Position numbers and translations under genes: made by a program
Part shown: positions 1-64,000 of the stretch, one piece after another
Layout of the letters: every line of letters begins with the position of its first letter
Position numbering within the stretch: position 1 is the first letter of the stretch
Notes under the pieces: generated by a model
Told to the model about the DNA's origin: nothing
Seen by the model: the letters and a program-made list of their open reading frames with translations, nothing else
The model's database searches: none
Source of the DNA: Deltaproteobacteria bacterium GWA2_38_16
Lineage (GTDB): Bacteria; Bdellovibrionota; JACOXK01; 2-02-FULL-40-11
Reading direction: 5' to 3'
Length of the DNA: 64,000 nt
NCBI GenBank assembly: GCA_001797335.1
Contig: MGPE01000009.1
Location: 4,090 to 68,089 of the forward strand

Positions 1-1186
1 CTTTATGATAAATATTGTGTTCTCTAATTTTAAACTTGGTATTAGACGTATCTTTACTTCCGTAAAGAACAAGCCCCACACCGGTTGCATAAATCGGAGA
101 ACTCACAATATCCAGTAATCCTCCAAAGCCTTTTGGAACGCCTTTTTTGACAGGCAAATCAAATGTCATTTCTGCCAATTCTTGCATTCCATTTAATAAT
201 GTTGAACCTCCGGTAATCACAACACCGGACGCTAACAAATCTTCATAACCACTTTTTACAATTTCTCGTTGTACGAGAGATAAAATTTCTTCCACTCTGG
301 GCTCAATAATTTGAGCAATTTCTTTTTTTGAAAATGTTCGAGATTTTCTTCCACCAACGGTTTGTACTTCAATCAGTTCATCTTTTTGCACTAAGGATGT
401 CATGGCACACCCGTATTGAATTTTAAGTTTTTCAGCATCAGGGGTAGGCGTTCTTAATCCTACGGCCAGATCATTGGTAATATGATTTCCGCCTAACGAT
501 AAAACGGCGGTATGAACAATGCTCCCCCCAGAAAAAATAGCAATATCGGTAGTCCCCCCTCCGATATCAATGAGAGCTACTCCTAATTCTTTTTCATCGG
601 CTTCTAACACAGCTTCAGAAGAAGCAATTTGTTGAAGAACAATGTCAGAAACATTAAGACCTGTTCGATTGGCACATTTAATAATATTTTGGGCCGAAGA
701 TACTGCTCCAGTCACAATATGAACTTTGGCTTCAAGACGAACACCACTCATCCCTAAAGGTTCTTTAATACCATCTTGATCATCAATAATATATTCTTGA
801 GGAATAATGTGAATAACTTCGCGATCTAAAGGAATGGCCACCGCTTTTGCAGCGTCAATGACACGCCGGATATCGGTTTCTTTCACTTCTTTTTCTTTAA
901 CAGCCACAATGCCATGGCTATTGAATCCTTTGATATGTCCGCCGGCAATCCCACAATAAACAGAACTAATTTCAACTCCTGCCATGAGTTCTGCTTCTTC
1001 AACTGCTTTTTTAATGGATTCAACCGTAGAATCGATATTAATGACAACGCCTTTTCGAAGACCTGTGGAAACTGAGGTCCCAATACCGACAATATCTACA
1101 CCGATATCTGTTTTTTCACCGACAATTGCACAGATTTTTGTTGTTCCGATATCCAACCCAACAATGATCTCGCCTTTTTTGGCCAC
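1..1186 (-). CDS. ftsA: Cell division protein FtsA, 3' end cut by window
   Basis: Actin-like ATPase that tethers FtsZ to the inner membrane and recruits later divisome proteins. The minus strand reads as one open frame of about 395 codons beginning MAKKGEIIVGLDIGTTKIC, the phosphate-1 motif of the actin/Hsp70 fold. A further nucleotide-binding motif, LIDIGGGTTDIAIF, lies mid-protein, and GVVITGGSTLLNG follows near the end. The start is GTG at 1186, because an in-frame TAG lies 15 nt upstream and an AAGGAC ribosome site sits 5 nt before it. FtsA is usually about 410-420 residues, so only the last part, including the membrane-binding helix, is missing. It is the last visible dcw gene; ftsZ would be expected beyond the left edge. 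Confidence 0.95.
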   Translation of the reverse strand, partial: MAKKGEIIVGLDIGTTKICAIVGEKTDIGVDIVGIGTSVSTGLRKGVVINIDSTVESIKKAVEEAELMAGVEISSVYCGIAGGHIKGFNSHGIVAVKEKEVKETDIRRVIDAAKAVAIPLDREVIHIIPQEYIIDDQDGIKEPLGMSGVRLEAKVHIVTGAVSSAQNIIKCANRTGLNVSDIVLQQIASSEAVLEADEKELGVALIDIGGGTTDIAIFSGGSIVHTAVLSLGGNHITNDLAVGLRTPTPDAEKLKIQYGCAMTSLVQKDELIEVQTVGGRKSRTFSKKEIAQIIEPRVEEILSLVQREIVKSGYEDLLASGVVITGGSTLLNGMQELAEMTFDLPVKKGVPKGFGGLLDIVSSPIYATGVGLVLYGSKDTSNTKFKIREHNIYHK

Positions 1187-1209
1187 AAAACGTCCTTGCT
1201 ACAATAAAC

Positions 1210-1232
1210 TACATTACATCTATTTTAATGTA
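1210..1232. repeat. 7-bp-arm inverted repeat in the ftsQ-ftsA gap
   Basis: TACATTA (1210-1216) and TAATGTA (1226-1232) are perfect complements around a 9-nt spacer. They lie about 25 nt upstream of the ftsA start, in the only sizeable gap (101 bp) between genes at this end of the dcw operon. It could be an operator, an mRNA stem controlling ftsA translation, or chance in AT-rich DNA. Confidence 0.3.
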
Positions 1233-1287
1233 CTGCAATAGACACAATACCCCACCCCATAAAATGGGAATTTTCTATAGATTACAA

Positions 1288-2073
1288 CTATTTCGCAACC
1301 TTTACAACAACTTTTTTGGTGAAATTAAGATCAATTAGCGTCGGGGTGACTGTTTTTTGTGCAAGGTCTTTTAAGACCCTTTCCAGACGAGAAAACTTTT
1401 TAAGAAAATCTTCTTTTCCGAGTCTAATTTCAAAAGAAGGCCCCTCAGTAAAAAAAGTAAATCCTACGCTTTCTTTCCAATGGATTTCAGAAAGACGAAT
1501 GTCCTTTAAAAAATTATTTTGATGATAAAGAGCCATCACGTCATACGCTTCTAAAATCAAACGCTCTTCTTTTTCACTTACTTGAGGCCCACTCACTCCA
1601 GAAATAATGGGAAAATCCACATTTTCCCGAGGTCGAATGGGTGCAATTCTTATCCCTTTTGAATCTAAAAAATATAATTTTCCATAAGATTCATCGGAAG
1701 ATAAAAGAGCTACTGGTTTTTTTTCTTCTACTTCGATTCTAAGTTTATTGGGAAGCAGTCGAAACACATGTGCTTTTTCTACCCAGGGATGTTTTTTAAC
1801 ATTAGCCGTTAATGCATTAAGATCAATTTCAAAAATATTTTCTCCTAGTGGAGCGTGAATTAATCCTTTTATTTCTTCTTCAGAAATATGTTCAGTGGAT
1901 TGCGCCACCATTTCTTGAAATTTAAAAATAGGTAACCGTTGAATTCGTGGAAGCATTTTTTGAGTAACTACCCATCCTCCTCCCACTAAAACAATAAGGA
2001 GGATAGCATACACGATAAGTTTTTTTTGAAGACTTCTATCTTTGGGGATTTCTTGTTTAATCTTTGTGTACAA
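1288..2073 (-). CDS. ftsQ: Cell division protein FtsQ (DivIB family)
   Basis: Bitopic divisome protein that bridges FtsL/FtsB and the septal synthase FtsW/FtsI. It has a short basic cytoplasmic tail, one membrane helix at about residues 19-37, and a POTRA-like periplasmic domain at about 49-120 containing HPWVEKAHVFRLLPNKLRI, typical of the family. An FtsQ beta domain follows; total length is 261 residues. The start is TTG at 2073, overlapping the 3' end of murB by 17 bp, with a purine-rich AGAAGAAGTGA stretch before it. Gene order (murB-ftsQ-ftsA) supports the call. Confidence 0.9.
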   Translation of the reverse strand: MYTKIKQEIPKDRSLQKKLIVYAILLIVLVGGGWVVTQKMLPRIQRLPIFKFQEMVAQSTEHISEEEIKGLIHAPLGENIFEIDLNALTANVKKHPWVEKAHVFRLLPNKLRIEVEEKKPVALLSSDESYGKLYFLDSKGIRIAPIRPRENVDFPIISGVSGPQVSEKEERLILEAYDVMALYHQNNFLKDIRLSEIHWKESVGFTFFTEGPSFEIRLGKEDFLKKFSRLERVLKDLAQKTVTPTLIDLNFTKKVVVKVAK

Positions 2074-2965
2074 TAATCACTTCTTCTTCTAAGGTTACAC
2101 CATGAACTTCTTTAACTCTCTTTTTAGCATGCTCAATAATAGCCACAATATCTTTGGCCGCTGCTCCACCCAAATTCACAATAAAATTTCCATGTTTTGT
2201 CGAAATTTGTGCATGCCCTACTCGATAGCCTTTCAGTCCCGCATCTTCAATAAGCTTTCCGGCATAGTACCCTTTGGGATTTTTAAAAACAGATCCACAG
2301 TTAGGAAAATTTAAAGGTTGAATGGCTTTTCTTTCGGCAATTACCGTTTTAACCACTTCCATCATTTTTTCCTTATCTCCATAATGAAGACGAAGAATAG
2401 CTCCCATCATAATCTTATTTTTACAAAAATTTTGAGAACGATATGAAAAATTTTCTTTCGTTACAAGTTGTTCTTCCAATTCTCCATTGGTATTAATCAT
2501 AAATATTTTTTCTGTAATATCGCAAAAGCTGCCCCCTTTTGTCCCCGCATTCATAAAAATACCACCGCCCACTTGTCCAGGAACCCCTGCTAAAAATTCT
2601 AACCCAGAAAAACCCTGCTCTATCGACCAAAATAATAGTTTTTGTTTTAAGACGCCCGCTCCTACTTTCACTAAAATTTTTTCATCATCTTTGTGAATAA
2701 TTTTTATCTCATCAAACAAAGACAAATTAATCACAACGCCTCGATATCCTTCATCAGGCATGACGAGGTTGGACCCATCTCCTAAAACAAAATAAGGAAT
2801 TTTATGTTCATCAATTTTTTTCATGAGCTGAGAAAGCTCTACACTGTTTTTAGGATAAATAAATGCATCGGCAGGCCCTCCTACTTTAAAAGAGGTGTGA
2901 AGGGCTAAGGGCTCATTCCATAAAATCTTACTTTGAAGCCCACTTAAAATATCCACGAGTTTCAC
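2057..2965 (-). CDS. murB: UDP-N-acetylenolpyruvoylglucosamine reductase MurB
   Basis: Flavoenzyme that reduces the enolpyruvyl group to make UDP-MurNAc in the cytoplasm. FAD-binding motifs FVLGDGSNLVMPDEG and LAGVPGQVGGGIFMNAGT are clear. NCGSVFKNP carries the expected catalytic Ser, and the C-terminus has the conserved Glu in LEEEVIIV. I choose GTG at 2965, which overlaps the murC stop as GTGA and gives 302 residues, normal for the family. A longer frame from TTG at 3013 exists but would overlap murC by 52 bp and add a non-conserved extension. Confidence 0.95.
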   Translation of the reverse strand: MKLVDILSGLQSKILWNEPLALHTSFKVGGPADAFIYPKNSVELSQLMKKIDEHKIPYFVLGDGSNLVMPDEGYRGVVINLSLFDEIKIIHKDDEKILVKVGAGVLKQKLLFWSIEQGFSGLEFLAGVPGQVGGGIFMNAGTKGGSFCDITEKIFMINTNGELEEQLVTKENFSYRSQNFCKNKIMMGAILRLHYGDKEKMMEVVKTVIAERKAIQPLNFPNCGSVFKNPKGYYAGKLIEDAGLKGYRVGHAQISTKHGNFIVNLGGAAAKDIVAIIEHAKKRVKEVHGVTLEEEVIIVHKD

Positions 2966-4341
2966 CGGTATTGTTTTTTTAAAACTTCTAAAAATTCTAA
3001 GCCACTCTTCCAAATATCTCCAGCCCCTAAGAGTAATACAACATCCTTTGGCCTCACATGTTTTTCCAGTTCATGAGAGATATTTCGACGACTTGCTACT
3101 AAACAAGCATGTTTATGTTTTTTTCGAAGAAGACGATATAATTTTTCTGAACTCACCCCTTTAATGGGTTTTTCTCCAGCTGAATAAATTTCTGTGAGTA
3201 ATAAAACATCTGCTCTTTGAAAAGCCCCAGAAAACTCTTTCATTAAATCCCGAGTTCGAGTGTAGCGATGCGGTTGAAAAACAGCCAGCAGTCGTCTTTT
3301 AGGCCACACTTTCTTACAGGCTTCAAGCGTGGCTTTAATTTCTGTGGGATGATGCCCATAATCATCCATGACCGTAATGCCATTCACCTCTCCTCGAATA
3401 TGAAAGCGCCGCTGTACGCCACTATACGCTAAAATGCCTTTTTTTATTTTTGAAAGACTTAACCCTAATTCAAGCCCCATAATAATGCAGGCCAAGGTAT
3501 TTTTAACGTTATGAATCCCTGGAGCTTTTACTGAAAATCGTCCTAATTTTTTACGTTTAACATAGACATCAAAGGAACTGGTAATGCCTTTTAATTCAAT
3601 GTGCCTGGCTTGAAAGTCACATCTTGAACTTATTCCATAGGTAATAATTCTTTTATTCACCCGAGGGAGAATAGATAAAATATTTTTTTCATCTCCACAA
3701 ACAATGCCTACCCCATAAAAAGGTAAACGATTTAAAAATGTTACAAAGGCATCTTTAATAGCCTCCATATTTTTATAATAGTCCAGGTGATCCGCATCGA
3801 TATTGGTGACAATGGCAATCGTCGGAGTTAATAAATTAAAAGATCCATCACTTTCATCGGCTTCAGCCACCAAAAATTTTCCTTGTCCCAATTTAGCATT
3901 GGTCCCCCACTTATTGAGTCTTCCTCCAATCACAACGGTTGGATCCACTTTACACGTAGCCAAAAGCGTTCCAGAGATTGAAGTCGTTGTTGTTTTTCCG
4001 TGAGTGCCAGCAATGGCAATGGCATATTTCATTTTCATAAGCTCTGCCAACATTTCTGCTCTTGGAATTACAGGAATTTTTAATTTTTTAGCTTTTAAAA
4101 CTTCAGGATTACTTTTGGATACAGCAGAAGAAATAACAACCACATCAGGTTTTTTAATATTCAAAGACCTATGACCTAGATAAATCGTAGCTCCTAATTG
4201 ATTTAATCTTTTAGTAATTTCTGTAGTGGCAAGATCAGAGCCACTGATTTTATAGCCCAGGTTTAATAAAACCTCCGCAATCCCACTCATCCCAATCCCA
4301 CCAATGCCTACAAAATGCACATGCCTAAAGCTTTTCTGCAT
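2962..4341 (-). CDS. murC: UDP-N-acetylmuramate--L-alanine ligase MurC
   Basis: ATP-dependent ligase adding L-Ala to UDP-MurNAc, the first stem-peptide step. The N-terminal UDP-binding loop GIGGIGMSG is at residues 12-20, the ATP P-loop GTHGKTTTT at 112-120, and the C-terminal ligase domain contains DDYGHHPTEI. Length 459 matches the family. The frame starts at ATG 4341, 42 bp after murG, and ends in a 4-bp overlap with murB, suggesting translational coupling. Confidence 0.97.
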   Translation of the reverse strand: MQKSFRHVHFVGIGGIGMSGIAEVLLNLGYKISGSDLATTEITKRLNQLGATIYLGHRSLNIKKPDVVVISSAVSKSNPEVLKAKKLKIPVIPRAEMLAELMKMKYAIAIAGTHGKTTTTSISGTLLATCKVDPTVVIGGRLNKWGTNAKLGQGKFLVAEADESDGSFNLLTPTIAIVTNIDADHLDYYKNMEAIKDAFVTFLNRLPFYGVGIVCGDEKNILSILPRVNKRIITYGISSRCDFQARHIELKGITSSFDVYVKRKKLGRFSVKAPGIHNVKNTLACIIMGLELGLSLSKIKKGILAYSGVQRRFHIRGEVNGITVMDDYGHHPTEIKATLEACKKVWPKRRLLAVFQPHRYTRTRDLMKEFSGAFQRADVLLLTEIYSAGEKPIKGVSSEKLYRLLRKKHKHACLVASRRNISHELEKHVRPKDVVLLLGAGDIWKSGLEFLEVLKKQYR

Positions 4342-4383
4342 AAAATATTCTTTATCACATGTTGAGATAGGATTTAAAGAACT

Positions 4384-5436
4384 TTACGCGAGTAATTGAT
4401 CCACAATGGCTTGGGCGGCGTAGGGATGAGAAAATTGAAGAATGTTTTTTCTCATGTGGTCAAGTTCTCTAGGATGCTCATAGGCATACTGAATTTCTTT
4501 AGCCAATTGCTGGCCATTGAGTTGCCAGTCTAAAAGTACCCGGGTCGCTCCTTTTTTTTCAAATGCACGAGCATTGGCTTCCTGATGATTATGGGCCGCA
4601 TAGGGATACGGTACAAAAAGGCATGCTTTTCCTAAGACAGCAAGTTCTGCTACTGAGGATGCGCCAGCTCGACAAATGACATAATCAGATTGGGCATAAA
4701 TTCTATCAATGTCGTCAATAAAATCATACACATCTGCTTTCCAATGTTGCTGAAAATAAGTGGAAGCTACCCATTTTAAATCTGTTTTTCCGGTTTGATG
4801 AATAAGATGAATGCGATTTTTAAGCGTTTCTAAATAGGGGAGTGCTTCTAAGAGCGCTCGATTTAAGGAATGAGCTCCTTGGCTTCCTCCAAAAATAAAG
4901 ACAGTAAATTTTTCATGAGGAATACTACTTGTACTCTTAAATTTTCGGACGGGATTTCCCGTTACAACACTTTTTTGAGAAGGAAAGTAGTGAACGGATT
5001 CATCAAAACTAACAAAAATTTTTTGAACCAATAAAGAAAGAATTTTATTGGTTAGCCCTGGCCTAAAATTTTGTTCTTGAATGGCTCTTTTTTTTCTCAA
5101 TACCCATGCCATCCATAAAATAGGGAAACTGGCATAGCCTCCCACTCCTAAAATCACATCAGGATTAAATTGCCGAATAATAAAAAAAGACTGAATTAAA
5201 GAAATAGGAATTAGACAAAGAGTAATAAATTTTTCTAAAGGATTTTTCCCTTTTAACCCATCGATAGAAACAAATTTTAAGGGATAATGAAGACTGGGTA
5301 ATACTTTGGCTTCAATTCCTTTTTTGGTCCCAACAAAAAGAATTTCATGATGGCCACGACTTAAAAATTCTTGGGCAATCGCAACTCCTGGGAATAAATG
5401 CCCTCCGGTACCACCCCCTGCAATGAGTAACTTCAT
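4384..5436 (-). CDS. murG: Lipid II synthase MurG (GT28)
   Basis: Inner-leaflet glycosyltransferase transferring GlcNAc from UDP-GlcNAc to lipid I. The first glycine-rich loop GGGTGGH is at residues 7-13, the second, GGSQGAHSLN, at 183-192. The donor-binding stretch with RAGASSVAELAVLGK, VPYPYAAHNHQ and a following E lies in the C-terminal half. Length is 350 residues. It overlaps ftsW by 4 bp (ATGA), so lipid II synthesis and its flippase/polymerase partner are co-translated. Confidence 0.97.
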   Translation of the reverse strand: MKLLIAGGGTGGHLFPGVAIAQEFLSRGHHEILFVGTKKGIEAKVLPSLHYPLKFVSIDGLKGKNPLEKFITLCLIPISLIQSFFIIRQFNPDVILGVGGYASFPILWMAWVLRKKRAIQEQNFRPGLTNKILSLLVQKIFVSFDESVHYFPSQKSVVTGNPVRKFKSTSSIPHEKFTVFIFGGSQGAHSLNRALLEALPYLETLKNRIHLIHQTGKTDLKWVASTYFQQHWKADVYDFIDDIDRIYAQSDYVICRAGASSVAELAVLGKACLFVPYPYAAHNHQEANARAFEKKGATRVLLDWQLNGQQLAKEIQYAYEHPRELDHMRKNILQFSHPYAAQAIVDQLLA

Positions 5437-6551
5437 CGATACGTACTCGTTGAAACATCTTGTTGTTGAGCAGAAATATTTAACAATATTCCTACCCCCG
5501 CTAAATTACAAATAACAGAAGTACCTCCATAACTTAAAAAAGGAAGCGCTAAACCTTTTGTTGGAAGAAGCCCCATGACAACAGCAATATTGGTAATGGC
5601 TTGAAAACTAATAAGAGAGGTAATCCCCAAGGCTAAATAAGTTCCAAATAAATCGGGTGCTTTTAAACTAATGCGAATCCCTCGATATAAAAAGAGCACA
5701 AAAAGAATAATGACTGCCATGACTCCCATAAAACCCAATTCTTCTCCAATCACCGAAAAAATAAAATCTGTATGCGCTTCAGGAAGATAAAAAAGTTTTT
5801 GGCGCCCATCTCCAAGCCCTAATCCTAAAATATTTCCTGAATAAAATGCTAAAAAAGATTGAATAATTTGAAATCCCGTATTGGCTGGATCTTCCCAAGG
5901 ATTTAAAAAAGCTAAAATTCTTTTTTTCCGATAGGGAGTACTCATCATCAGATAACACGCCGTTGGCACTAAAACGATTAGCGCAGAAATAATATATGAA
6001 AGACGGGTGCCTGCAGCAAAGAGCATTAAAAAAACAATAAAGGCAATAGAGACCGCTGTTCCAAAATCCGGTTGAAGAAGAAGAAGCCCCAAAAATAATC
6101 CTGTAACGATAAGATGAGGGACAAAACCAATGGCAAATGATTTCATGCTGCCTTCTTTTTTAGACAGTGAATAAGCCAGATAAAAAATAAGCGCATATTT
6201 AGCAAATTCCGATGGTTGAAATCGAAAAAATCCTAAATTTAGCCATCGTCTGGCTCCTCCTACTCGATGTCCAATGCCAGGAATCAAAAGGGCAATCATT
6301 AAGACTAAACAGATAAATAAAAAGGGATAAATGATTTTATAATAAGAATGATAATCAATGAGTAAAAAAACGATAAGAGCAATAAAGCCTAAAGAAGCAA
6401 AGAGAAATTGTTTTTTTAAAAAAAAATAACTGTCATGATAATTTTGGAGGGCATAAATAGAACTGGAGCTATAGACCATGACAATACCAGAGAGCACTAA
6501 AACAAAAGTAATAACCAACAACCAATAATCAAAAGGAATCTTTCGACTCAT
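5433..6551 (-). CDS. ftsW: Septal peptidoglycan glycosyltransferase FtsW (SEDS)
   Basis: Polytopic SEDS-family polymerase that works with FtsI at the septum. About ten hydrophobic segments span 372 residues. Conserved family stretches include RRWLNLGFFRFQPSEFAKYA, the extracytoplasmic loop before FIFSVIGEELG, and LPFLSYGGTS near the C-terminus. The position between murD and murG favours FtsW over the elongation paralogue RodA. The ATG lies in a TAATG overlap with the murD stop. Confidence 0.95.
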   Translation of the reverse strand: MSRKIPFDYWLLVITFVLVLSGIVMVYSSSSIYALQNYHDSYFFLKKQFLFASLGFIALIVFLLIDYHSYYKIIYPFLFICLVLMIALLIPGIGHRVGGARRWLNLGFFRFQPSEFAKYALIFYLAYSLSKKEGSMKSFAIGFVPHLIVTGLFLGLLLLQPDFGTAVSIAFIVFLMLFAAGTRLSYIISALIVLVPTACYLMMSTPYRKKRILAFLNPWEDPANTGFQIIQSFLAFYSGNILGLGLGDGRQKLFYLPEAHTDFIFSVIGEELGFMGVMAVIILFVLFLYRGIRISLKAPDLFGTYLALGITSLISFQAITNIAVVMGLLPTKGLALPFLSYGGTSVICNLAGVGILLNISAQQQDVSTSTYR

Positions 6552-7906
6552 TATAAATCACGCAAGAGTTCTTTAAACGTATCCCCCCTGTGCTCATAAT
6601 TTTTAAACATATCGAAACTGGCACATCCTGGGGAAAATAAAATCACATCTCCGGCTCTAGATTTTTGATACGCCATAAAAATGGCTTCCTCTAACGTTCC
6701 CACAATAAAAGTTTCTGTATAATCCCCCACGGCTCGATTAATTTTTTCCTTGGCTTCCCCTAATAAAATAAGATTTTTTACTTTCTTTTGAACCAAAGGA
6801 CGCAAGAGCTCAAAGTTGGCGTCTTTGTCTCTGCCTCCCATAATTAAAATTAATGGTTTATCAAAGCTTTCTAATGATCGAATGACCGAATAGACATTTG
6901 TTGCTTTAGAATCATTATAAAAATCCACATAACCTCGAGTTTTGACATATTCTAACCGATGCGCCACTCCTTGAAATGAATTTAATGTTTGTTGAATTGA
7001 TTCTGGAGAACATTTTAAAATTTTAGCAGCTAAAAGAGCAGCCATAAAGTTTTCTTTATTATGATCCCCTTTTAGTTTTATTTGATCCGTTAGGTATTGC
7101 TCATGCCAATCCTTGGTTTTTAAATAAAACCGATTGTCCTTATAATAAATTCCCTCTTGTCCATGGGCTAAATTCCCTTTAGTAAAATATAAGACTTTAG
7201 CTTTGGTTTCTTCGGCATAAGTTCTAATTAAATCATCTTGGGCATTTAAAATTAAATAATCTGTCCCTTTTTGATTTTCAAAAATTCTTCCTTTAATTTT
7301 TCTATAATTTTCCATAGATCCATGACGATCTAGATGATCAGGCGTTAAATTCAGCACAAGAGCAATCTTCGGATGAAAGGTTTCTATGGTTTCTAATTGA
7401 AAGCTGCTTACTTCTGAAACCACATATTGATATTCTTCCTTGGTTAATAAAATATTAGTTAGAGCATTCCCAATATTCCCTCCAACAAATGCTTTTTTCT
7501 TTGCATTTTGTAAAAATTGTCCCACCATCATGGTTGTCGTTGTTTTTCCGTTGGTACCTGTAATGGCAACAATGGGTTCTTTAATAAAATGATATGCAAA
7601 TTCAATTTCACTCATGATCTTTTTATTTTTCTTTTTGGCTTGTTCAATGAGAGGATTTGTTATCCAAACTCCAGGGCTTACAATAAAAATATCATTAGAA
7701 AGTAATGTTTTAATGGGGTGACGTCCCAATTCATATTTTATTTTTTTATACGACCCTAAGAGTTTTAAATAAGGCTGCAACTCTGTTTTAGTTTTAATAT
7801 CGGTAACGGTTACCTTAGCCCCACGAGAAGCTAAAAACTGAGCCACCGAAACACCACTTCTGGCCAATCCCACAACCACTATTTTTTTTCCTTTTAGTTG
7901 GATCAT
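6551..7906 (-). CDS. murD: UDP-MurNAc-L-alanine--D-glutamate ligase MurD
   Basis: Adds D-Glu to UDP-MurNAc-L-Ala. The N-terminal Rossmann-like loop VVGLARSGVS is at residues 11-20, the ATP P-loop GTNGKTTTT at 117-125, and NLTPDHLDRHG and the C-terminal HRLEYV and NDSKATN motifs are all present. Length 451 is normal. A 4-nt gap separates it from mraY upstream, and it overlaps ftsW by one base. Confidence 0.97.
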   Translation of the reverse strand: MIQLKGKKIVVVGLARSGVSVAQFLASRGAKVTVTDIKTKTELQPYLKLLGSYKKIKYELGRHPIKTLLSNDIFIVSPGVWITNPLIEQAKKKNKKIMSEIEFAYHFIKEPIVAITGTNGKTTTTMMVGQFLQNAKKKAFVGGNIGNALTNILLTKEEYQYVVSEVSSFQLETIETFHPKIALVLNLTPDHLDRHGSMENYRKIKGRIFENQKGTDYLILNAQDDLIRTYAEETKAKVLYFTKGNLAHGQEGIYYKDNRFYLKTKDWHEQYLTDQIKLKGDHNKENFMAALLAAKILKCSPESIQQTLNSFQGVAHRLEYVKTRGYVDFYNDSKATNVYSVIRSLESFDKPLILIMGGRDKDANFELLRPLVQKKVKNLILLGEAKEKINRAVGDYTETFIVGTLEEAIFMAYQKSRAGDVILFSPGCASFDMFKNYEHRGDTFKELLRDL

Positions 7907-7910
7907 GTGT

Positions 7911-8987
7911 TCACCTTAATTTGAGTGTTGATAATGCAATAATGGCTAAAATAATAGAAATAATCCAAAATCGAACCACAATTTTAGGCTCTGGCCACCC
8001 CAAAAGTTCAAAATGATGGTGAATAGGAGCCATTTTAAAAATACGTTTTTTGGTTAATTTAAAGCTCATGACCTGCCCAATGACAGAAATAGCTTCCATA
8101 ACAAAAATTCCACCGACCAATACCAATAAAATTTCTTGTTTTACCATCACCGCCACTGTTCCTAACGCTCCTCCCAATGCCAGTGATCCTACATCTCCCA
8201 TAAATACGGCTGCCGGATAAGTTGAAAACCATAAAAATCCCAACCCTGCCGTCACCATGGCTCCACAAAAAATTGCAAGTTCCCCGGTCCGAGGGATAAA
8301 CATCACTTGAAGATATTGCGCAATTTTGGCATGGCCTGTCACATAACATAAGAGTAGAAACGTCCCTGCTACCGTCATTACAGGACCAATAGCTAGCCCA
8401 TCTAGCCCATCTGTTAAATTCACCGCATTTGAGGTCCCCACAATCACAAACACCACAAAGGGAATATAAAACCACCCTAACGGTAAAACGAAATTTTTAA
8501 AGAGCGGAAAAGTCAAATCAGAACTAATAGAAACATTTTGGTAGAGAAAAATAGCCACCACCAAGGCAAAAATGATTTGGAAAAAAAGTTTTGTTTTCCC
8601 AGAAATTCCCTTAGAATTTTTTTGTGCAATTTTTTTGTAATCATCCAAAAATCCAATCAGCCCATACCCAACCATAATACCAATGGCACACCAAATATAA
8701 CTATTGGTTAAATCCGCCCACAAAAGAGTTGAAAAAAGAGTACAAAAAAGAATTAAAAGCCCTCCCATGGTGGGGGTCCCCTTTTTTATAAAATGACTGG
8801 AAGGCCCATCTGTACGAATAGCTTGTTCAAATTGTTTGATCTTTAAAATCTTAATGAAGGATGGCCCCACAATAAAACTTAAAAAAAGAGCCGTTAGGCC
8901 CGCTCCAAAAATACGAAAAGTAATATACTTAAAAACATTAAATGCATTTACATATTCATAAAGCGGATATAAAAAATGATATAACAT
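7911..8987 (-). CDS. mraY: Phospho-N-acetylmuramoyl-pentapeptide transferase MraY
   Basis: Integral membrane enzyme making lipid I from UDP-MurNAc-pentapeptide and undecaprenyl phosphate. The catalytic aspartate pair is in DDYKK at residues 115-119, the nucleotide-binding loop [12 protein letters not shown] at 187-198, and the family-specific HHH at 323-325 before [10 protein letters not shown]. About ten membrane segments, 358 residues. The start shares one base with the murF stop (TAATG). Confidence 0.97.
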
Positions 8988-10393
8988 TAAGCATCCTTAC
9001 CAAAAGCTTCGATGAGGGCTACTACCACCTTATCCATACGCATCCCATGAGAGCCTTTGATTAATACTACTCCTGGATTTTTTATAAGCTCTTGTTTTAA
9101 TTGAAGAATAAGCTCATTTTGATCTAATGTCCAAAATGATACACCTTTCTTCTTATTTTTAACTTCTTTTATAATATACTGAGAAAGCAAACCAAAGGTC
9201 AATACATTATCAATGTTATTTTCCTCAATGATTCTACCAATTTCCCGATGATACTCAATTTCTTTAGCACCCAGCTCCAACATATCCCCCAATACGGCAT
9301 AGGTTTGTTGATTTTTTGATATTTTTTTAAGCATTTGAATGGCTGCAGTCATTGAATTTGGATTTGCATTGTAACTATCATCAATCAGGGTTACTCCCTT
9401 TTTTAATCGAATAAAGGTAGAACGACCAGAGGTGGGGATAAAAGATTCCATAGCTTTTTGAATATGAGAAACACGAATGCCAAAAGATAATGCCACAGTG
9501 ACAGCCGCCAAAGCATTCATGGCGTTATGTTCTCCTGAAAGTGGAAGATGAAAGGTAACAGATTCTTTTTTTTGCTTTCCCCACTGACAGGTCATCTCTA
9601 TTCCTTCTAATCCACACTCTTCTTTAATTTTTCCAAACACATGTGCTTTAGAATCTTTTAAACTATAGGTTATGACTTCACAGGTTAATTTTTTTTGATA
9701 GGGTTTTAAATATGGGTCATCCATATTAATAAATGCTTTTCCTTTTTTGGGGAGTGCTTCTAAGAGCGCTCCTTTCGCATGGGCAATGGTACTTAAAGAT
9801 TTCATGGTTAAAAGATGGGCCCTTCCAATATTGGTAATAAGTCCTGCGGTGGGATGAGCAATTTGACACAGCCTTTTAATTTCAAAGGGAATCGACATCC
9901 CCATTTCTAAAAGGGCAAGGGTGTGTGAGGTATTTAACCCAAAAATAGTAAAGGGAAGCCCAATGAGGTTATTTAAATTTCCCTCGGTTTTTAACACTTT
10001 AAATTGAGTTTCCAAAAGATGGGCTATTAAATCCTTGGTGGTTGTTTTTCCATTAGATCCGGTAATACCGATGATAGGAATTAAGAATTTTTTTCGATGA
10101 AAAAGAGCCAATTGCCCCAATGCTTTTAGGGTATCTGGTACCACAAAAAATATTTTAGTGGGAAACTCTTTGGGATTATATTTTCCTTTTTGAACAATGG
10201 CTGCTTTTACTCCTTTTTCAAAGACTTCTTTTAAAAAAGAATGCCCATCAAATCGTTCCCCTTGAATAGCAATAAAAATTTGAGAGGGATCAATGGTTTT
10301 AGAATGTTGAGAAATACTGTCAAAAGATAAAGCGGTTTTAGGTCCTAAACGTTTGGCTTTGGTTGCCTTTAGGATTTCTTGAGTTGTAAACAT
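8987..10393 (-). CDS. murF: UDP-MurNAc-tripeptide--D-Ala-D-Ala ligase MurF
   Basis: Adds the D-Ala-D-Ala dipeptide to complete the stem peptide. The ATP P-loop GSNGKTTT is at residues 112-119, [13 protein letters not shown] is the MurF signature, and [10 protein letters not shown] follows in the C-terminal domain. 468 residues. The ATG lies inside the last 25 bp of murE, so the two ligases are tightly coupled. Confidence 0.96.
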
Positions 10394-11847
10394 ATGGCCT
10401 CATGTGCAACTTCTCGATCATCAAAATGAATTTTTGTTTTTCCTAAAATTTGGTAATCCTCATGCCCTTTTCCAGCGATTAAAATAATATCTTTGGGTTT
10501 AGCTAGGGCAATGGCTTTTTGAATGGCACGCTTTCGATCTATTTCCACACTATAATTTTTTTGAGTAAATCCTCCTAAAATTTCTTCAATAATTTTTTGT
10601 GGCTCTTCAGTTCTAGGATTATCAGAGGTTACAATTACCTGATTGCTAAAATTTTCGGCGGCTTTAGCCATCAGTGGCCGTTTTTTTCGATCGCGATCTC
10701 CTCCGCATCCAAAAACCGTAATAATTCTATTTTTCTTTAACTTTTGAAGGGCTTGGCCTACGTTTTTTAGCGCATCATCGGTATGTGCATAATCGACCAG
10801 CACCAAATAGGGTTGGCCAGCATCTACCCGCTCAAGCCTTCCTGGAACCCTTTTTAAATTCCACACCCCTTGCTCAATAATTTTTTGAGAAATACCTAAA
10901 GCGCTGGCTACTCCTATAACTCCTATAATATTGGATAAATTATGTTCTCCTAAAAGCTGAGAACGAATAGAAAATATTTTTTCTCCTACCTTTATTTCCG
11001 CTTTTAACCCTTCCAAATTAAATTCAAAACTTTTTACAACGATATCAGCCCCCGTAGAATGAGTGGTAAAGCACTGGGCTACTTGTTTATTTTTTTTAAG
11101 TTCTTCATATAATTTTACTCCGTAAGGATCATCGATATTAATAATGGAAGTAGGCATTTTTTTTTGACTGTGTTTTAAAAGATCTAAAAATAATCTTTTT
11201 TTCGACGAAAAATAATCATTAAAATCCTTATGAAAATCTAAATGATCTTGGGTTAAATTGGTAAAAAGCCCCACATTAAAGTGGCTTCCATCCACCCGTT
11301 TTAATTTTAAGGCATGAGACGATACTTCCATAACCACGTGCCCTACTCCTTCTTTTTTCATGTCATAGAGCATTTTTTGAAAATCTAAGGATTCAGGTGT
11401 GGTATTAGGAGCAGGGATTTCTTTTCCCCCATATCGGTAATTAACAGTCCCAATGACGCCCGGATTAAATCCAGCTTCTTTAAAGATAGATTCTAAAATA
11501 TAGGTAGAAGTTGTCTTTCCATTCGTCCCCGTCACGCCTACTAACACTAAATTTTTTGTGGGATGGCCAAAAAATTCACACGATAACAGGGCCAAGGCTT
11601 CCCGGGTATCTGGGACAATAATTTGAATAATGCCTGGAGAGATATCTTGTTTTTTTTGAACCACAACAGCTTTAATACCCTTTTTAACAACATCATTGAT
11701 ATACTGGTGTCCATCGCAAACAAATCCTGGAACAGCCACGTATAAAGAAGAGGGAGTTACGGTTCTTGAATCTGCCGTTAAATGTTGAATTTCGATATCT
11801 TTATTTATTTTAACTTTTAAACTTCGAATAAGTGTAGAAAGTTTCAT
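10369..11847 (-). CDS. murE: UDP-MurNAc-dipeptide--meso-DAP ligase MurE
   Basis: Adds the third amino acid of the stem peptide. P-loop GTNGKTTST at residues 107-115, with TTPESLDFQKML in the substrate region. DNPR at 409-412 is the motif known to select meso-diaminopimelate over lysine, so the wall is inferred to be DAP-type as in Gram-negatives. 492 residues; shares one base with the ftsI stop. Confidence 0.96.
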   Translation of the reverse strand: MKLSTLIRSLKVKINKDIEIQHLTADSRTVTPSSLYVAVPGFVCDGHQYINDVVKKGIKAVVVQKKQDISPGIIQIIVPDTREALALLSCEFFGHPTKNLVLVGVTGTNGKTTSTYILESIFKEAGFNPGVIGTVNYRYGGKEIPAPNTTPESLDFQKMLYDMKKEGVGHVVMEVSSHALKLKRVDGSHFNVGLFTNLTQDHLDFHKDFNDYFSSKKRLFLDLLKHSQKKMPTSIINIDDPYGVKLYEELKKNKQVAQCFTTHSTGADIVVKSFEFNLEGLKAEIKVGEKIFSIRSQLLGEHNLSNIIGVIGVASALGISQKIIEQGVWNLKRVPGRLERVDAGQPYLVLVDYAHTDDALKNVGQALQKLKKNRIITVFGCGGDRDRKKRPLMAKAAENFSNQVIVTSDNPRTEEPQKIIEEILGGFTQKNYSVEIDRKRAIQKAIALAKPKDIILIAGKGHEDYQILGKTKIHFDDREVAHEAICLQLKKS

Positions 11848-13907
11848 TATGGAGAATGTGTTTTAAATGTCACACTACATTTTTGTCCTGCTTGTAAAGC
11901 ACTTCCTACTTTTAAAGACTGTTCTACGGCTACCCCACTGCCTTTAACAGTTAAAATAAGCCCTGCTTGGCGTGCAAACTCTAGTACTTCTCGCATGGAT
12001 TTACCGCGAAGATCTGGCATCTGAGAAGGGTTCTGGTCTACTCTTCGAGACACGCTATCAAATTTCCCTGCGAGAAATTTGCGCTCCCTCTCGGACTCGC
12101 TCCCCTCAGGGACAAGTCCCTTCGGGACCATGCCCGCTCGTCCTGCGAGAGGGTCTCTTAGAATAGACCAGAACCCTTCTCTTGTAACAGTATCTTCTTC
12201 GGTGCCACCCACCCACCTGCTTGGAAAAAGTCGTAACGTATGCAACGCCACGGATTTAAATAAGGGCGCAGCCACTTGGCTTGCATAATAATATTTTTTA
12301 GGTTCATCGATTAAGACTAAAATCGTAAATTTTTCCCCTTTATGATCAGCCGGGGTAAATCCCAAAAAAGAAGCTAAAAATTTATTCGGATAATAGCCCC
12401 CCCGTTCTAAGTTTGGTTTTTGGGCGGTCCCTGTTTTCCCAGCCACCGCATATTCATCTAAAGCGGCCAAATATCCCGTCCCATCTTCTTCTATCACCCT
12501 CATAAGTATTGCGGTTAGCTTTTGAGATACCTCCTGGGTAATCACTTGTCTTAAAATTTGTGGCTCTGTCTCTTTTATTTCTCCTGTTTCACTTTCAATA
12601 ATCTTTTTTACCACAAATGGCCGCATGAGTTTTCCACCATTGGCAATAGCCGACATAGCAGAAATAAGTTGAATGGGCGTTACAGAAATTCCTTGTCCAA
12701 AAGCTATATTGCTTACATCAATTTTTTCCCATGTTTTAAAAGGCCGAATAATGCCAGATGCCTCACCAGGCACATCAATACCCGTTTTATTTCCAAATCC
12801 AAACTCTAATATTTTTCGATGGAATGGAATTTTCCCTAATTGAAGCGCTACTTTTGCAGCCCCAATGTTACTTGAATATTTAAGAACATCCGCTAAGGTT
12901 AGCCATCCATATTTGTGTTTTTGTGCTTCTCGAATAGAATCTTTGCTATTCACCTGAAAGTGTCCATTTTCACAAAAAAATTGTTCTGAGGGCAAAATTC
13001 CTTCTTCTAGAGCTAGCGCTGTTAAAAAAACTTTAAAAGTAGATCCAGGTTCCACACTTTCTGTCACCGCTTGATTTTTCCATACAGATTCAGGATATTT
13101 TTTAAACTCATTGGGATTAAAATAGGGATACTGGGCTAAAGATAAAATTTCTCCCGTTATGCTATTTTGAACAATAGCTAATCCCCGACGTGCTTGAAAC
13201 TTATGAACCTGATTTTCCAGTTCTCTTTCAATAAAAAACTGTAAAGATTTATCTAAAGATAAAATAAGAGAATTCCCCTCTTGTGCTTCTAAAAACTGAG
13301 TTTCATCCACAGAGATGGTTCTTCCCCGGGCATCTCTCATTAAGGCTAAAGATTTTTTTTGCCCCTGAAGAATAGCATCGTACCCATATTCCAAGCCTTC
13401 GATTCCTTGCGAATCAATCCCTGTCATTCCTAAAAGTTGTCCCGCCAATTCTTGATTATTATAAAATCGCTGATACTCATAAATAATGCCCACGCCTTCC
13501 AAAGGGTGTTGAGTCAGTTTCGCCGTCACAGAATCATTCACTAACCGATCAATCCACACAAAAGATTTTTTAGATTTTAACTTTGAATAGATTTTAGAAT
13601 AAGAAATCCCCGTAAGATGACTTAATTTTTGAGCCATCTGTTTAGAATTTCGAATCGTTTTAGGATTAGCAAAAATGGAGCCCACCTTGCGACTCATGGC
13701 CAACTCATTCATATTCCGATCGTAAATAACCCCTCTTTTAGGAAAAAGGGTAATGGCAGCGCGATATTGACGTGAGGCTAATTCCAAAAGCCTTTGATTG
13801 GGAACCATTTGAAGTTGCAGAGCTCGTCCAACGATAAAAAGAAAGAAAAAGATCCCAATAAAAAAAATAATGAGTACTCGAAATCGTAAAAATCCCAAAT
13901 GAATCAT
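11847..13907 (-). CDS. ftsI: Septal penicillin-binding protein FtsI (PBP3) with one PASTA domain
   Basis: Class B transpeptidase that crosslinks septal peptidoglycan. Order: cytoplasmic stub, membrane anchor at about residues 10-30, pedestal domain, transpeptidase with active-site STFK at 289-292, SSN at 345-347 and KTG at 491-493, then a C-terminal PASTA domain at about 628-682. Residues about 576-629, between the two domains, are encoded by a 159-bp palindromic element and have an Arg/Gly/Ser-rich composition unlike the rest. At 686 residues the protein is longer than usual for this reason. A PASTA domain on a Gram-negative FtsI is less common and resembles Spo VD-type PBPs. Confidence 0.95.
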   Translation of the reverse strand: MIHLGFLRFRVLIIFFIGIFFFLFIVGRALQLQMVPNQRLLELASRQYRAAITLFPKRGVIYDRNMNELAMSRKVGSIFANPKTIRNSKQMAQKLSHLTGISYSKIYSKLKSKKSFVWIDRLVNDSVTAKLTQHPLEGVGIIYEYQRFYNNQELAGQLLGMTGIDSQGIEGLEYGYDAILQGQKKSLALMRDARGRTISVDETQFLEAQEGNSLILSLDKSLQFFIERELENQVHKFQARRGLAIVQNSITGEILSLAQYPYFNPNEFKKYPESVWKNQAVTESVEPGSTFKVFLTALALEEGILPSEQFFCENGHFQVNSKDSIREAQKHKYGWLTLADVLKYSSNIGAAKVALQLGKIPFHRKILEFGFGNKTGIDVPGEASGIIRPFKTWEKIDVSNIAFGQGISVTPIQLISAMSAIANGGKLMRPFVVKKIIESETGEIKETEPQILRQVITQEVSQKLTAILMRVIEEDGTGYLAALDEYAVAGKTGTAQKPNLERGGYYPNKFLASFLGFTPADHKGEKFTILVLIDEPKKYYYASQVAAPLFKSVALHTLRLFPSRWVGGTEEDTVTREGFWSILRDPLAGRAGMVPKGLVPEGSESERERKFLAGKFDSVSRRVDQNPSQMPDLRGKSMREVLEFARQAGLILTVKGSGVAVEQSLKVGSALQAGQKCSVTFKTHSP
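12023..12181. repeat. 159-bp palindromic element inserted in frame in ftsI
   Basis: A perfect 18-bp inverted repeat, GAGAAGGGTTCTGGTCTA at 12023-12040 and its complement at 12164-12181, bounds a richly structured interior. Inner hairpins include CAAATTT/AAATTTG (12059-12065, 12075-12081) and AGGGAC/GTCCCT (12108-12113, 12116-12121). The interior is clearly more GC-rich than ftsI. The length is a multiple of three and there is no stop in the ftsI frame. Its edge shares the string TCTTAGAA, after AGGG(A)TC, with the element in mfd at 45057-45090. Confidence 0.85.
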
Positions 13908-13917
13908 AGATGAAAAA

Positions 13918-14274
13918 TCATTTCATATAAATGACTTGATGTTGTGATGGATCTTTTAATTTTAACTGATTTTTTGCCAAATAAGAAAGCCTGGAAGGAG
14001 ACATTAGAGTCGCCAGTTCCACTTTAAACCGTTCATTTTTTAAATAGAGCCTTTTTTCTTCTTTAGAAGCTTCTAAAATAGCGTAATTTAATCTCACCAC
14101 TTCAAGTCTACTCCATACATAAAATAATACTGTTCCAGTTAAAAGAATCCCCAGCATCATCAGCGTTCCTAGCCCTCGCAATAAAGCTTTTTTATCAGTA
14201 ATCACCGGACGTTTTTGAGAAAGTAAAAAATGTTGCTGCTGATTTCGCCTTTTTATTTTTTGTGGTCTCATCAC
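13918..14274 (-). CDS. ftsL: Cell division protein FtsL
   Basis: Small bitopic divisome protein that forms a coiled coil with FtsB and binds FtsQ. The 118-residue product has a basic cytoplasmic tail (residues 1-35), one membrane helix at about 36-55 and a periplasmic coiled-coil stretch, VVRLNYAILEASKEEKRLYL, ending in LKDPSQHQVIYMK. Sequence conservation in FtsL is low, so the call rests on topology and position between rsmH and ftsI. It overlaps rsmH by 4 bp. Confidence 0.85.
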   Translation of the reverse strand: MMRPQKIKRRNQQQHFLLSQKRPVITDKKALLRGLGTLMMLGILLTGTVLFYVWSRLEVVRLNYAILEASKEEKRLYLKNERFKVELATLMSPSRLSYLAKNQLKLKDPSQHQVIYMK

Positions 14275-15194
14275 TTAACTCTTTCAATCACTCTTAATTT
14301 TGCACTCCGAGATCTTGGATTTTTCCTAATTTCTTCATCAGATGGTACAGCTGGTTTTTGAGTGATGCGTTTTCCAACAGGCTTTTTTCCACACACACAC
14401 TTTGGAAAATCCGAAGGACAAGTACACGGATTTTCAAAACTATAAAAGGTTTGTTTTACAATTCTATCTTCCAAAGAATGAAAACTAATAACACCTAGCC
14501 TTCCTCCCTCTTTCAAACACTGAAAAATATCTTTTAAGGCTTGATCCAATCCCTCTAATTCTTCATTGACAGCGATTCGAAGCGCTTGAAAGACACGGGT
14601 TGCCGGGTGGATCGATTGCCCCCATCGAGGGGAAATTTCACAAATCAAATTTGAAAGCTGAAGGGTTGTTTGAATAGGGTCCTTTTTTCGTCTTTGACAA
14701 ATGGCTTTTGCAATTTGACGACTTAATCTTTCTTCTCCAAATTGAAAAAAAATATCTGCTAATTTTTCTTCTGAAAGTGTATTTACAATATCAAAAGCTT
14801 TTTCTTTTTGGGAGCTATCCATCCTCATATCCAAAGGGCCTTCTTGCTGAAAACTAAATCCTCTCTCACTATCCGCCAATTGAAAAGAAGAAAAACCTAA
14901 ATCCAGTAAAGCTCCCTGAAATTTTTGTACTGGAAATTTTTTCTTCATCGTCATAATATCTTTAAAATTTCCTTTATAGAGATACAGTCTCTTATTAAGT
15001 TCTTCTTTAAATTTTTTTTTTACTTCTTCTAATGCTTTTTTATCCCGATCAATGCCAATCACTCTAATAGAAGGGGCTATTTTTAAAATTGCTTTTGTAT
15101 GTCCCCCCAGCCCTACCGTTCCATCCAAATAAATACCTTTTTCTTTAACTCCCAATAATTGAATCACTTCATTCACTAAGACTGGCTCATGCAT
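14271..15194 (-). CDS. rsmH: 16S rRNA (cytosine1402-N4)-methyltransferase RsmH
   Basis: SAM-dependent enzyme that N4-methylates C1402 of 16S rRNA. The N-terminus HEPVLVNEVI and the SAM loop DGTVGLGGH at residues 24-32 are family hallmarks, as are GALLDLGFSSFQL and GVISFHSLEDRIVKQ. 307 residues. It is the first gene of the dcw operon here; the usual upstream mraZ is missing and an opposite-strand polysaccharide gene takes its place. Confidence 0.97.
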   Translation of the reverse strand: MHEPVLVNEVIQLLGVKEKGIYLDGTVGLGGHTKAILKIAPSIRVIGIDRDKKALEEVKKKFKEELNKRLYLYKGNFKDIMTMKKKFPVQKFQGALLDLGFSSFQLADSERGFSFQQEGPLDMRMDSSQKEKAFDIVNTLSEEKLADIFFQFGEERLSRQIAKAICQRRKKDPIQTTLQLSNLICEISPRWGQSIHPATRVFQALRIAVNEELEGLDQALKDIFQCLKEGGRLGVISFHSLEDRIVKQTFYSFENPCTCPSDFPKCVCGKKPVGKRITQKPAVPSDEEIRKNPRSRSAKLRVIERVK

Positions 15195-15203
15195 TTCATT
15201 GAA

Positions 15204-15232
15204 ATCATATCACTTTTCGGCATATTCTCCAA
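15204..15232 (-). promoter_or_regulatory. Candidate dcw operon promoter
   Basis: On the minus strand, TTGGAG (15232-15227), a 17-bp spacer and TATGAT (15209-15204) precede rsmH. The -10 box ends 9 nt before the ATG, so the transcript would have a leader of only a few nucleotides. The -35 match is weak (3 of 6). Confidence 0.4.
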
Positions 15233-15244
15233 AATTCTTTAACG

Positions 15245-15273
15245 TGTCATCCCCACGAAAGCGAGGATCTCTC
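15245..15273. repeat. REP-like degenerate palindrome
   Basis: GTCATCCCCACGAAAGCGAG followed by GATCTCTC is an imperfect palindrome of the ATCCC/GGGAT class found repeatedly in this window. It lies between the divergent rsmH and DUF6311 genes. Confidence 0.6.
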
Positions 15274-15329
15274 ACTAGAATCTATATATAGTGTATATTA
15301 AATTTTATAACGCAAGATATAGCACTTGA

Positions 15330-15360
15330 TTGCAACTTTTCTTCACGATACAGCTATGAT
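15330..15360 (+). promoter_or_regulatory. Candidate promoter of the DUF6311 gene
   Basis: TATGAT at 15355-15360 (5 of 6 to consensus) ends 7 nt before the ATG at 15368, with TTGCAA at 15330-15335 a rather long 19 nt upstream. The predicted transcript would be leaderless. Confidence 0.35.
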
Positions 15361-15367
15361 TACATCT

Positions 15368-17029
15368 ATGAAAATCGCGTATATCTATGATGCTATTTAC
15401 CCTTATATAAAAATTCTTCCTTGCCTAAAAAAAGATATTTCTCCTTTTCTCTCAGGCTTATTTGGAGCTATCTTAGGAGGTTCATTTTTTCTATTACTAT
15501 TTGATTTTTCTTTATTAAATCCCTTGAATATCGAGTGGCTGATGGGCGATCAAGGAGACATAACACAATCTTTTCTGGGGTGGCATTTCTTTAGAAATAG
15601 TGAATGGACATTTCCACTAGGCAAGATTTTGCAATACAATTTTCCGCAAGGTACTTCAATTGGTTTCACTGATTCAATACCTTTTTTAGCTTTATTATTT
15701 AAGACTATGAATCCACTCCTTTCAGATTCGTTTCAATATCTAGGTCCTTGGTTGTTCTTTTGTTATATTTTACAAGGCTTCACATCTGCTTTGCTCATTA
15801 GGGCTCATTGTAAAAATGTCGTGCTCATAATTCTGGGAACTCTTTTTTTTGTTATAAATCCAGTACTCCTTAATAGAATAGGTCATGTAGCGCTAGTTGG
15901 ACATTGGATTTTATTAGCGGCTTTATGGTTTTATTCATCTTTAAAAACCTTCCAAACAAAAAAATATTTTTCTTTTTGGTTGATTCTCTTCTTCTTTAGC
16001 TGTGGAACACACCCCTATTTAACTATTATGGTATTTTGCTTATTCTTAGCCCATAATTTTCATCTTAAAATCATTGATAAAAATTATTTAATAAAACAAC
16101 TACTTTTGAATCATGTTTTTTTTATTTTCATAATTTTGATTCTATGGTGGAATTTTGGCTATTTCTCTCGAGGATATGGCGTTTCAAATTATACAGCTGA
16201 AGGTTATGGCTATTTTTCACTAAATCTAAATGCATTGTTTAATTTTCATTCTTCATCTCTCTTTAAGGGATTACCTTACGCAACAAAAGGTCAGTACGAG
16301 GGCTTCAGTTACTTAGGTCTGGGCGGCATTATTTTATGCATATTATCTTTTCTAGCTCTCATTTCAAAACCAGGGCTAAAACAATATCTAAAGAAACATT
16401 CTCCTTTAATTGCAGTTTGTATCATTCTAACCTTATATGCCCTAAGTCACAAAATCACATTTGGAGATAAAGTCTTAATAAACATCCCCTTACCCTCTTT
16501 TCTAGGTGATTTTTTTTCGATATTTAGAAGCAGCGGCCGTTTTTTTTGGGTTCCTTATTATATACTTCTTACAATACCTTTTTTTATTTTAGCGGAAAGA
16601 CTTAAATTGAGCTTTATGATTTTAATTCTAATTTTTACACTATGTCTGCAAGTTCTAGACTTGAAACAACTCTATCAGCAAAAAACATTTACTAAAAGAT
16701 GGAGCTACACATTAGTGTCCCATGAATGGGAAACATTGGCTAAACAATATGAACATATTGTGCTCTTGCCCCCGAGAAAATGTGCTCATCCACCACAAAT
16801 TCCAATACATGATCTTATTTTTTTTTCTGCCAAAAATCGTTTTTCACTTAATACAGGTCTTTATGCCCACCCATATATTGATTCTGAATATTGTAATTCA
16901 CTGGTTCAATTAATTACAAATCACACTTTTGATTCAAAGACTCTTTATATTCCTGTTCCGAGATTATTAAGATTTCTTGACTTAAATTGTACAAAAATAG
17001 ATGCCATATTAGTATGTAGAAAAATTTGA
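15368..17029 (+). CDS. DUF6311-like polytopic membrane protein with a GT4-derived N-terminus
   Basis: A 553-residue protein with about ten membrane helices, probably GT-C-like and acting in surface glycan or lipid glycosylation. The loop MGDQGDITQSFLGWHFFRNS, then WTFPLGKI, is typical of DUF6311, and a later RSSGRFFWVPYY matches that family. The first 15 residues, MKIAYIYDAIYPYIK, are identical to the start of the GT4 protein at 17089, after which the sequences are unrelated, so the 5' end looks like a fusion. An upstream in-frame TTG at 15326 is possible, but the ATG at 15368 matches the GT4 start and the -10 box. The exact substrate is unknown. Confidence 0.7.
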   Translation: MKIAYIYDAIYPYIKILPCLKKDISPFLSGLFGAILGGSFFLLLFDFSLLNPLNIEWLMGDQGDITQSFLGWHFFRNSEWTFPLGKILQYNFPQGTSIGFTDSIPFLALLFKTMNPLLSDSFQYLGPWLFFCYILQGFTSALLIRAHCKNVVLIILGTLFFVINPVLLNRIGHVALVGHWILLAALWFYSSLKTFQTKKYFSFWLILFFFSCGTHPYLTIMVFCLFLAHNFHLKIIDKNYLIKQLLLNHVFFIFIILILWWNFGYFSRGYGVSNYTAEGYGYFSLNLNALFNFHSSSLFKGLPYATKGQYEGFSYLGLGGIILCILSFLALISKPGLKQYLKKHSPLIAVCIILTLYALSHKITFGDKVLINIPLPSFLGDFFSIFRSSGRFFWVPYYILLTIPFFILAERLKLSFMILILIFTLCLQVLDLKQLYQQKTFTKRWSYTLVSHEWETLAKQYEHIVLLPPRKCAHPPQIPIHDLIFFSAKNRFSLNTGLYAHPYIDSEYCNSLVQLITNHTFDSKTLYIPVPRLLRFLDLNCTKIDAILVCRKI

Positions 17030-17053
17030 TATTTCTTTAGACAATAAATTGCA

Positions 17054-17082
17054 TTGATGAATCATCATGCCATTATTATAGT
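17054..17082 (+). promoter_or_regulatory. Promoter of GT4/SGNH pair
   Basis: TTGATG (17054-17059), 17-bp spacer, TATAGT (17077-17082). The -10 box ends 6 nt before the ATG at 17089, so transcription would begin at or next to the start codon. No ribosome binding site is visible. Confidence 0.55.
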
Positions 17083-17088
17083 TAGCCC

Positions 17089-18075
17089 ATGAAAATAGCA
17101 TATATCTATGATGCCATTTATCCCTATATTAAAGGGGGAGTTGAAAAAAGAATTTATGGTGAAGCACAAAAACAAGCAGGGCTTGGAAATGAAGTTCATA
17201 TCTATGGCTACCAATATTGGGAAAGCCCCTCTGTAAAAAAAGAAAATAATATTACTTATCATGGCTTAATTAAAGCACCTCCCTTGGCCACAAAAACAGG
17301 AAAAAGAAGCTTAAAAGGATTATTTTCTTACAATTATTTTTTGGTCTACTCTCTTTTAAAAAATAACTACGATACAATTGAATGCCAAAACATTCCCTAT
17401 CTTCCCATTTTTATTTGCTTCTTCATTAGTTTTATTAAAAAAACAAGAATCCAGGTTGTTTGGCATGAAATTTTGGGACATCATTGGTTTTCTTTTTATC
17501 CCATACTTGGATTTTTGGGGTTTTTAATAGAAAAAATGGCTTTAACTTTACCTTTAGAACACATCGCCATTTCAAACTTTATATTCCAAAAAATTCCCTC
17601 AAAAAATAAAAAATTAATCTCTTTTTACCCAAATCAAGATGAAATTTTTCATGCCCCTACTCTAAATGACCATTTTGATATCATCTTTGCTGGACGATTT
17701 GTTCGCCACAAACAACCAGAACTTCTGATTCAAACCCTGGACATGTTAGCTCAGAAAAATTTTTATCCTAAAACACTTTTTATTGGCGAAGGTCCTTTAA
17801 AGTCTCAGGTTCAAGCTGTAGCTCAAGAAAAGAAATTAAAAAATGTTCAATTTATTAATTTTGTGCCTAATATTTATTCTTATCTTAAATCCACAAAGCT
17901 TCTGGTTCTACCTTCTTTAAGAGAAGGATGTAGCTTTTTAACACTGGAAAGCCAAGCCTGTAATGCAAAAGTTATTACCATCGATGCACCCCTTAACGCT
18001 GCCAAAACACTCACCCCCTATGTGTGTAAAAATAGCCCTCAAGATCTCGCTACAAAAATTATGGAAAATTATTAA
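17089..18075 (+). CDS. Glycosyltransferase family 4
   Basis: Retaining GT-B glycosyltransferase, cytoplasmic, presumably acting in surface polysaccharide assembly. The N-terminal acceptor domain begins MKIAYIYDAIYPYIKGGVEK with the glycine-rich GGVEKR loop. The C-terminal Rossmann domain has DIIFAGRFVRHKQPELLIQ and, near the end, LREGCSFLTLESQACNAKV, matching the EX7E donor-binding motif of GT4. 328 residues, slightly short. The stop shares a base with the next start (TAATG), so the two genes are coupled. Donor sugar cannot be deduced. Confidence 0.85.
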   Translation: MKIAYIYDAIYPYIKGGVEKRIYGEAQKQAGLGNEVHIYGYQYWESPSVKKENNITYHGLIKAPPLATKTGKRSLKGLFSYNYFLVYSLLKNNYDTIECQNIPYLPIFICFFISFIKKTRIQVVWHEILGHHWFSFYPILGFLGFLIEKMALTLPLEHIAISNFIFQKIPSKNKKLISFYPNQDEIFHAPTLNDHFDIIFAGRFVRHKQPELLIQTLDMLAQKNFYPKTLFIGEGPLKSQVQAVAQEKKLKNVQFINFVPNIYSYLKSTKLLVLPSLREGCSFLTLESQACNAKVITIDAPLNAAKTLTPYVCKNSPQDLATKIMENY

Positions 18076-19340
18076 TGTTCACACTATTTTCCATAAAAAA
18101 ACTAATAATAAACATTGTGCTATGCTCGACCACTTTCTTATTTATTTTTTGCTTAATTGAAACGACACTACATATATTTAAATATCCAAAATATGCTTAT
18201 GAAAACGTTCAACAAGAAAGAGTCAAGCTTATTCAAACAATACTCAACTTAAAAAAGAATGGACTTAAAGCCTATCCTCGCTTATCCCCAGAGTTTATTC
18301 GATCACAATCTCAAAAAGAAGATGAACTATTTTTATCTAATATCGGAAATGTTTTTATTATTGGTAATGAAGAAGATGATGGTCGACTTATCACTAAAAC
18401 AGATAAATATGGTTTTAGAAATCCAGTAGATATATATGATAAGCACTCAAATTTTGATATTTTCTTATTAGGAGAATCCCATACAGCTGGAGATGAGGTT
18501 CCAGATGGATACACACCATCAGATCTGCTTCGTAAAAAAATAAATTACTTAGTTTATAATGCAGGCATGGGTGGATCTGGCCTATTACATCAAATGGCCA
18601 TTTTTTTAAAATATGGTTTACCTAAAAAACCAAAAAATGTTGTCCTTACCATCGTAGAAGGACTAACATTAAATAGAGGTTACAAAGAACTATCTGATAA
18701 TCATCTCGTTCATTGGATCAATAACTTTAAACCGGATTATAGCAATATAGATCTATCTATAGATTCAAATAAAAAAGATCACCTCTTGAAAGATGCAACC
18801 TTGGAATTATCTTCAAACTACGAATTATCTTTATTAACTCACACTAACAATGATCCCCCTCATTTAAGATTACCCTCACATTGGCCTTATTTGCACAATT
18901 CATTTAGAATATTTAGATTTCTAAATTTATATTTTGCTAAGTCTAGTGAATTTGAAGGATATCCGGCATGCCTCAAAATACAAGAGGGGAAAAAATTAAT
19001 TTCAGGCATATTTCATAATATAAAAACAATGGTTTCTACTTATGACGGCCATTTTACAGTTGTATATCTCCCCAGTTCAAGATGGTTATATCCAAAAAAC
19101 CAATGGCCAGAATGTGAGAGAGAAATGATTTCTTCCACATCTAAAGAAATGGATATTATGTATTTGGATCTTGTGGAAAAATTTTCCAATCTAAATAATC
19201 CAAAAGATCTCTATGCCCACGTACATTTTTTTATACATCTCAATAATAGCTATGGGCACCTAAATCGTGCTGGTTATGATTTCGCAACAAACCAACTTAT
19301 TTCTTTTTTAAGTTCCAATCCCAATTCAAAAAAACAATAA
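18075..19340 (+). CDS. Membrane-anchored SGNH-hydrolase-like protein
   Basis: 421 residues with one N-terminal membrane helix at about 8-30. The block FLLGESHTAGDEV resembles SGNH block I (nucleophile Ser in GES), NAGMGGSG resembles block II, and the C-terminal GHLNRAGYDFATNQL carries a His in the position of block V. Proteins of this type remove or transfer acyl groups on extracellular glycans. The GT4 coupling supports a polysaccharide acylation or deacylation role, which remains inference. It converges on the ABC exporter with an 11-bp gap. Confidence 0.6.
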   Translation: MFTLFSIKKLIINIVLCSTTFLFIFCLIETTLHIFKYPKYAYENVQQERVKLIQTILNLKKNGLKAYPRLSPEFIRSQSQKEDELFLSNIGNVFIIGNEEDDGRLITKTDKYGFRNPVDIYDKHSNFDIFLLGESHTAGDEVPDGYTPSDLLRKKINYLVYNAGMGGSGLLHQMAIFLKYGLPKKPKNVVLTIVEGLTLNRGYKELSDNHLVHWINNFKPDYSNIDLSIDSNKKDHLLKDATLELSSNYELSLLTHTNNDPPHLRLPSHWPYLHNSFRIFRFLNLYFAKSSEFEGYPACLKIQEGKKLISGIFHNIKTMVSTYDGHFTVVYLPSSRWLYPKNQWPECEREMISSTSKEMDIMYLDLVEKFSNLNNPKDLYAHVHFFIHLNNSYGHLNRAGYDFATNQLISFLSSNPNSKKQ

Positions 19341-19351
19341 CCTATTTTTCA

Positions 19352-20065
19352 CTAAAATCTTAAATTATTAATCAACTGAATTTTATCCCTATCTACATAT
19401 AAAATTTTATTACACATACTATTAATTAAATTAATATCATGCGAAACAAATAAGATAGTTTTGTGATTACGATATGAATTCATGATTTCTAAAATACATT
19501 TTTTTTGAAAATTTTCATCTCCAACAGCCAATACTTCATCAGCAATCAAAATGTCATAATCTACATGGATTGCTACAGAAAATGCTAAGCGCATAACCAT
19601 ACCTGATGAGTAATACTTAATCTTTGTATCGATAAACTTTCCAATTTCAGAAAAATCTACCATTTTAAGAAAATGTTTCTGAATTTCTCTTTTTTTCATC
19701 CCCAAAATAGCCCCATAAAGAAATACATTTTCTCTTCCAGTAAGCTCAGGATGAAATCCCGCTCCTAATTCTAAAAGAGGAGAAATCTTACCTTTTACAA
19801 ATATTCTACCTTGATTTGGTTTTAAAATATTACATATTAATTTTAAAATTGTACTCTTTCCACAACCATTGGGACCAGTAATTCCAACAAAATCTCCTTT
19901 AAAAATAGAAAAATTAAGATCCGTAAACACATTATAAACCTGGGAATTTTTCTTTTTAAGAAATTTCGGAAAAGAAACAATCATTTCTTGAAATGTTAAA
20001 TTTTTCTCAAAGTTTACTTTAAAAAATTTTTCAACTGACTCAAATTTAATAATAGATTCTTGCAT
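19352..20065 (-). CDS. wzt: O-antigen/polysaccharide ABC transporter ATPase (Wzt-like)
   Basis: ATPase partner of the upstream permease, energising export of an undecaprenyl-linked glycan. Walker A GPNGCGKST at about residues 64-72, signature YSSGM at 152-156, and Walker B ILIADE at 172-177. Only about 237 residues, so it lacks the C-terminal carbohydrate-binding domain that some Wzt proteins use to recognise a capped chain terminus. ATG 20065 is preferred to TTG 20083, which would overlap the permease by 17 bp. Confidence 0.88.
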   Translation of the reverse strand: MQESIIKFESVEKFFKVNFEKNLTFQEMIVSFPKFLKKKNSQVYNVFTDLNFSIFKGDFVGITGPNGCGKSTILKLICNILKPNQGRIFVKGKISPLLELGAGFHPELTGRENVFLYGAILGMKKREIQKHFLKMVDFSEIGKFIDTKIKYYSSGMVMRLAFSVAIHVDYDILIADEVLAVGDENFQKKCILEIMNSYRNHKTILFVSHDINLINSMCNKILYVDRDKIQLINNLRF

Positions 20066-20066
20066 T

Positions 20067-20843
20067 TTATGCTCTTTCAACAAATTCCCATTCTTTTCTT
20101 TTAAAAAGGAAATATGAAATATACATGACTAAGAAAGAAAAAAAGCACACATAGAACACATGGCCATTAAACTCAAAATTATTAAAAATAATAACTTGAT
20201 GATAAAGATGGATGATTAAAGCAAATGGATTTAATAAATATAAGGTTCGATATTTTTGTGGAACTGCTTCAAGATGATATGCGATAGGGCACAGAAAAAA
20301 CAAGAACTGAAAAACAACATTTAATATTAAGGGAACGTCCTTCAAATAAACCATTAACATACTAAATAAAAAAGAACTTCCTAGGATTAAAAAAAACTGG
20401 ACCATCATTAAAAATGGTAAAATAAAATAATAACTTGAAATATGAATATGAGTAAAACAAATAATTGCTATTAACAGTATTGTCATAGAAATTAAGAAAT
20501 GAATAAATTGACCTACTGCTATTGCAATGGGGAAAATCTCTCGCGGAAAGTACACTTTGTTAAGCAAGTGAAAATTATGAACTATTGATTCCGATGAATT
20601 GGTAATTGCAGTTGTGAAAAAAATCCAAGGGATAAGACCGCTTAATAAATAAATGACATAGTGATCAATTTGAACCTTAAAAACATATTTAAAAACAAAC
20701 GTATAGGTAACAACAAGACTTAAAGGATGTAAAATAGTCCAAAAGAATCCAAGATATGAAGATTTATAACGATCCTTTAGATCTCTAACAACAAAACCTT
20801 CGATAACACCATAATATGAAATAATATTTTCAAATAATTGCAT
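20067..20843 (-). CDS. wzm: O-antigen/polysaccharide ABC transporter permease (Wzm-like, ABC-2)
   Basis: 258-residue inner-membrane permease with six predicted helices. The N-terminal RDLKDRYKSSYLGFFWTILH is the hallmark of ABC-2 polysaccharide permeases, and PIAYHLEAVP sits before the last helices as in Wzm/TagG. It lies directly upstream of the ATPase in one operon. Confidence 0.9.
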   Translation of the reverse strand: MQLFENIISYYGVIEGFVVRDLKDRYKSSYLGFFWTILHPLSLVVTYTFVFKYVFKVQIDHYVIYLLSGLIPWIFFTTAITNSSESIVHNFHLLNKVYFPREIFPIAIAVGQFIHFLISMTILLIAIICFTHIHISSYYFILPFLMMVQFFLILGSSFLFSMLMVYLKDVPLILNVVFQFLFFLCPIAYHLEAVPQKYRTLYLLNPFALIIHLYHQVIIFNNFEFNGHVFYVCFFSFLVMYISYFLFKRKEWEFVERA

Positions 20844-20887
20844 TTTAAATACAAGATTTTAAAGAATAAACAAAATTTTCTCTGCAC

Positions 20888-21187
20888 CTACATAGGCTTG
20901 TATTGTAAATTTAACCTATCTACCACACGAACATAAATGGGCATAACAGTTTTAGAAAGATACCGATTTCGCTGAAAAAAGAAAAATAAAGAAAGAGCAA
21001 ATTTATTTTTTTTTAGAGCATAAAATAAATGCTGACGACTTGTCAAACTCATCTCTTGATAAGATTTAGTAGAGGCATCTATTCGCTCTTGTAATGTCTC
21101 AATGGTCTGAATCATATTTTGCTGCATATAAACCAGTTTTTCTTCATAATATTTAACTTTTTTCTCTAGTTCTTCAATAGTTGCCAT
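20888..21187 (-). CDS. Small coiled-coil protein of unknown function
   Basis: 99 residues. Residues 1-45 (MATIEELEKKVKYYEEKLVY onward) predict a coiled coil. A basic/hydrophobic patch, ALSLFFFFQRNRYLSKTV, follows, which could lie on a membrane surface. The start overlaps the end of the large glycosyltransferase gene by 22 bp, so it is probably co-translated with it. A role as a length ruler or scaffold for the glycosyltransferase would fit, but that is speculation. No family recognised. Confidence 0.55.
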   Translation of the reverse strand: MATIEELEKKVKYYEEKLVYMQQNMIQTIETLQERIDASTKSYQEMSLTSRQHLFYALKKNKFALSLFFFFQRNRYLSKTVMPIYVRVVDRLNLQYKPM

Positions 21188-23433
21188 ATTTTATTCCTTT
21201 CTTCGCAATAAATCATGTTAACTTGTGGATTAACATATGAAACCACCGTTGCAATGTTACTTGTAACATGCATCAGATAATGACTTTTTGCCAAGAGTAA
21301 CATATCTATTATAACTTGTTCTGCTAAACGAGTATCCCAATTATTGGGATCTAATGCCAACCTATGCTGAATTTGATGCCCATCGCATAATTGTTCTTCT
21401 CTGGATAATAAAGAAAAATGAGCATCTTGCTCAAGCGTTGTTCGAGGCACTACACTTACAAAAGTAAGATTTCTACCAAAGTGTTTTTGAAAAAGCTGAA
21501 TAGTAGCCTCATGATCAGTAGCGAGAAAAACCACACAATTATTATTTGAAAAATCTTTAGCTTTTATAAGTCTATGAATTTTATCAATATATAAATTAAC
21601 ATCAGGCATGGTTTTATTAATCTGCTCCATGGCATGACTGGGATGGCGAACATGTGCTGCTATGACAATCTTATTGGTAAAATATTGCTGAGAAAAACAT
21701 TCCACCTCATTCAAAATACTTTCTCTAATTCTAACATATTTTCTAAAATAAAAATGGTACCAATTGCGCCATTCTTGAAAATCTTTTCTCTTATACAACT
21801 CATACGCCTGGATATATGTTAATAAAGGTTCTCGTTTCTCATTAAAATCATCCACTAAAACTCCATCTGCATAAAGCCCTTCATCAGAATTATATACATC
21901 TTCACTTATATCTACAAAAGGAAGTGGTTTAAATAATTTTAGCCAAATATTTCCATCTTCAGGCTTTCCATAACAAAAACTTTTTATTCCTTGTCCGTAA
22001 ATTTTTTTGATTTGAGTAGGTCGCCAGTCAGGCAATACAATAGCTTTGGGATCTTCGTATAACTCCCAGACAAGATAAGACATAAATCTATTAAATAAAG
22101 AGAAAAAACCTCCATCATGTCCTGGAATAATTACTTTTTTGGGTTTATTTGTAATTTTCTTGCAATTTTCTCTAGAATGACTTTCCTGAATATCATAAAT
22201 TTTAGTTTTTCCCTGGAGAAATAAATATTTTGAATACAGTTTTTTATTATTAGTTACAAGTTTATCATCATCAATTCTATTGTGTTCCCCAAGTTCTATG
22301 GTGCATGGAGCAATAAGAGTCAGGTATTTTCTCTTTAAAAATTTATAAGAAAAATTTTTTGCCCATTCTTTTCGTTGCGCGATTAAATCATCTTTATAAA
22401 GAGCATGACGATTTTGATAACATACCTTTAAAGTAGAAATAATATCATCCAGAAAGGGTTTAAATTGAACTCCACTATATGTACCAAAAGACAGATGCTT
22501 ACAATGAATTTGAGAATAATAAGCCGATACAGGAATATCACACACTACGGGTTGTACTATTCCAGATTGACAAATTTCTTCTTGAGCAAATGCATGCGCA
22601 ACAAGGAGAGGCTTGCCCAAGGCCAATGCTTCTCGAGGAATAATTGAATAACCCTCCCCACCACCTAAAGCAACATAACAATCAATGGAATCTAAATCAT
22701 CATAATACTCTTCTTTTCGATTATAGTGCCCCGTTGAAATAGAAATGCTGGATGTTTTACTAAATTTTTTATTAGAGAAATATTTTTGATAATAACTTTG
22801 CTCCAAATATCCTGAAAAACGCAGCGTTAGCTGGACATGCGCGCTATCAAGTGGAAATGCTTTTAAAAAAGCTTCTGTCAGTAAATGAAAATTTTTTCTT
22901 TCCTCTAAAAAACCAATTGATCCAAAAGTAAATTTTTTAGAAAAAAATCTTGGTTTTCTATCTATAAGCACCGCTAAATCTAGTGCCAAAGGTAAATAAA
23001 AAATTGGTTTTGAAATACCAGAATTTTTAAATATCGGGATAAGACACTCGGAAGGTACAAGTACGGCGTCAAAATAGTTTTCTATAATAGCTACCCATTC
23101 GGAAGGTATTTTTGTGGATTCAAAGACACAATAGGCTAGTTTTATAACGGAATCTGGAATTTTTGTATAATTAGCATCGCCGATACCATTCCATAAGACG
23201 TCTGTGAAAATAGATATACCTTCTTTCAATGAATAACTATGCAAGTTTTGTGAAGAAATAATATTTACATTTTTAGGAAGCCCTTTCAGATTACTTTCAG
23301 GCCGGGTATTAATGAAGTTTAACTTGTTAATAAATTGATCATTAGTAGAAATTAAATCAATAAAAGATCTACTATGCTGGCCAATACTGGTTATAGCATC
23401 AAACTTTCCAACTACATTGATACAATAATCCAT
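21166..23433 (-). CDS. Two-domain glycosyltransferase: GT4-like plus fucosyltransferase-like
   Basis: 755 residues. The N-terminal half (about 1-370) is a GT4-type GT-B fold: FTFGSIGFLEERKNFHLLTE begins the donor domain and GGGEGYSIIPREALALGKP is the EX7E-type motif. The C-terminal part (about 430-755) resembles the GT23/NodZ/FUT8 fucosyltransferase fold: IPGHDGGFFSLFNRF near its start, an H-x-R motif in IAAHVRHPSH, VFLATDHEATIQLFQKHFG, and a late AKSHYLMHVTSNIATVVSYV. This suggests one polypeptide adding two sugars in succession. The C-terminal assignment is by motif pattern only and could be another GT-B family. Confidence 0.65.
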   Translation of the reverse strand: MDYCINVVGKFDAITSIGQHSRSFIDLISTNDQFINKLNFINTRPESNLKGLPKNVNIISSQNLHSYSLKEGISIFTDVLWNGIGDANYTKIPDSVIKLAYCVFESTKIPSEWVAIIENYFDAVLVPSECLIPIFKNSGISKPIFYLPLALDLAVLIDRKPRFFSKKFTFGSIGFLEERKNFHLLTEAFLKAFPLDSAHVQLTLRFSGYLEQSYYQKYFSNKKFSKTSSISISTGHYNRKEEYYDDLDSIDCYVALGGGEGYSIIPREALALGKPLLVAHAFAQEEICQSGIVQPVVCDIPVSAYYSQIHCKHLSFGTYSGVQFKPFLDDIISTLKVCYQNRHALYKDDLIAQRKEWAKNFSYKFLKRKYLTLIAPCTIELGEHNRIDDDKLVTNNKKLYSKYLFLQGKTKIYDIQESHSRENCKKITNKPKKVIIPGHDGGFFSLFNRFMSYLVWELYEDPKAIVLPDWRPTQIKKIYGQGIKSFCYGKPEDGNIWLKLFKPLPFVDISEDVYNSDEGLYADGVLVDDFNEKREPLLTYIQAYELYKRKDFQEWRNWYHFYFRKYVRIRESILNEVECFSQQYFTNKIVIAAHVRHPSHAMEQINKTMPDVNLYIDKIHRLIKAKDFSNNNCVVFLATDHEATIQLFQKHFGRNLTFVSVVPRTTLEQDAHFSLLSREEQLCDGHQIQHRLALDPNNWDTRLAEQVIIDMLLLAKSHYLMHVTSNIATVVSYVNPQVNMIYCEERNKIWQLLKN

Positions 23434-23456
23434 ATTATATCACATCTAACTAATCA

Positions 23457-24446
23457 TCATAACATATTCTTAAAATATAATAATATACGTCCTATGCCTT
23501 CTTCTAAATTTATACTTGGACTAAAACCTAATTCTTTTTGAAGCGCCACATCCCCGCCTCTCGCAAATACACCTTCAGGCATTTCTGACATTCCTGAAAT
23601 AATTGGATCATGGTATCCTAATAATTTTATCACCACTTTTGAAAAGTGGACAAAAGACGTTAAAATACCCGTTGATAGATTTATAGCTCTTCCATTATTT
23701 ATTTTATCTTTTGTAATCAAGATACCTCTCACACAGTCATCAATATGAATAAAATCCCTCATCTGATAACCAGATCCCCAAACTTTAAATAATTTTTGTT
23801 GCTTGTTTTGAAGCTCCAATGCACGCAAACATAATGAAGGTACTGGATATGACCAATCTTGATCTTCCCCATATCCAGAAAAAGGTCTATAGATCACACT
23901 CTTTAAATCATGCCTTTCATAAGCCAAGTGGGCTAGAAATTCTCCTGTTAACTTAGCCCAACCATAGGTTAAATCAGGAACACCAATAGTTTGAGAAAAA
24001 TTAATATCATCTTCTTTTAAAAGACGAAAATTATCTTTCTCTTGAAGTTTTATTGGATAGGCTGCGCTTGAGCTAAAATAAATAGTTTTTGGAATTTTAT
24101 TTTGTTTAGCCCATTGCCAATAAGCCGAATCTATAGACAAATCCTCGGCTATGGCCAACGGATTTTTTTCTATCATCATTCTTCCACCCACAACAGCCGC
24201 TAAATGATACACCTCATCAAAGTATTCATTAGCGCATTGTACAAAAAAATTCCGACAATCCTCTTGATAAAAAACAAAATTATGAAAATCGAGTGGATTA
24301 AATTGATACCATCCTTCTTGAGGATGCTTCCCTCCACATTCTTTCATCAAATTATCTACACAAACAACATCATAACCTTTTTCCAAAAAAATCTTACAAA
24401 AGCGCCGTCCAACAAATCCTGCACCCCCTGTTATAAGAACTCTCAT
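23457..24446 (-). CDS. NAD-dependent nucleotide-sugar epimerase/dehydratase (extended SDR)
   Basis: 329 residues. NAD-binding GGAGFVGR lies at residues 7-14, and the catalytic Tyr/Lys pair is in LTYGWAKLTGE. SSAAYP precedes it, and MRDFIHIDDCVRGI is a common epimerase stretch. It probably interconverts a nucleotide sugar for the neighbouring glycosyltransferases; the GDP-sugar epimerase/reductase subgroup is plausible but not provable here. It overlaps the upstream GT4 gene by 4 bp. Confidence 0.8.
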   Translation of the reverse strand: MRVLITGGAGFVGRRFCKIFLEKGYDVVCVDNLMKECGGKHPQEGWYQFNPLDFHNFVFYQEDCRNFFVQCANEYFDEVYHLAAVVGGRMMIEKNPLAIAEDLSIDSAYWQWAKQNKIPKTIYFSSSAAYPIKLQEKDNFRLLKEDDINFSQTIGVPDLTYGWAKLTGEFLAHLAYERHDLKSVIYRPFSGYGEDQDWSYPVPSLCLRALELQNKQQKLFKVWGSGYQMRDFIHIDDCVRGILITKDKINNGRAINLSTGILTSFVHFSKVVIKLLGYHDPIISGMSEMPEGVFARGGDVALQKELGFSPSINLEEGIGRILLYFKNML

Positions 24447-25555
24447 GATTGTACTACCTTTTCATAAATTTTTACGGTCTGCAAAGCACAATTTTCCCAA
24501 GAAAATTGTTTTGCTCTTATATACCCTTTTTCAATTAAACGTTGACGAAGGCTAGAATCATTTAAAACTTGCCACATTCCATCTGCTATATCTTCCACAT
24601 CCTCTGGATCTACAAAATAAGCGGCATCCCCTGAAATTTCTTTTGGGGCACTACAATTTGAAGCTACCACAGGAGTTCCACATGACATTGCTTCTAAAAG
24701 TGGCAAACCAAAGCCTTCTATCAGTGAAGGAAAGACAAAAAGAGAAGCCTTTTCATAAAAAGACTTAAGTTGTGAAAATGAAGGATTTTCAATAAACATA
24801 ATATGCTGTTTCAAACCTAATTCTTTAACTTTTTCTATAATTTTAGAATAATAAGTTCCCTTCATGCCTACAAGATAAAGAAGATGCCCTAAGCCTTTTT
24901 TATTTACAAGAAAATGATATGCTTGAATAAGACGAATCAAATTCTTATGGGAAGCGGTTCTTCCTACCCACAAAATATAACTTTGAGACATAGAGGGTAA
25001 AAATTTCGGGGGACTCAACATAAAAGATGGGAGACCATTATAAATTACTTTAATTTTTCCCTCCGGAATTCTTATGTGCTCTAAGATATCTGTTTTAGAA
25101 GTTTCTGAAACGGTAATCACATAGGAGGATTGCATTGCTCCTCTTCTAATAGCTCCTTGCCAAAATTTTCTATCATAAAACGCTGTAACTGAAGAAGCTG
25201 CTTTAAAAGAAATGGCATCATGAACAGTAATTACAAAAGGACAGGGCACAAATAAAACTCCCTGATTTGCTGGAAAATGTAATACATCGATATTAAATTG
25301 TTTTAAAAATGAATAAAAAAAAAGATTTCTCCAAAGTAGGGTCAACTTCAAATATTGATGAGAAACGGGGCATTTAACATAACAAAAATTTGGTGCAGAA
25401 ACCCCATAGTAGTCTCCTGCATCATGATGAACAAAAATCGTATATTGGTTTTGTTGATCAATAGCAGCTAAGGCAGAAATAAGTTCTTTTGTATATATCT
25501 GGAGGCCTCCTGTATCACCAATCCTCATTCCTAAAGTATCAATCCCGATATGCAT
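24443..25555 (-). CDS. Glycosyltransferase family 4
   Basis: 370 residues from ATG 25555 (MHIGIDTLGMRIGDTGGLQI), a typical GT4 mannosyltransferase-like start with a GGLQIY loop. The donor domain has YILWVGRTASHKNLIRLIQA and SLIEGFGLPLLEAMSCGTPV (EX7E). An in-frame extension to 25588 would add MFSCSLLWLYC, but this is a shifted reading of a leftover gene end (see 25539-25604), so the shorter start is chosen. Forms an operon with the epimerase. Confidence 0.88.
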   Translation of the reverse strand: MHIGIDTLGMRIGDTGGLQIYTKELISALAAIDQQNQYTIFVHHDAGDYYGVSAPNFCYVKCPVSHQYLKLTLLWRNLFFYSFLKQFNIDVLHFPANQGVLFVPCPFVITVHDAISFKAASSVTAFYDRKFWQGAIRRGAMQSSYVITVSETSKTDILEHIRIPEGKIKVIYNGLPSFMLSPPKFLPSMSQSYILWVGRTASHKNLIRLIQAYHFLVNKKGLGHLLYLVGMKGTYYSKIIEKVKELGLKQHIMFIENPSFSQLKSFYEKASLFVFPSLIEGFGLPLLEAMSCGTPVVASNCSAPKEISGDAAYFVDPEDVEDIADGMWQVLNDSSLRQRLIEKGYIRAKQFSWENCALQTVKIYEKVVQS

Positions 25556-25604
25556 ACAGTAAAGCCATAGCAGAGAGCAAGAAAACACCCAAGATGAAAA
25601 TAAT
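25539..25604 (-). pseudogene. 3' remnant of a second copy of the membrane protein gene at 26850
   Basis: On the minus strand this stretch reads IFILGVFLLSAMALLYAYRD then stop. The true C-terminus of the 26850-28379 protein reads TFVLGVFSLSAIALPYAYRN then KG. Only about 20 codons survive, overlapping the start of the GT4 gene, just after the stop codon of the ATPase gene. It indicates that another membrane-protein/GT4 gene pair once stood here. Confidence 0.7.
25545..25604. repeat. 60-bp direct repeat, left copy, flanking the DUF4143 ATPase gene
   Basis: Matches 26862-26921 at about 50 of 60 positions by eye, including ATAGCAGAGAGC and AGAAAACACCCAA. Covers a gene 3' end plus the ATG region of a GT4 gene. 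Confidence 0.8.
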
Positions 25605-26785
25605 TAAAAAATATGCCCTTTAAAAAGTTTTTCTAAAAATGTTAAAATGGGCAACACTTGTAAATCATGATAGGTTAAGATTTCTTTTCCCATATATACT
25701 CCATAAGCCTTAATGATATTAATCCCTTTTCGTCCCTGTAGAGATAAGATAGGCTTAAACCATTCTGATTTCCACTTTTTACTATATTTTACTTCAATAC
25801 AGATAATTTCAGCTGGTTTATTTATCTTTTGTTTTGTTAATTCTATAATAAAATCAATTTCACTCCCTTGAGTTGTCCGATAAAAAAAAAGTCCCCGATG
25901 TTTCTTACTATATTCATTATAAACTCTAAGTTCATGAAAAAAAATTGTCTCTAATGCCGTACCTGCCCATATTTCATCCATCGGTTCATACACAAGGTTT
26001 GAAGCTGCCCGGGCAACACCAGGATCAAACCAGTAAAACTTAGAATGTGTTACTTCGCGAACTTTAAGATTCGGTCTATAGGAAGATAAAAAATGTCCCA
26101 AAAGAGTATCACTTAATATGCCAAAATAATTATCTACATTACTCCTTGAAATCATTGCATCTCGTGAAATATTAGAGGCATTGATCTGCTGACCATTGAG
26201 TTTACCTGCCACTTCTAAAAATCTTAAAAATGGGTCTAGTTTTCTCACTACCCCTTCTTCTTTAATTTCTTCTTTTATATAGGTATGAACATAGGTCTGT
26301 AAGGTTTCAGCTGCATCTTCTGGATAAAGATGTACAAGGGGTAATAAACCATATTGAATGGCTCGACCAAGATTATATTGATGACCTAATTCACCGTAAG
26401 AAAATTGTTCCATATTTTTTGTCAGTGCACGTCCAGCCAATAAATTAGCTCCCTCTCGCTTCAGTTTACGGGCAGACGAACCACTTAAAGCAAATTTTAA
26501 ATGCCGCTCTTCCATAAGGCGATGTACCTCATCCAAGAGGCGAGGCACTTTTTGTACTTCATCGATCCATATCCATTCAGGAGGATTATTCCCAATAAGA
26601 GATTCTAATTCCTCAGGATGAGCACTAAGACGAACTTGAAGGTCTGTTTTCAATAAATCAAATCTTTGAGCATTCAACAAAGCGTGGTCAAGCCAGGTAC
26701 TTTTTCCTACTCCCCTGGGACCAAATAAAAAAAAGGACCTATTGGGCACTGTCAAAAGACGAGAGATAGAATGCAGTTTCTTCAT
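25604..26785 (-). CDS. AAA+ ATPase with DUF4143 domain
   Basis: 393 residues. Walker A FGPRGVGKST lies at about residues 22-31, Walker B-like WIWIDEVQKVPRLLDEVHR is near 70-90, and the sensor stretch FALSGSSARKLKREGANLLA follows. The C-terminal DUF4143 part contains KFYWFDPGVARA and a nuclease-like SEIDFIIELTKQ...IEVKYSKKW pattern. Function of this widespread family is not established; it is often patchily distributed. It interrupts a polysaccharide operon and is flanked by 60-bp direct repeats. A TATAAT lies at 26805-26800 on its strand. Confidence 0.85.
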   Translation of the reverse strand: MKKLHSISRLLTVPNRSFFLFGPRGVGKSTWLDHALLNAQRFDLLKTDLQVRLSAHPEELESLIGNNPPEWIWIDEVQKVPRLLDEVHRLMEERHLKFALSGSSARKLKREGANLLAGRALTKNMEQFSYGELGHQYNLGRAIQYGLLPLVHLYPEDAAETLQTYVHTYIKEEIKEEGVVRKLDPFLRFLEVAGKLNGQQINASNISRDAMISRSNVDNYFGILSDTLLGHFLSSYRPNLKVREVTHSKFYWFDPGVARAASNLVYEPMDEIWAGTALETIFFHELRVYNEYSKKHRGLFFYRTTQGSEIDFIIELTKQKINKPAEIICIEVKYSKKWKSEWFKPILSLQGRKGINIIKAYGVYMGKEILTYHDLQVLPILTFLEKLFKGHIF

Positions 26786-26849
26786 AATTGCATTTTAACA
26801 TTATAATATAAAAATGCAATGCAAATTTACATCATAGCATAAAAATGCA

Positions 26850-28379
26850 TTAACCCTTGTTCCGATACGCATAGGGTAAGGCGATAGCAGAGAGCGAGAA
26901 AACACCCAAAACAAAAGTAAAGAGAATAAGTCGAAAGGTAAACCTTTCCCTAGGATAAACATAAATAGCCTTAACAAACCAAAGATTAAAAATGTTATCA
27001 TCTGCATTTTTATCTAACACTTCTTTTAAAGCCGTTTTATCAATAATTTCTGTATTTCTGGCATATAATTTTTTCAAACTATCCTCTGAAACATGCCTCC
27101 ATTCAAATGTTTTCATCCGTTTCAAAAAATAGGGAATCCCCTTCCCTAATTGATAAATCGCATTTAATTTTGGATCGTTATAGTAACGAACCGCGTCTAG
27201 CTTATGATAAAAATATTGGGGTAAATCATACCTATAATTAGTCATATGTACATAATAAGTATAGCCTACTAATACTCCAACCATTTGAAATAGTATCCCT
27301 ATAGACACCAAAATAGAGCAGATATATTTAATATATCGATTTAAAAAATTAAAGCTCTCTGCAAGAAATAATAAACAAAAAGGAATTATGACCAATAAAT
27401 ATCTGGGTCCCCAGACAGGATCTCCAGCAAAAAAACGAACATTGGCATAAAAAATAATATAGCTTGTACTTAGCAAGAAAATCGTCATAGCTTCCGTTTT
27501 AAATTTTTTATAGAAAAAGGGGAATAAAAAAACGCTCAAAAGTAAAATAGGATTAAAAATAAAAATACTTTTCCCAGGACTCAATAAAAGTCCTCGTAAA
27601 CCATTTAAAAATGGTTTTAAAGAAACCATTTCAAAATAGGCATTCGCCCACCAAGAAAAATTGGCCCATGTAATAGAAAGTTTAAAAAATAAAAAAATAA
27701 TGATGGGCATCAAAATAAAAGCCGGATATATAAATACTTTTTTAACATCGGCTTTTGTTTGAATGAGCAAAAAAATCCATGCTGGTAGTGTGAGTACAAA
27801 CGTATATCGGGTTATAAATCCTAGAATCATCATCATTAAAGAAATATAAAAATAACGATACAACTTTAATTTTTGAAATTTTAAGAGAAAATAAAATGTG
27901 GCCAATGCAAAAAAACCTTCCTGAACAGCATCATGCATGGATTTTGAATACACCCACACCATCGTTGAAAAAGCCAAGATAAAGGTCATTGTAAAACTTA
28001 TTTTTTTAGAATAATTGAGGAGCAGTAAAAGATTAAAAAAGAAAAGACATAGGCCTGCCGCAAAAAAAGCATTTAAAAAAGTACTAAAAAAGTGCCCTCC
28101 GTGTAAAATACCAGGCCCTAACCAATTTCCTAAAGCATAAAGAGGAATAAATCCAAATACCTGTCCCCAATGCATATTTGGAAATTGAGATAATCTAATC
28201 AGATCTTGCTCATGATATCCTGTATAACGAAAACCTTCTTGAAAATCAGGAGGACTTTTAATAACTAAAGATTGAGCTTGTTTATAACGCACCCATCCAT
28301 CTAGACAATCAAAATCACCCGCAGCTGTTAAAAGAAAACAAGAAAGCAAGAAAAGAAATAAGATAAGGTTACGTAACAT
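26850..28379 (-). CDS. Polytopic membrane glycosyltransferase-like protein (GT-C type)
   Basis: 509 residues, about ten to twelve membrane helices, with an early periplasmic loop rich in acidic and aromatic residues (GDFDCLDGWVRYKQAQSLV). Such architecture is typical of polyprenyl-phosphate-dependent glycosyltransferases (GT39/GT83-like). FFAGDPVWGPRYLLVIIPF is a conserved-looking late segment. ATG 28379 is preferred to TTG 28382. It follows FecR by about 40 bp and may be the last gene of that operon. The final residues YRNKG are read from what would be the start of a lost GT4 gene. Confidence 0.65.
   Translation of the reverse strand: MLRNLILFLFLLSCFLLTAAGDFDCLDGWVRYKQAQSLVIKSPPDFQEGFRYTGYHEQDLIRLSQFPNMHWGQVFGFIPLYALGNWLGPGILHGGHFFSTFLNAFFAAGLCLFFFNLLLLLNYSKKISFTMTFILAFSTMVWVYSKSMHDAVQEGFFALATFYFLLKFQKLKLYRYFYISLMMMILGFITRYTFVLTLPAWIFLLIQTKADVKKVFIYPAFILMPIIIFLFFKLSITWANFSWWANAYFEMVSLKPFLNGLRGLLLSPGKSIFIFNPILLLSVFLFPFFYKKFKTEAMTIFLLSTSYIIFYANVRFFAGDPVWGPRYLLVIIPFCLLFLAESFNFLNRYIKYICSILVSIGILFQMVGVLVGYTYYVHMTNYRYDLPQYFYHKLDAVRYYNDPKLNAIYQLGKGIPYFLKRMKTFEWRHVSEDSLKKLYARNTEIIDKTALKEVLDKNADDNIFNLWFVKAIYVYPRERFTFRLILFTFVLGVFSLSAIALPYAYRNKG
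26862..26921. repeat. 60-bp direct repeat, right copy, flanking the DUF4143 ATPase gene
   Basis: Partner of 25545-25604, 1317 bp away. Here the membrane-protein C-terminus is intact and only the first six codons (MRIGTR) of a GT4-like start remain. Confidence 0.8.
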
Positions 28380-28419
28380 CAAAAAAATTTAACCTAAAAC
28401 CAAGAACCTTAACTAAGCG

Positions 28420-29319
28420 TTAGGGATTATTCCCTGGAGCAGGATTATCCGGATTAGCAGCTCCTTCGGTTGTACCACCAGCTTGTATGTCTTGAGCAGC
28501 ACTCGTCCCCGACGAAATCGCTGCAGCTACTTGAGTGCTATCTGCCGCACCAGCTGGGTTAGTACTGGGACTTGTTGTTTCAGTTGCGGTTTGAGCCGTC
28601 GTCGCAGGAGTAGCAAGAGGTGCAGTAGGCGTTGCAATGCTAGGAATCTTATTCTCAGGTGGTGCAGTAATAGTTACTGTTGTTATAGTATTTCCTTTTT
28701 CATCAACAATCGCAGCCATTCCATTTTGAACTCTTTCAGGATTTAAAAATGCGCTATCTGAGGGTTTATATACAGTGATATATCCATCATAACTATTCAC
28801 TTTTACGCTCCCCATTGCGAGGTGCTCGGTTATAACATCAGATCCTCGCACACCTACGGTTACCGCAGGTGTTACAACCCGTATTTCATCTCCTGTTTTT
28901 AATCCCTTGGCTAAGGTTCTTAAAATTCCTTGGGTATGCTGAACCACGACTTTTTTATTTCCAGCCTTATCAACAATGGCCTTATCAATTTTAAACTTAG
29001 AATTTTCATAAATAAAAAAAGCCAATTGCTCTTTTGATTTTTTGCCTTCATCTAAAAGCACTCGGACAGCACTATTAGGACCGGTTGTAATCCAATCATC
29101 ATAAAACAAGGGGTCATTGAGTTTTAGAATAACTGTTTTAGCTTCTCTCGTATATTTTAGTTCATTGACCTTTCCCGAAACTTCAATCACCTTACCCGCT
29201 GGGACCAAGGCTCCATGGAGTTGGTACTGATGATAGAGAAGTGTGGGTATGGTAAATAACACCACCAACATAAAGATAACTGTATAGTGAATTTTCCCAA
29301 ATTGATTAAGTTTTTTCAT
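28420..29319 (-). CDS. FecR-domain periplasmic protein
   Basis: 299 residues with an N-terminal membrane anchor (about 13-32). The FecR-like beta domain spans about 35-190, including WITTGPNSAVRVLLDEGKKS, GDEIRVVTPAVTVGVRGSDV and NSYDGYITVY. The C-terminal third is a Thr/Ala/Pro/Gly-rich low-complexity tail, probably extended and surface- or wall-directed. It follows the TPR/beta-barrel gene by 12 bp with an AGGGAGGAT ribosome site. FecR domains in such operons often bind peptidoglycan or pair with outer-membrane systems; the precise role is unknown. Confidence 0.8.
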   Translation of the reverse strand: MKKLNQFGKIHYTVIFMLVVLFTIPTLLYHQYQLHGALVPAGKVIEVSGKVNELKYTREAKTVILKLNDPLFYDDWITTGPNSAVRVLLDEGKKSKEQLAFFIYENSKFKIDKAIVDKAGNKKVVVQHTQGILRTLAKGLKTGDEIRVVTPAVTVGVRGSDVITEHLAMGSVKVNSYDGYITVYKPSDSAFLNPERVQNGMAAIVDEKGNTITTVTITAPPENKIPSIATPTAPLATPATTAQTATETTSPSTNPAGAADSTQVAAAISSGTSAAQDIQAGGTTEGAANPDNPAPGNNP

Positions 29320-29331
29320 GATCGATCCTCC

Positions 29332-30699
29332 CTAAAAGTTGTAAAACACGTTGGTTGAAACCGTAAATAAATTATAAGAAGTTGTAGCGGGCTCAGCTGT
29401 ATTTCTAGCCACCGTAGTATTGAAAGATGCTCCCACCAAGTTATCAAATACCCTCACCACCGTTAACCCATAATTTTGCCCAAAATCACGTCTGGCATTG
29501 GCATGATTAAAGAATTTCTTCAGTGCCAATTGGCTGGTTAAATTGACATTGGTTCTAAACCAAAAGGGGAAATTAGTATTGAGATGAAAGGCATGGGTAT
29601 CTGAATCATAGTTTTTTCCTTCTGCACTAAAGTAAGCATAGTGGTATCCCCCATTCCAGTGCATTCCTAAGGCATGTACCCCTTCACTTAATCCCCCACT
29701 GTATTTAAACCCATCTCTGGAATTAGGTCCTCGGCCTTCTTTATAGTCTTCATAATCATAAATGGCATCAATCGTTGTATCCCATCTGGAAGAACAGATA
29801 AATTGGATAGAAGGACTAAAAGTATATGCATTTGAAATTTGATCAAAAAATCCTTTATTTACGGTACCCGTATTATTAGAAACTGTTTCAACCCCAGAAA
29901 AAGCAACATCGTACCCCAAAGGCAAAGAAAGATAGAAAGGGGTATTTTTCCAGGTTCCTGGAATTTTAACCGCGGAAGCTATTTTATATTTATACGTATC
30001 ATAGGCTCTGTGATCTGACGTTAGGTTAAAGTTACTAAATAAAGTATTGCTAAAAGTAAAAACCGATCGATTTCCCAAAAAAGTGGCGTAATTAGGTTCT
30101 AATAAAATGTTTACAGCATGACCTTGCTGTTCCCTAACATTAGTATCATTCACAGCACCACTGAGAGGATGAAGAGGAACGTTGTTACTAAACATATATC
30201 CTAAAGAACTAAACATAGAAAATTTCTTTTCTTTTAAATTTTTGGTCCGATTTAAGAAGAGTTTTGAAAGCTCTGTTATGCCGCTTTGAAATCCGACATC
30301 CGTAGCAACAGCTTTTTGAAGATGATCTTGGGCTAAAGCTTTATTCCTTTTGGCATAATAACAAAGACCTGTATAATAATGAAGTTCTTGAGAAAGTTTC
30401 GTTTGACCATTTAAACTCTTCGATTTTTCAAAAGAGTCTAAGGCACTGTCCCATTGACCCATTTGATAAAACCCCAATCCTTTATGAAAATAGGCTTTGG
30501 CTTGGGCATCTTTATCTGTAAATTTTTTGGCTGCTTTTCCATAGTAACCAGCAGCATCATCAAATTTTCCAGCTTGCCAAGCTTCATCTCCTTTTTTCAT
30601 GAATTCATCGCCGGTTATTTCCTTTGAGGCCGCTAACGCGGTGGACATTGAAAAAGCCATTAAAAACAAAATAACAAAATAAGATAAAGTTTTATTCAT
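29332..30699 (-). CDS. TPR protein with C-terminal outer-membrane beta-barrel
   Basis: 455 residues. Signal peptide MNKTLSYFVILFLMAFSMST, cleaved after ALA. About four TPR motifs occupy residues 30-160 (for example AWQAGKFDDAAGYYGKAAKK and KGLGFYQMGQWDSALDSFEK). The rest alternates polar and aromatic residues and ends VSTNVFYNF, with the terminal Phe typical of BamA-recognised barrels. An AGGGGG site precedes the ATG. With FecR and a membrane glycosyltransferase it forms an operon that may secrete or assemble a surface polymer. Confidence 0.75.
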   Translation of the reverse strand: MNKTLSYFVILFLMAFSMSTALAASKEITGDEFMKKGDEAWQAGKFDDAAGYYGKAAKKFTDKDAQAKAYFHKGLGFYQMGQWDSALDSFEKSKSLNGQTKLSQELHYYTGLCYYAKRNKALAQDHLQKAVATDVGFQSGITELSKLFLNRTKNLKEKKFSMFSSLGYMFSNNVPLHPLSGAVNDTNVREQQGHAVNILLEPNYATFLGNRSVFTFSNTLFSNFNLTSDHRAYDTYKYKIASAVKIPGTWKNTPFYLSLPLGYDVAFSGVETVSNNTGTVNKGFFDQISNAYTFSPSIQFICSSRWDTTIDAIYDYEDYKEGRGPNSRDGFKYSGGLSEGVHALGMHWNGGYHYAYFSAEGKNYDSDTHAFHLNTNFPFWFRTNVNLTSQLALKKFFNHANARRDFGQNYGLTVVRVFDNLVGASFNTTVARNTAEPATTSYNLFTVSTNVFYNF

Positions 30700-30721
30700 A
30701 AGATTAGCCCCCTTATTATGG

Positions 30722-30741
30722 ATTCCCGCCTTCGCGGGAAT
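30722..30741. repeat. REP-like perfect hairpin ATTCCCGC/GCGGGAAT
   Basis: 8-bp perfect arms with a CTTC loop, followed by GACC. It lies in the divergent intergenic region 23 bp upstream of the TPR/barrel start. Same sequence class as the dRS3-type repeats described in Neisseria and other bacteria. Confidence 0.8.
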
Positions 30742-30802
30742 GACCTGTACGAAAGAGTGTAAAGGATTTTGGAAAACAAAGTCAACAATAATTGAACAAT
30801 AA

Positions 30803-30830
30803 TTTGCAAAAAACGTAATGATATTATAGT
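30803..30830 (+). promoter_or_regulatory. Candidate promoter of the DUF1207 gene
   Basis: TTTGCA (30803-30808), 16-bp spacer, TATAGT (30825-30830). The predicted leader of about 30 nt consists largely of the hairpin at 30840-30860. Confidence 0.4.
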
Positions 30831-30839
30831 TTTTTCTGG

Positions 30840-30860
30840 ATCCCCGCTCTTGGCGGGGAT
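30840..30860 (+). repeat. REP-like hairpin directly before a start codon
   Basis: ATCCCCGC and GCGGGGAT pair around a TCTTG loop, ending 3 nt before the ATG at 30864. The 3' arm GGGGAT is the only ribosome-site-like stretch, so folding would hide it. Confidence 0.75.
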
Positions 30861-30863
30861 GAC

Positions 30864-31676
30864 ATGAAAAAATATTCTCTATTTCTGATCTACTTCATCC
30901 TTTTTAATACCGCCCTGGCCGAAGATCGCTGGTCGTATACTTTTTTACCCAATAAAGGGCGGCTTTTCCCAGGGCTTGTCTCAGACCCCTGGGAAACACA
31001 GTGGGCTCTTATTGCATTGAATCGCTACCGACAACATGGAAAGATTGGAGTGGTTGTTCCCCTCTATAGGGCCCGGAGTGACAAGAAAATAGTACAAATA
31101 GGAGTGGATCTTTTAAGTTTTAACCAAACCCGCTATAGAATCCAAGAAGGAGGTGGATTTTCTTTAGAAACAACCGATACTAAATTTGGAATCCACACAG
31201 AGTATCAAAAAACCCCATGGAATGGGAGAATTGGTCTAGAACATATCAGTGCACATCTGGCTGATGGGCTTTTGTGGCCAACCGTTAAAAAAACCAAACA
31301 ATATTATAGTAGAGAATTTATACAGCTAAATATTTCTTATGATTTTTTGTGGATACGTCCCTATTTTGGATTCTTTCAAGCCTTTCACCAAAACTATCCC
31401 CCCGATGAAAAACTCTCTACCACCTTTCAGGTGGGGGGAGAACTTTTTTGGCCCTTATCCAAAAAAATTTCTTACTTTATTGCACCTGATTGGAAAGCTG
31501 GCACAGAATATGATTTTTTTATAAATCAAAGTTACTCTACCGGTTTTCGAATTCAGGGAGAATATCCCCAGCCTTTCCGGATTTTATTTAACTTTTATGA
31601 CGGCTATGACCCTAGAGGTGAATTTGCCAATTCACGAACGCGTTTTTGGGGATTTGGGTTTCAATACTTTATTTAA
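30864..31676 (+). CDS. DUF1207 envelope protein
   Basis: 270 residues with signal peptide MKKYSLFLIYFILFNTALAE. YTFLPNKGRLFPGLVSDPWE, the IGVDLL stretch and WNGRIGLEHISAHLADGLLW match the DUF1207 pattern, a probable outer-membrane beta-barrel family of unknown function; aromatic residues dominate and it ends FQYFI. Its last 45 bp overlap the end of the convergent TPR lipoprotein gene. Confidence 0.7.
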   Translation: MKKYSLFLIYFILFNTALAEDRWSYTFLPNKGRLFPGLVSDPWETQWALIALNRYRQHGKIGVVVPLYRARSDKKIVQIGVDLLSFNQTRYRIQEGGGFSLETTDTKFGIHTEYQKTPWNGRIGLEHISAHLADGLLWPTVKKTKQYYSREFIQLNISYDFLWIRPYFGFFQAFHQNYPPDEKLSTTFQVGGELFWPLSKKISYFIAPDWKAGTEYDFFINQSYSTGFRIQGEYPQPFRILFNFYDGYDPRGEFANSRTRFWGFGFQYFI

Positions 31677-32675
31677 CTGAGTTTGAATATCATCTGTATA
31701 TAAAACCAAAGGATCAATTTCTAGCGCCTTCTTAAAAAATTCTTGCGCCTTTGCATCATTTTTTAAAGCCTTATAATTTTTGCCTAAATAATAATACACT
31801 TCTGCTAAATCCACATGAATTCCAGAAGGAGATTTCTCTAAAGCAGAAGTTAAAGTTAAAATAGAATCTTCAAATTTTTCTTCTTTATATAAAAACATCC
31901 CTTTTAAATGAGGCAAATAAAAATCTAACCAAATTTGTTTTTCTTCAGGTTTATCAGAATCTTCAACAATACGTTTAGCTTTATCCAAAAGTCTTAAGAC
32001 TTCTCCATTATTTTTGTCACTATATAAATATAAATAAGCCAATTCTATAAAGGCTTGTTCATCATCTGGATTATTCTTCATAATTTCTCGGTAACTCTCT
32101 TCGGCTTTTACAAATTGTTTTTGAGCCAGATCTTCTTTTTTTAATAGTTTATAGGCAATCCCAAGATAAAGCTCTACCGAAGGCTCAGCATCTTGAAATT
32201 CATCTGCTTTTTGAAAATGTTCTATGGCGTTTTGAAATTTCCCCTGCCAGAGATATGCCAATGCTGCATTCATATAGGACTTCCAGTAGTCAGGTTTTTC
32301 ATTGATCAAAAGAAGCGCCAAATTTTGGGCATCTTTGTACCGTCCGGTAGCCAAATAGCAATAATTTAAAGAAAGCTTTCTCCAAAACTGCATTTTTTGG
32401 GAATTTAAAAGTTCTCCCGTTTCAAATCCAATAATGGCATCTTCATATTTTCCATTTAAGTAGGATTGATAGGCATTATCATAGAGATTATCCACTGTTT
32501 TTTCTAAAGTAAGTGTTTGAGAAATTTCTTTCACCACCACATCTTCTTCCTCTAACCCTTTTTGGCCATTTTCACCATTTTCAGAAGAAGGAAGAGCTTC
32601 TGGTTCAGGTTTAGAAACGGTGGCGCAACTAACTGCGAGGAAACACACAAAAAAAACTTGTAAAATCAACGACAT
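31632..32675 (-). CDS. TPR lipoprotein
   Basis: 347 residues from ATG 32675. Signal MSLILQVFFVCFLAVSC ends in an AVSC lipobox. After a Glu/Pro/Ser-rich linker come about six to seven TPR repeats (KYEDAIIGFETGELLN, KFQNAIEHFQKADEFQ, NDAKAQEFFKKALEID). Likely an outer-membrane-anchored scaffold facing the periplasm. A longer reading to 32747 is possible, but the lipoprotein signal and a promoter 8 nt upstream support this start. Confidence 0.8.
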   Translation of the reverse strand: MSLILQVFFVCFLAVSCATVSKPEPEALPSSENGENGQKGLEEEDVVVKEISQTLTLEKTVDNLYDNAYQSYLNGKYEDAIIGFETGELLNSQKMQFWRKLSLNYCYLATGRYKDAQNLALLLINEKPDYWKSYMNAALAYLWQGKFQNAIEHFQKADEFQDAEPSVELYLGIAYKLLKKEDLAQKQFVKAEESYREIMKNNPDDEQAFIELAYLYLYSDKNNGEVLRLLDKAKRIVEDSDKPEEKQIWLDFYLPHLKGMFLYKEEKFEDSILTLTSALEKSPSGIHVDLAEVYYYLGKNYKALKNDAKAQEFFKKALEIDPLVLYTDDIQTQLNKVLKPKSPKTRS

Positions 32676-32683
32676 TGATAAAG

Positions 32684-32712
32684 ACTGTAGCAAATAAAAA
32701 CATGATTGTCTA
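32684..32712 (-). promoter_or_regulatory. Promoter of the TPR lipoprotein gene
   Basis: Minus strand: TAGACA (32712-32707), 17-bp spacer, TACAGT (32689-32684), ending 8 nt before the ATG at 32675. It overlaps the first codons of the divergent ribF. Confidence 0.5.
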
Positions 32713-33634
32713 CCGGACATCAAAAGATTTTCCAAAAACATTACCAAAACCCATTGTGGCTATTGGAAATTTTGATGGCGTGCACCTAGGACATAAAGAA
32801 ATTTTTAGTGACGTTGTTAAAAAAGCATCGATGATTCAAGGCACTTCTGTTGTTTATACTCTTTACCCCCATCCCTCTTGTATTATTCATCCAGAAACCT
32901 GCGAACCACAAATTAATTCTATCGAAGAACGCCTGACCCTTATTGAAAATCAAGGGATTGATATAACGGTAGTTGAAAATTTTAATCGGGAATTTTCAGA
33001 AAAAACAGCCCAAGATTTTTTTAAAGAAATTATTTTAACTCACTTAAAAACAAAAATTCTCTATGTAGGATATAATTTTTTCTTTGGGAAAGGAAGAAGC
33101 GGCAATACAGAGCTTTTAAAAAAATGGTGTGATAAAGAAAATATTGAACTCCATATTACCTCCCCTTTTAAAATCGAAGAAGAAGTGGTGAGTTCTTCCA
33201 AAATTAGAATGTTCATTAAAGAAGGTGAAGTCAAAAAAGCCCAAGAGTTTTTAGGCCGCCATTATTTTATTCAAGGAGTTACTGTAAAAGGAGAAGGGCG
33301 GGGGAAAAAATTAGGAATTCCCACCGCTAACATTGAAACTCATGCAGAGCTCATTCCTAAAATTGGGGTTTATATAACGCTTACAGAATATAAAAATATT
33401 CTTTACCCCAGTGTGACAAACGTCGGCCATGCACCGACCTTTTTGGAAAAAAGTCCCTTTTCCATTGAAACCCACATGATGGATTTTCATCACACACTTT
33501 ATGGAGAATCCTTGATTATTCATTTTGTCGATTGGATCCGTCCGATTAAAAAATTTGATTCTCCCAAGCATTTAGTAGCGCAAATAAAATGTGATATTGA
33601 AACCGCTCAAAAACATTTTAAAAAAATTTCATGA
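32702..33634 (+). CDS. ribF: Bifunctional riboflavin kinase/FAD synthetase
   Basis: Makes FMN and FAD from riboflavin. The N-terminal adenylyltransferase domain has GNFDGVHLGHKEIF and YNFFFGKGRSGN, with a trailing SSSKIRMFIKEGEV. The C-terminal kinase domain has VKGEGRGKKLGIPTANIE and the GVY/T region. 310 residues from ATG 32702 (MIVYRTSKDF). It is divergent from the TPR lipoprotein with only 26 bp between starts, and overlaps the next gene by 4 bp. Confidence 0.93.
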   Translation: MIVYRTSKDFPKTLPKPIVAIGNFDGVHLGHKEIFSDVVKKASMIQGTSVVYTLYPHPSCIIHPETCEPQINSIEERLTLIENQGIDITVVENFNREFSEKTAQDFFKEIILTHLKTKILYVGYNFFFGKGRSGNTELLKKWCDKENIELHITSPFKIEEEVVSSSKIRMFIKEGEVKKAQEFLGRHYFIQGVTVKGEGRGKKLGIPTANIETHAELIPKIGVYITLTEYKNILYPSVTNVGHAPTFLEKSPFSIETHMMDFHHTLYGESLIIHFVDWIRPIKKFDSPKHLVAQIKCDIETAQKHFKKIS

Positions 33635-34761
33635 ATAAAACTGTTTCCGTTGTCATGCCTTGCCTAAACGAAGCCTCTACCGTTGGCCCGTGCGTTTCAA
33701 GTACTCGCGAGATTTTAAATAAACACCAACTCCAAGGAGAAATTATTGTCGTGGATAATGGTTCCACGGATGACTCTGCTGTTATTGCACAAAAATGTGG
33801 AGCTTCTGTTATTTTTGAACCTATTCAAGGGTATGGCTCTGCCTATTTGAAAGGCTTACAGGCTATAAAAGGTGATTTTATTGTCATGGGAGATAGCGAT
33901 GGCACCTATGATTTTCGTGAAATTCCAAAACTCATTGAACCTCTTTATAAAGGATACGATATGGTCATTGGTTCTAGAACGAAGGGGAATATCCAACCCG
34001 GGGCCATGCCCTGGCTCCACAGATATTTGGGCACCCCTCTTCTTTCAAGGTTACTTAACTTTTTTTATAAATTGAACCTGTCCGATATTAATTCTGGAAT
34101 GCGGGCCTTTACAAAATCTGCCTACCAAAAAATGTCTCTAACGTCATCTGGGATGGAATTTGCTTCAGAAATGCTCATTAAAGCAAGACACGTTCATTTA
34201 AAAATTGCAGAGGTTCCCATTGCTTATTCTGTTAGAAAAGGGAAATCAAAACTAAATTCTTTTAGTGATGGATGGCGTCATTTAAGTCTCATCTTGGCCT
34301 ATAGTTCCACCCGACGATTTATGCTTCCGGGATTTTTATGTTTAATGGGAGGAACCGCTATCTCTGGCCTATTGGCACTGGGGCCTCTTAAAATCGGCAC
34401 TTTTAAATTTGACTACCATTATATGATGGCAGCAACACTCACTACTATTTTAAGTTTTCAAATATTGAGTTTTTTATTCCTAGCTAAAACTTTTTTGGCC
34501 AAGAAACATCAATCTTCCCAAGATGTTCTTTTTCATGTTATCCACCGCTTTATTTCTCTTCACGGAATAAAAAGCAGTATGATCAGTATAAGCGTAGGTT
34601 TTTTGCTGGGACTATCTATTATATATAGCTGGGTTCACACCCATTTTGGAGAACTCAATAAGGTACGAACAGGGTTACTCTGCTTTACTTTTTTAATTAT
34701 GGGACTTCAGCTTTTATTTGCTACGCTCTTTCTAAAAATAATAGATTCTAGAGATAGTTGA
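33631..34761 (+). CDS. Glycosyltransferase family 2, DPM1-like, with membrane helices
   Basis: 376 residues. The GT2 domain (about 1-235) begins VSVVMPCLNEASTVGPCV, then IIVVDNGSTDDS and VMGDSDGTYDF, the DXD-type metal site. The C-terminus has about four membrane helices. Resembles dolichyl/polyprenyl-phosphate mannose or glucose synthases that charge a lipid carrier for GT-C enzymes such as those at 26850 and 62470. Overlaps ribF by 4 bp. Confidence 0.85.
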   Translation: MNKTVSVVMPCLNEASTVGPCVSSTREILNKHQLQGEIIVVDNGSTDDSAVIAQKCGASVIFEPIQGYGSAYLKGLQAIKGDFIVMGDSDGTYDFREIPKLIEPLYKGYDMVIGSRTKGNIQPGAMPWLHRYLGTPLLSRLLNFFYKLNLSDINSGMRAFTKSAYQKMSLTSSGMEFASEMLIKARHVHLKIAEVPIAYSVRKGKSKLNSFSDGWRHLSLILAYSSTRRFMLPGFLCLMGGTAISGLLALGPLKIGTFKFDYHYMMAATLTTILSFQILSFLFLAKTFLAKKHQSSQDVLFHVIHRFISLHGIKSSMISISVGFLLGLSIIYSWVHTHFGELNKVRTGLLCFTFLIMGLQLLFATLFLKIIDSRDS

Positions 34762-34786
34762 CAAAAAGTGTCACCGCAGTTACCAT
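34758..34786 (+). promoter_or_regulatory. Candidate promoter of the pilS-pilR-pilD operon
   Basis: Consensus TTGACA (34758-34763), 17-bp spacer and TACCAT (34781-34786; 4 of 6). TGACA/TGTCA arms (34759-34763, 34769-34773) overlap the -35 box. The leader would be about 75 nt. Confidence 0.45.
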
Positions 34787-34868
34787 TATAGATAAGTGAT
34801 ATCAGTACGTAAGTGGAAAATGTTAATGACAGAATAAAAAATATAGTAATTACAAGAAGTTAGAACAT

Positions 34869-36521
34869 ATGGGAATGCCGGAAAAGCGGGGGGAACTTCT
34901 CGCTAAAAACATTCAGTTAAAAAGTGTCTTACCTCAGCTCAAAGCTAAGGAAAATACGCTATGGTTTATGTTTTTAAGGGCTGTGGTTAATACCCTTTTA
35001 CTCACCATCACCCTTATCTACCAAATTAAAGATAGCTCCGTCATTCGCCCTCAGGATCTTTTACCCATCTATTCCCTCATTGGTTTTACCTATTTCATTA
35101 CCATCGCAGGCACTCTTCTTATGCCTAAAATAAAAGATCTCACTTACTTTATTTCGAGCCAAATTGCCTATGACGTTTTATTTATTACGGCCCTTATTTA
35201 TATTACCGGCACCCAAGAAGCCGTCTTTACCTTTCTTTATCTTTTTACCATTGCCTTTTCTTCTATCTTGTATCTTAAAACTGGCTCTCTTTACACCGCC
35301 GCTTTTAGCAGCATTTGTTTTAGTACGCTTCTTATTTTAGATCCCATTGAAAATAGAGAAAAGCATTTGATGACCTTATTTTTTAATAATGTTGCTTTCT
35401 TTTTAGTGGCTCTGTTAAGCGGCTATCTTTCAGACCAATTTAAAACCTTTCGCATGAGACTTAAAGAAGAAGAAGAAAGTGTAAAAGAATTAGAAGATCT
35501 CAATAAAATCATTATTGACAATATGACCAGTGGCCTTTTAACCACGGACCTTCAAAATAATATTATTTATTTTAATCAGGCAGCTGAAAAAATAACAGGC
35601 CTTCATTTTTCTACGATTTATAAAAAGAATATTTTTGATATTTTCCCTGATCTTAAAAAACACTGGATTAAAAAAGCCCCCTCTAAAAAAGAAGTTCCTG
35701 TGCGAAAAATTTTTCATTTCAAAAATGCTTCTACGATAGAACTGACGTTGGGCTTTGCACTTTCCGATTTAAAAGATGCTTATAATCAAAAGTGCGGGAA
35801 TATCCTTATATTTGAAGATCTCACCAAAACCATTGAAATGGAACAACACGTACAACGCACCGATAAATTAGCAGCTATTGGAAAATTAGCGGCTGGCATT
35901 GCCCACGAAATTAGAAACCCCCTGGCTTCGGTCAGTGGATCTATTGAAATGTTGAGCCGTGAAATTGAGGTAAAAGACGAAAATAAAAAACTCATGAATA
36001 TTATTTTAAAAGAAACAGACCGGCTTAATTCTTTGGTTAACGAATTTTTAGACTATGTGAGACCTTCTGAAAAAAAACAAACCCTCTTTAAAATTAATCA
36101 CATTATTGAAGACACCCTGATGGCTTTTTCCATGGATAAGCAAGCTTCAAAACACATTGAGATGAAATTTACTCCTGAAAATAAAAATCTAGAAATTAAA
36201 GGCGATAAAGAAAAAATAAAACAAATTTTTTGGAATTTATTCTTAAATGCAGCGCAAGCCATGCCAGAAGGTGGGAAAATCAATATTCGAAGTTATGCAC
36301 AGGATGAACAGCTCTATATTGATATTGAAGACACCGGAGAAGGCATTGATGAAGAAAATATTAAAAAAATTTTTGATCCCTTTTTTACAACAAAGCCCAA
36401 AGGAACGGGGCTTGGACTTTCGATGGTTCATAAAATCATCGAAGCCCATCAAGGAAGAATCAGCGTTAATTCAAAAGTGGGCAAAGGAACCACGTTTACG
36501 TTGATTTTTCCATTAACTTAA
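34869..36521 (+). CDS. pilS: PAS-domain membrane histidine kinase, PilS-like
   Basis: 550 residues. Six membrane helices (about 30-190), a PAS domain (about 215-325), then HisKA with phospho-acceptor His346 in AAGIAHEIRNPLA. The ATPase domain has Asn460 (N box), DTGEGI at 488-493 and GTGLGLS at 512-518. Six-helix plus PAS architecture next to an NtrC-type regulator and prepilin peptidase matches PilS, which controls type IV pilin transcription. The gene name rests on context. Confidence 0.85.
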   Translation: MGMPEKRGELLAKNIQLKSVLPQLKAKENTLWFMFLRAVVNTLLLTITLIYQIKDSSVIRPQDLLPIYSLIGFTYFITIAGTLLMPKIKDLTYFISSQIAYDVLFITALIYITGTQEAVFTFLYLFTIAFSSILYLKTGSLYTAAFSSICFSTLLILDPIENREKHLMTLFFNNVAFFLVALLSGYLSDQFKTFRMRLKEEEESVKELEDLNKIIIDNMTSGLLTTDLQNNIIYFNQAAEKITGLHFSTIYKKNIFDIFPDLKKHWIKKAPSKKEVPVRKIFHFKNASTIELTLGFALSDLKDAYNQKCGNILIFEDLTKTIEMEQHVQRTDKLAAIGKLAAGIAHEIRNPLASVSGSIEMLSREIEVKDENKKLMNIILKETDRLNSLVNEFLDYVRPSEKKQTLFKINHIIEDTLMAFSMDKQASKHIEMKFTPENKNLEIKGDKEKIKQIFWNLFLNAAQAMPEGGKINIRSYAQDEQLYIDIEDTGEGIDEENIKKIFDPFFTTKPKGTGLGLSMVHKIIEAHQGRISVNSKVGKGTTFTLIFPLT

Positions 36522-36537
36522 GAAGGAGGAACGTACC

Positions 36538-37929
36538 ATGGACGATCACAAACCTAAAATTCTCGTCGTAGATGATGAGGAAAGCTTAAGGGAATTTTTG
36601 GAAATTATGCTAAAACGAGAGGGCTATGACATTGCTACCGCCCCCGATGGAGATCAGGCCATTAAGCTTTTAACGAAAAAAAGCTTTGATATGGTCATTA
36701 CTGATCTTCAAATGCCTAAAATTCACGGCATGCAGGTTTTAGCCAAAGCCAAAGAAATTGACCCAGAACTCGTGGTTTTGGTTATTACGGCTTTTGGCTC
36801 CACAGAATCGGCTGTTGAAGCCATGAAACTAGGTGCTTATGACTACATCACCAAACCTTTTAAAATAGATGAAATTAAACTCATCATTAAAAAGGCATTG
36901 GAAAAAAGGATCTTAGCCAGAGAAAATATTTTCTTAAAGAAAGAATTGGGTGCAAAGTTTAACTTTGGAAATTTGGTAGGAAGTGCCCAATCCATGCTTA
37001 AGATCTATGATTTAATCCAGCGGGTGTGTGAAACCAAAACCAATGTGCTCATTACCGGCGAAAGCGGAACCGGAAAAGAGCTCGTGGCTAAAGCCATTCA
37101 TTATAATGGCCCTTTAAAAGATAAGCCCTTTGTAACGGTAAACTGTGGAGCCATTCCAGAAAACCTCATGGAAAGTGAAATGTTTGGGCATAAAAAAGGC
37201 TCCTTTACTGGCGCTATTTCCGATAAACTCGGCCTTTTTGAAGTAGCCAACAATGGAACTATTTTCTTAGATGAGATTGGAGAATTACCGCTTCATATTC
37301 AAGTAAAACTGCTTCGAGTTTTGCAAGATAAAACCTTTCGAAAAGTCGGAGGCACAGAAGACATTACGGTGAATGTCCGCATTATGGCAGCTACGAATAA
37401 AGAACTTGGACAGGAAGTATCTAAAGGCAATTTTAGAGAAGATCTCTACTATAGGCTCAATGTCATTCACATCCAACTTCCCCCGCTTCGCGAGAGGAAA
37501 GAAGATGTCTCTATTTTAGCTCAACACTTTTTAGAAAAGTTCAATAAGCAGCTTGGGAAAGACATTAAGAAAATTTCTAAAGAAGCCATGGATGCTCTGA
37601 GCCAGTACGATTATCCTGGAAATGTGAGAGAACTTGAGAATATTATTGAGCGAACGGTATCTTTGGAAAGAGGAGCGGCTATTTTGCCAGAAAGTTTGCC
37701 ACCGGTTATTTTTCATCCGGGTGCATTGTTAAGCAGGCGAGCTTCTCATTCAGACTTATCGGTGACAACCGATGGAGTTAATCTAGAAGAAATTGTGGGA
37801 AATCTGGAGAAAGATCTTATTGAAAAAGCATTGAAAAAAGCCGGAGGGGTAAAGAAAAAAGCAGCTAAGCTTTTAGGCATTAGCTTTAGATCGATGCGAT
37901 ACCGACTTGAAAAATATGGAATGGAGTAA
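36538..37929 (+). CDS. pilR: Sigma-54-dependent response regulator, PilR-like
   Basis: 463 residues. Receiver domain with acidic pocket VDDEE and phospho-acceptor Asp56. AAA+ domain with Walker A GESGTGKE at 174-181, sigma54 loop GSFTGA at 221-226 and FLDEIGELPLHIQVKLLRVL. The C-terminal Fis-type helix-turn-helix is around GGVKKKAAKLLGISFRSMRY. It sits 16 bp after the kinase with an AAGAAGGAGG ribosome site. Predicted targets include a pilin promoter outside this window. Confidence 0.9.
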   Translation: MDDHKPKILVVDDEESLREFLEIMLKREGYDIATAPDGDQAIKLLTKKSFDMVITDLQMPKIHGMQVLAKAKEIDPELVVLVITAFGSTESAVEAMKLGAYDYITKPFKIDEIKLIIKKALEKRILARENIFLKKELGAKFNFGNLVGSAQSMLKIYDLIQRVCETKTNVLITGESGTGKELVAKAIHYNGPLKDKPFVTVNCGAIPENLMESEMFGHKKGSFTGAISDKLGLFEVANNGTIFLDEIGELPLHIQVKLLRVLQDKTFRKVGGTEDITVNVRIMAATNKELGQEVSKGNFREDLYYRLNVIHIQLPPLRERKEDVSILAQHFLEKFNKQLGKDIKKISKEAMDALSQYDYPGNVRELENIIERTVSLERGAAILPESLPPVIFHPGALLSRRASHSDLSVTTDGVNLEEIVGNLEKDLIEKALKKAGGVKKKAAKLLGISFRSMRYRLEKYGME

Positions 37930-38677
37930 TTTCTTCTATTTGATGTTTGGGGCACTCCTTGGAAGTTTTTTAAATGTTTGTATCGTTCGTCTTCCAAAAG
38001 AAGAATCCATTATTTGGCCTTCTTCTCATTGTAGACACTGTAACAAAACACTTCCGTGGTATGATCTCATCCCTATTTTAAGTTATCTCTATCTTTTGGG
38101 ACGGTGCCAATTTTGTAAGGAAAAAATTTCTGTTGAATACCCCCTCATAGAACTCATCACAGCTTTTCTTGCGCTTTGGGTATTTCATGAATTTGGATTT
38201 AGGACGCAGGGATTTGCATACCTTATTTTTGTCTCAGCACTTCTGGTTACAACTGTCATTGATATTCACTATCGTATTATTCCAGATTCTATCAGTATCG
38301 GAGGAACGATTTTAGGATTTCTCCTCTCCTTTCATTTTTTACAAATTTCTTATATAGACTCCAGTCTGGGTATTTTACTGGGAGGAGGCGTTTTATTTAT
38401 TATTGCGTATCTATATCTCAAATTTACTGGACGAGAAGGTATGGGAGGAGGAGATATTAAATTAGCCGCCATGATAGGTGCTTTTTTAGGATATAAATTT
38501 GTCTTTTTAGTGCTCTTTATTAGCTCAATTGCAGGATCTTTGGTGGGGATTGGCCTTATCCTTATACAAAGACAAGATTTAAAATCGGCGTTACCTTTTG
38601 GTCCTTTTTTAGCCGTAGGAGCTCTTTCTTCTCTTTTTTACGGAGAGCCACTCCTCTATTGGTTAGGATATTTTTAG
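37916..38677 (+). CDS. pilD: Type IV prepilin peptidase/N-methyltransferase PilD
   Basis: Aspartic membrane protease that trims and methylates prepilins. N-terminal GSFLNVCIVRLP, a zinc-binding pair CRHC and CQFC, then polytopic helices with GMGGGDIKLAAMIGAFLG containing the catalytic G-x-G-D. 253 residues from ATG 37916; TTG 37907 is an alternative. Overlaps the end of pilR by 14 bp. Confidence 0.92.
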   Translation: MEWSNFFYLMFGALLGSFLNVCIVRLPKEESIIWPSSHCRHCNKTLPWYDLIPILSYLYLLGRCQFCKEKISVEYPLIELITAFLALWVFHEFGFRTQGFAYLIFVSALLVTTVIDIHYRIIPDSISIGGTILGFLLSFHFLQISYIDSSLGILLGGGVLFIIAYLYLKFTGREGMGGGDIKLAAMIGAFLGYKFVFLVLFISSIAGSLVGIGLILIQRQDLKSALPFGPFLAVGALSSLFYGEPLLYWLGYF

Positions 38678-38685
38678 TCTCTCAT

Positions 38686-39423
38686 ATGAAACACGCTCCT
38701 GCTTCCCAATACCATCTTAAAGACCGCCAAGAGTTTTATGATAAAACATTTAAAACCAAAGACATTCAAGATCACCCTTCTAATTACCGCTCCATTTTAA
38801 AAATACTAGAGATCCTTCGCTATGCTCAGGATGACCATTTTAAGTTTTTAGATATTTCCTGTGGCAGCGGAAGACTACTTCAAGAAATAAAAGATCTCAC
38901 GCTTAAAACCTTTGGAGGAGATTTTTCAAAAACTGCCTTGGATCTTGCTAAAGCACGCTGCCCAAAAACAAATTTTATCCTTTTTAATGGTGAAAAACTC
39001 CCTTTCAAAAATGATACCTTCTATATGGCTACAAACTGTGGTTCCCTTGAACATTATGAACATCCCCAGATGGGAATAAGTGAAATGTCTCGTGTTCTTA
39101 AAAAGGGGGGAAAAGCGTTGATTATTGTTCCCAATAGTTTTCAATGGAGACATATTGTAGAAGTATTTTGGCGAGGCGGGCTAAAAGATTCTTGGCAAAC
39201 GTATGATTTACATCTTACGAAAAGCGATTGGATAAAACTTATTCAAGAAAATGGTCTAAAAGTTTTAAAAACGTATAAATTTGAAGATGTCCCAGAGCTC
39301 ATTCAATGGAACAAGGGACAGATTAAACTAAAATCTTTTAAAAAATTCCTGCGAGATCTTTTGGCAAAATACCTATTTCCACTTAATTTTACGAAACAAT
39401 TCATGTTTTTGTGTGCTAAATAG
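38686..39423 (+). CDS. Class I SAM-dependent methyltransferase
   Basis: 245 residues. SAM motif I FLDISCGSGRLLQEI, motif II region FGGDFSKTALDLA, then FNGEKLPFKNDTFYMATNCG and MSRVLKKGGKALIIVPNS, a Methyltransf_11-like layout. Residues 43-50 (ILRYAQDD), just before motif I, are encoded by a REP palindrome. Substrate unknown. ATG 38686, 8 bp after pilD; an upstream frame would overlap pilD. Confidence 0.8.
   Translation: MKHAPASQYHLKDRQEFYDKTFKTKDIQDHPSNYRSILKILEILRYAQDDHFKFLDISCGSGRLLQEIKDLTLKTFGGDFSKTALDLAKARCPKTNFILFNGEKLPFKNDTFYMATNCGSLEHYEHPQMGISEMSRVLKKGGKALIIVPNSFQWRHIVEVFWRGGLKDSWQTYDLHLTKSDWIKLIQENGLKVLKTYKFEDVPELIQWNKGQIKLKSFKKFLRDLLAKYLFPLNFTKQFMFLCAK
38812..38832. repeat. REP-like element inside the methyltransferase gene
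   Basis: ATCCTTCGCTATGCTCAGGA then T: ATCCT/AGGAT arms, followed by GACC. Read in frame as ILRYAQDD. Same ATCCT...AGGATGAC class as 62477-62516. Confidence 0.75.
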
Positions 39424-39432
39424 GACTTCTTA

Positions 39433-39521
39433 GACAGGAGATGTCTTCCTAGTATTTCTGAGGTAAAGCGCAGGCCTTCGGGGCCGAGCCACGAAGAAAT
39501 ACTAGGAAGACATCTCCTGTC
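39433..39521. terminator. Long perfect inverted repeat between convergent genes
   Basis: 27-bp perfect arms (39433-39459 and 39495-39521; arm begins GACAGGAGATGTCTTCC) around a 35-nt loop that itself can pair GGCC with GGCC. It fills the 108-bp gap between the converging methyltransferase and ppiC genes. It may work as a two-way terminator, although no long T run follows; otherwise it is a palindromic repeat element. Confidence 0.7.
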
Positions 39522-39531
39522 CTGATGTTTA

Positions 39532-40356
39532 TTAGTCTTGAATTAAGCTTTCATTAATGGTGATTTTGGCGTTCTTTTTGAGTTTAGAAAAAAATCCTTC
39601 GTAAATTTCCTTTTGTTTTTGCACACGAATTTGATTCTCAAGCCTTCTCTTATCTGCACTTTTAAAATCGCGCACCCCGGTGAGTTTAATAATATGATAG
39701 CCATATTTGGTTCTCACCAGATCACTCACATCCCCTACTTTTTTAAGCTTAAAAGCAACTTCAGAAAATTCTGGAACCATACTGTCCCTCGTAAAAAAAT
39801 CCAAATCTCCTCCATTTTTAGCCGAGGGACCTTCAGAATATTTTTTAGCAAGCTCCGTAAAATCTTCCCCTTTTTTAATTTTATCCAAAATCTCTTGTGC
39901 TTTTTTCTTTATCTCTTCTTCTTTTTTGGCATCGGCATTGGCTTCTAACTTAAATAAAATATGACTGGCCCGAATTTCTGGACTTTCTTTAAAAGATTTT
40001 TTTAAATCTCTATCTGAAATTTTAATTTTATCAAATTGCCCATAGACTTCTTTTTCTAAAAGATGCTGAGATAAAAGTACTTTATAGTCGTATTTCATTT
40101 TTTCTTCATTGGAAACACCTTGCTTCATAGCTTCTTGAGAAGAAACTTCTAAATCAATTAGATTTTTTAAAAATTCTTTTTTGGGCATTTTAAATTTAAA
40201 CCGCTCCACATACCAATTATATCGCTGATTAAATTGCTCAAGCGTAATGGCTTGCCCATTCACTTCTGCAACTACTTGAGTGGGTTTAGCCGCTTGAGCA
40301 GAACTCATCGCCCCTATTAGAAATAATCCCAAAATATAGTGAAATCTATTTTTCAT
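39532..40356 (-). CDS. Periplasmic peptidyl-prolyl isomerase, PpiC/SurA type
   Basis: 274 residues. Signal peptide MKNRFHYILGLFLIGAMSSA, cleaved at AQA. A SurA-N-like helical region follows, then a parvulin domain (about 128-225) with RASHILFK, AKKYSEGPSAKNGGDLDFFT and VRTKYGYHIIKLTG. Acts as a chaperone for exported or outer-membrane proteins. Overlaps the upstream MATE gene by 4 bp. Confidence 0.9.
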   Translation of the reverse strand: MKNRFHYILGLFLIGAMSSAQAAKPTQVVAEVNGQAITLEQFNQRYNWYVERFKFKMPKKEFLKNLIDLEVSSQEAMKQGVSNEEKMKYDYKVLLSQHLLEKEVYGQFDKIKISDRDLKKSFKESPEIRASHILFKLEANADAKKEEEIKKKAQEILDKIKKGEDFTELAKKYSEGPSAKNGGDLDFFTRDSMVPEFSEVAFKLKKVGDVSDLVRTKYGYHIIKLTGVRDFKSADKRRLENQIRVQKQKEIYEGFFSKLKKNAKITINESLIQD

Positions 40357-41678
40357 GTTTCATGCTCCTTCGACATCAACCTATTAAACCTAAGGCTTAA
40401 AAGCAATCCCTTTAGTCCTGTCGATATAGAAATGGCCCACCAAATGGAAGACACACCAAAACCACACATATTTACAAAAAAATATGCCAGCGGATATCGC
40501 CCCAGAGTGAGGGGAATAGAAATAAGCATATAAGGACGCGTTTTCCCTATTCCATTAAAAGCCCCTTCAAAAATCATCTCCCATCCTAAAAAAAGTTCTA
40601 AAATTCCAATGATTCTTAAATACGAAGCGCCGAACGAGATCACCTGGGGATCATTGGCGCCAAAACGTACTAAAAATTCTGGAATGAGAAGAAACATCAG
40701 GCTTAAAGGAATAATGACCGCGGTAATTAAAAATCGCCCTTCATAAGCAATACGTTTCACCATTTCAAAATCTCGTCTACCCGTGTTTTGTCCCACTAAG
40801 GTTGAAACAGCGGTTGAAAATCCACCTGCAGCAAAATAGGCAAAGCCTTCTACCCGATGTGCTACCGTCACTCCAGCTAAAGGCTCCATCCCAAAACGAG
40901 TAATAATCGTAGACAGTAGGGGATAAACCATAGACCAAATGACTCGTGCAGAGGCAGTTGGAATTCCAATACTTAAAATTTTATAAAAATATGTTGTGCT
41001 AAACGTAAAAAATGTTTTTAAAGAATCAATATAGTTTTTTCGTCTTAAAAACCAAAAACGCAAAAAGAGACTTAAAAAGAAACTTAAAACTGTAGCAAAA
41101 GAAGCCCCACTCACTCCCCATTTAGGAAAAGGTCCCCACCCAAAAATAAAAAAGGGATCTAAAATCGCATTTAAAACCAAGGCCACAGATAAAATTCCCA
41201 CGGCTGTTTTTGAATCTCCATGGGCATAAAAAATTTGCCCCGTAAGCATAAAAATATAAAAAATAGGAAGTCCCAAAATAATGACTTTAAAATAATTATA
41301 CCCTGCCTGAAAGGCCGAGGGATTAAGCCCCATCCAAAGAAGTAGTGAAGGAGTTACACAAAATAAAAGGAGCATTAAAAAAAGTGCAATGAAAAGACTC
41401 AACTGAATGGCTTCTCTGGCCACATCAAATGCCATTTTTTGATTTTTAGCCCCAACCGCTTGAGAGATAAGACTGCTGCATCCCACATAAGTGACTCCCA
41501 TAAAGGATCCCAAGGCCCAATCTAAAAATCCAGCAGATGCCACTCCAGCTACCGTATCTGTGCCCAAGGAAGAAATCCAAAAAATATCGATAATATCAAA
41601 TAGTAAAAATCCTAAATTGCCAATAAATACAGGAATAGCAATTCGAATCATTTCTTTATGTAATTCTTTATTGGTCAT
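40353..41678 (-). CDS. MATE family multidrug/Na+ antiporter
   Basis: 441 residues, about twelve membrane helices in two homologous halves. The N-terminus IPVFIGNLGFLLFDIIDIFW and later GQNTGRRDFEMVKRI are MatE-like. Exports cationic drugs or metabolites by H+ or Na+ exchange; substrate unknown. It lies 4 bp after mfd in the same operon. Confidence 0.88.
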   Translation of the reverse strand: MTNKELHKEMIRIAIPVFIGNLGFLLFDIIDIFWISSLGTDTVAGVASAGFLDWALGSFMGVTYVGCSSLISQAVGAKNQKMAFDVAREAIQLSLFIALFLMLLLFCVTPSLLLWMGLNPSAFQAGYNYFKVIILGLPIFYIFMLTGQIFYAHGDSKTAVGILSVALVLNAILDPFFIFGWGPFPKWGVSGASFATVLSFFLSLFLRFWFLRRKNYIDSLKTFFTFSTTYFYKILSIGIPTASARVIWSMVYPLLSTIITRFGMEPLAGVTVAHRVEGFAYFAAGGFSTAVSTLVGQNTGRRDFEMVKRIAYEGRFLITAVIIPLSLMFLLIPEFLVRFGANDPQVISFGASYLRIIGILELFLGWEMIFEGAFNGIGKTRPYMLISIPLTLGRYPLAYFFVNMCGFGVSSIWWAISISTGLKGLLLSLRFNRLMSKEHET

Positions 41679-41681
41679 GGA

Positions 41682-44600
41682 TTAAATAACACTCGTTAAG
41701 TTTCTAACGAAGGGCAGAATATGTTTCCAGTCCTCTAGATATGCAACAAATTTATTATCCACTTTTAATTGATAGTGCTTTGGATCTTTTTTAATGAAGG
41801 TAAGTAAAACTTGAGGATCTAATGGGGTTGTCTCAGAAAATGTTAGCACCGCTTTTTGATTTCCAAAATCAAGAGCTTTTACATGTAATTTTTTTAAATA
41901 AAACTTGATCGCCATCAGTTCAAAGAGATTATATACTTGGGAAGGAAGTTCACCAAAGCGATCTTTCATTTCTGCTTCAATATCTTGAAGTTCTTCTTCA
42001 GATTCCAGAGAGGCCAACTGTCGATAAAAAGAAATTTTATCTCCCATTTCTGAAATATAATCTTGGGGTATATAAGCAGCAATTTTAATATTCATTTCAG
42101 GCTCAATAGCTTCTTTGATGTCTTCTCCCTTTAATTCCCGAACGGTTTCTTCTAAAAGATCCGTATAAAGTTCAAATCCAATAGCTGAAATCATACCGGA
42201 CTGATCTTTTCCTAAAATATTTCCTCCACCTCTAATTTCTAAATCGTGACTGGCAATTTTAAATCCAGATCCCAGTTCCGAGGCTCCTTGAATTACTTGA
42301 AGACGTTTCTTGGCATCGTCCGATAATCGCCCTTCTTCCGGAATTAAAAGATACGCATAGGCTCGTTCTCGTGAGCGCCCTACTCTGCCTCGAAGTTGAT
42401 AGAGCTGTGCCAACCCAAAAGTATCGGCTCGATCAATAATAATGGTATTGGCAGATGGAATATCAATTCCACTCCCAACAATGGTAGTACAGACTAATAC
42501 TTGAAATTCTTTATTTAAAAAATCGAGCATGATTTTTTCAATTGATGATTCTTTCATTTGCCCATGCGCAAAATGAATTTTGGCCTCCGGGACGAGCTTT
42601 TGAAGATGTTTGGTCACACCCGCAATGGTTTCTACCCGATTATGAATAAAAAAGACTTGCCCTCCTCGATGAATCTCTTGAAGCAGGGCTTCTCGAATGG
42701 TTTCATCATTAAACTGCGTCAAATAGGTTCGAATAGAAAGCCGATCTTGCGGAGGGGTATTAATAATACTGATATCTCGAATTCCCAATAGTGCCATGTG
42801 AAGAGTCCGAGGAATGGGGGTGGCTGAAAGTGTTAAAACATCCAGTGTTTTTTTTATTTTTTTAATTTTTTCTTTATGTACCACTCCAAAACGCTGCTCT
42901 TCATCGATAATAAGAAGTCCCAAATCAAAAAATTCCACATCAGAAGATAAAAGTCTGTGGGTTCCAATAATAATATCGACTTCTCCCTTTTTTAATTTTT
43001 GAACGGTTTTAAGTTGTTCTTTTTTATTTTTAAATCGGCTTAATGCATCAACCGTCACCGGAAATTGTTCCAGGCGCTTCATAAATACACGATGGTGTTG
43101 ATCTACAAGCAACGTCGTGGGTGCTAAAACAGCTACTTGTTTTTTATCCATCACCGCTTTAAAAGCCGCTCGGATGGCCACTTCTGTTTTTCCATATCCC
43201 ACATCGCCACAAATAATTCGATCCATGGGTTTAGAAGAACACATGTCAGAAAGTACTTCTTCAATGGCTTTAAACTGATCAGTCGTTTCTTCATACGGAA
43301 AGGTGGCTTCTAACTCATGAAAATAAGAATCTGCTGGGCCAAACGAAAAACCATTATACGTTTTTCGCGTGGCATAAATATTTAAAAGTTCATGAGCAAT
43401 TTCTTGAATCCCTTGTTTTACTTTTTTCTTTGTCTTAATCCATTCCTTGCCGCCCAGTTTATCTAAATTAACTTTATTTTTATCTGCACCCGAATAACGA
43501 TTAACGACATTAAGCCGATGCACTGGTAAATACAGTTTATCCCCTCCAGCATATTCAATAACCATGTAATCGCTTTCATGTTCATCAATTTTAAGACGAG
43601 TCAACCCTTGGTAAAGCCCAATCCCATGATCCACATGAACCAGGGGATCCCCAACGATAAGTTCAGCTAAATTGGTAACAAAGGGGGCTTTTTTAGAAAT
43701 GGAAATTTTAGGAATTTTCTTTCTCTCTCCAAAAATTTCTTCTTCCGCTATAAACATTATTTTTTCTTCTTCAAATCGAAATCCCTTGGAAAGAATTCCA
43801 GACACCAACACCACATCGTACATTAAAAAAGATTGATCTTGCTTTGCTTGAGCTATGGATTCCATCGAAAACACACTCTTTAATTCAAAAAATCTAAGCC
43901 CATAATGCTCCATAAGTTCTCGAAAGCGTTTTCGTTGTACCTGAGTATGTGCCACAAAGAAGATGGCCCATCCTTCTTGTCTTAAAGATTTTAATTTGAC
44001 AGCCAAAGGATGAAGAATTTCAAGACTGGTTATTTTAAGACGTTTTAAATCGTGGCGAATGTCATCATTGTCCTGGGTTTTTAACGCAAGGACCGAAGAT
44101 TTTCCTTCTAAAAATTCTAAAGGAGAAATATTCCAATACGGTTGAGGTAAAATCTTCTTCGCCCACTCTTCAGAGGGCACATAAAACTCTGCTACTTTAC
44201 AAGATATGCGTCCTTGCTCAATGGCCTTTTCATAGTCCAACTGACATTCTTTCTCAAATTCTTCTAAGTTTTTTTGAATGGCAGTTTTATCAAGATAAAC
44301 CACATTAAAAGAATCTGAAAAATAATCTAAAAAATGATCTGTTTTTGAGTAGAAAAAAGGAAGATAGTAATCAACCCCTGGAAAATAAACACGATGTTCT
44401 AAATACTCTACAATCTGATCCCGTTTTAGCTTAGCCACTCCCATTTCATCCGCACTTTGTTTCACTCGATCCATGGCCAACTGTTGAGTGGTTTTGGTAT
44501 AAATAATTTCTCGAACGGGAATAATAGAAACTTGAGAAACTTCCTCTTCAGATCGCTGAGAGGAAGCATCAAACAACCGAATGGTTTCAATAATATCGCC

Positions 44601-45140
44601 TAAAAACTCTAGTCGAAAAGGATTTTGGGTTAAAGGCGGGAAAATATCTACAATTCCCCCACGCACTGAAAACGTCCCCCGATCTTCTACGGTTGTTACC
44701 CGGCTATACCCACTTTCTATGAGTTTTAAAAACAATTGATCTCGGTTTATTTCTTCTTCTTTTTTTAAAAAGACCGTTTGCTCCATCAGCATTTCTTGGG
44801 GGATTAATCGCTGAGACAAAGCCTCAATCGTGGTCACCACACACATGTCTTTACGTTGAAGCAATCGATATAAAATTTCTAGCCGGGCAATGACGATATC
44901 TGGATGGGGTGAAAAAGTATCAAAGGGATGAGGTTCCCAGGCTGGGAAATAACCCACTTCTTCTTTACGCTGCGGAGAAAAAAATAAAAAATCCGCTACA
45001 AGTTCTTCAGCCTGTATAGAAGAATTGGCAATGATTAAAAGCGCTTTTTTTCTGTCATCCCGAGACGAAGACGAGGGATCTCTTAGAAATTTGGAGAGCC
45101 AATAAGATACACTTCCCCCCTTTAATCCACTAACAACCAC
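41682..45140 (-). CDS. mfd: Transcription-repair coupling factor Mfd
   Basis: 1152 residues. Removes RNA polymerase stalled at DNA lesions and recruits UvrA. UvrB-like N-terminal region (TVEDRGTFSVRGGIVDIFPP), CarD-like RNA-polymerase-interacting domain (GDPLVHVDHGIGLYQGL), translocase with Walker A ICGDVGYGKTEVAIRAAFKA, DEEQRFGV and the TRG motif region, and a C-terminal D7 domain. The start is GTG 45140. Residues about 21-29 (DPSSSSRDD) are encoded by a REP palindrome within an otherwise typical N-terminus. Confidence 0.96.
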   Translation of the reverse strand: MVVSGLKGGSVSYWLSKFLRDPSSSSRDDRKKALLIIANSSIQAEELVADFLFFSPQRKEEVGYFPAWEPHPFDTFSPHPDIVIARLEILYRLLQRKDMCVVTTIEALSQRLIPQEMLMEQTVFLKKEEEINRDQLFLKLIESGYSRVTTVEDRGTFSVRGGIVDIFPPLTQNPFRLEFLGDIIETIRLFDASSQRSEEEVSQVSIIPVREIIYTKTTQQLAMDRVKQSADEMGVAKLKRDQIVEYLEHRVYFPGVDYYLPFFYSKTDHFLDYFSDSFNVVYLDKTAIQKNLEEFEKECQLDYEKAIEQGRISCKVAEFYVPSEEWAKKILPQPYWNISPLEFLEGKSSVLALKTQDNDDIRHDLKRLKITSLEILHPLAVKLKSLRQEGWAIFFVAHTQVQRKRFRELMEHYGLRFFELKSVFSMESIAQAKQDQSFLMYDVVLVSGILSKGFRFEEEKIMFIAEEEIFGERKKIPKISISKKAPFVTNLAELIVGDPLVHVDHGIGLYQGLTRLKIDEHESDYMVIEYAGGDKLYLPVHRLNVVNRYSGADKNKVNLDKLGGKEWIKTKKKVKQGIQEIAHELLNIYATRKTYNGFSFGPADSYFHELEATFPYEETTDQFKAIEEVLSDMCSSKPMDRIICGDVGYGKTEVAIRAAFKAVMDKKQVAVLAPTTLLVDQHHRVFMKRLEQFPVTVDALSRFKNKKEQLKTVQKLKKGEVDIIIGTHRLLSSDVEFFDLGLLIIDEEQRFGVVHKEKIKKIKKTLDVLTLSATPIPRTLHMALLGIRDISIINTPPQDRLSIRTYLTQFNDETIREALLQEIHRGGQVFFIHNRVETIAGVTKHLQKLVPEAKIHFAHGQMKESSIEKIMLDFLNKEFQVLVCTTIVGSGIDIPSANTIIIDRADTFGLAQLYQLRGRVGRSRERAYAYLLIPEEGRLSDDAKKRLQVIQGASELGSGFKIASHDLEIRGGGNILGKDQSGMISAIGFELYTDLLEETVRELKGEDIKEAIEPEMNIKIAAYIPQDYISEMGDKISFYRQLASLESEEELQDIEAEMKDRFGELPSQVYNLFELMAIKFYLKKLHVKALDFGNQKAVLTFSETTPLDPQVLLTFIKKDPKHYQLKVDNKFVAYLEDWKHILPFVRNLTSVI
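45057..45079. repeat. REP-like element inside the mfd 5' end
   Basis: ATCCC (45057-45061) and GGGAT (45075-45079) flank a purine-rich core. The following CTCTTAGAA is shared with the ftsI element. Translated in frame as part of Mfd. Confidence 0.7.
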
Positions 45141-45216
45141 CCCTGCCGTATCTTTTTTGTTCTCCAGATAAGTTCATTTTTAACAAAATTGGCCGTAGTT
45201 ATCCAGTTGAAAGTTA

Positions 45217-45246
45217 TTGACTCGGACTCCCCTTCTATCTGATAAT
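45217..45246 (+). promoter_or_regulatory. Promoter of the DsbA-like gene
   Basis: TTGACT (45217-45222), 18-bp spacer, GATAAT (45241-45246). The -10 box overlaps a possible ATG at 45245, so the ATG at 45257 is the likely start, with a leader of about 4 nt. Confidence 0.5.
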
Positions 45247-45256
45247 GTTTTTTACT

Positions 45257-46297
45257 ATGAAAAAAACACTCTTTATTTTCTCTTTCCTATGGTTTCTTTC
45301 CTCTCACCTGTCTTTGGCAGAGGAAGCGACAAAAACCGATGCTTCTTGTGAAGGCACTCCTGAAAAGGTAGTCGCCGAAGTCTATGGACGAAAAATCACC
45401 GAAGCCGAAGTTCAAAAGGAATTAAGCATTGATCTTTATGAACTTCAAAAAAATATTTATAGCCTAAAGAAACGAAAACTCGATGAAATGATCGGCAATA
45501 TTGTCTTAGAAAAAGAAGCCGCCCGTAAAAAAATCTCTGTCCAAGACCTTCTTGAAAAAGAAGTTCAACGAAATATTAAAAAAGTATCTGATAAAGATAT
45601 TGATAAATTTTATAACCAACAAAAAGAATATTTAAAAGGCACCAAAGAACAATACTCTGAAAGAATTAAAAGTTTTCTGCAAAATGAACGCTATAATGAA
45701 GCACTCCAAAAATACTTAGACCGGTTAAAAAATCAAGCCAGAGCTAAAGTATATTTAGATAAACCCGAACGTCCTAGAATTGCTTTAAATCTTACCCCTG
45801 CACCCTTGTATGGAAAAGAAAATGCTAAAGTAAAAATAGTAGAATTTTCTGATTTTGAATGCCCTTTTTGCAGTGGGTTAGTCAAAACTTTAGATAAAGT
45901 GCTCAAAAAATATGGGCATACCGTAAACTTAACTTTTAAAGCCTTCCCTTTGAGTCGTCATCCCAATGCACCGCTGGCGCATCAGGCTTCTTTGTGTGCA
46001 CATGACCAAGAAAAGTTTTGGCCTTATCATGATAAACTTTTTGAAAACCAACAGGCTTTGGATCGTACCAATCTTGAAAAACATGCAGAGTCCCTAAAGC
46101 TCGATATGACTAAATTTAAGCAATGCTTAGATAGTGGAGAAAAATTTGCCAAAGTCCAAAAAGAGATGTTGGAAGCTCAAGAAGCCGGGGTGAGATCCAC
46201 TCCCACACTTTTTGTAAATGGAAAAATTTTAGTAGGCAATCTCCCTCAAGAAGCCATTGAAGAAGTCATTAATGAAGAACTCGCCGCAAAGAAATAA
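45257..46297 (+). CDS. Periplasmic DsbA-like thiol oxidoreductase with SurA-N-like region
   Basis: 346 residues from ATG 45257. Signal peptide (MKKTLFIFSFLWFLSSHLSL, AEE), then a SurA-N/PpiC-type helical region with VVAEVYGRKITEAEVQKEL but no parvulin domain. A thioredoxin-fold domain from about residue 185 has KIVEFSDFECPFCSGL (CPFC at about 202-205) and a cis-Pro loop RSTPTLFVNGK. Resembles DsbG/BdbD-like thioredoxin_4 proteins that oxidise or isomerise disulfides. The fused chaperone-like region may present substrates. Confidence 0.85.
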   Translation: MKKTLFIFSFLWFLSSHLSLAEEATKTDASCEGTPEKVVAEVYGRKITEAEVQKELSIDLYELQKNIYSLKKRKLDEMIGNIVLEKEAARKKISVQDLLEKEVQRNIKKVSDKDIDKFYNQQKEYLKGTKEQYSERIKSFLQNERYNEALQKYLDRLKNQARAKVYLDKPERPRIALNLTPAPLYGKENAKVKIVEFSDFECPFCSGLVKTLDKVLKKYGHTVNLTFKAFPLSRHPNAPLAHQASLCAHDQEKFWPYHDKLFENQQALDRTNLEKHAESLKLDMTKFKQCLDSGEKFAKVQKEMLEAQEAGVRSTPTLFVNGKILVGNLPQEAIEEVINEELAAKK

Positions 46298-46312
46298 ACA
46301 CCCCAACCATAC

Positions 46313-46343
46313 TTGACTAGTCTGTCTAGGTATGAGATACTAC
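46313..46343 (+). promoter_or_regulatory. Promoter and operator-like palindrome of the toxin-antitoxin operon
   Basis: TTGACT (46313-46318), 17-bp spacer, GATACT (46336-46341), ending 6 nt before the ATG at 46348. GTATGAGATAC, with 4-bp arms around GAG (46330-46340), overlaps the -10 box, a usual place for autorepression by the antitoxin. Confidence 0.55.
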
Positions 46344-46347
46344 TGTC

Positions 46348-46608
46348 ATGGCCAGAAATTATTCTATTTATGAAGCTAAAGCACACTTAAGTAAGCTGCT
46401 TCGCATTGTAAAGCAGGGGCATACGGTAACCGTATCTGAACGAGGAAAACCGATTGCAAAAGTTATTCCCATTTCTGAGGGAGAATCTGCTCTCAAGCGA
46501 CTTAAAAATCTAGAAGAATGTGGCCTACTCATTCGCGCCAAATCCAAAACGTTTCCTAAGGGGACCAAAGTTTTAGGTGGCCTCGAAAGATTCCTGGAAG
46601 ATCGATGA
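46348..46608 (+). CDS. Antitoxin of the Phd/YefM family
   Basis: 86 residues. NYSIYEAKAHLSKLLRIVKQ and TVSERGKPIAKVIP match the Phd/YefM DNA-binding fold. The C-terminal tail, LIRAKSKTFPKGTKVLGGLE onward, would neutralise the toxin. It overlaps the toxin gene by 4 bp. No ribosome site precedes the ATG, consistent with a leaderless transcript. Confidence 0.88.
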   Translation: MARNYSIYEAKAHLSKLLRIVKQGHTVTVSERGKPIAKVIPISEGESALKRLKNLEECGLLIRAKSKTFPKGTKVLGGLERFLEDR

Positions 46609-46994
46609 ACGTCCTCTATTGTGATAGCTCAGCCATCGTCTGCCTTTTACTCGAAGAAGAAGCCCATGCTACCTATCGTCAATATCTTAAAAAGGCAGAT
46701 GAAATTATCAGCTCCAATTTGATTGAGGCTGAAATTCTAGCAGTTGCAACCCGAGAAAAAATAAATCCATCGAAAGCTTCCCTATTTATTGAACCTATCA
46801 CCATGATTACACCTGATCGAAGCCTTGCACTGGAGTATCAACAAATTTTTAAAATAGACTATTGTAGAGGCGCAGATGCTTATCATTTAGCCTGTGCATT
46901 ATATTTAGATCCTCGCGCCAAAGAACTTCTTTTCTTAACAGCAGATCAACGTCAAAAAAAAATTGCACATAAGTTGGGTTTTCAAACCATTTAG
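46605..46994 (+). CDS. vapC: VapC-type PIN-domain ribonuclease toxin
   Basis: 129 residues. PIN-domain acidic residues are seen at Asp7 (LYCDSSAIV), Glu41/Glu43 (IEAEILAV), Asp91 (GADAYHLACALYL) and Asp114 (LTADQR). VapC toxins cleave tRNA or rRNA when freed from the antitoxin. The stop codon overlaps that of the convergent hydrolase gene by 4 bp. Confidence 0.9.
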   Translation: MNVLYCDSSAIVCLLLEEEAHATYRQYLKKADEIISSNLIEAEILAVATREKINPSKASLFIEPITMITPDRSLALEYQQIFKIDYCRGADAYHLACALYLDPRAKELLFLTADQRQKKIAHKLGFQTI

Positions 46995-47896
46995 TCCGCA
47001 CGCCTCATTAAATAAGCAAAAATAGCATCGGTTAAATGATAGCGAAAAGAGGATGGGGTATTGCTAGATGGCGATTCTAAGACCGTATCGGCATGATCGG
47101 CATCTATAATTCCCAAATCTGTTCCCACATTTAATAGTTTTTGCCGCTGAACTGTTACCATTCCATCATTGTCACCAAAAGTATCTAAATATTTTGCTCC
47201 CCAACCAATTCCAATAGACATCCCTACTTTTTGGCTGGTTCGTAAAAAATAAATAGGGACGGGATGCCTGGCTAAAGCATCAATAACCTCTTTAGAAAAA
47301 ATTCGATCAGACTCGTACGTGGTTAGGGATTTTAACCCTTCTTCCCCAAAAGGGAAAAAATTAACCAAAGAATTTTTCTCTTCGGCTCGGGAAGGATCCC
47401 CCATAAAAAAATCAGCTATTTCACTTCCAAAAGCAGCTTGAATCGTAAGCACAGCGGCTATCATCTGAGAAGTTTTTTGAGGTTCATGATACAGCATCTT
47501 TAAAACTTCCGGCCCTCCCTTGCTATGAGCCATCATGATGAGTTTTTTATGATGTCTTTCATAAATTTCTTGGCTTTGTTTGAGAAGAATTCCTGCATTT
47601 TCTTCAACAGAATTGCTTGAACTGGGTCTTAAAATATAGACTTCCTCACCGGGAACATATTCTTTTAATCGATCACGATTATCTCCAAAATATCGGCCCA
47701 TCCAACCGGCTCCTTCATTTAAAAAGCCAGTCACAAATATCCACACATAACGCTGACTAATTTCCTTATCTTCTTCCGTAATTTCTAAAGATCCTTTTTG
47801 GGCATTTTCATATAATTTTTGAAAGTCAGGCGTTTTTTCTTGTGCCACCAAAGTCACACTTAAAAGCAATATAAAAATACACACGAATTTATTCAT
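46991..47896 (-). CDS. Secreted alpha/beta-hydrolase, lipase-like
   Basis: 301 residues from ATG 47896. Signal peptide MNKFVCIFILLLSVTLVAQE. Nucleophile elbow AHSKGG with Ser125, acid region FGDNDGMVTV, and His in DADHADTV near the C-terminus form a plausible triad. Substrate unknown; lipid or ester cleavage in the periplasm or outside is likely. A longer start at 47935 would begin inside the divergent promoter region. Confidence 0.72.
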   Translation of the reverse strand: MNKFVCIFILLLSVTLVAQEKTPDFQKLYENAQKGSLEITEEDKEISQRYVWIFVTGFLNEGAGWMGRYFGDNRDRLKEYVPGEEVYILRPSSSNSVEENAGILLKQSQEIYERHHKKLIMMAHSKGGPEVLKMLYHEPQKTSQMIAAVLTIQAAFGSEIADFFMGDPSRAEEKNSLVNFFPFGEEGLKSLTTYESDRIFSKEVIDALARHPVPIYFLRTSQKVGMSIGIGWGAKYLDTFGDNDGMVTVQRQKLLNVGTDLGIIDADHADTVLESPSSNTPSSFRYHLTDAIFAYLMRRAD

Positions 47897-47903
47897 CCCG
47901 GGC

Positions 47904-47932
47904 ATCTTACTTTTAGTGAACTTCATTGACAA
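47904..47932 (-). promoter_or_regulatory. Promoter of the hydrolase gene
   Basis: Minus strand: TTGTCA (47932-47927), 17-bp spacer, TAAGAT (47909-47904), 7 nt before the ATG. The -35 box overlaps a consensus TTGACA on the plus strand (47926-47931) pointing toward nuoA. Confidence 0.5.
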
Positions 47933-47980
47933 CATTTTTTACTTACGTTACATCCGGAGGAAGAGGCCAAAGAAATACCC

Positions 47981-48412
47981 ATGTATACGCAATTTACAAC
48001 CATTCTTCTCTTCTTAATCATTGGTGCTTGTATGGTTCCTCTTATTCTTTTGGTAGGCCGATATCTCCGCCCGGCCAATCCGGATCCTAAAAAACTATCT
48101 ACCTATGAGTGCGGGGAACTTCCTAAAGGAAACTCTTGGGTTCAATTTAATTTACGATTTTATGTGATCGCCATTTTATTTTTGATTTTTGATGTTGAAA
48201 TTGCCTTTATGTTTCCAGTGGCTGTAACATTTCGTCAATGGGTTACTTCTTCTCAAGCCAAAGGAGTGCTCATTTTTAGTGAAATTATTCTTTTTATTGC
48301 TATTTTACTAATTGGATTTGTCTACGCCTGGACAAAAGGCGATTTTGAATGGATTAAGGGTTTACAAAAAAAACAAATAGATCCCCGCTTTCGCGGGGAT
48401 GACTTAAAATGA
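47981..48412 (+). CDS. nuoA: NADH-quinone oxidoreductase subunit A (copy 1)
   Basis: 143 residues, three membrane helices. DPKKLSTYECGELPKGNSWV is the conserved cytoplasmic loop of NuoA, and FLIFDVEIAFMFPVAV marks the second helix. The tail, DPRFRGDDLK at 134-143, is encoded by a REP hairpin. It leads an operon containing only membrane-arm genes. Overlaps nuoH by 4 bp. Confidence 0.93.
   Translation: MYTQFTTILLFLIIGACMVPLILLVGRYLRPANPDPKKLSTYECGELPKGNSWVQFNLRFYVIAILFLIFDVEIAFMFPVAVTFRQWVTSSQAKGVLIFSEIILFIAILLIGFVYAWTKGDFEWIKGLQKKQIDPRFRGDDLK
48381..48400. repeat. REP-like perfect hairpin at the nuoA-nuoH junction
   Basis: ATCCCCGC/GCGGGGAT with a TTTC loop, read in frame as the NuoA tail and ending 8 nt before the nuoH ATG. 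Confidence 0.85.
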
Positions 48413-49515
48413 CATCACTTCCTGAATTTTTAAAAGAATTATTTGAATCTTGGCCTCTCCTAGGAATCTTACCGGTTTGGTTTTATAGTATTGTGGCTAT
48501 TTTTGGTCTTCTTTTTCTCTTTTTATTTCCCTTTGCCGGAGTGGCTGTTTACGTTGAACGAAAAATTGCAGGAGATATTCAAGCCCGCATTGGTCCCAAT
48601 GTGGTTGGCCCCTATGGAATCTTGCAGTGGATTGCCGATGCATTAAAACTTCTTCTTAAAGAAGATATTATTCCTACCAACGCTGATAAAAAACTTTTTA
48701 TTCTTTCTCCCATGCTTATTTTTATAAGTGGTGCCTGTGCCTATGCCGTTATTCCTTTTGCTGATAATGTTATTTTGGCCAATCTCAATATTGGTATCTT
48801 TTATCTCCTGGCTATTACCTCTATGGTTACTTTGGGACTTATCTTAGGAGGATGGGCATCCAATAACAAATGGTCTCTCTTGGGGGGACTTCGAGCCGCT
48901 GCCCAGGTAGTTTCTTATGAAATCCCTGTTGCTTTAAGTATTTTAACCGTTGTTTTGGTCACGGGAACTTTGGACATGGCTCAAATTGTAAAAATGCAAG
49001 GCCCTTTTTACTGGAATATTTTTCATAACCCCTTCTTATTTATTTCAGCCTGTATCTATTATATAGCAGCTCTGGCAGAAGCTAATCGAACCCCTTTTGA
49101 TATCCCAGAAGCAGATTCGGAACTGGTTTCAGGCTATAATACTGAATATAGTGGCATGCGATTTGCCATCTTTTTTCTCATTGAATACGCTGAGTGCTTT
49201 ATTATTTGTGCGGTTGCAACCACTCTCTTTTTAGGAGGGTGGCATCTTCCCTTTTTTGATCTTTCCTCCTTAACCTTGGGACTTCGAATTCCTCTTCAAA
49301 TCATGGTCTTTATGACAAAATCTATTCTACTACTCCTTACGATGATGTGGATTCGTTGGACATTACCTCGGTATCGGGTGGATCAGCTGATGAAACTTTG
49401 TTGGGAAGTGTTTGTTCCCTTTTCTTTTGCCTGTCTTATTGGAACTGCCTTTTGGATGGTGCTATTTAAAGGAAAAGGAATTCCTGAACTTATTTTGGGA
49501 TTATTTGTATCATGA
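48409..49515 (+). CDS. nuoH: NADH-quinone oxidoreductase subunit H
   Basis: 368-residue membrane subunit forming the quinone channel and joining both arms of complex I. AVYVERKIAGDIQARIGPNV and the loop AEANRTPFDIPEADSELVSG, then YNTEYSG, are diagnostic. Eight or nine helices. Overlaps nuoJ by 4 bp. Normally nuoI follows, but it is absent here. Confidence 0.96.
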   Translation: MTSLPEFLKELFESWPLLGILPVWFYSIVAIFGLLFLFLFPFAGVAVYVERKIAGDIQARIGPNVVGPYGILQWIADALKLLLKEDIIPTNADKKLFILSPMLIFISGACAYAVIPFADNVILANLNIGIFYLLAITSMVTLGLILGGWASNNKWSLLGGLRAAAQVVSYEIPVALSILTVVLVTGTLDMAQIVKMQGPFYWNIFHNPFLFISACIYYIAALAEANRTPFDIPEADSELVSGYNTEYSGMRFAIFFLIEYAECFIICAVATTLFLGGWHLPFFDLSSLTLGLRIPLQIMVFMTKSILLLLTMMWIRWTLPRYRVDQLMKLCWEVFVPFSFACLIGTAFWMVLFKGKGIPELILGLFVS

Positions 49516-50006
49516 CTTCATACGATAGTTTATTTTATGTATTTGCCGCTGTGACTATCATTCCAGCCATTGTCACTGTTTTTCATCCCAATATCCTCTA
49601 TGCTGCCTTGTCTTTATTTGGTTCTTTTTTTGGCGTTGCAGGAATTTATGTACTTTTAGGAGCAGATTTTATCGCTGCCACTCAAGTTTTAATTTATGTA
49701 GGGGGCATTCTAGTTCTTATTTTATTTGCCGTTATGCTTTCTAAAAATATTTATGGAATGACCTTTCAAGATGAAAAAAAGAAAAAAATACTCCCTACCC
49801 TCTTTGGTATATTGCTCTTGGGATTTCTCATTAAACTCATTACAACGGTTCACTGGAACACAACTCTTTCAGAAGAAGGTCCCCTTCCCACGACTGCAGC
49901 TTTAGGAAATTTACTATTAACAGAGTATCTACTGCCATTTGAACTGGCTTCTGTTTTATTGTTAGCGGCTTTAATTGGAGCCATCATTTTAGCGAGGAGC
50001 AAATGA
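49512..50006 (+). CDS. nuoJ: NADH-quinone oxidoreductase subunit J
   Basis: 164 residues, five membrane helices. NILYAALSLFGSFFGVAGIY and ATQVLIYVGGILVLILFAVM are the NuoJ signature. Overlaps nuoK by 4 bp. Confidence 0.94.
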   Translation: MTSYDSLFYVFAAVTIIPAIVTVFHPNILYAALSLFGSFFGVAGIYVLLGADFIAATQVLIYVGGILVLILFAVMLSKNIYGMTFQDEKKKKILPTLFGILLLGFLIKLITTVHWNTTLSEEGPLPTTAALGNLLLTEYLLPFELASVLLLAALIGAIILARSK

Positions 50007-50311
50007 CCGTCGAACTACACCACTACTTAATTTTATCTTCTATCTTGTTTGTACTTGGTATTATTGGGATTATTTCTCGGAAAAATTCTATTGGAATTTT
50101 GATGGGCATTGAACTCGTGATGAATGCCTGTGGAATTAACTTTGTGGCCTTTTCAAAATACATTGCTTCTGACTTTTCAGGACAAATTTTTGCCTTATTC
50201 ATTTTTGTCATTGCCGCTGCAGAAGTGGTCGTAGCATTGGCCATTGTGCTAAGAATTTACCAAAATAAAGCAACCATCGATATTGAAGAGGTTAAAGATT
50301 TAAAATGCTAG
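50003..50311 (+). CDS. nuoK: NADH-quinone oxidoreductase subunit K
   Basis: 102 residues, three helices with the conserved membrane Glu in MGIELVMNACGINFVAF and in AAAEVVVALAIVLRIYQ. Overlaps nuoL by 7 bp. Confidence 0.95.
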   Translation: MTVELHHYLILSSILFVLGIIGIISRKNSIGILMGIELVMNACGINFVAFSKYIASDFSGQIFALFIFVIAAAEVVVALAIVLRIYQNKATIDIEEVKDLKC

Positions 50312-52299
50312 ATCCTTTTATTGTAAAACTTTTCCCAACTTTAGACCCTATGCTTGTTATTATTTCGGCCATTCTTTTTTCTCCTTTGGTAGGTTTTGTA
50401 ATTCAATTTTTTATGGGGGAAAAGCTCTTTCGAAAAGGCGATTGGGTATCTCTAGGCGCTATTTTTATTTCTTGGGTTTTAACTCTCTTTTTATTTTCAG
50501 ATTTTGTACACTCCCAAAACGCCCATTTTAAGTGGGTCATGTCTTGGCCATGGATTGCTTTACCCAGTTTTTCTTTAGGAATGGGAATCCTTTTAGACAG
50601 CACTACTATTCTCATGCTTTTGGTCATTACAACGGTAAGCTTTCTCGTTCATCTTTATTCCACCGGATACATGCAGGGGGATCCCAGATATAGTCGTTTT
50701 TTTGCTTATCTTTCTTTCTTTTCTTTTTCGATGATTGGGCTTGTGCTTTCAGATAATCTTTTTGCTCTTTATGTTTTCTGGGAATTGGTTGGACTTTCTT
50801 CTTATCTTCTCATTGGTTTTTGGTTTGAAAAACCTTCTGCTGCCAATGCCAGTAAAAAAGCATTTATTGTCACGCGCGTTGGGGATGTAGGAATGTTTAT
50901 TGGAATTTTAATTATCTTTTTTCAAACCAATGGACTTTTAAAATTTGAAGATATTTTTTCTTTTCTTTCCAAAAGTTCTTTTAACGGTGAATTTTTGGGT
51001 CTTTCTCTTCTAACGTTGGCGGGACTATGCATTTTTATGGGTGCTGTTGGAAAATCGGCCCAATTTCCCCTTCACATTTGGCTCCCAGATGCCATGGAAG
51101 GCCCCACGCCTGTTTCTGCTCTGATTCATGCGGCTACAATGGTGGCAGCAGGAGTTTATCTGGTTACCCGCATGTTTCCTTTTTTTACCCCAGAAGCTTT
51201 AACCTGCATTGCCTATGTAGGCGCCTTTACCGCTATTTTTTCAGCTACGATGGCCTTAACCCATAACGATATTAAAAAAGTATTGGCTTATTCGACGGTC
51301 AGTCAGCTGGGATATATGATGATGGGCCTAGGTGTTGGGGCAACCATAGCCGGATTTTTTCATTTGGTCACACATGCTGCTTTTAAAGCATGCCTCTTTT
51401 TATGTTCAGGAAGTGTTATTCATGCACTTCACACGCAGGATTTAAGAGAAATGGGGGGACTTCGCAAAAAAATGCCCATTACATTTGTCACCATGCTCAT
51501 TGCTACATTGGCCATTTCAGGCGTTCCTCTTTTTTCTGGCTTTGTTAGTAAAGACATGATTTTGGGAGGAACACTTTCTTTTGTCTCCAATCATCCAAAT
51601 CACTTTTTAATCCCCATTTTTGGATTTTCCGCTGCGGCTTTAACGGCCTTTTACATGTTTAGACTTATTTTTATGACTTTCTTTGGCACCGCTCGCGACT
51701 CCAAAAAATTTGAACATGCACATGAAAGCCCTTTTAATATGACGCTTCCTTTAATTATTTTAAGTCTTTCATCTTTTGCCATTGTATTTACGCCCCTTCA
51801 TTTTTGGATTGAACAAGAAGAAATACCTGAAAACATACATCATCTGGCCACCGTTCTTTCTCTTTTTGTGGCTGGAAGTGGCATTTTACTTTCATATCTT
51901 ATGTATATGAAAAAAGTTTTAAACCCTGACACTCTGGCTCAACGTTTTAAATATATCTATAACACCCTCATCCACCTTTATTGGATTGATGAACTCTATG
52001 AATGGGCTATTTTAAATAATGTCGTTCGTCTGAATAATCTTTTAGCTCATTTTGATAACCGAGTTATTGATCAAGTGATGGTGGATGGCTGGGCTCCCGT
52101 GACCATTCAAACATCAAGAGGTTCTGGCAATTTTGATAATCGAGTTATTGATGAGCTCTTAGTCGATGGGACAGGACAAATGGTGGGAGCTTCAGGGAAA
52201 CAAACGGTAAAAATTCAAACTGGGAAAGTGCAACAATATATTTTGGTAGGACTAGGGTCTGTCTGTGTATTATTAATTCTACTAACGCTTATTTTATGA
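50305..52299 (+). CDS. nuoL: NADH-quinone oxidoreductase subunit L
   Basis: 664 residues. Mrp-type antiporter-like proton channel with WELVGLSSYLLIGFW, GAVGKSAQFPLHIWLPDAME, PVSALIHAATMVAAGVYL and KKVLAYSTVSQLGYM. Near the C-terminus, before the anchor helix (QTGKVQQYILVGLG), a motif FDNRVID...VDG occurs twice (583-596 and 610-623). Confidence 0.96.
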   Translation: MLDPFIVKLFPTLDPMLVIISAILFSPLVGFVIQFFMGEKLFRKGDWVSLGAIFISWVLTLFLFSDFVHSQNAHFKWVMSWPWIALPSFSLGMGILLDSTTILMLLVITTVSFLVHLYSTGYMQGDPRYSRFFAYLSFFSFSMIGLVLSDNLFALYVFWELVGLSSYLLIGFWFEKPSAANASKKAFIVTRVGDVGMFIGILIIFFQTNGLLKFEDIFSFLSKSSFNGEFLGLSLLTLAGLCIFMGAVGKSAQFPLHIWLPDAMEGPTPVSALIHAATMVAAGVYLVTRMFPFFTPEALTCIAYVGAFTAIFSATMALTHNDIKKVLAYSTVSQLGYMMMGLGVGATIAGFFHLVTHAAFKACLFLCSGSVIHALHTQDLREMGGLRKKMPITFVTMLIATLAISGVPLFSGFVSKDMILGGTLSFVSNHPNHFLIPIFGFSAAALTAFYMFRLIFMTFFGTARDSKKFEHAHESPFNMTLPLIILSLSSFAIVFTPLHFWIEQEEIPENIHHLATVLSLFVAGSGILLSYLMYMKKVLNPDTLAQRFKYIYNTLIHLYWIDELYEWAILNNVVRLNNLLAHFDNRVIDQVMVDGWAPVTIQTSRGSGNFDNRVIDELLVDGTGQMVGASGKQTVKIQTGKVQQYILVGLGSVCVLLILLTLIL

Positions 52300-52309
52300 G
52301 GAGAGATAT

Positions 52310-53863
52310 ATGACATTGCCAAATATCATCATGGATCATTTACTGACAGGAATCGTCTTTTTACCTGTTATAGGAATATTAATTATCTTACTGCTCCCCA
52401 GCAATCGTCCTTCTCTCATCCGCTGGACATCAGCAGCATTCACGTTTCTCCCCTTATGCATCGCTGCAGAACTTTTTTTACTTTTTAATCGCAATGAAGC
52501 TGGCTTTCAATTTGTAGAAAAATTTTCTTGGATCCCCACTTTTAATATCCATTATTATATCGGAACCGATGGTCTTTCCATCACCATGCTTTTATTGACA
52601 GCACTTCTTTCTTTCCTTTGTGTTTTTGCCTCGTGGGGTATTACTCAAGGTGTAAAAGGCTACTTTACAATGTTTCTTCTCTTAGAAGCCGGCATGATGG
52701 GTGTGTTTGTTGCCCTTGATTTTTTCCTTTTTTATATTTTTTGGGAACTCATGCTTTTGCCTATGTATTTTCTCATTGGCATTTGGGGAGGTCCTAAAAA
52801 AGAATATGCTGCTATTAAATTCTTTTTATATACCCTCTTTGGTTCTGTCTTAATGCTCGTTGTCATGTTAGCCTTTTATTTTTACTCTGATCCGCATACG
52901 TTTGATTTAGTAGAACTGGCTAGGCCTGGAATCTTAAAAATAAAAGATTTAACCATTTTTGGATTGCCTATCACCATTGCTCTTTTTAAAAAGATTTTAT
53001 TTATTCTTCTTTTTATTGGCTTTGCGATTAAAGTCCCTATTTTCCCTTTTCATACATGGTTACCGCTGGCCCACGTAGAAGCTCCTACTCCGATTTCAGT
53101 AATTCTTGCCGGAGTGCTTTTAAAAATGGGTGCTTATGGACTGCTTCGAATTAGTTTTCCTATTTTACCCCAAGAAACCTATTGGTTTTCTTATGCCTTG
53201 GCCATTTTAGGACTTATTAATATTGTTTATGGTGCTTTTTGTGCGATGGCTCAAATTACGCTTCCTCAAGAAAAAGGAGGCAATGATTGGAAAAAACTCA
53301 TTGCCTATTCTTCCATTAACCACATGGGCTACGTGCTTTTAGGAATGGCCGCCTTTACCGTTGAAGGAATCAATGGGGCTGTCTTTCAAATGTTTAACCA
53401 CGGCATTACTACCGGCATGCTCTTTCTATTAGTAGGCGTCATTTACGATCGTGTTCACCATAGACGCATTGATGGATTTGGTGGGCTTCGAGTTAAAGCT
53501 CCTATTTACACATCGATTGTTGCTCTGGCTTTTTTTGCTTCTTTAGGACTTCCTGGCCTTTCAAGTTTTATTTCAGAAGCGTTGGTCTTTTTAGGATCTT
53601 TTAAAGTCTATCCATCTCTCACCATTCTAGCCACGATTGGTATTCTCATTAATGCTGCTTTTTTCCTGTGGGTTTTACAAAAAATATTCTTAGGGCCTCT
53701 GAATACTACGTATAAAGATCTCTCTGATATTAATTTTAGAGAGCTCGTTACCCTAGTTCCTTTAGCCGTATTGGTCATTTTTTTAGGGGTTTTTCCGATG
53801 CCTATTTTAGATTTAATGAAAATAACTTTAGATAAACTTTTAACCGTTATTCAATCTGTGTAA
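52310..53863 (+). CDS. nuoM: NADH-quinone oxidoreductase subunit M
   Basis: 517 residues. Antiporter-like proton channel with FWELMLLPMYFLIGIWGG, KVPIFPFHTWLPLAHVEAPT and AYSSINHMGYVLLGMA. A GAGGAGAG ribosome site precedes the ATG, in a 10-nt gap after nuoL. Confidence 0.96.
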   Translation: MTLPNIIMDHLLTGIVFLPVIGILIILLLPSNRPSLIRWTSAAFTFLPLCIAAELFLLFNRNEAGFQFVEKFSWIPTFNIHYYIGTDGLSITMLLLTALLSFLCVFASWGITQGVKGYFTMFLLLEAGMMGVFVALDFFLFYIFWELMLLPMYFLIGIWGGPKKEYAAIKFFLYTLFGSVLMLVVMLAFYFYSDPHTFDLVELARPGILKIKDLTIFGLPITIALFKKILFILLFIGFAIKVPIFPFHTWLPLAHVEAPTPISVILAGVLLKMGAYGLLRISFPILPQETYWFSYALAILGLINIVYGAFCAMAQITLPQEKGGNDWKKLIAYSSINHMGYVLLGMAAFTVEGINGAVFQMFNHGITTGMLFLLVGVIYDRVHHRRIDGFGGLRVKAPIYTSIVALAFFASLGLPGLSSFISEALVFLGSFKVYPSLTILATIGILINAAFFLWVLQKIFLGPLNTTYKDLSDINFRELVTLVPLAVLVIFLGVFPMPILDLMKITLDKLLTVIQSV

Positions 53864-53866
53864 ATA

Positions 53867-55342
53867 ATGAGTAATTTAACCTCTAGTTTAATGCTCTATT
53901 CTAGCGAAATCATCTTAACGTTGACGCTCTCTTTTGTCTTAATCATCCACATGATTTCTCGGAATAATTTTCTGACATTTTTAACGGCTCTGGTGGGACT
54001 TGCTGCTGCAGCTCTTGCAGTGGGAACGTTATATAGCTATGCCCCTCAATTTTATTTTTCAAATCACTTAAGCCACGATCCTTTTAGTCTCTTTTTTAAA
54101 CTCTTTTTCATTGTTGCTACTTTTTTTACGTTTCTTTTTAGCTACCGTTCCTATGAAATTGACTCCAATAGAACCGCTGAATTTTATCTTCTCACCCTTT
54201 CTGTTACCCTAGGCATGTGCACGCTGGTTTCTTCTTTAAATCTACTCACTCTTTATCTTTCCTTAGAACTCGTAAGTATTGTTTCTTATGCCCTGGCTGG
54301 ATTTAGAAAAGAACACCCCGCATCTAATGAAGCAGCCATTAAATATCTTTTATATGGAGCGTTTGCATCGGGGACCATGCTTTTTGGGATGTCTTTATTA
54401 TATGGACTCACAGGCTCTTTAAATATTTATTCTATTAATGCTACCTTATCGACCGCCTTTTTAGATCCTTTGGTTTTATATTCAGTACTTTTGATGATTC
54501 TTTTTGGATTTGGATTTAAAATTTCCATGGCTCCCTTCCATATGTGGGCTCCGGATGTGTATCATGGAGCGCCCACCCCAACGGCCGCTTTTTTTACCGT
54601 AGCCCCCAAGGCTGCCGGATTTGCTGTCTTCATTCGCTTTTTTTATACCGTTTTTGCCAACATGGGAACTACTCCCAATCAGTGGGATGAACTGACTAAT
54701 CTCAATTGGGCACTTATTCTTTCTATTTTATCTGCCATTACGATGACCATTGGAAATTTAAGTGCTCTTCGGCAAAAAAATGCCAAACGAATGTTGGCGT
54801 ATTCCAGTATTGCACACGCAGGATATATGCTCATGGGATTTATTGTTTTAAATAAACAAGGGCTTTCTTCCGTCTTATTTTATCTAGCTATTTATTTTTT
54901 CATGAATTTTGGTGCTTTTTTTGCCGTAGGATTAGCTTCTAACAAATTTAAAAATGAAGAAATTTCTAGTTTTAAAGGATTGGGGTGGACATCTCCCTTA
55001 TTGGGAGTTTCTTTGGCCATATTTTTATTTTCTTTAACAGGCATTCCGCCTTTTGGCGGATTTATTGGGAAAGTATATTTATTTTCAGCACTGGTTCATA
55101 AAGAGTTATATTGGCTACTCCTTATTGCTATTTTAAATACCGTCATCTCGCTTTATTACTATACGTATTTGGTCCGAGAAATGTTTTTACAAAAATCTAA
55201 GGATTCCGAAAGTGTAGCGCTTACCCCCCTTCATACAATAGCGCTACTTCTTTTGGTTATTCCAACCCTTGTCTTTGGCATTTACTGGGAACCTTTATTA
55301 GCCTTTGTCTCCCACTCACTTCAATTTATCGTCACTCCGTAA
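53867..55342 (+). CDS. nuoN: NADH-quinone oxidoreductase subunit N
   Basis: 491 residues. Antiporter-like proton channel with LELVSIVSYALAGFRKEHPA, SMAPFHMWAPDVYHGAPTPT, AYSSIAHAGYMLMGF and LTGIPPFGGFIGK. Last gene of the membrane-arm operon; a hairpin follows at 55360. Confidence 0.95.
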   Translation: MSNLTSSLMLYSSEIILTLTLSFVLIIHMISRNNFLTFLTALVGLAAAALAVGTLYSYAPQFYFSNHLSHDPFSLFFKLFFIVATFFTFLFSYRSYEIDSNRTAEFYLLTLSVTLGMCTLVSSLNLLTLYLSLELVSIVSYALAGFRKEHPASNEAAIKYLLYGAFASGTMLFGMSLLYGLTGSLNIYSINATLSTAFLDPLVLYSVLLMILFGFGFKISMAPFHMWAPDVYHGAPTPTAAFFTVAPKAAGFAVFIRFFYTVFANMGTTPNQWDELTNLNWALILSILSAITMTIGNLSALRQKNAKRMLAYSSIAHAGYMLMGFIVLNKQGLSSVLFYLAIYFFMNFGAFFAVGLASNKFKNEEISSFKGLGWTSPLLGVSLAIFLFSLTGIPPFGGFIGKVYLFSALVHKELYWLLLIAILNTVISLYYYTYLVREMFLQKSKDSESVALTPLHTIALLLLVIPTLVFGIYWEPLLAFVSHSLQFIVTP

Positions 55343-55359
55343 AATTATATCCCCTTTAG

Positions 55360-55381
55360 GTGTTTCAAAAGCTTGAAACAC
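55360..55381. terminator. 9-bp-arm hairpin after nuoN; terminator or operator
   Basis: GTGTTTCAA/TTGAAACAC with an AAGC loop, followed by TTTGTTATTTT. That fits an intrinsic terminator for the nuo operon. The same GTTTC/GAAAC core recurs in the palindrome at 55402-55414, so it may also bind the downstream regulator. Confidence 0.6.
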
Positions 55382-55398
55382 TTTGTTATTTTACCCTA

Positions 55399-55427
55399 TT
55401 GAGTTTCTGAAACTTCCCTGTTATAGC
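55399..55427 (+). promoter_or_regulatory. Promoter with palindrome in its spacer, TIGR02147 operon
   Basis: TTGAGT (55399-55404), 17-bp spacer, TATAGC (55422-55427), 11 nt before the ATG. AGTTTC-T-GAAACT (55402-55414) is a perfect palindrome lying across the -35 end and spacer, where a bound repressor would block RNA polymerase. Confidence 0.55.
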
Positions 55428-55438
55428 CTTTCCCAACC

Positions 55439-56209
55439 ATGAATGACCAAAGAGCTATACAAAGTGTACTTCAGTCGAAACTGACAGAGTTTCAATTAAA
55501 AAACACTGCCTTTTCACTTCGTGCTTTTTCAAATAGGCTTGGAATGAGCCCAGGGGCCGTTTCTCAAATTTTGAATGGAAAAAGATTTGTTTCTAAAAAG
55601 ATAGCCCAAAAAATTTGTGATAAACTTCTCTTAGATCCTCAAGAAAAATCAGAGATTGTTGGGCTTTTTCCTGAACAAAAAAAAGAACTCTTAAATAATA
55701 CTGCTTTAGAACCCAATTATCTTCAACTTCAGTCAGACCAGTTTCGAGTGATTTCAGATTGGTATTATTTGGCCATTCTCTCTTTAATGAAAACCCGAGG
55801 GTTTAAACAAAGCCCACAATGGATATCTAAACGTCTTGGCATATCCCAGAAAGAAGCCAAAGAGGCCATGACCCGATTAAAAAGATTGGGGCTCATTGAG
55901 AAAGATAAAAAGGGTGGGTTAAAGCGTTCCGTTCCACGTTATCGAACCTCTGATGACACAAAAGATGTATCTGTACAAAAATCTCATTTTCAAAGCTTGG
56001 AACTCGCACAAAAGTCATTAACAACGGATCCCGTTCAAGAAAGAGATTTTACTTCAATCACCATGGCCATTAATTCTAAGAAATTGGCTGAAGCAAAAGT
56101 TTTGATTCGAAAATTTCAAGATGAATTAAGTGGTCTTTTAGAAGATTCCACCCCTGATCAAGTGTATCGATTATGTGTTCAACTTTTTCCATTAAGTCAA
56201 GGGAGGTAA
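55439..56209 (+). CDS. TIGR02147-family regulator (HTH plus DUF4423-like)
   Basis: 256 residues. N-terminal Cro/CI-type helix-turn-helix: FSLRAFSNRLGMSPGAVSQI then LNGKRFVS. The middle, VISDWYYLAILSLMKTRGFK then WISKRLGISQKEAKEAMTRL, is a second winged-helix-like region typical of TIGR02147, and the C-terminal SITMAINSKKLAEAKVLIRK completes the family pattern. The family is abundant in Fibrobacter and Bdellovibrio relatives, with few characterised members. Its stop codon lies within the ribosome site of the first secreted gene, 5 nt before that ATG, so it heads the array's operon. Confidence 0.85.
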   Translation: MNDQRAIQSVLQSKLTEFQLKNTAFSLRAFSNRLGMSPGAVSQILNGKRFVSKKIAQKICDKLLLDPQEKSEIVGLFPEQKKELLNNTALEPNYLQLQSDQFRVISDWYYLAILSLMKTRGFKQSPQWISKRLGISQKEAKEAMTRLKRLGLIEKDKKGGLKRSVPRYRTSDDTKDVSVQKSHFQSLELAQKSLTTDPVQERDFTSITMAINSKKLAEAKVLIRKFQDELSGLLEDSTPDQVYRLCVQLFPLSQGR

Positions 56210-56301
56210 ATAATATGCGTAACTTATTCTATATCGGACTTTTAATGGCAGGGCTCATCTCACCCACTTTTGCTGGAGATAAAGTAGGAAATGGGGGAGA
56301 T
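56202..56301 (+). repeat. Start cassette, copy 1
   Basis: 100 nt from GGAGGTAAATAAT through codon 29 (GDKVGNGGD). Differs from copy 4 at 2 positions, from copy 2 at about 13 and from copy 3 at about 11, counted by eye. Confidence 0.9.
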
Positions 56302-57846
56302 GTCGTGGTTTGCCGGAATACAGTAAATGAAGTTACTTCGATTGAAGCCTTAGATATTTATGAAGGGAGAGTGCGCTGGACTATCGAACTTGATTTGGGA
56401 GATGCTTCTTTGTCTCCTCTTCAAAAAGTGGAATTGGCTCTTTCAAGGTTAGGGCGAATTTCGTCTATCCGAGCAGAGAGGTATTTAGAAAAAGCCAAGC
56501 AGTTTGACGCTAACGCTCTCTTTTTAGATAATACCGAGCTTCCAGATATTTCTGATTCTAACCATTTAATTTTTCCAAAAGGCTGTAAAGTCGAACAAAT
56601 TATTGTCCAACGAACTCCTCATTTTTCAGATGATAGACGATATTTGGTCAGTAATGATCTTTGGAAACAACTAGACTCTACAAATAAAGCTGCTCTTATA
56701 CTTCATGAAATTATTTATGAAGAAGCATTAGAATTTGGGCATCAAGATTCTGTCCCTACCCGTTATTTTAATGCTCATCTCATGTCCCATCGATTTGAAA
56801 CTTTTACGCCAAAAGAAATGGCTGCTTTTTTTAAGACAATTGATTTTAAGAAATTTGATTATCAAGGTTTTATTTATGCTTCTTCTAGACTTGAATGCCA
56901 TCACCAATTCATCAAAGAAGAGATGTGGCCCATTCAATTTTTTGATAATGGCATGGTTGTTAAAAGTGGCTGTATTTTAAGTGGCTCTATCGAAGTTCAA
57001 GGACAAAAAGCAAATGTGGCAGGATTTATTTCTTTTCATGATAACGGACAGCCTCATTCTTTCATGGCCAGTTCTCCCGATCCACAAAAACCACTCATGG
57101 TCAGAATTAATGAAAAAGATTATGCCCCATATGATGGGGGAGAAATCCAGCTCTATCAAGATAGTAGTTTGAAAGCGGTCGTTTTGGCCTTAGATGATAA
57201 AAATGGATTAGTTTTTGAATCCACCAATTATTCTTTGAATACAGTCGCAGTCGATAATCCATGGGGAAAGGGGAGTCGTCCCTTAACTGTAATCCTTTAT
57301 CCGAATGGGGGCATAAGTAGCCTGATAGCCATAGAACCAGATAGGCATTATCCCAAACAAATTAAAGGATGGGGAATGAGTCGAGGTCAAAGGATATATA
57401 TTAGATCAAATCGTGTTGATTTTTTTTCAGATGAAACTGTAAAAATGGCAACCATCTCTTATGAAACACCTTTAACTTTTACGATTGATGAGCATCAGTT
57501 GAAATTTGCAGGGTATGTAGAGCTCTACGAAACAGGGGAATTAAAAAGTGGTATTTTCATTGCAGAACCTCAGAAATCGTTCTGGGGAAATACGTACTTT
57601 GAAAAAATAGCGATTCCTTTTTTGGTCGGAGATCAAAAAACTAAATTTTGGCTAAAAAAAGAAACAAATGATTGGTTTGAAGGAAGATATATTCACTTTT
57701 ATCCTGGATATAAAGTTAAACAAGGAATGTTAGCGCAGTCCGCAACATTTAAAACTACGGATGGGCAAACAATCGTTGTTCAAGAAGGACAGATAGTATC
57801 TTTAGATGAACAAGGACGATTATTACAGGGGCAAAGTGAATACTAA
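56215..57846 (+). CDS. Secreted GDKVGNGGD-family protein 1
   Basis: 543 residues from ATG 56215. Signal peptide MRNLFYIGLLMAGLISPTFA, mature start GDKVGNGGDVVVCR, a pattern common in Bdellovibrio-group secreted proteins; then EVTSIEALDIYEGR. His164-Glu165 lies in LHEIIYEEALEFGH, a helix common to all four neighbours. The C-terminal half repeats beta-like modules with similar phrases (FISFHDNGQPHSFM, VILYPNGGISSLI, YVELYETGELKSGIF), possibly a beta-strand repeat. Function unknown; a periplasmic or released effector is likely. Confidence 0.8.
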   Translation: MRNLFYIGLLMAGLISPTFAGDKVGNGGDVVVCRNTVNEVTSIEALDIYEGRVRWTIELDLGDASLSPLQKVELALSRLGRISSIRAERYLEKAKQFDANALFLDNTELPDISDSNHLIFPKGCKVEQIIVQRTPHFSDDRRYLVSNDLWKQLDSTNKAALILHEIIYEEALEFGHQDSVPTRYFNAHLMSHRFETFTPKEMAAFFKTIDFKKFDYQGFIYASSRLECHHQFIKEEMWPIQFFDNGMVVKSGCILSGSIEVQGQKANVAGFISFHDNGQPHSFMASSPDPQKPLMVRINEKDYAPYDGGEIQLYQDSSLKAVVLALDDKNGLVFESTNYSLNTVAVDNPWGKGSRPLTVILYPNGGISSLIAIEPDRHYPKQIKGWGMSRGQRIYIRSNRVDFFSDETVKMATISYETPLTFTIDEHQLKFAGYVELYETGELKSGIFIAEPQKSFWGNTYFEKIAIPFLVGDQKTKFWLKKETNDWFEGRYIHFYPGYKVKQGMLAQSATFKTTDGQTIVVQEGQIVSLDEQGRLLQGQSEY

Positions 57847-57860
57847 TTATTCTTTGCAAA

Positions 57861-57960
57861 GGAGGTAAATAATATGCGTAACTTATTCTATAGTGGACTT
57901 TTAATAATGAGCCTGCTCTCACCCACTTTTGCTGGAGATAAAGTAGGCAATGGGGGAGGC
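57861..57960 (+). repeat. Start cassette, copy 2
   Basis: Same 100-nt module; differences cluster in the hydrophobic core of the signal peptide (SGLLIMSLL). Confidence 0.9.
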
Positions 57961-59082
57961 GCTGTTGTTTGTAGAAGTTTGACTGATAACAGCGTTTTTT
58001 CTTCAGAATTACTTGATTTATGGGAAGGTAAAGAATTCCTTGATCTTTCCATACCAGAATCATCAAAAGAGGTGAATGAACAGCATTTGTCTGCATTAGA
58101 GGTAATAAGAAATGTAGGAAAACCAGAGAAAAAGTTGTCTGACAAAAATCTTCTTAATTCTATAAGTGATTTCACAGAAAGAATTTATTTAGATATTTTA
58201 GAGGCCACTCGTCATATCGATAATTCAACAAGCGATCTGCCTTTGGATATGGGTATCAATTTAACCAATGATATTTATGCAGTCTACTATAAGAAGACAT
58301 TACGAAGTATGAGCACGCCGAACCTTCGATGTGGATTAGAGATGGTGGCATATTATAGGCCAGATGGCACTTTAGAGAGAGACACTGAAATCTATGACCA
58401 TTTTACGTTAACCAGTAAAGCCGCTTTAAAAACACACGAATCTATTTACAAGGCAGCCCGAGAATTTTCAACCTTTGCTCATGGAAAGAAAAAAGTTTTA
58501 AATGATTCAAGAGACGTTAGAGAACTTGTTGCGTATTTATATTCTCAAGAACCAGACCAGGGTAAAATTTTAAATAGTCTTCACGCTCTCTTCGGTTATC
58601 GCCCAACTGAGCAGAAATATGTTGATGTTAAACCCGATGATCATCAAGAAACAAATCTCAGGATCTCAATTCTTACATCCAAAAGTCTCGAAAAAGGGGG
58701 ATTTATAGATAGTTTTATAGATCGAGAAAGTTTAAGGGGAGTCCAACTCGGTTACAATGCTTATTTATATGATGAAACACGCTCAAATCCTGTTAAAATT
58801 TCTGGGGCAACATTAGATTCAAAACAGAATCCAAAAGAACGCTTTTTGTTGTCTCAAAACATACAGGACTTACGTCATAAAATAATCTATATTGAGGGTT
58901 TTTTCTCACCTCGTCGTAATGCAACTGAGTACCTGAGAGAAGACTCGATAGAAATGACCGTTGCGGTAAAACTTGAATTATTGGGTAACAATGATGTCGT
59001 TTTGGCGGAGAGGTCTGGCACATTAATCTTTTCAACAAATACGCTTGAACCCTTTGTCATGCTTTTCTGTGAACTATATTGA
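57874..59082 (+). CDS. Secreted GDKVGNGGD-family protein 2
   Basis: 402 residues. Signal peptide MRNLFYSGLLIMSLLSPTFA, mature GDKVGNGGGAVVCRSLTDNS then SSELLDLWEGKEF, closest to protein 1 in this N-terminal region. His188-Glu189 is in KTHESIYKAAREF. The C-terminal part (about 255-400) is unlike protein 1 and has a beta-rich pattern. The ribosome site AAAGGAGG is strong; 27 nt separate it from protein 1. Function unknown. Confidence 0.78.
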   Translation: MRNLFYSGLLIMSLLSPTFAGDKVGNGGGAVVCRSLTDNSVFSSELLDLWEGKEFLDLSIPESSKEVNEQHLSALEVIRNVGKPEKKLSDKNLLNSISDFTERIYLDILEATRHIDNSTSDLPLDMGINLTNDIYAVYYKKTLRSMSTPNLRCGLEMVAYYRPDGTLERDTEIYDHFTLTSKAALKTHESIYKAAREFSTFAHGKKKVLNDSRDVRELVAYLYSQEPDQGKILNSLHALFGYRPTEQKYVDVKPDDHQETNLRISILTSKSLEKGGFIDSFIDRESLRGVQLGYNAYLYDETRSNPVKISGATLDSKQNPKERFLLSQNIQDLRHKIIYIEGFFSPRRNATEYLREDSIEMTVAVKLELLGNNDVVLAERSGTLIFSTNTLEPFVMLFCELY

Positions 59083-59085
59083 AGA

Positions 59086-59185
59086 GGAGGTAAATAATAT
59101 GCGTAACTTATTTTATATAGGACTTTTAATAATGGGCCTCATCTCACCCACCTTTGCGGGAGATAAAGTGGGAAATGGGGGGGAT
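59086..59185 (+). repeat. Start cassette, copy 3
   Basis: Same 100-nt module, about 89% identical to copy 1; preceded by GAAGA. Confidence 0.9.
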
Positions 59186-60529
59186 GGCACGGCTTTGGAA
59201 TTTAAGCATATAGCAATGGATTTGTATGATTACTTTAAAACTCTCCCTCCAGCTATGTTACCTGAAAAAATGCAAGATATAGACCTTCTTGTATTTAAAA
59301 ACTTTATAGATAATCTCAATGTTACTTCCAAGGCGCAATTTGATCCACCCCATGAAAATTTCACTGCTATGAATTTTAGTTACCCTCATGAAACAGATTT
59401 GGAAGGAGGACAAATTATTATCAATAGAAGTCGGTGGAGTGAAGAAACTCAAAAGAAAGCTGTTGTTTTGCATGAATTATTGGGATTGATGGGGAAAGAT
59501 AGAAAATACGACGTGTCTCATGAGTTTGTAAATACCATCGTAGATAATGAAGCAGCCTTTTCTCAGATCTATGATCTTATACAGGGGATAAGATCAGCAC
59601 ACGGATTTTTTGAAACGGCCATGAGTTATTTTCAAAGTGTGCATAGCGGTAAAGCATCGGAACTTACTCATCAATTGATGTGGACACATCCAAACAAAAC
59701 GGCCATGAGTGAAATGCCAAAGAGAGAGGCCTTAGAAATGATCGAGCTATTTCAAGGTGGAGCTAGAGAGTATAAAACTTTTTATGAACAGTCATTTCAA
59801 TTACAACATAGTATTTTGAGTTTGGCTTTAACCCTAATAGATTTAGAGGTATATCCAGAAATTCAAGCTGCTAAAAAAGCGTTGATTTGGGATGAAACTG
59901 TTGTTCCTGACCTTTTTTCTAGATGGGATAATGGAATGCAACTATACCTTAATCAATTTAACAATACAGTCAGTGATACCGTTATGATTGATGTCAGACA
60001 ATATACCCATGATCTTTGGGAATGGGTTCACTTGATCCATGAAATAAGAAATAGAGTGATGTCTTATTCAAAGCTTGTGACCGAGTTATATAATAGCCTT
60101 CCTGTTATAGAAAGTCGTCTTTATAAAACTGCTATTTTAAGTGGAGAATATCCAAAAAAAGACCAAGAAAGACTAAAAGAGCTATTGGAAGTACCCTCTG
60201 TCCATTTTATTATCCTAGGAAATAATAAAGATGCTCAAGTTGCAGTGAGAAACGCATCACATCTTTCCGGATTCGAAGGAGACCCCAGAGATGTCATCTG
60301 GATTAAAAAACCAGAATTAGCGAGAGAGGTCTTAGAAGCAAGCTTCCCTGAACAGTTAAAGGCAAATCGTTTTAATGGTGCCCTTGCATTTACAACATCA
60401 ATGTATGGAACTGTCTCAGATATTATTGACCAAGAAGAAACTGTTGATCTTTTTCGAGTTTTTGCTGGCTACGTTAGGGCTGAAGCTAATGTAAAAGATC
60501 AAGCGGGACTCAATACAGGAGGTAAATAA
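59099..60529 (+). CDS. Secreted GDKVGNGGD-family protein 3
   Basis: 476 residues from ATG 59099. Signal peptide MRNLFYIGLLIMGLISPTFA, mature GDKVGNGGDGTALEFKHIAM; the VVCR segment is missing. His125-Glu126 is in VVLHELLGLMG, followed by a second SHEF. The remaining 300 residues are mostly helical and unrelated by eye to the neighbours. Its stop codon lies inside the ribosome-site cassette of gene 4. Function unknown. Confidence 0.78.
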   Translation: MRNLFYIGLLIMGLISPTFAGDKVGNGGDGTALEFKHIAMDLYDYFKTLPPAMLPEKMQDIDLLVFKNFIDNLNVTSKAQFDPPHENFTAMNFSYPHETDLEGGQIIINRSRWSEETQKKAVVLHELLGLMGKDRKYDVSHEFVNTIVDNEAAFSQIYDLIQGIRSAHGFFETAMSYFQSVHSGKASELTHQLMWTHPNKTAMSEMPKREALEMIELFQGGAREYKTFYEQSFQLQHSILSLALTLIDLEVYPEIQAAKKALIWDETVVPDLFSRWDNGMQLYLNQFNNTVSDTVMIDVRQYTHDLWEWVHLIHEIRNRVMSYSKLVTELYNSLPVIESRLYKTAILSGEYPKKDQERLKELLEVPSVHFIILGNNKDAQVAVRNASHLSGFEGDPRDVIWIKKPELAREVLEASFPEQLKANRFNGALAFTTSMYGTVSDIIDQEETVDLFRVFAGYVRAEANVKDQAGLNTGGK

Positions 60530-60617
60530 TATGCGTAACTTATTCTATATCGGACTTTTAATGGCAGGGCTCATCTCACCCACTTTTGCAGGAGATAAAG
60601 TAGGAAATGGAGGAGAT
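60518..60617 (+). repeat. Start cassette, copy 4
   Basis: Same module, 98 of 100 positions identical to copy 1 although two genes lie between. Confidence 0.92.
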
Positions 60618-61823
60618 GCTGTTAAAAAAGAGGGGGAGCTCATACCCAGAGATCTCATACCCAGTGGCCCAGGCTCAGCCTTTATTCCACTGCCCCTCTC
60701 AAAGAAAAAGGAATTTCTAAACAATCTTCCTGGATTTATGAACCTTATTAAAAATATTGGACAAGCCCATCCAGGTTTAGCTCTAGCAATCTGGGATGAT
60801 TTAATGAATGCAAAAATTTATTTAGTCGATTGGGAACTGGATGTTTTACCCAGAGCAGAAACCAGCATTAGTTCAGATTTTCATGCAGACAGGCAGGTGT
60901 GCATTCGTACTGAAAACGAAATTATTTGTTCCTTACCTGCCCTCAACGAATCAAAAGAACAACGCGTCTATCCCATACATGAATCGTTACACTCCATGAT
61001 TAGAGGAGAAGGCCCTATTAAACACGAGAAAGTAAGAGCCATGACACGTTATTTAATTGAAAATGAAGAACACTATTCATTTGAAGATTTACAAGAAATC
61101 ATGAACACGCTTGGCGTATACAATGAACTTACAGGTTACTATTGGTCAATGATTAAAAAAGTGCATCGGAAATCAGGTTGGTTTTACGAAAGAGAGCGTG
61201 AAATTGTTGATATCTTATTTCAAGAAATGGGTTCCAATGAAGCTCGCTGCGCTCTTTATAAAGAGGTTATAAATTCTTGGTCAACACGTGAGTACCCCCT
61301 ATTCAATAGTATTGAATTACAAAAGGTTATTGAAAAAGGATTTGATCACTGGGCTAACTATGATCAGTGTCCTAATGACGAACGATTCAGCTATATGAAT
61401 GCTCTTGTTCCTACCTGGAATGACTCATATGTACTTGTAAATAAAGCCAGTTGGGTTTCTCATTCGTATGTTTATCCTCTAAGTATTTGGGAAGCGGAGG
61501 AAACTGAAGATAGATGTAATACATATGCTAATGACACATTAGGAGAATGGTTAAAACAAGAAAAAGTGCAACTGGAGCAAATCAAAACTGATTTGATTCC
61601 TGCTCTTAAGCACAGACTTCAAGAGGAATCTGAAGCTGGAGACCCAGCCACAGCTGAATATTTAAATTATGTGGCTTTGAATAAAGGCTGGATTGAAAAA
61701 GTAGATATCGCTTTAGAAAACGTAAATAATGCACTCTCAACTTTTGAGAAAAATCAAAAAATCTGTCAGGACCACAAAGAAAAATCATCTAGAGGTTTTT
61801 TGGGATGGCTTAAGTTTTGGTGA
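60531..61823 (+). CDS. Secreted GDKVGNGGD-family protein 4, HExxH-containing
   Basis: 430 residues. Signal peptide MRNLFYIGLLMAGLISPTFA identical to protein 1, mature GDKVGNGGDAVKKEGELIPR. His150-Glu-Ser-Leu-His154 forms an HExxH motif, as in zinc metallopeptidases; the other three have only HE at this place. Five cysteines lie in the mature part and the C-terminus is a basic amphipathic stretch, SSRGFLGWLKFW. Helical, charged. A protease role is possible but a third zinc ligand cannot be assigned. Confidence 0.78.
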   Translation: MRNLFYIGLLMAGLISPTFAGDKVGNGGDAVKKEGELIPRDLIPSGPGSAFIPLPLSKKKEFLNNLPGFMNLIKNIGQAHPGLALAIWDDLMNAKIYLVDWELDVLPRAETSISSDFHADRQVCIRTENEIICSLPALNESKEQRVYPIHESLHSMIRGEGPIKHEKVRAMTRYLIENEEHYSFEDLQEIMNTLGVYNELTGYYWSMIKKVHRKSGWFYEREREIVDILFQEMGSNEARCALYKEVINSWSTREYPLFNSIELQKVIEKGFDHWANYDQCPNDERFSYMNALVPTWNDSYVLVNKASWVSHSYVYPLSIWEAEETEDRCNTYANDTLGEWLKQEKVQLEQIKTDLIPALKHRLQEESEAGDPATAEYLNYVALNKGWIEKVDIALENVNNALSTFEKNQKICQDHKEKSSRGFLGWLKFW

Positions 61824-61928
61824 TCGACCCTACGCAAGATCCAAAACAAAAGAATAAGGATTGCAGATAGAGTTGCAAAAAACATAAAACGTGCTATTGA
61901 GAACCTCATCTTCAAAGGAGAGTGTAAA

Positions 61929-62372
61929 ATGAAGAAATATAGCTTAGGTGTTTTATACTTTATATTCTTTATGCCTTCTGTTCTTTTTGCTGATCGTCTA
62001 TGCATTGAATCTTCAAAAATTCAATATGGCTACGATGAGTTTACAGATGAATTTCATTACTATTTTGATTCTTATGGGGTTGGACTTGTAATTGGACGCT
62101 ATTGGCTTCGATACCCAGATCAGAGGACCGAAATTGGACACAGTTTAGAAGCTCTATACAATAATCCATTTAAAGAAAGAATTTTTGTGTGTTTTGAAAA
62201 AGAAAAAGCAGTCTCACGAGGAACGGGCTGGTTTTTAACAGATGGTTTTAAATATTCTCATAAAACATTGCCCATAACTCAAGCGATCCCATCTGTATTT
62301 ATTCCATATTCGGGAATGTTTGAGTCTGATTTGTCTGGACAAGTTTTAAATCCTTTGGTCAAAACAAACTGA
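61929..62372 (+). CDS. Small secreted protein of unknown function
   Basis: 147 residues. Signal peptide MKKYSLGVLYFIFFMPSVLF with cleavage near ADR. Two cysteines (LCIESS, FVCFEKEK) could form a disulfide. Aromatic-rich, no family recognised. A good AAAGGAGAG ribosome site precedes the ATG. The 105-bp gap from protein 4 contains no clear hairpin, so it could still belong to the array operon. Confidence 0.65.
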   Translation: MKKYSLGVLYFIFFMPSVLFADRLCIESSKIQYGYDEFTDEFHYYFDSYGVGLVIGRYWLRYPDQRTEIGHSLEALYNNPFKERIFVCFEKEKAVSRGTGWFLTDGFKYSHKTLPITQAIPSVFIPYSGMFESDLSGQVLNPLVKTN

Positions 62373-62469
62373 CCTGCCCCCAAGCAAGAGCAAATGCCTT
62401 TTTTCTTGGTAAAGTGGGATTTTCTTGTAAAAGAGCTTCTTTAACTTTACAAATTTGTATTTCCTATAG

Positions 62470-63756
62470 TTACAAGATCCTTCGGGCTTCCACACGCGTG
62501 TGTTCGTCCTCAGGATGACGGAGTCCGTAAGTTAAAACCATGAGCAGCAAAAAATAAAGAAGAAGCCCCATCATGGGATAAATCATAAATACTAAATCAG
62601 GATAGGATTCACCTTTATAGGGTAAAAGCCCAACTAATCTCCAGGCTTTCTTATGAGTGAAAAAATCTAAAAATATGAGCAAAAAAATAGAAATGGAAAC
62701 CACAGTTCTTGCCTTGAATTTCCAAAGCCCTTTTAGCGCGGACAAAATAAATAAAATAGGAAAGATAAAAATAACATAATTGGGACTCCACGCCACCGGC
62801 GAAAGAAGAACCATGAGGAGTACCAAAATACCTAACATAGAAAGATCTTTGGCTCTACTTTCTTTTGAAAACCGTGCCAAAAGAAGGGGAACGGACACCA
62901 TAACGACAGATATAAAACCATAGAGCCAAAAAATAGCTGATTTAGAAAGCTTTAAGAGTTCAAAACAAAAAGAATCTCCCGTCCCAAAATAACGAAATAA
63001 AAAAGTATACAAGGATTGGTTGGGCACAATAAATTGAAGATTGGGACTTGTCGTCCTCAATACTTCTTGCCAATCTTTAAAGGGTTGAAGAGGATTGTGA
63101 AAATTTAAAAATAGACATGCCAAAAAATTAAGCCCTAGAAAAATAAATAAAGTTTGAAACATCATCTTCAGATCTTTTTTAACAACAAAAAAGAGTAAAA
63201 AGATAAGCGCTGGGATTTTAAGAGACATGGCTAAAGATAAAAGGAGTGCACTCAAGAGCCTTTTTTCCTTCATATAAAGATAGAGCGCTATAAAAATAAG
63301 CCCTATTTGAACAATATCACTTTGCCCTACTCCCAGATTCGCCCATAAAGGGGTTATTATAAAAATAAAGGCCAGTAAAAAATACCAAGACCTGTGAGTA
63401 AACCCATAAAATTGGATTATTTTTTCTGAAATTAAAAAGTAACTAATTAAAAAGATAAAATTTAAAAACTCCCACATCACAGAAGCGGTTTGAAGGGAAA
63501 AAAGGGCTAAAGGAGTAAATAAAATGGCGCAAAAAGGAGCATATTTAAATTCAAAACCATTTTGATAGGCTAAATGATAAATATCTAATTTCCCCTGTAA
63601 AATAAGATTGGCGGTAAAATGATATACATTAAAATCCATGAGAAAAATGGAACCAGGATCAATGATATGATTATAAGAAAATCTAAAAAATAAAATGAGA
63701 GCGATGCTTAAACAAAATAGCCACCGAAAATCTTTTAAATAGCTAATTTTAATCAT
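62470..63756 (-). CDS. GT87 (DUF2029) membrane glycosyltransferase
   Basis: 428 residues, about ten helices. MDFNVYHFTANLILQGKLDI then EFKYAPFCAILFTPLALF is the GT87 luminal/periplasmic pattern, and GVGQSDIVQIGLIFIALYLY and FIVPNQSLYTFLFRYF follow. Uses a polyprenyl-phosphate sugar to glycosylate an envelope lipid or glycan. The last 16 residues (RHPEDEHTRVEARRIL) are encoded by a REP element, so the original C-terminus was probably altered. Confidence 0.8.
   Translation of the reverse strand: MIKISYLKDFRWLFCLSIALILFFRFSYNHIIDPGSIFLMDFNVYHFTANLILQGKLDIYHLAYQNGFEFKYAPFCAILFTPLALFSLQTASVMWEFLNFIFLISYFLISEKIIQFYGFTHRSWYFLLAFIFIITPLWANLGVGQSDIVQIGLIFIALYLYMKEKRLLSALLLSLAMSLKIPALIFLLFFVVKKDLKMMFQTLFIFLGLNFLACLFLNFHNPLQPFKDWQEVLRTTSPNLQFIVPNQSLYTFLFRYFGTGDSFCFELLKLSKSAIFWLYGFISVVMVSVPLLLARFSKESRAKDLSMLGILVLLMVLLSPVAWSPNYVIFIFPILFILSALKGLWKFKARTVVSISIFLLIFLDFFTHKKAWRLVGLLPYKGESYPDLVFMIYPMMGLLLYFLLLMVLTYGLRHPEDEHTRVEARRIL
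62477..62516. repeat. REP-like element at the 3' end of the GT87 gene
   Basis: ATCCT (62477-62481) and AGGAT (62512-62516) enclose a perfect 12-bp palindrome CACACGCGTGTG (62491-62502); GACGG follows. Markedly GC-richer than its surroundings. Confidence 0.75.
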
Positions 63757-63786
63757 TAAAATTAAAAATAATATAATAGATTTATA

Positions 63787-63815
63787 TTGTTAACACCAGT
63801 TAAATTGACTATAAA
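63787..63815 (+). promoter_or_regulatory. Promoter of the second nuoA
   Basis: TTGTTA (63787-63792), 17-bp spacer, TATAAA (63810-63815), ending 6 nt before the ATG at 63822. Predicted leaderless. Confidence 0.55.
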
Positions 63816-63821
63816 GACACT

Positions 63822-64000
63822 ATGCTTTCCATGAACCATATGGCAGTTTTAATGATGTTTGGATTTGCCTTTTTAATTGGAGTGGGGATGCTTCTTATGT
63901 CTGCCTTTTTAGGGCGAGTTAAGCCAGATCCCAAAAAATTGTCTATTTATGAATGTGGCGTTCCCTCTTCTGGAACTCCTCATGATCGATTTTCTGTAAA
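63822..64000 (+). CDS. nuoA: NADH-quinone oxidoreductase subunit A (copy 2), cut by window
   Basis: First 59 codons of a second NuoA: one membrane helix, then GRVKPDPKKLSIYECGVPSS, the conserved loop also present in copy 1 (STYECGELPK). It is clearly a diverged paralogue, not a recent duplicate. ATG 63831 is an alternative start. The remaining complex I genes missing from the 47981 operon may follow to the right. Confidence 0.9.
   Translation, partial: MLSMNHMAVLMMFGFAFLIGVGMLLMSAFLGRVKPDPKKLSIYECGVPSSGTPHDRFSV

Follow-up and report, generated by a model that had tools for sequence, protein, structure and literature searches.

We have found that the 159-bp palindrome lying in frame inside the ftsI gene of Deltaproteobacteria bacterium GWA2_38_16 is one copy of a family of hairpin elements, whose aligned copies have a core of approximately 100 nt in common and occur in several phyla. 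We consider it probable that this is a non-autonomous hairpin element whose arms arise, or are renewed, through fold-back copying of the flanking DNA. So far, protein-coding palindromes have mostly been regarded as a peculiarity of the Rickettsiales. That a single core can be recognised in several phyla, mostly uncultured, indicates that the invasion of essential genes by hairpin DNA is widespread, and proteins of these phyla may hold such inserts misread as native segments.

The palindrome inside ftsI

The window (the whole stretch of 64,000 nucleotides of contig MGPE01000009.1 that was analyzed) contains the gene and the parts of the element at the following positions:

11847..13907, minus strand: host gene ftsI, 686 aa (PBP_dimer, transpeptidase and PASTA), from the ORF and Pfam
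12023..12181, minus strand: entire palindromic element, 159 bp, in frame, ftsI codons 576-629
12048..12156, minus strand: conserved core AGACCCTCTCGCAGG...GATAGCGTGTCT, common to copies of other genomes and phyla, from alignment, covariance model R1 and cross-phylum matches
12157..12181, minus strand: 5' arm (ftsI sense) GAGAAGGGTTCTGGTCTATTCTAAG, its outer 18 bp in perfect pairing
12023..12047, minus strand: 3' arm (ftsI sense) CGAAGAGTAGACCAGAACCCTTCTC
12059..12081, minus strand: core hairpin CAAATTTCTCGCAGGGAAATTTG, with a conserved loop and a stem that differs via paired changes
12102..12128, minus strand: variable inner hairpin GTCCCGAAGGGACTTGTCCCTGAGGGG, differing in length and sequence among copies, from alignment (coordinates from sequence)

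The original prediction described a GC-richer palindrome that adds about 53 residues to FtsI between the transpeptidase and PASTA domains without breaking the frame, and this was confirmed. The GC content of the element is 56% (36% across the window), its length corresponds to 53 x 3 nucleotides and the ORF at 11847-13907(-) remains open despite the insert, which makes up residues 576-629. Pfam locates the Transpeptidase domain at residues 242-553 and PASTA at 629-680, with the insert exactly between both; it detected no splicing domain in FtsI. Judging by the intact ORF, translation should yield these 53 residues as a linker between the domains. FtsI orthologues of related genomes that read through this region have unrelated, mostly shorter linkers; the linker is not conserved, and a single genome represents the genus in this comparison. 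The segment is missing from them rather than conserved and seven more copies exist in the genome (eight in total), both in keeping with the insertion that had been proposed.

As a single strand, 12023-12181 forms one long hairpin of -90.1 kcal/mol, compared with -53.6 +/- 4.1 for shuffled sequences (z -8.9). The paired arms (12023-12056 and 12148-12181, 34 nt) are 85% complementary. The 18-bp terminal repeats are indeed perfect at ftsI, but they are not the conserved unit, which is the inner core (12048-12156); the repeat is only loosely shared with the other copies of the same genome and not at all with the copies of most relatives. No target-site duplication is visible at ftsI (ACAA / AGAT), where host-derived arms would blur the ends of the element.

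Copies in other phyla and in other genes

BLAST searches with the ftsI element recovered additional copies, both in its 2.0-Mb genome (G000) and in related genomes. To count them we used R1, a covariance model built on the core of the aligned copies. There were 8 copies in G000, 8, 13, 2, 7 and 6 in other genomes of the same taxonomic family, and 45 (G006) and 11 in another family of the class. Within a sample of 144 genomes of the phylum, the elements appeared in all eight genomes of the class and in none of the other 136. To look beyond the class we used a gapped pattern in which 22 bases are fixed and for which approximately 0.5 chance matches are expected in the whole collection (our own estimate, assuming even base composition). 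At least 110 stretches of the genome contig collection matched. Among the matches listed were Patescibacteria (Nealson-, Parcu-, Berkel-, Uhr-, Jorgensen-, Wolfe-, Portnoy-, Azam- and Magasanikbacteria), Omnitrophota, WOR-3, Bipolaricaulota and Actinomycetota, and no Rickettsia record. R1 matched 65 of the 66 loci searched outside the class at E <= 0.001, mostly over the full length, and eight carrier genomes from other phyla had between 2 and 21 copies each (the maximum in G064). Misbinning of single contigs is possible in metagenome-assembled genomes, but hardly across so many independent bins. The core pattern was found in no viral contig, distant BLAST searches gave none in plasmids and phages, and in the open-access literature we did not find such elements reported for Patescibacteria or Omnitrophota.

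Most copies are intergenic, some of them immediately 3' of stop codons. At least 14 of the 65 copies of the class lie in frame inside intact ORFs, where they occupy either strand and several frames. The gene for PurL contains copies in G000 (inverted), G004 (truncated), G005 and G007, and that for PabB/TrpE in G000 and G001, with the core in opposite orientation between the two. The linker between LpxB and LpxK holds one in G001, G005 and G002, and an inverted one in G004. Others were found in CtaA (G007), in a kinase (G000), in a TonB-like ORF (G000; an ORF assignment without Pfam check) and in ValS of a Parcubacteria bin. Insertion of hairpins has added linkers to FtsI, PurL, PabB, LpxB-K and ValS. 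The cores are poor in stop codons, approximately 75% of their antisense frames being open vs 42% in shuffled sequences. The suggestion that the ftsI site is a linker where an insertion can be tolerated is supported by the interdomain positions, by these copies in other genes and by the orthologues without insert.

The presence of the element differs at orthologous loci. In G000 and G003 the LpxB-LpxK fusion exists but holds no full element, and the linker of G000 retains a 15-nt scar, AGTAGCGTGTCTCGA, from the 3' end of the element. Similarly, PurL of G001 retains GGGATTTGATAGTGTGTCTCGA, also from the 3' end. These scars indicate that in places the insertions are old and decay via in-frame deletion. 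Among these genomes (one per species), whose intergenic flanks diverge fast, we came across no insertion with identical flanks on both sides. As separate observations, LpxB and LpxK form one ORF of approximately 770-830 aa across the taxonomic family (G000, G003 and relatives) and separate, shorter frames in G006, G009 and G014. The murD-ftsW junction of the window (approximately 6373-6784) has no element, while the orthologous junction of G004 has one that apparently shortens the C-terminus of MurD.

Origin of the arms and pairing of the core

In many lineages the arms, of 15-30 bp, are copy-specific yet self-complementary, even over cores that are 90-98% identical. In genus g2, in G000, in G007 and in other phyla, the pairing between a copy's own arms is far better than that between swapped arms: 18 of 21 copies of g2 and 45 of 60 from other phyla were above the 99th percentile of the swapped-arm controls. 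The control fails in G002 and G006 because there the arms are common to the copies. Between paralogues of g1/g2 with 90-98% identical cores the arms were hardly more similar than the outer flanks, and unrelated arms on cores within the same range of identity were also found among Patescibacteria paralogues. On the other hand, arms are conserved between paralogues in Omnitrophota, Actinomycetota, G002 and G006, indicating that in these lineages they can travel with the core. At orthologous sites the arms differ by species with the pairing kept (LpxB-K; G001_C91 vs G005_C73).

Two sites point to the source of the arms. The Patescibacteria genomes G064 and G065 have most sites in common, mostly with 94-99% identity around them. 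At the 3' end of topA, both members of this approximately 95% identical pair have the core and the arms are unrelated. The native gene end GGCTAAA is present in both, and its inverse TTTAGCC appears across the core only where the arm covers it. The LpxB-K linker of G005 has an arm, ATTGAATAAAAC, that overlaps codons conserved in lpxB; the inverse of this arm, GTTTTATTCGAT, is additional sequence on the far side. On the sequences of these two sites, arms appear to be inverted copies of host DNA.

In the explanation that we favor, the core would move as, or via, a folded single DNA strand. At or after insertion, fold-back (template-switch) copying of the host DNA beside the core would produce the arms, so that the right arm becomes the inverted left flank, or the reverse. 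Repetition of this copying would renew the arms over time (a concerted evolution of both) and could flip the core, and insertions within genes would be retained only if the frame and the fold permit. Fold-back copying at replication, already put forward for other coding palindromes (PMC6649704), would account for perfect arms specific to each copy, for their concerted change, for the core flips and for the loss of the opposite flank. The stricter idea that every pair of arms was copied afresh, in inverted form, from its target is weakened by the lineages with conserved arms and by intergenic sites that are too diverged to be read. A broader proposal, which we advance tentatively and would not yet bet on, is that of a selfish DNA crossing phyla in which only the core of approximately 100 nt is inherited, the terminal repeats being rebuilt at each site by backward copying of the host flank, and in which a number of unrelated cores (we saw at least three others) would do likewise and compete for the same gene linkers. 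Copy-specific arms derived from the host provide a testable handle on insertion, on the growth of palindromes and on the upkeep of their perfection.

The main alternative is an ordinary element of the MITE or RPE type, with mobile terminal repeats, in which the differences between arms represent divergence after insertion and the pairing is kept by palindrome repair. We regard it as rather unlikely, although paralogues do share arms in Omnitrophota, Actinomycetota, G002 and, loosely, G000, and the paired arm changes between the orthologous copies G001_C91 and G005_C73 speak for it. Unrelated arms on nearly identical cores, in g1/g2 and in Patescibacteria paralogues, argue against it, as does the overlap of an arm with conserved host sequence at topA and LpxB-K.

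The pairing of the core itself is strongly maintained. Over 52 cross-phylum cores, 94.9% of the cells were paired vs 76.7% in shuffled and 34-53% in slid alignments, figures that lean toward structure since the alignment was fitted to the model. In the same set, 19 of the 27 pairs showed two-sided changes. G-U amounted to only 1.1% of the standard pairs (14 cells vs 83 in the shuffles, as many as the A-C mismatches, in a count that omits one loop-closing pair). G-U pairs are usually freely tolerated in RNA helices, and from their near absence we infer that the pairing of the core matters, or is maintained, at the level of DNA. In the arms of the elements G-T mismatches were in excess (84 vs 47 A-C), and there may be an effect at the RNA level there in addition to the DNA-level pairing. 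A functional structured RNA (a 3' UTR element, terminator or attenuator) instead of selfish DNA would fit the mostly intergenic copies, some right behind stop codons, and the strongly conserved structure. It is nevertheless improbable, given the scarcity of G-U, the copies on either strand relative to genes and within coding regions, and the patchy distribution over phyla with the sister classes missing. Rfam also gave no match to any covariance model at gathering or relaxed thresholds.

Even less credit can be given to a REPIN-like element mobilised as a single-stranded hairpin by a RAYT or IS200-type Y1 transposase. It would agree with hairpin DNA that has a conserved loop, and 8 of the 12 carriers tested have Y1_Tnp genes. 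However, Y1_Tnp had no hit in G001, G002, G006 or G064 (the last two with 45 and 21 copies), no core was located near the 10 Y1 loci scanned and, as far as we know, inverted target copies are not a product of the Y1 mechanism. The search turned up no mobilising gene, and a RAYT/Y1 transposase in this role gained no support from the carriers and loci scanned. Finally, a native conserved FtsI linker or an assembly artefact has a negligible chance of being the answer, with orthologues that lack the segment, a family found in many independent assemblies and identical sites in two genomes of different studies.

Known palindromic elements and other repeats

The elements most similar in their way of life are the RPE families and the palindromic elements of Wolbachia, multicopy palindromes of approximately 100-150 bp with a long stem-loop, both intergenic and in frame in conserved genes, and retained in orthologous copies (PMC2229807, PMC3767692). 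Rickettsia elements have been reported to lose the identity of their repeats over time (PMC6649704). The family described here is likewise a repeated palindrome of about this size with a stem-loop fold, in frame within several protein-coding genes. The original comparison with an RPE-like invader of coding sequences in an unrelated lineage holds for this way of life, but what we found is not a mere local look-alike. RPEs are known from Rickettsia and Wolbachia (Rickettsiales), whereas this core spans several other phyla. Besides, the core is what is conserved here; in many lineages each copy has terminal repeats of its own, and at two sites these are host-derived, unlike the RPE/MITE signature. 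We therefore call it a new variant of coding palindromes and not a member of the RPEs, set apart from their descriptions by its taxonomic spread and by the behavior of its arms.

Long palindromes in coding sequence, with arms that stay complementary as they do here, are also known from the mitochondria of Nematomorpha, for which template switching was proposed (PMC6649704); there, no mobile core common to the palindromes is reported, and the two arms each code for conserved parts of proteins. MITEs, ERIC, YPAL/RU-2 and Correia elements are small non-autonomous repeats like this one, some with coding potential (PMC2229807, PMC2759123). They typically have shared terminal repeats and often a target duplication, while here terminal repeats are unconserved in many lineages: they are not shared in g1/g2 and Patescibacteria, and are partly shared in Omnitrophota and Actinomycetota. 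REPs and REPINs, associated with RAYT, are also dispersed hairpins of conserved sequence in many copies (PMC3116915, PMC3733652), but they are shorter and extragenic, and our element has no RAYT association in the carriers and loci scanned.

Other palindromes were noticed along the way. At 39433-39521 of the window, between convergent genes, there is a perfect 27-bp inverted repeat with a different core, GAGGTAAAGCGCAGGCCTTCGGGGCCGAGCCACGAAG, and a related core (AAAGCGCAG..CGAGCCA) is located in the PabB linker of G005, which suggests a second family of palindromes, again with arms specific to each copy. PurL of G002 (locus L202) carries a tandem pair of in-frame hairpins, whose arms measure 22-25 bp and whose loops are identical (CGGCATTGCAATTCGAG, at 1381-1397 and 1492-1508), in the linker that holds ftsI-type elements in other genomes. 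The PabB linker of G003 contains another in-frame palindrome with long arms (GAGCAACAGAGGGCAAGATATGGG...), at a site that other elements occupy in G000, G001 and G005. In G064/G065 (L137, L144, L300/L362 and L318/L363) cores are partly replaced or interrupted by other hairpins, of the GCGAAGGCTAAGACTTGAGC family and of a GTGGGAAAGACCGG.. type of approximately 150 bp, i.e., palindromes nested within palindromes. Lastly, the window contains at 56202-60618 four copies of a 101-nt direct repeat, 87-100% identical and 1.2-1.7 kb apart.

What the first reader, a model, noticed from the sequence alone, without database searches (positions are those of the whole stretch)
55439..61823. Regulator plus four secreted proteins sharing a conserved start cassette but divergent bodies
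Four tandem genes begin with an almost identical 100-nt module: ribosome site, signal peptide and GDKVGNGGD. Copies 1 and 4 differ at only 2 of 100 nt, yet the encoded bodies (402-543 residues) are largely unrelated apart from an N-terminal VVCR/LDxxEG block in two of them and a His-Glu helix in all. Conservation at nucleotide level, including silent sites and the non-coding leader, suggests ongoing gene conversion or cassette shuffling of the 5' end, or selection on an mRNA element, while the mature proteins diversify. A TIGR02147 regulator heads the same operon, its stop codon lying inside the first cassette. This looks like a regulated set of variable secreted effectors.
Basis: partly seen in the sequence, partly recalled or inferred. 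Interest (0 to 1): 0.85.

Follow-up and report, generated by a model that had tools for sequence, protein, structure and literature searches.

The report
Regulator-linked secreted proteins with swapped bodies
In this bacterium and across the phylum of Bdellovibrio-type bacteria, one kind of gene switch sits directly in front of secreted protease-like proteins, and in this window its shared front end is joined to four different protein bodies, which points to repeated recombination.

Summary
A TIGR02147/DUF4423 regulator (55439-56209) is followed by four secreted-protein genes that share a 101-nt 5' cassette: 98% between copies 1 and 4, 87-89% for copies 2 and 3. Beyond about residue 40 the bodies show no ordinary similarity, except a weak match of copies 1 and 2. 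Regulator and secreted gene form a phylum-wide module. In the window's genome 13 of 14 TIGR02147 genes directly precede a signal-peptide protein with a Gly-rich start, and all nine signal-peptide GNGG genes lie in such operons. Of 28 family loci found by protein search, 24 have the regulator upstream; of 36 more, 30. In another genus an 89%-identical regulator and its cassette lie at a different locus with an unrelated body. Window gene 1's body instead matches a paralogue (60% identity) with another signal peptide and regulator. Front ends and bodies have therefore recombined. The bodies are not wholly unrelated: they carry a His-Glu helix that is HExxH in 11 of 28 relatives, and zincins head a weak fold search, suggesting a secreted metallopeptidase/pseudo-peptidase family. 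An mRNA element is not supported. That they are predation effectors is inferred only.

The parts
55360..55381 (+). Perfect inverted repeat GTGTTTCAA-AAGC-TTGAAACAC, candidate operator of the regulator; a second smaller palindrome AGTTTCTGAAACT lies at 55402-55414
   Evidence: the first repeat is conserved upstream of the orthologous regulator in genus g2; GTTTC-N-GAAAC sites upstream of 5 of 71 regulators against 0.15 in shuffles, two of the five being orthologues. It was also listed as terminator-like, so 'operator' is an inference
55439..56209 (+). TIGR02147 / DUF4423 HTH regulator, first gene of the presumed operon
   Evidence: DUF4423 173 bits (cut-off 30), TIGR02147 128 bits (cut-off 50)
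56202..56302 (+). Cassette copy 1: ribosome site, signal peptide, GDKVGNGGD codons
56215..57846 (+). Secreted protein 1, 543 aa; zincin-like N-domain and a beta-rich C-terminal part
   Evidence: body paralogue in L057
56272..56850 (+). N-domain of protein 1 (residues 20-212); HE at residues 164-165 (56704-56709)
   Evidence: AlphaFold mean pLDDT 91.6, pTM 0.90; invariant G25 N26 G27 G28, C33, D47, D114, C124, H164, E165, R183
57861..57961 (+). Cassette copy 2
   Evidence: 87%
57874..59082 (+). Secreted protein 2, 402 aa, HESIY at residue 188
59086..59186 (+). Cassette copy 3
   Evidence: 89%
59099..60529 (+). Secreted protein 3, 476 aa, HELLG at residue 125
60518..60618 (+). Cassette copy 4
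   Evidence: 98%
60531..61823 (+). Secreted protein 4, 430 aa, full HExxH (HESLH) at residues 150-154 (60978-60992)

Best explanation
The locus is one member of a large modular family in Bdellovibrionota-type bacteria: an operon of a TIGR02147/DUF4423 HTH regulator followed, usually with a 4-nt overlap, by one or more Sec-exported proteins. Shown: the regulator-secreted protein linkage; the Gly-rich motif (GNGG and variants) just after the signal peptide; different histories of the front (promoter region + regulator + signal peptide + GNGG) and the body, which needs recombination; and in this window four bodies behind copies of that front, copies 1 and 4 recently copied or converted. Inferred: the bodies are zincin-like secreted metallopeptidases and pseudo-peptidases; the regulator controls its own operon through the palindrome ahead of it; the proteins act outside the cytoplasm, probably on other cells or on cell-envelope proteins, so that body exchange diversifies a regulated arsenal.
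For: 13 of 14 own-genome regulators precede a signal-peptide protein with a Gly-rich start. All nine signal-peptide GNGG genes of the genome, at six loci, are in such operons. Regulator upstream in 24 of 28 loci found by the secreted protein alone and in 30 of 36 further loci (four repeats left out). Motif class follows the regulator tree: 22 changes against 46.8 shuffled, 0 of 200 as low. The orthologous regulator in genus g2 is 89% identical; DNA homology runs from the palindrome to the GNGG codons and then ends, and the body is unrelated. nuoN in g2 genomes is followed by other nuo genes, so the loci differ. Gene 1's body matches L057 (60% over 519 aa, regulators 39%) while its cassette matches gene 4. 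A second array with shared cassette and unlike bodies is L135. HE pair in 28 partners, HExxH in 11 (my count); the first eight of 13 structural matches are zincins, Z at most 3.8.
Against: No structural match is strong (Foldseek E at least 0.9, Z under 4), and genes 1-3 lack the second zinc histidine. Palindromes are not significant ahead of most regulators. No expression or secretion data exist for these genes. Some family members lack a regulator next to them (3 of 28 have none on either side; 6 of 36 have none upstream on the same strand).
Confidence: 0.66

Rival explanations
1. Ordinary tandem duplication followed by fast divergence of the mature proteins under relaxed or diversifying selection, with the signal peptide kept by purifying selection; no recombination needed.
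For: Cassette 3 differs mostly at synonymous codons, as purifying selection on the peptide would give. Tandem copies with graded similarity exist elsewhere (L176, L180, L181).
Against: Bodies of 1 and 4 show no BLAST similarity beyond the start while their cassettes have dS about 0.11; gene 1's body is 60% identical to a gene elsewhere that has another signal peptide and regulator.
Confidence: 0.15
2. The cassette is an mRNA regulatory element (translation control or a regulator-binding RNA) conserved for its nucleotide sequence.
For: The ribosome site and first codons are identical in all four copies over about 20 nt.
Against: No unusual structure in any copy (z -0.47 to 0.66); copy 3 tolerates 7-8 synonymous changes; other operons of the family have quite different signal-peptide sequences.
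Confidence: 0.06
3. A signalling pair: a processed signal peptide or N-terminal GNGG peptide returns to the cytoplasm and is sensed by the cognate regulator, as in pheromone systems with HTH receptors.
For: Regulator and cassette stayed together while the body changed; the motif class after the signal peptide follows the regulator tree.
Against: Signal peptides differ widely between close regulators with similar bodies (L103/L104, L105/L108). In the predicted domain GNGGD leads into the first strand of a folded domain, so it need not be a free peptide. No TPR-type peptide-binding domain was found in the regulator.
Confidence: 0.1

Closest known systems
TIGR02147 / DUF4423 protein family (NCBIfam Fsuc_second)
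   Same: The window regulator and its 13 genome paralogues are members by score.
   Different: The family entry names no function; the library held no paper naming TIGR02147 and one naming DUF4423. I found no description of its linkage to secreted proteins with a Gly-rich start.
Zincin metallopeptidases (selecase, jannalysin, AQ_1354, zincin-like 3e11)
   Same: HE helix, HExxH in about a third of members, zincins top a weak structural list.
   Different: No sequence match to solved structures; N-terminal GNGGD and two invariant Cys; many members lack the second His.
Polymorphic secreted proteins with constant N-terminal and exchangeable C-terminal part (polymorphic toxins, Rhs; from general knowledge)
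   Same: Constant front, variable body, tandem arrays.
   Different: No toxin domain or immunity gene recognised; the regulator is part of the constant unit; the constant protein part can be as short as the signal peptide plus nine residues.
Bdellovibrio Bd3700 and exit-phase secreted proteases (PMC12546842)
   Same: A DUF4423 protein (Bd3700) rises at prey exit, log2FC 2.67, together with secreted proteases.
   Different: Those proteases are mainly serine proteases, and no link of Bd3700 to a GNGG gene was tested here.

Membership tests
TIGR02147 / DUF4423 regulators | Score above the curated cut-offs over nearly the full length | tested here: met
   128.4 bits vs 50 (TIGR02147, 20-271 of 272) and 173 vs 30 (DUF4423)
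Zincin metallopeptidases | HExxH zinc motif | tested here: inconclusive
   Gene 4 has HESLH; genes 1-3 have HEIIY, HESIY, HELLG; 11 of 28 partners have HExxH
Zincin metallopeptidases | Zincin fold | tested here: inconclusive
   Confident domain model (pLDDT 91.6); the first eight VIA rows are zincins but Z is 3.8 at best and Foldseek E at least 0.9
Zincin metallopeptidases | Zinc binding and proteolysis | not testable with these tools
   Needs purified protein
Polymorphic toxin systems | Recognisable toxin domain | tested here: not met
   No Pfam, NCBIfam or PADLOC match of note in the four secreted proteins
Polymorphic toxin systems | Constant N-terminal and exchanged C-terminal modules | tested here: met
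Peptide-pheromone HTH receptors (RNPP type) | C-terminal TPR peptide-binding domain | tested here: not met
   Pfam finds HTH_3 and DUF4423 but no TPR

The most novel reading that the evidence does not exclude
TIGR02147 regulators are, apart from one orphan clade, the dedicated control proteins of a phylum-wide polymorphic system of secreted proteases and pseudo-proteases in Bdellovibrio-type bacteria, in which regulator and export front are a fixed unit and enzyme bodies are exchanged to diversify what is delivered to other cells.
Probability: 0.35. Interest if true: 0.8.

Novelty: new variant of a known kind. Interest (0 to 1): 0.62.

Why it matters
It gives a function lead to two large unnamed families (TIGR02147 regulators, up to 38 matches in one genome, and the GNGG/HE secreted proteins) by showing that they are one module, and it offers a clear natural case of front-end/body exchange whose breakpoint can be read. 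If the proteins act on prey, it points to a regulated, diversifying toolkit of predatory bacteria that is directly testable in cultured Bdellovibrio, where a plasmid carries such a pair.

Tried and rejected
Single-protein search of genome contigs with P0005 found nothing; the alignment query worked. No solved homologue by sequence. mRNA structure of the cassette: nothing unusual. A general operator: palindromes stand out for 20 of 70 regulators only, and one shared GTTTC/GAAAC site for 5 of 71, so a common operator is not claimed. Anti-phage defence: only weak HTH-type matches. Plasmid spread of the N-domain: no match. C-terminal part of protein 1: low-confidence model, so its matches (OspA, Rhs, teneurin) are not used. 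Foreign origin by composition: operon GC equals its neighbours, GC3 slightly lower. The literature search for GNGGD listed only unrelated papers.

Full report
Observation. The window holds a TIGR02147/DUF4423 regulator (55439-56209) and four genes for secreted proteins. A 101-nt repeat begins each gene, at 56202, 57861, 59086 and 60518, with 87, 89 and 98% identity of copies 2, 3 and 4 to copy 1. A genome-wide search finds no fifth copy. Identity ends within a few codons of GNGG. Silent sites are not specially protected: copies 1 and 4 differ at two synonymous sites (dS about 0.11), but copy 3 differs from the others at 7-8 synonymous codons with dS about 0.54-0.66, close to that between the regulators of two genera (0.65). 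These dS values rest on 28 codons and are rough.

The module. The genome has 14 TIGR02147 genes. Thirteen are followed, mostly with a 4-nt overlap, by a signal-peptide protein with a Gly-rich motif (GNGG, GSGG, GGGDY, GTDVGGGG, GGEIGN) right after the signal peptide. Signal peptides were judged by a simple rule (early K/R, hydrophobic stretch), not by SignalP. In the other direction, a DNA-pattern census of GNGG in the genome found nine signal-peptide proteins with the motif near the start, at six loci, all in such operons. The same arrangement is common in relatives from many families of the phylum.

Unbiased direction. An alignment of the GNGG-VVC family was searched in named genomes without using the regulator: 28 loci from Bdellovibrionota-type MAGs. 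A model of the regulator built here finds it upstream in 24, downstream in one and absent in three. A second draw, the family model run over 78 genomes of the phylum (36 with matches), gave 36 loci not seen before; 30 have the regulator upstream, sometimes with one gene between. A cultured Bdellovibrio sp. (HAGR004) carries such a pair on a plasmid, about 2 kb from an IS66 element.

Regulator tree. Among 95 regulators the motif class of the partner is strongly clustered (22 changes, shuffled mean 46.8, none of 200 as low). A separate clade of nine, including the single unpaired regulator of this genome, has no partner at all. It is a FastTree tree, good for clustering but not for deep branching.

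Exchange of bodies. A genome of another genus has an orthologue of the window regulator (89% identity). DNA homology starts near the palindrome upstream of the start codon, runs through the regulator and the cassette, and ends at the GNGG codons; the body is unrelated by BLAST. The locus is also different: there the unit follows suf-like genes, and nuoN in genus g2 genomes is followed by other nuo genes. The body found there recurs in the same genome behind another regulator and signal peptide (39% over 246 aa), again in a tandem pair with shared start and unlike bodies. Conversely, the body of window gene 1 matches the gene of locus L057 at 60% over 519 aa, with nucleotide identity 79-88% in codons 30-210, although signal peptides and regulators differ. 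Gene 1 is thus a chimaera: front like gene 4, body like L057. In other motif classes (GTxVGGG, GxxGN) regulator and body mostly diverge together, so exchange is marked in the GNGG class. Whether the event was gene conversion of the front or replacement of the body cannot be told from these sequences.

The bodies. The N-domain of protein 1 was aligned with 26 relatives; invariant are G25 N26 G27 G28, C33, D47, D114, C124, H164, E165, R183. AlphaFold gives a confident domain (mean pLDDT 91.6, pTM 0.90). Foldseek finds nothing significant. The second look lists zincins in the first eight of 13 rows, with Z between 2.6 and 3.8, which by itself is weak. The sequence adds weight: 28 partners have the HE pair in the expected place and 11 of them, including window gene 4, read HExxH (my count from that list). 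I read this as a zincin-like family in which many members have lost the second histidine. The C-terminal part of protein 1 is not reliably modelled.

Regulation. A perfect 9-bp inverted repeat at 55360-55381 is kept in the other genus and could be the operator; it was also flagged as terminator-like, in a scan whose hits did not exceed shuffles. Palindromes of nominal significance precede 20 of 70 regulators, so this is a lead and not a rule. That the five genes are one transcript is inferred from spacing.

Function. The only paper in the library naming DUF4423 reports one such protein (Bd3700) among those raised at prey exit (PMC12546842). Together with the phylum and the secreted, protease-like bodies this suggests action on prey or on the cell envelope. 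No direct test was possible.

Verdict.

Noticed in passing
L067 (own genome C2:293053-293841) and eight relatives: A separate TIGR02147 clade, present in several genomes, that has no secreted partner gene; perhaps the ancestral or housekeeping form.
   Followed up: partly
window 61929-62372: A 147-aa signal-peptide protein after the array, without the cassette or the GNGG motif; no family match.
   Followed up: no
L206 (AP029177.1, Bdellovibrio sp. HAGR004 plasmid pBdHAGR1), locus 3986-5538: Regulator plus GNGG/LHELL protein on a plasmid, with an IS66 element about 2 kb downstream.
   Followed up: partly
L213, L216, L222, L188: Operons with one more gene between the regulator and a short (about 205-215 aa) GNGG protein.
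   Followed up: no
L066 and L125: Share a C-terminal domain at 44% identity behind different N-terminal parts; the L066 copy has a weak sub-threshold Lcl_C match.
   Followed up: no
Genome of L169/L176 (Bdellovibrionales bacterium RIFOXYC1_FULL_37_79): 38 TIGR02147 matches in one genome; L176 is a tandem pair 90-100% identical over about 200 aa, then variable, then alike again.
   Followed up: partly
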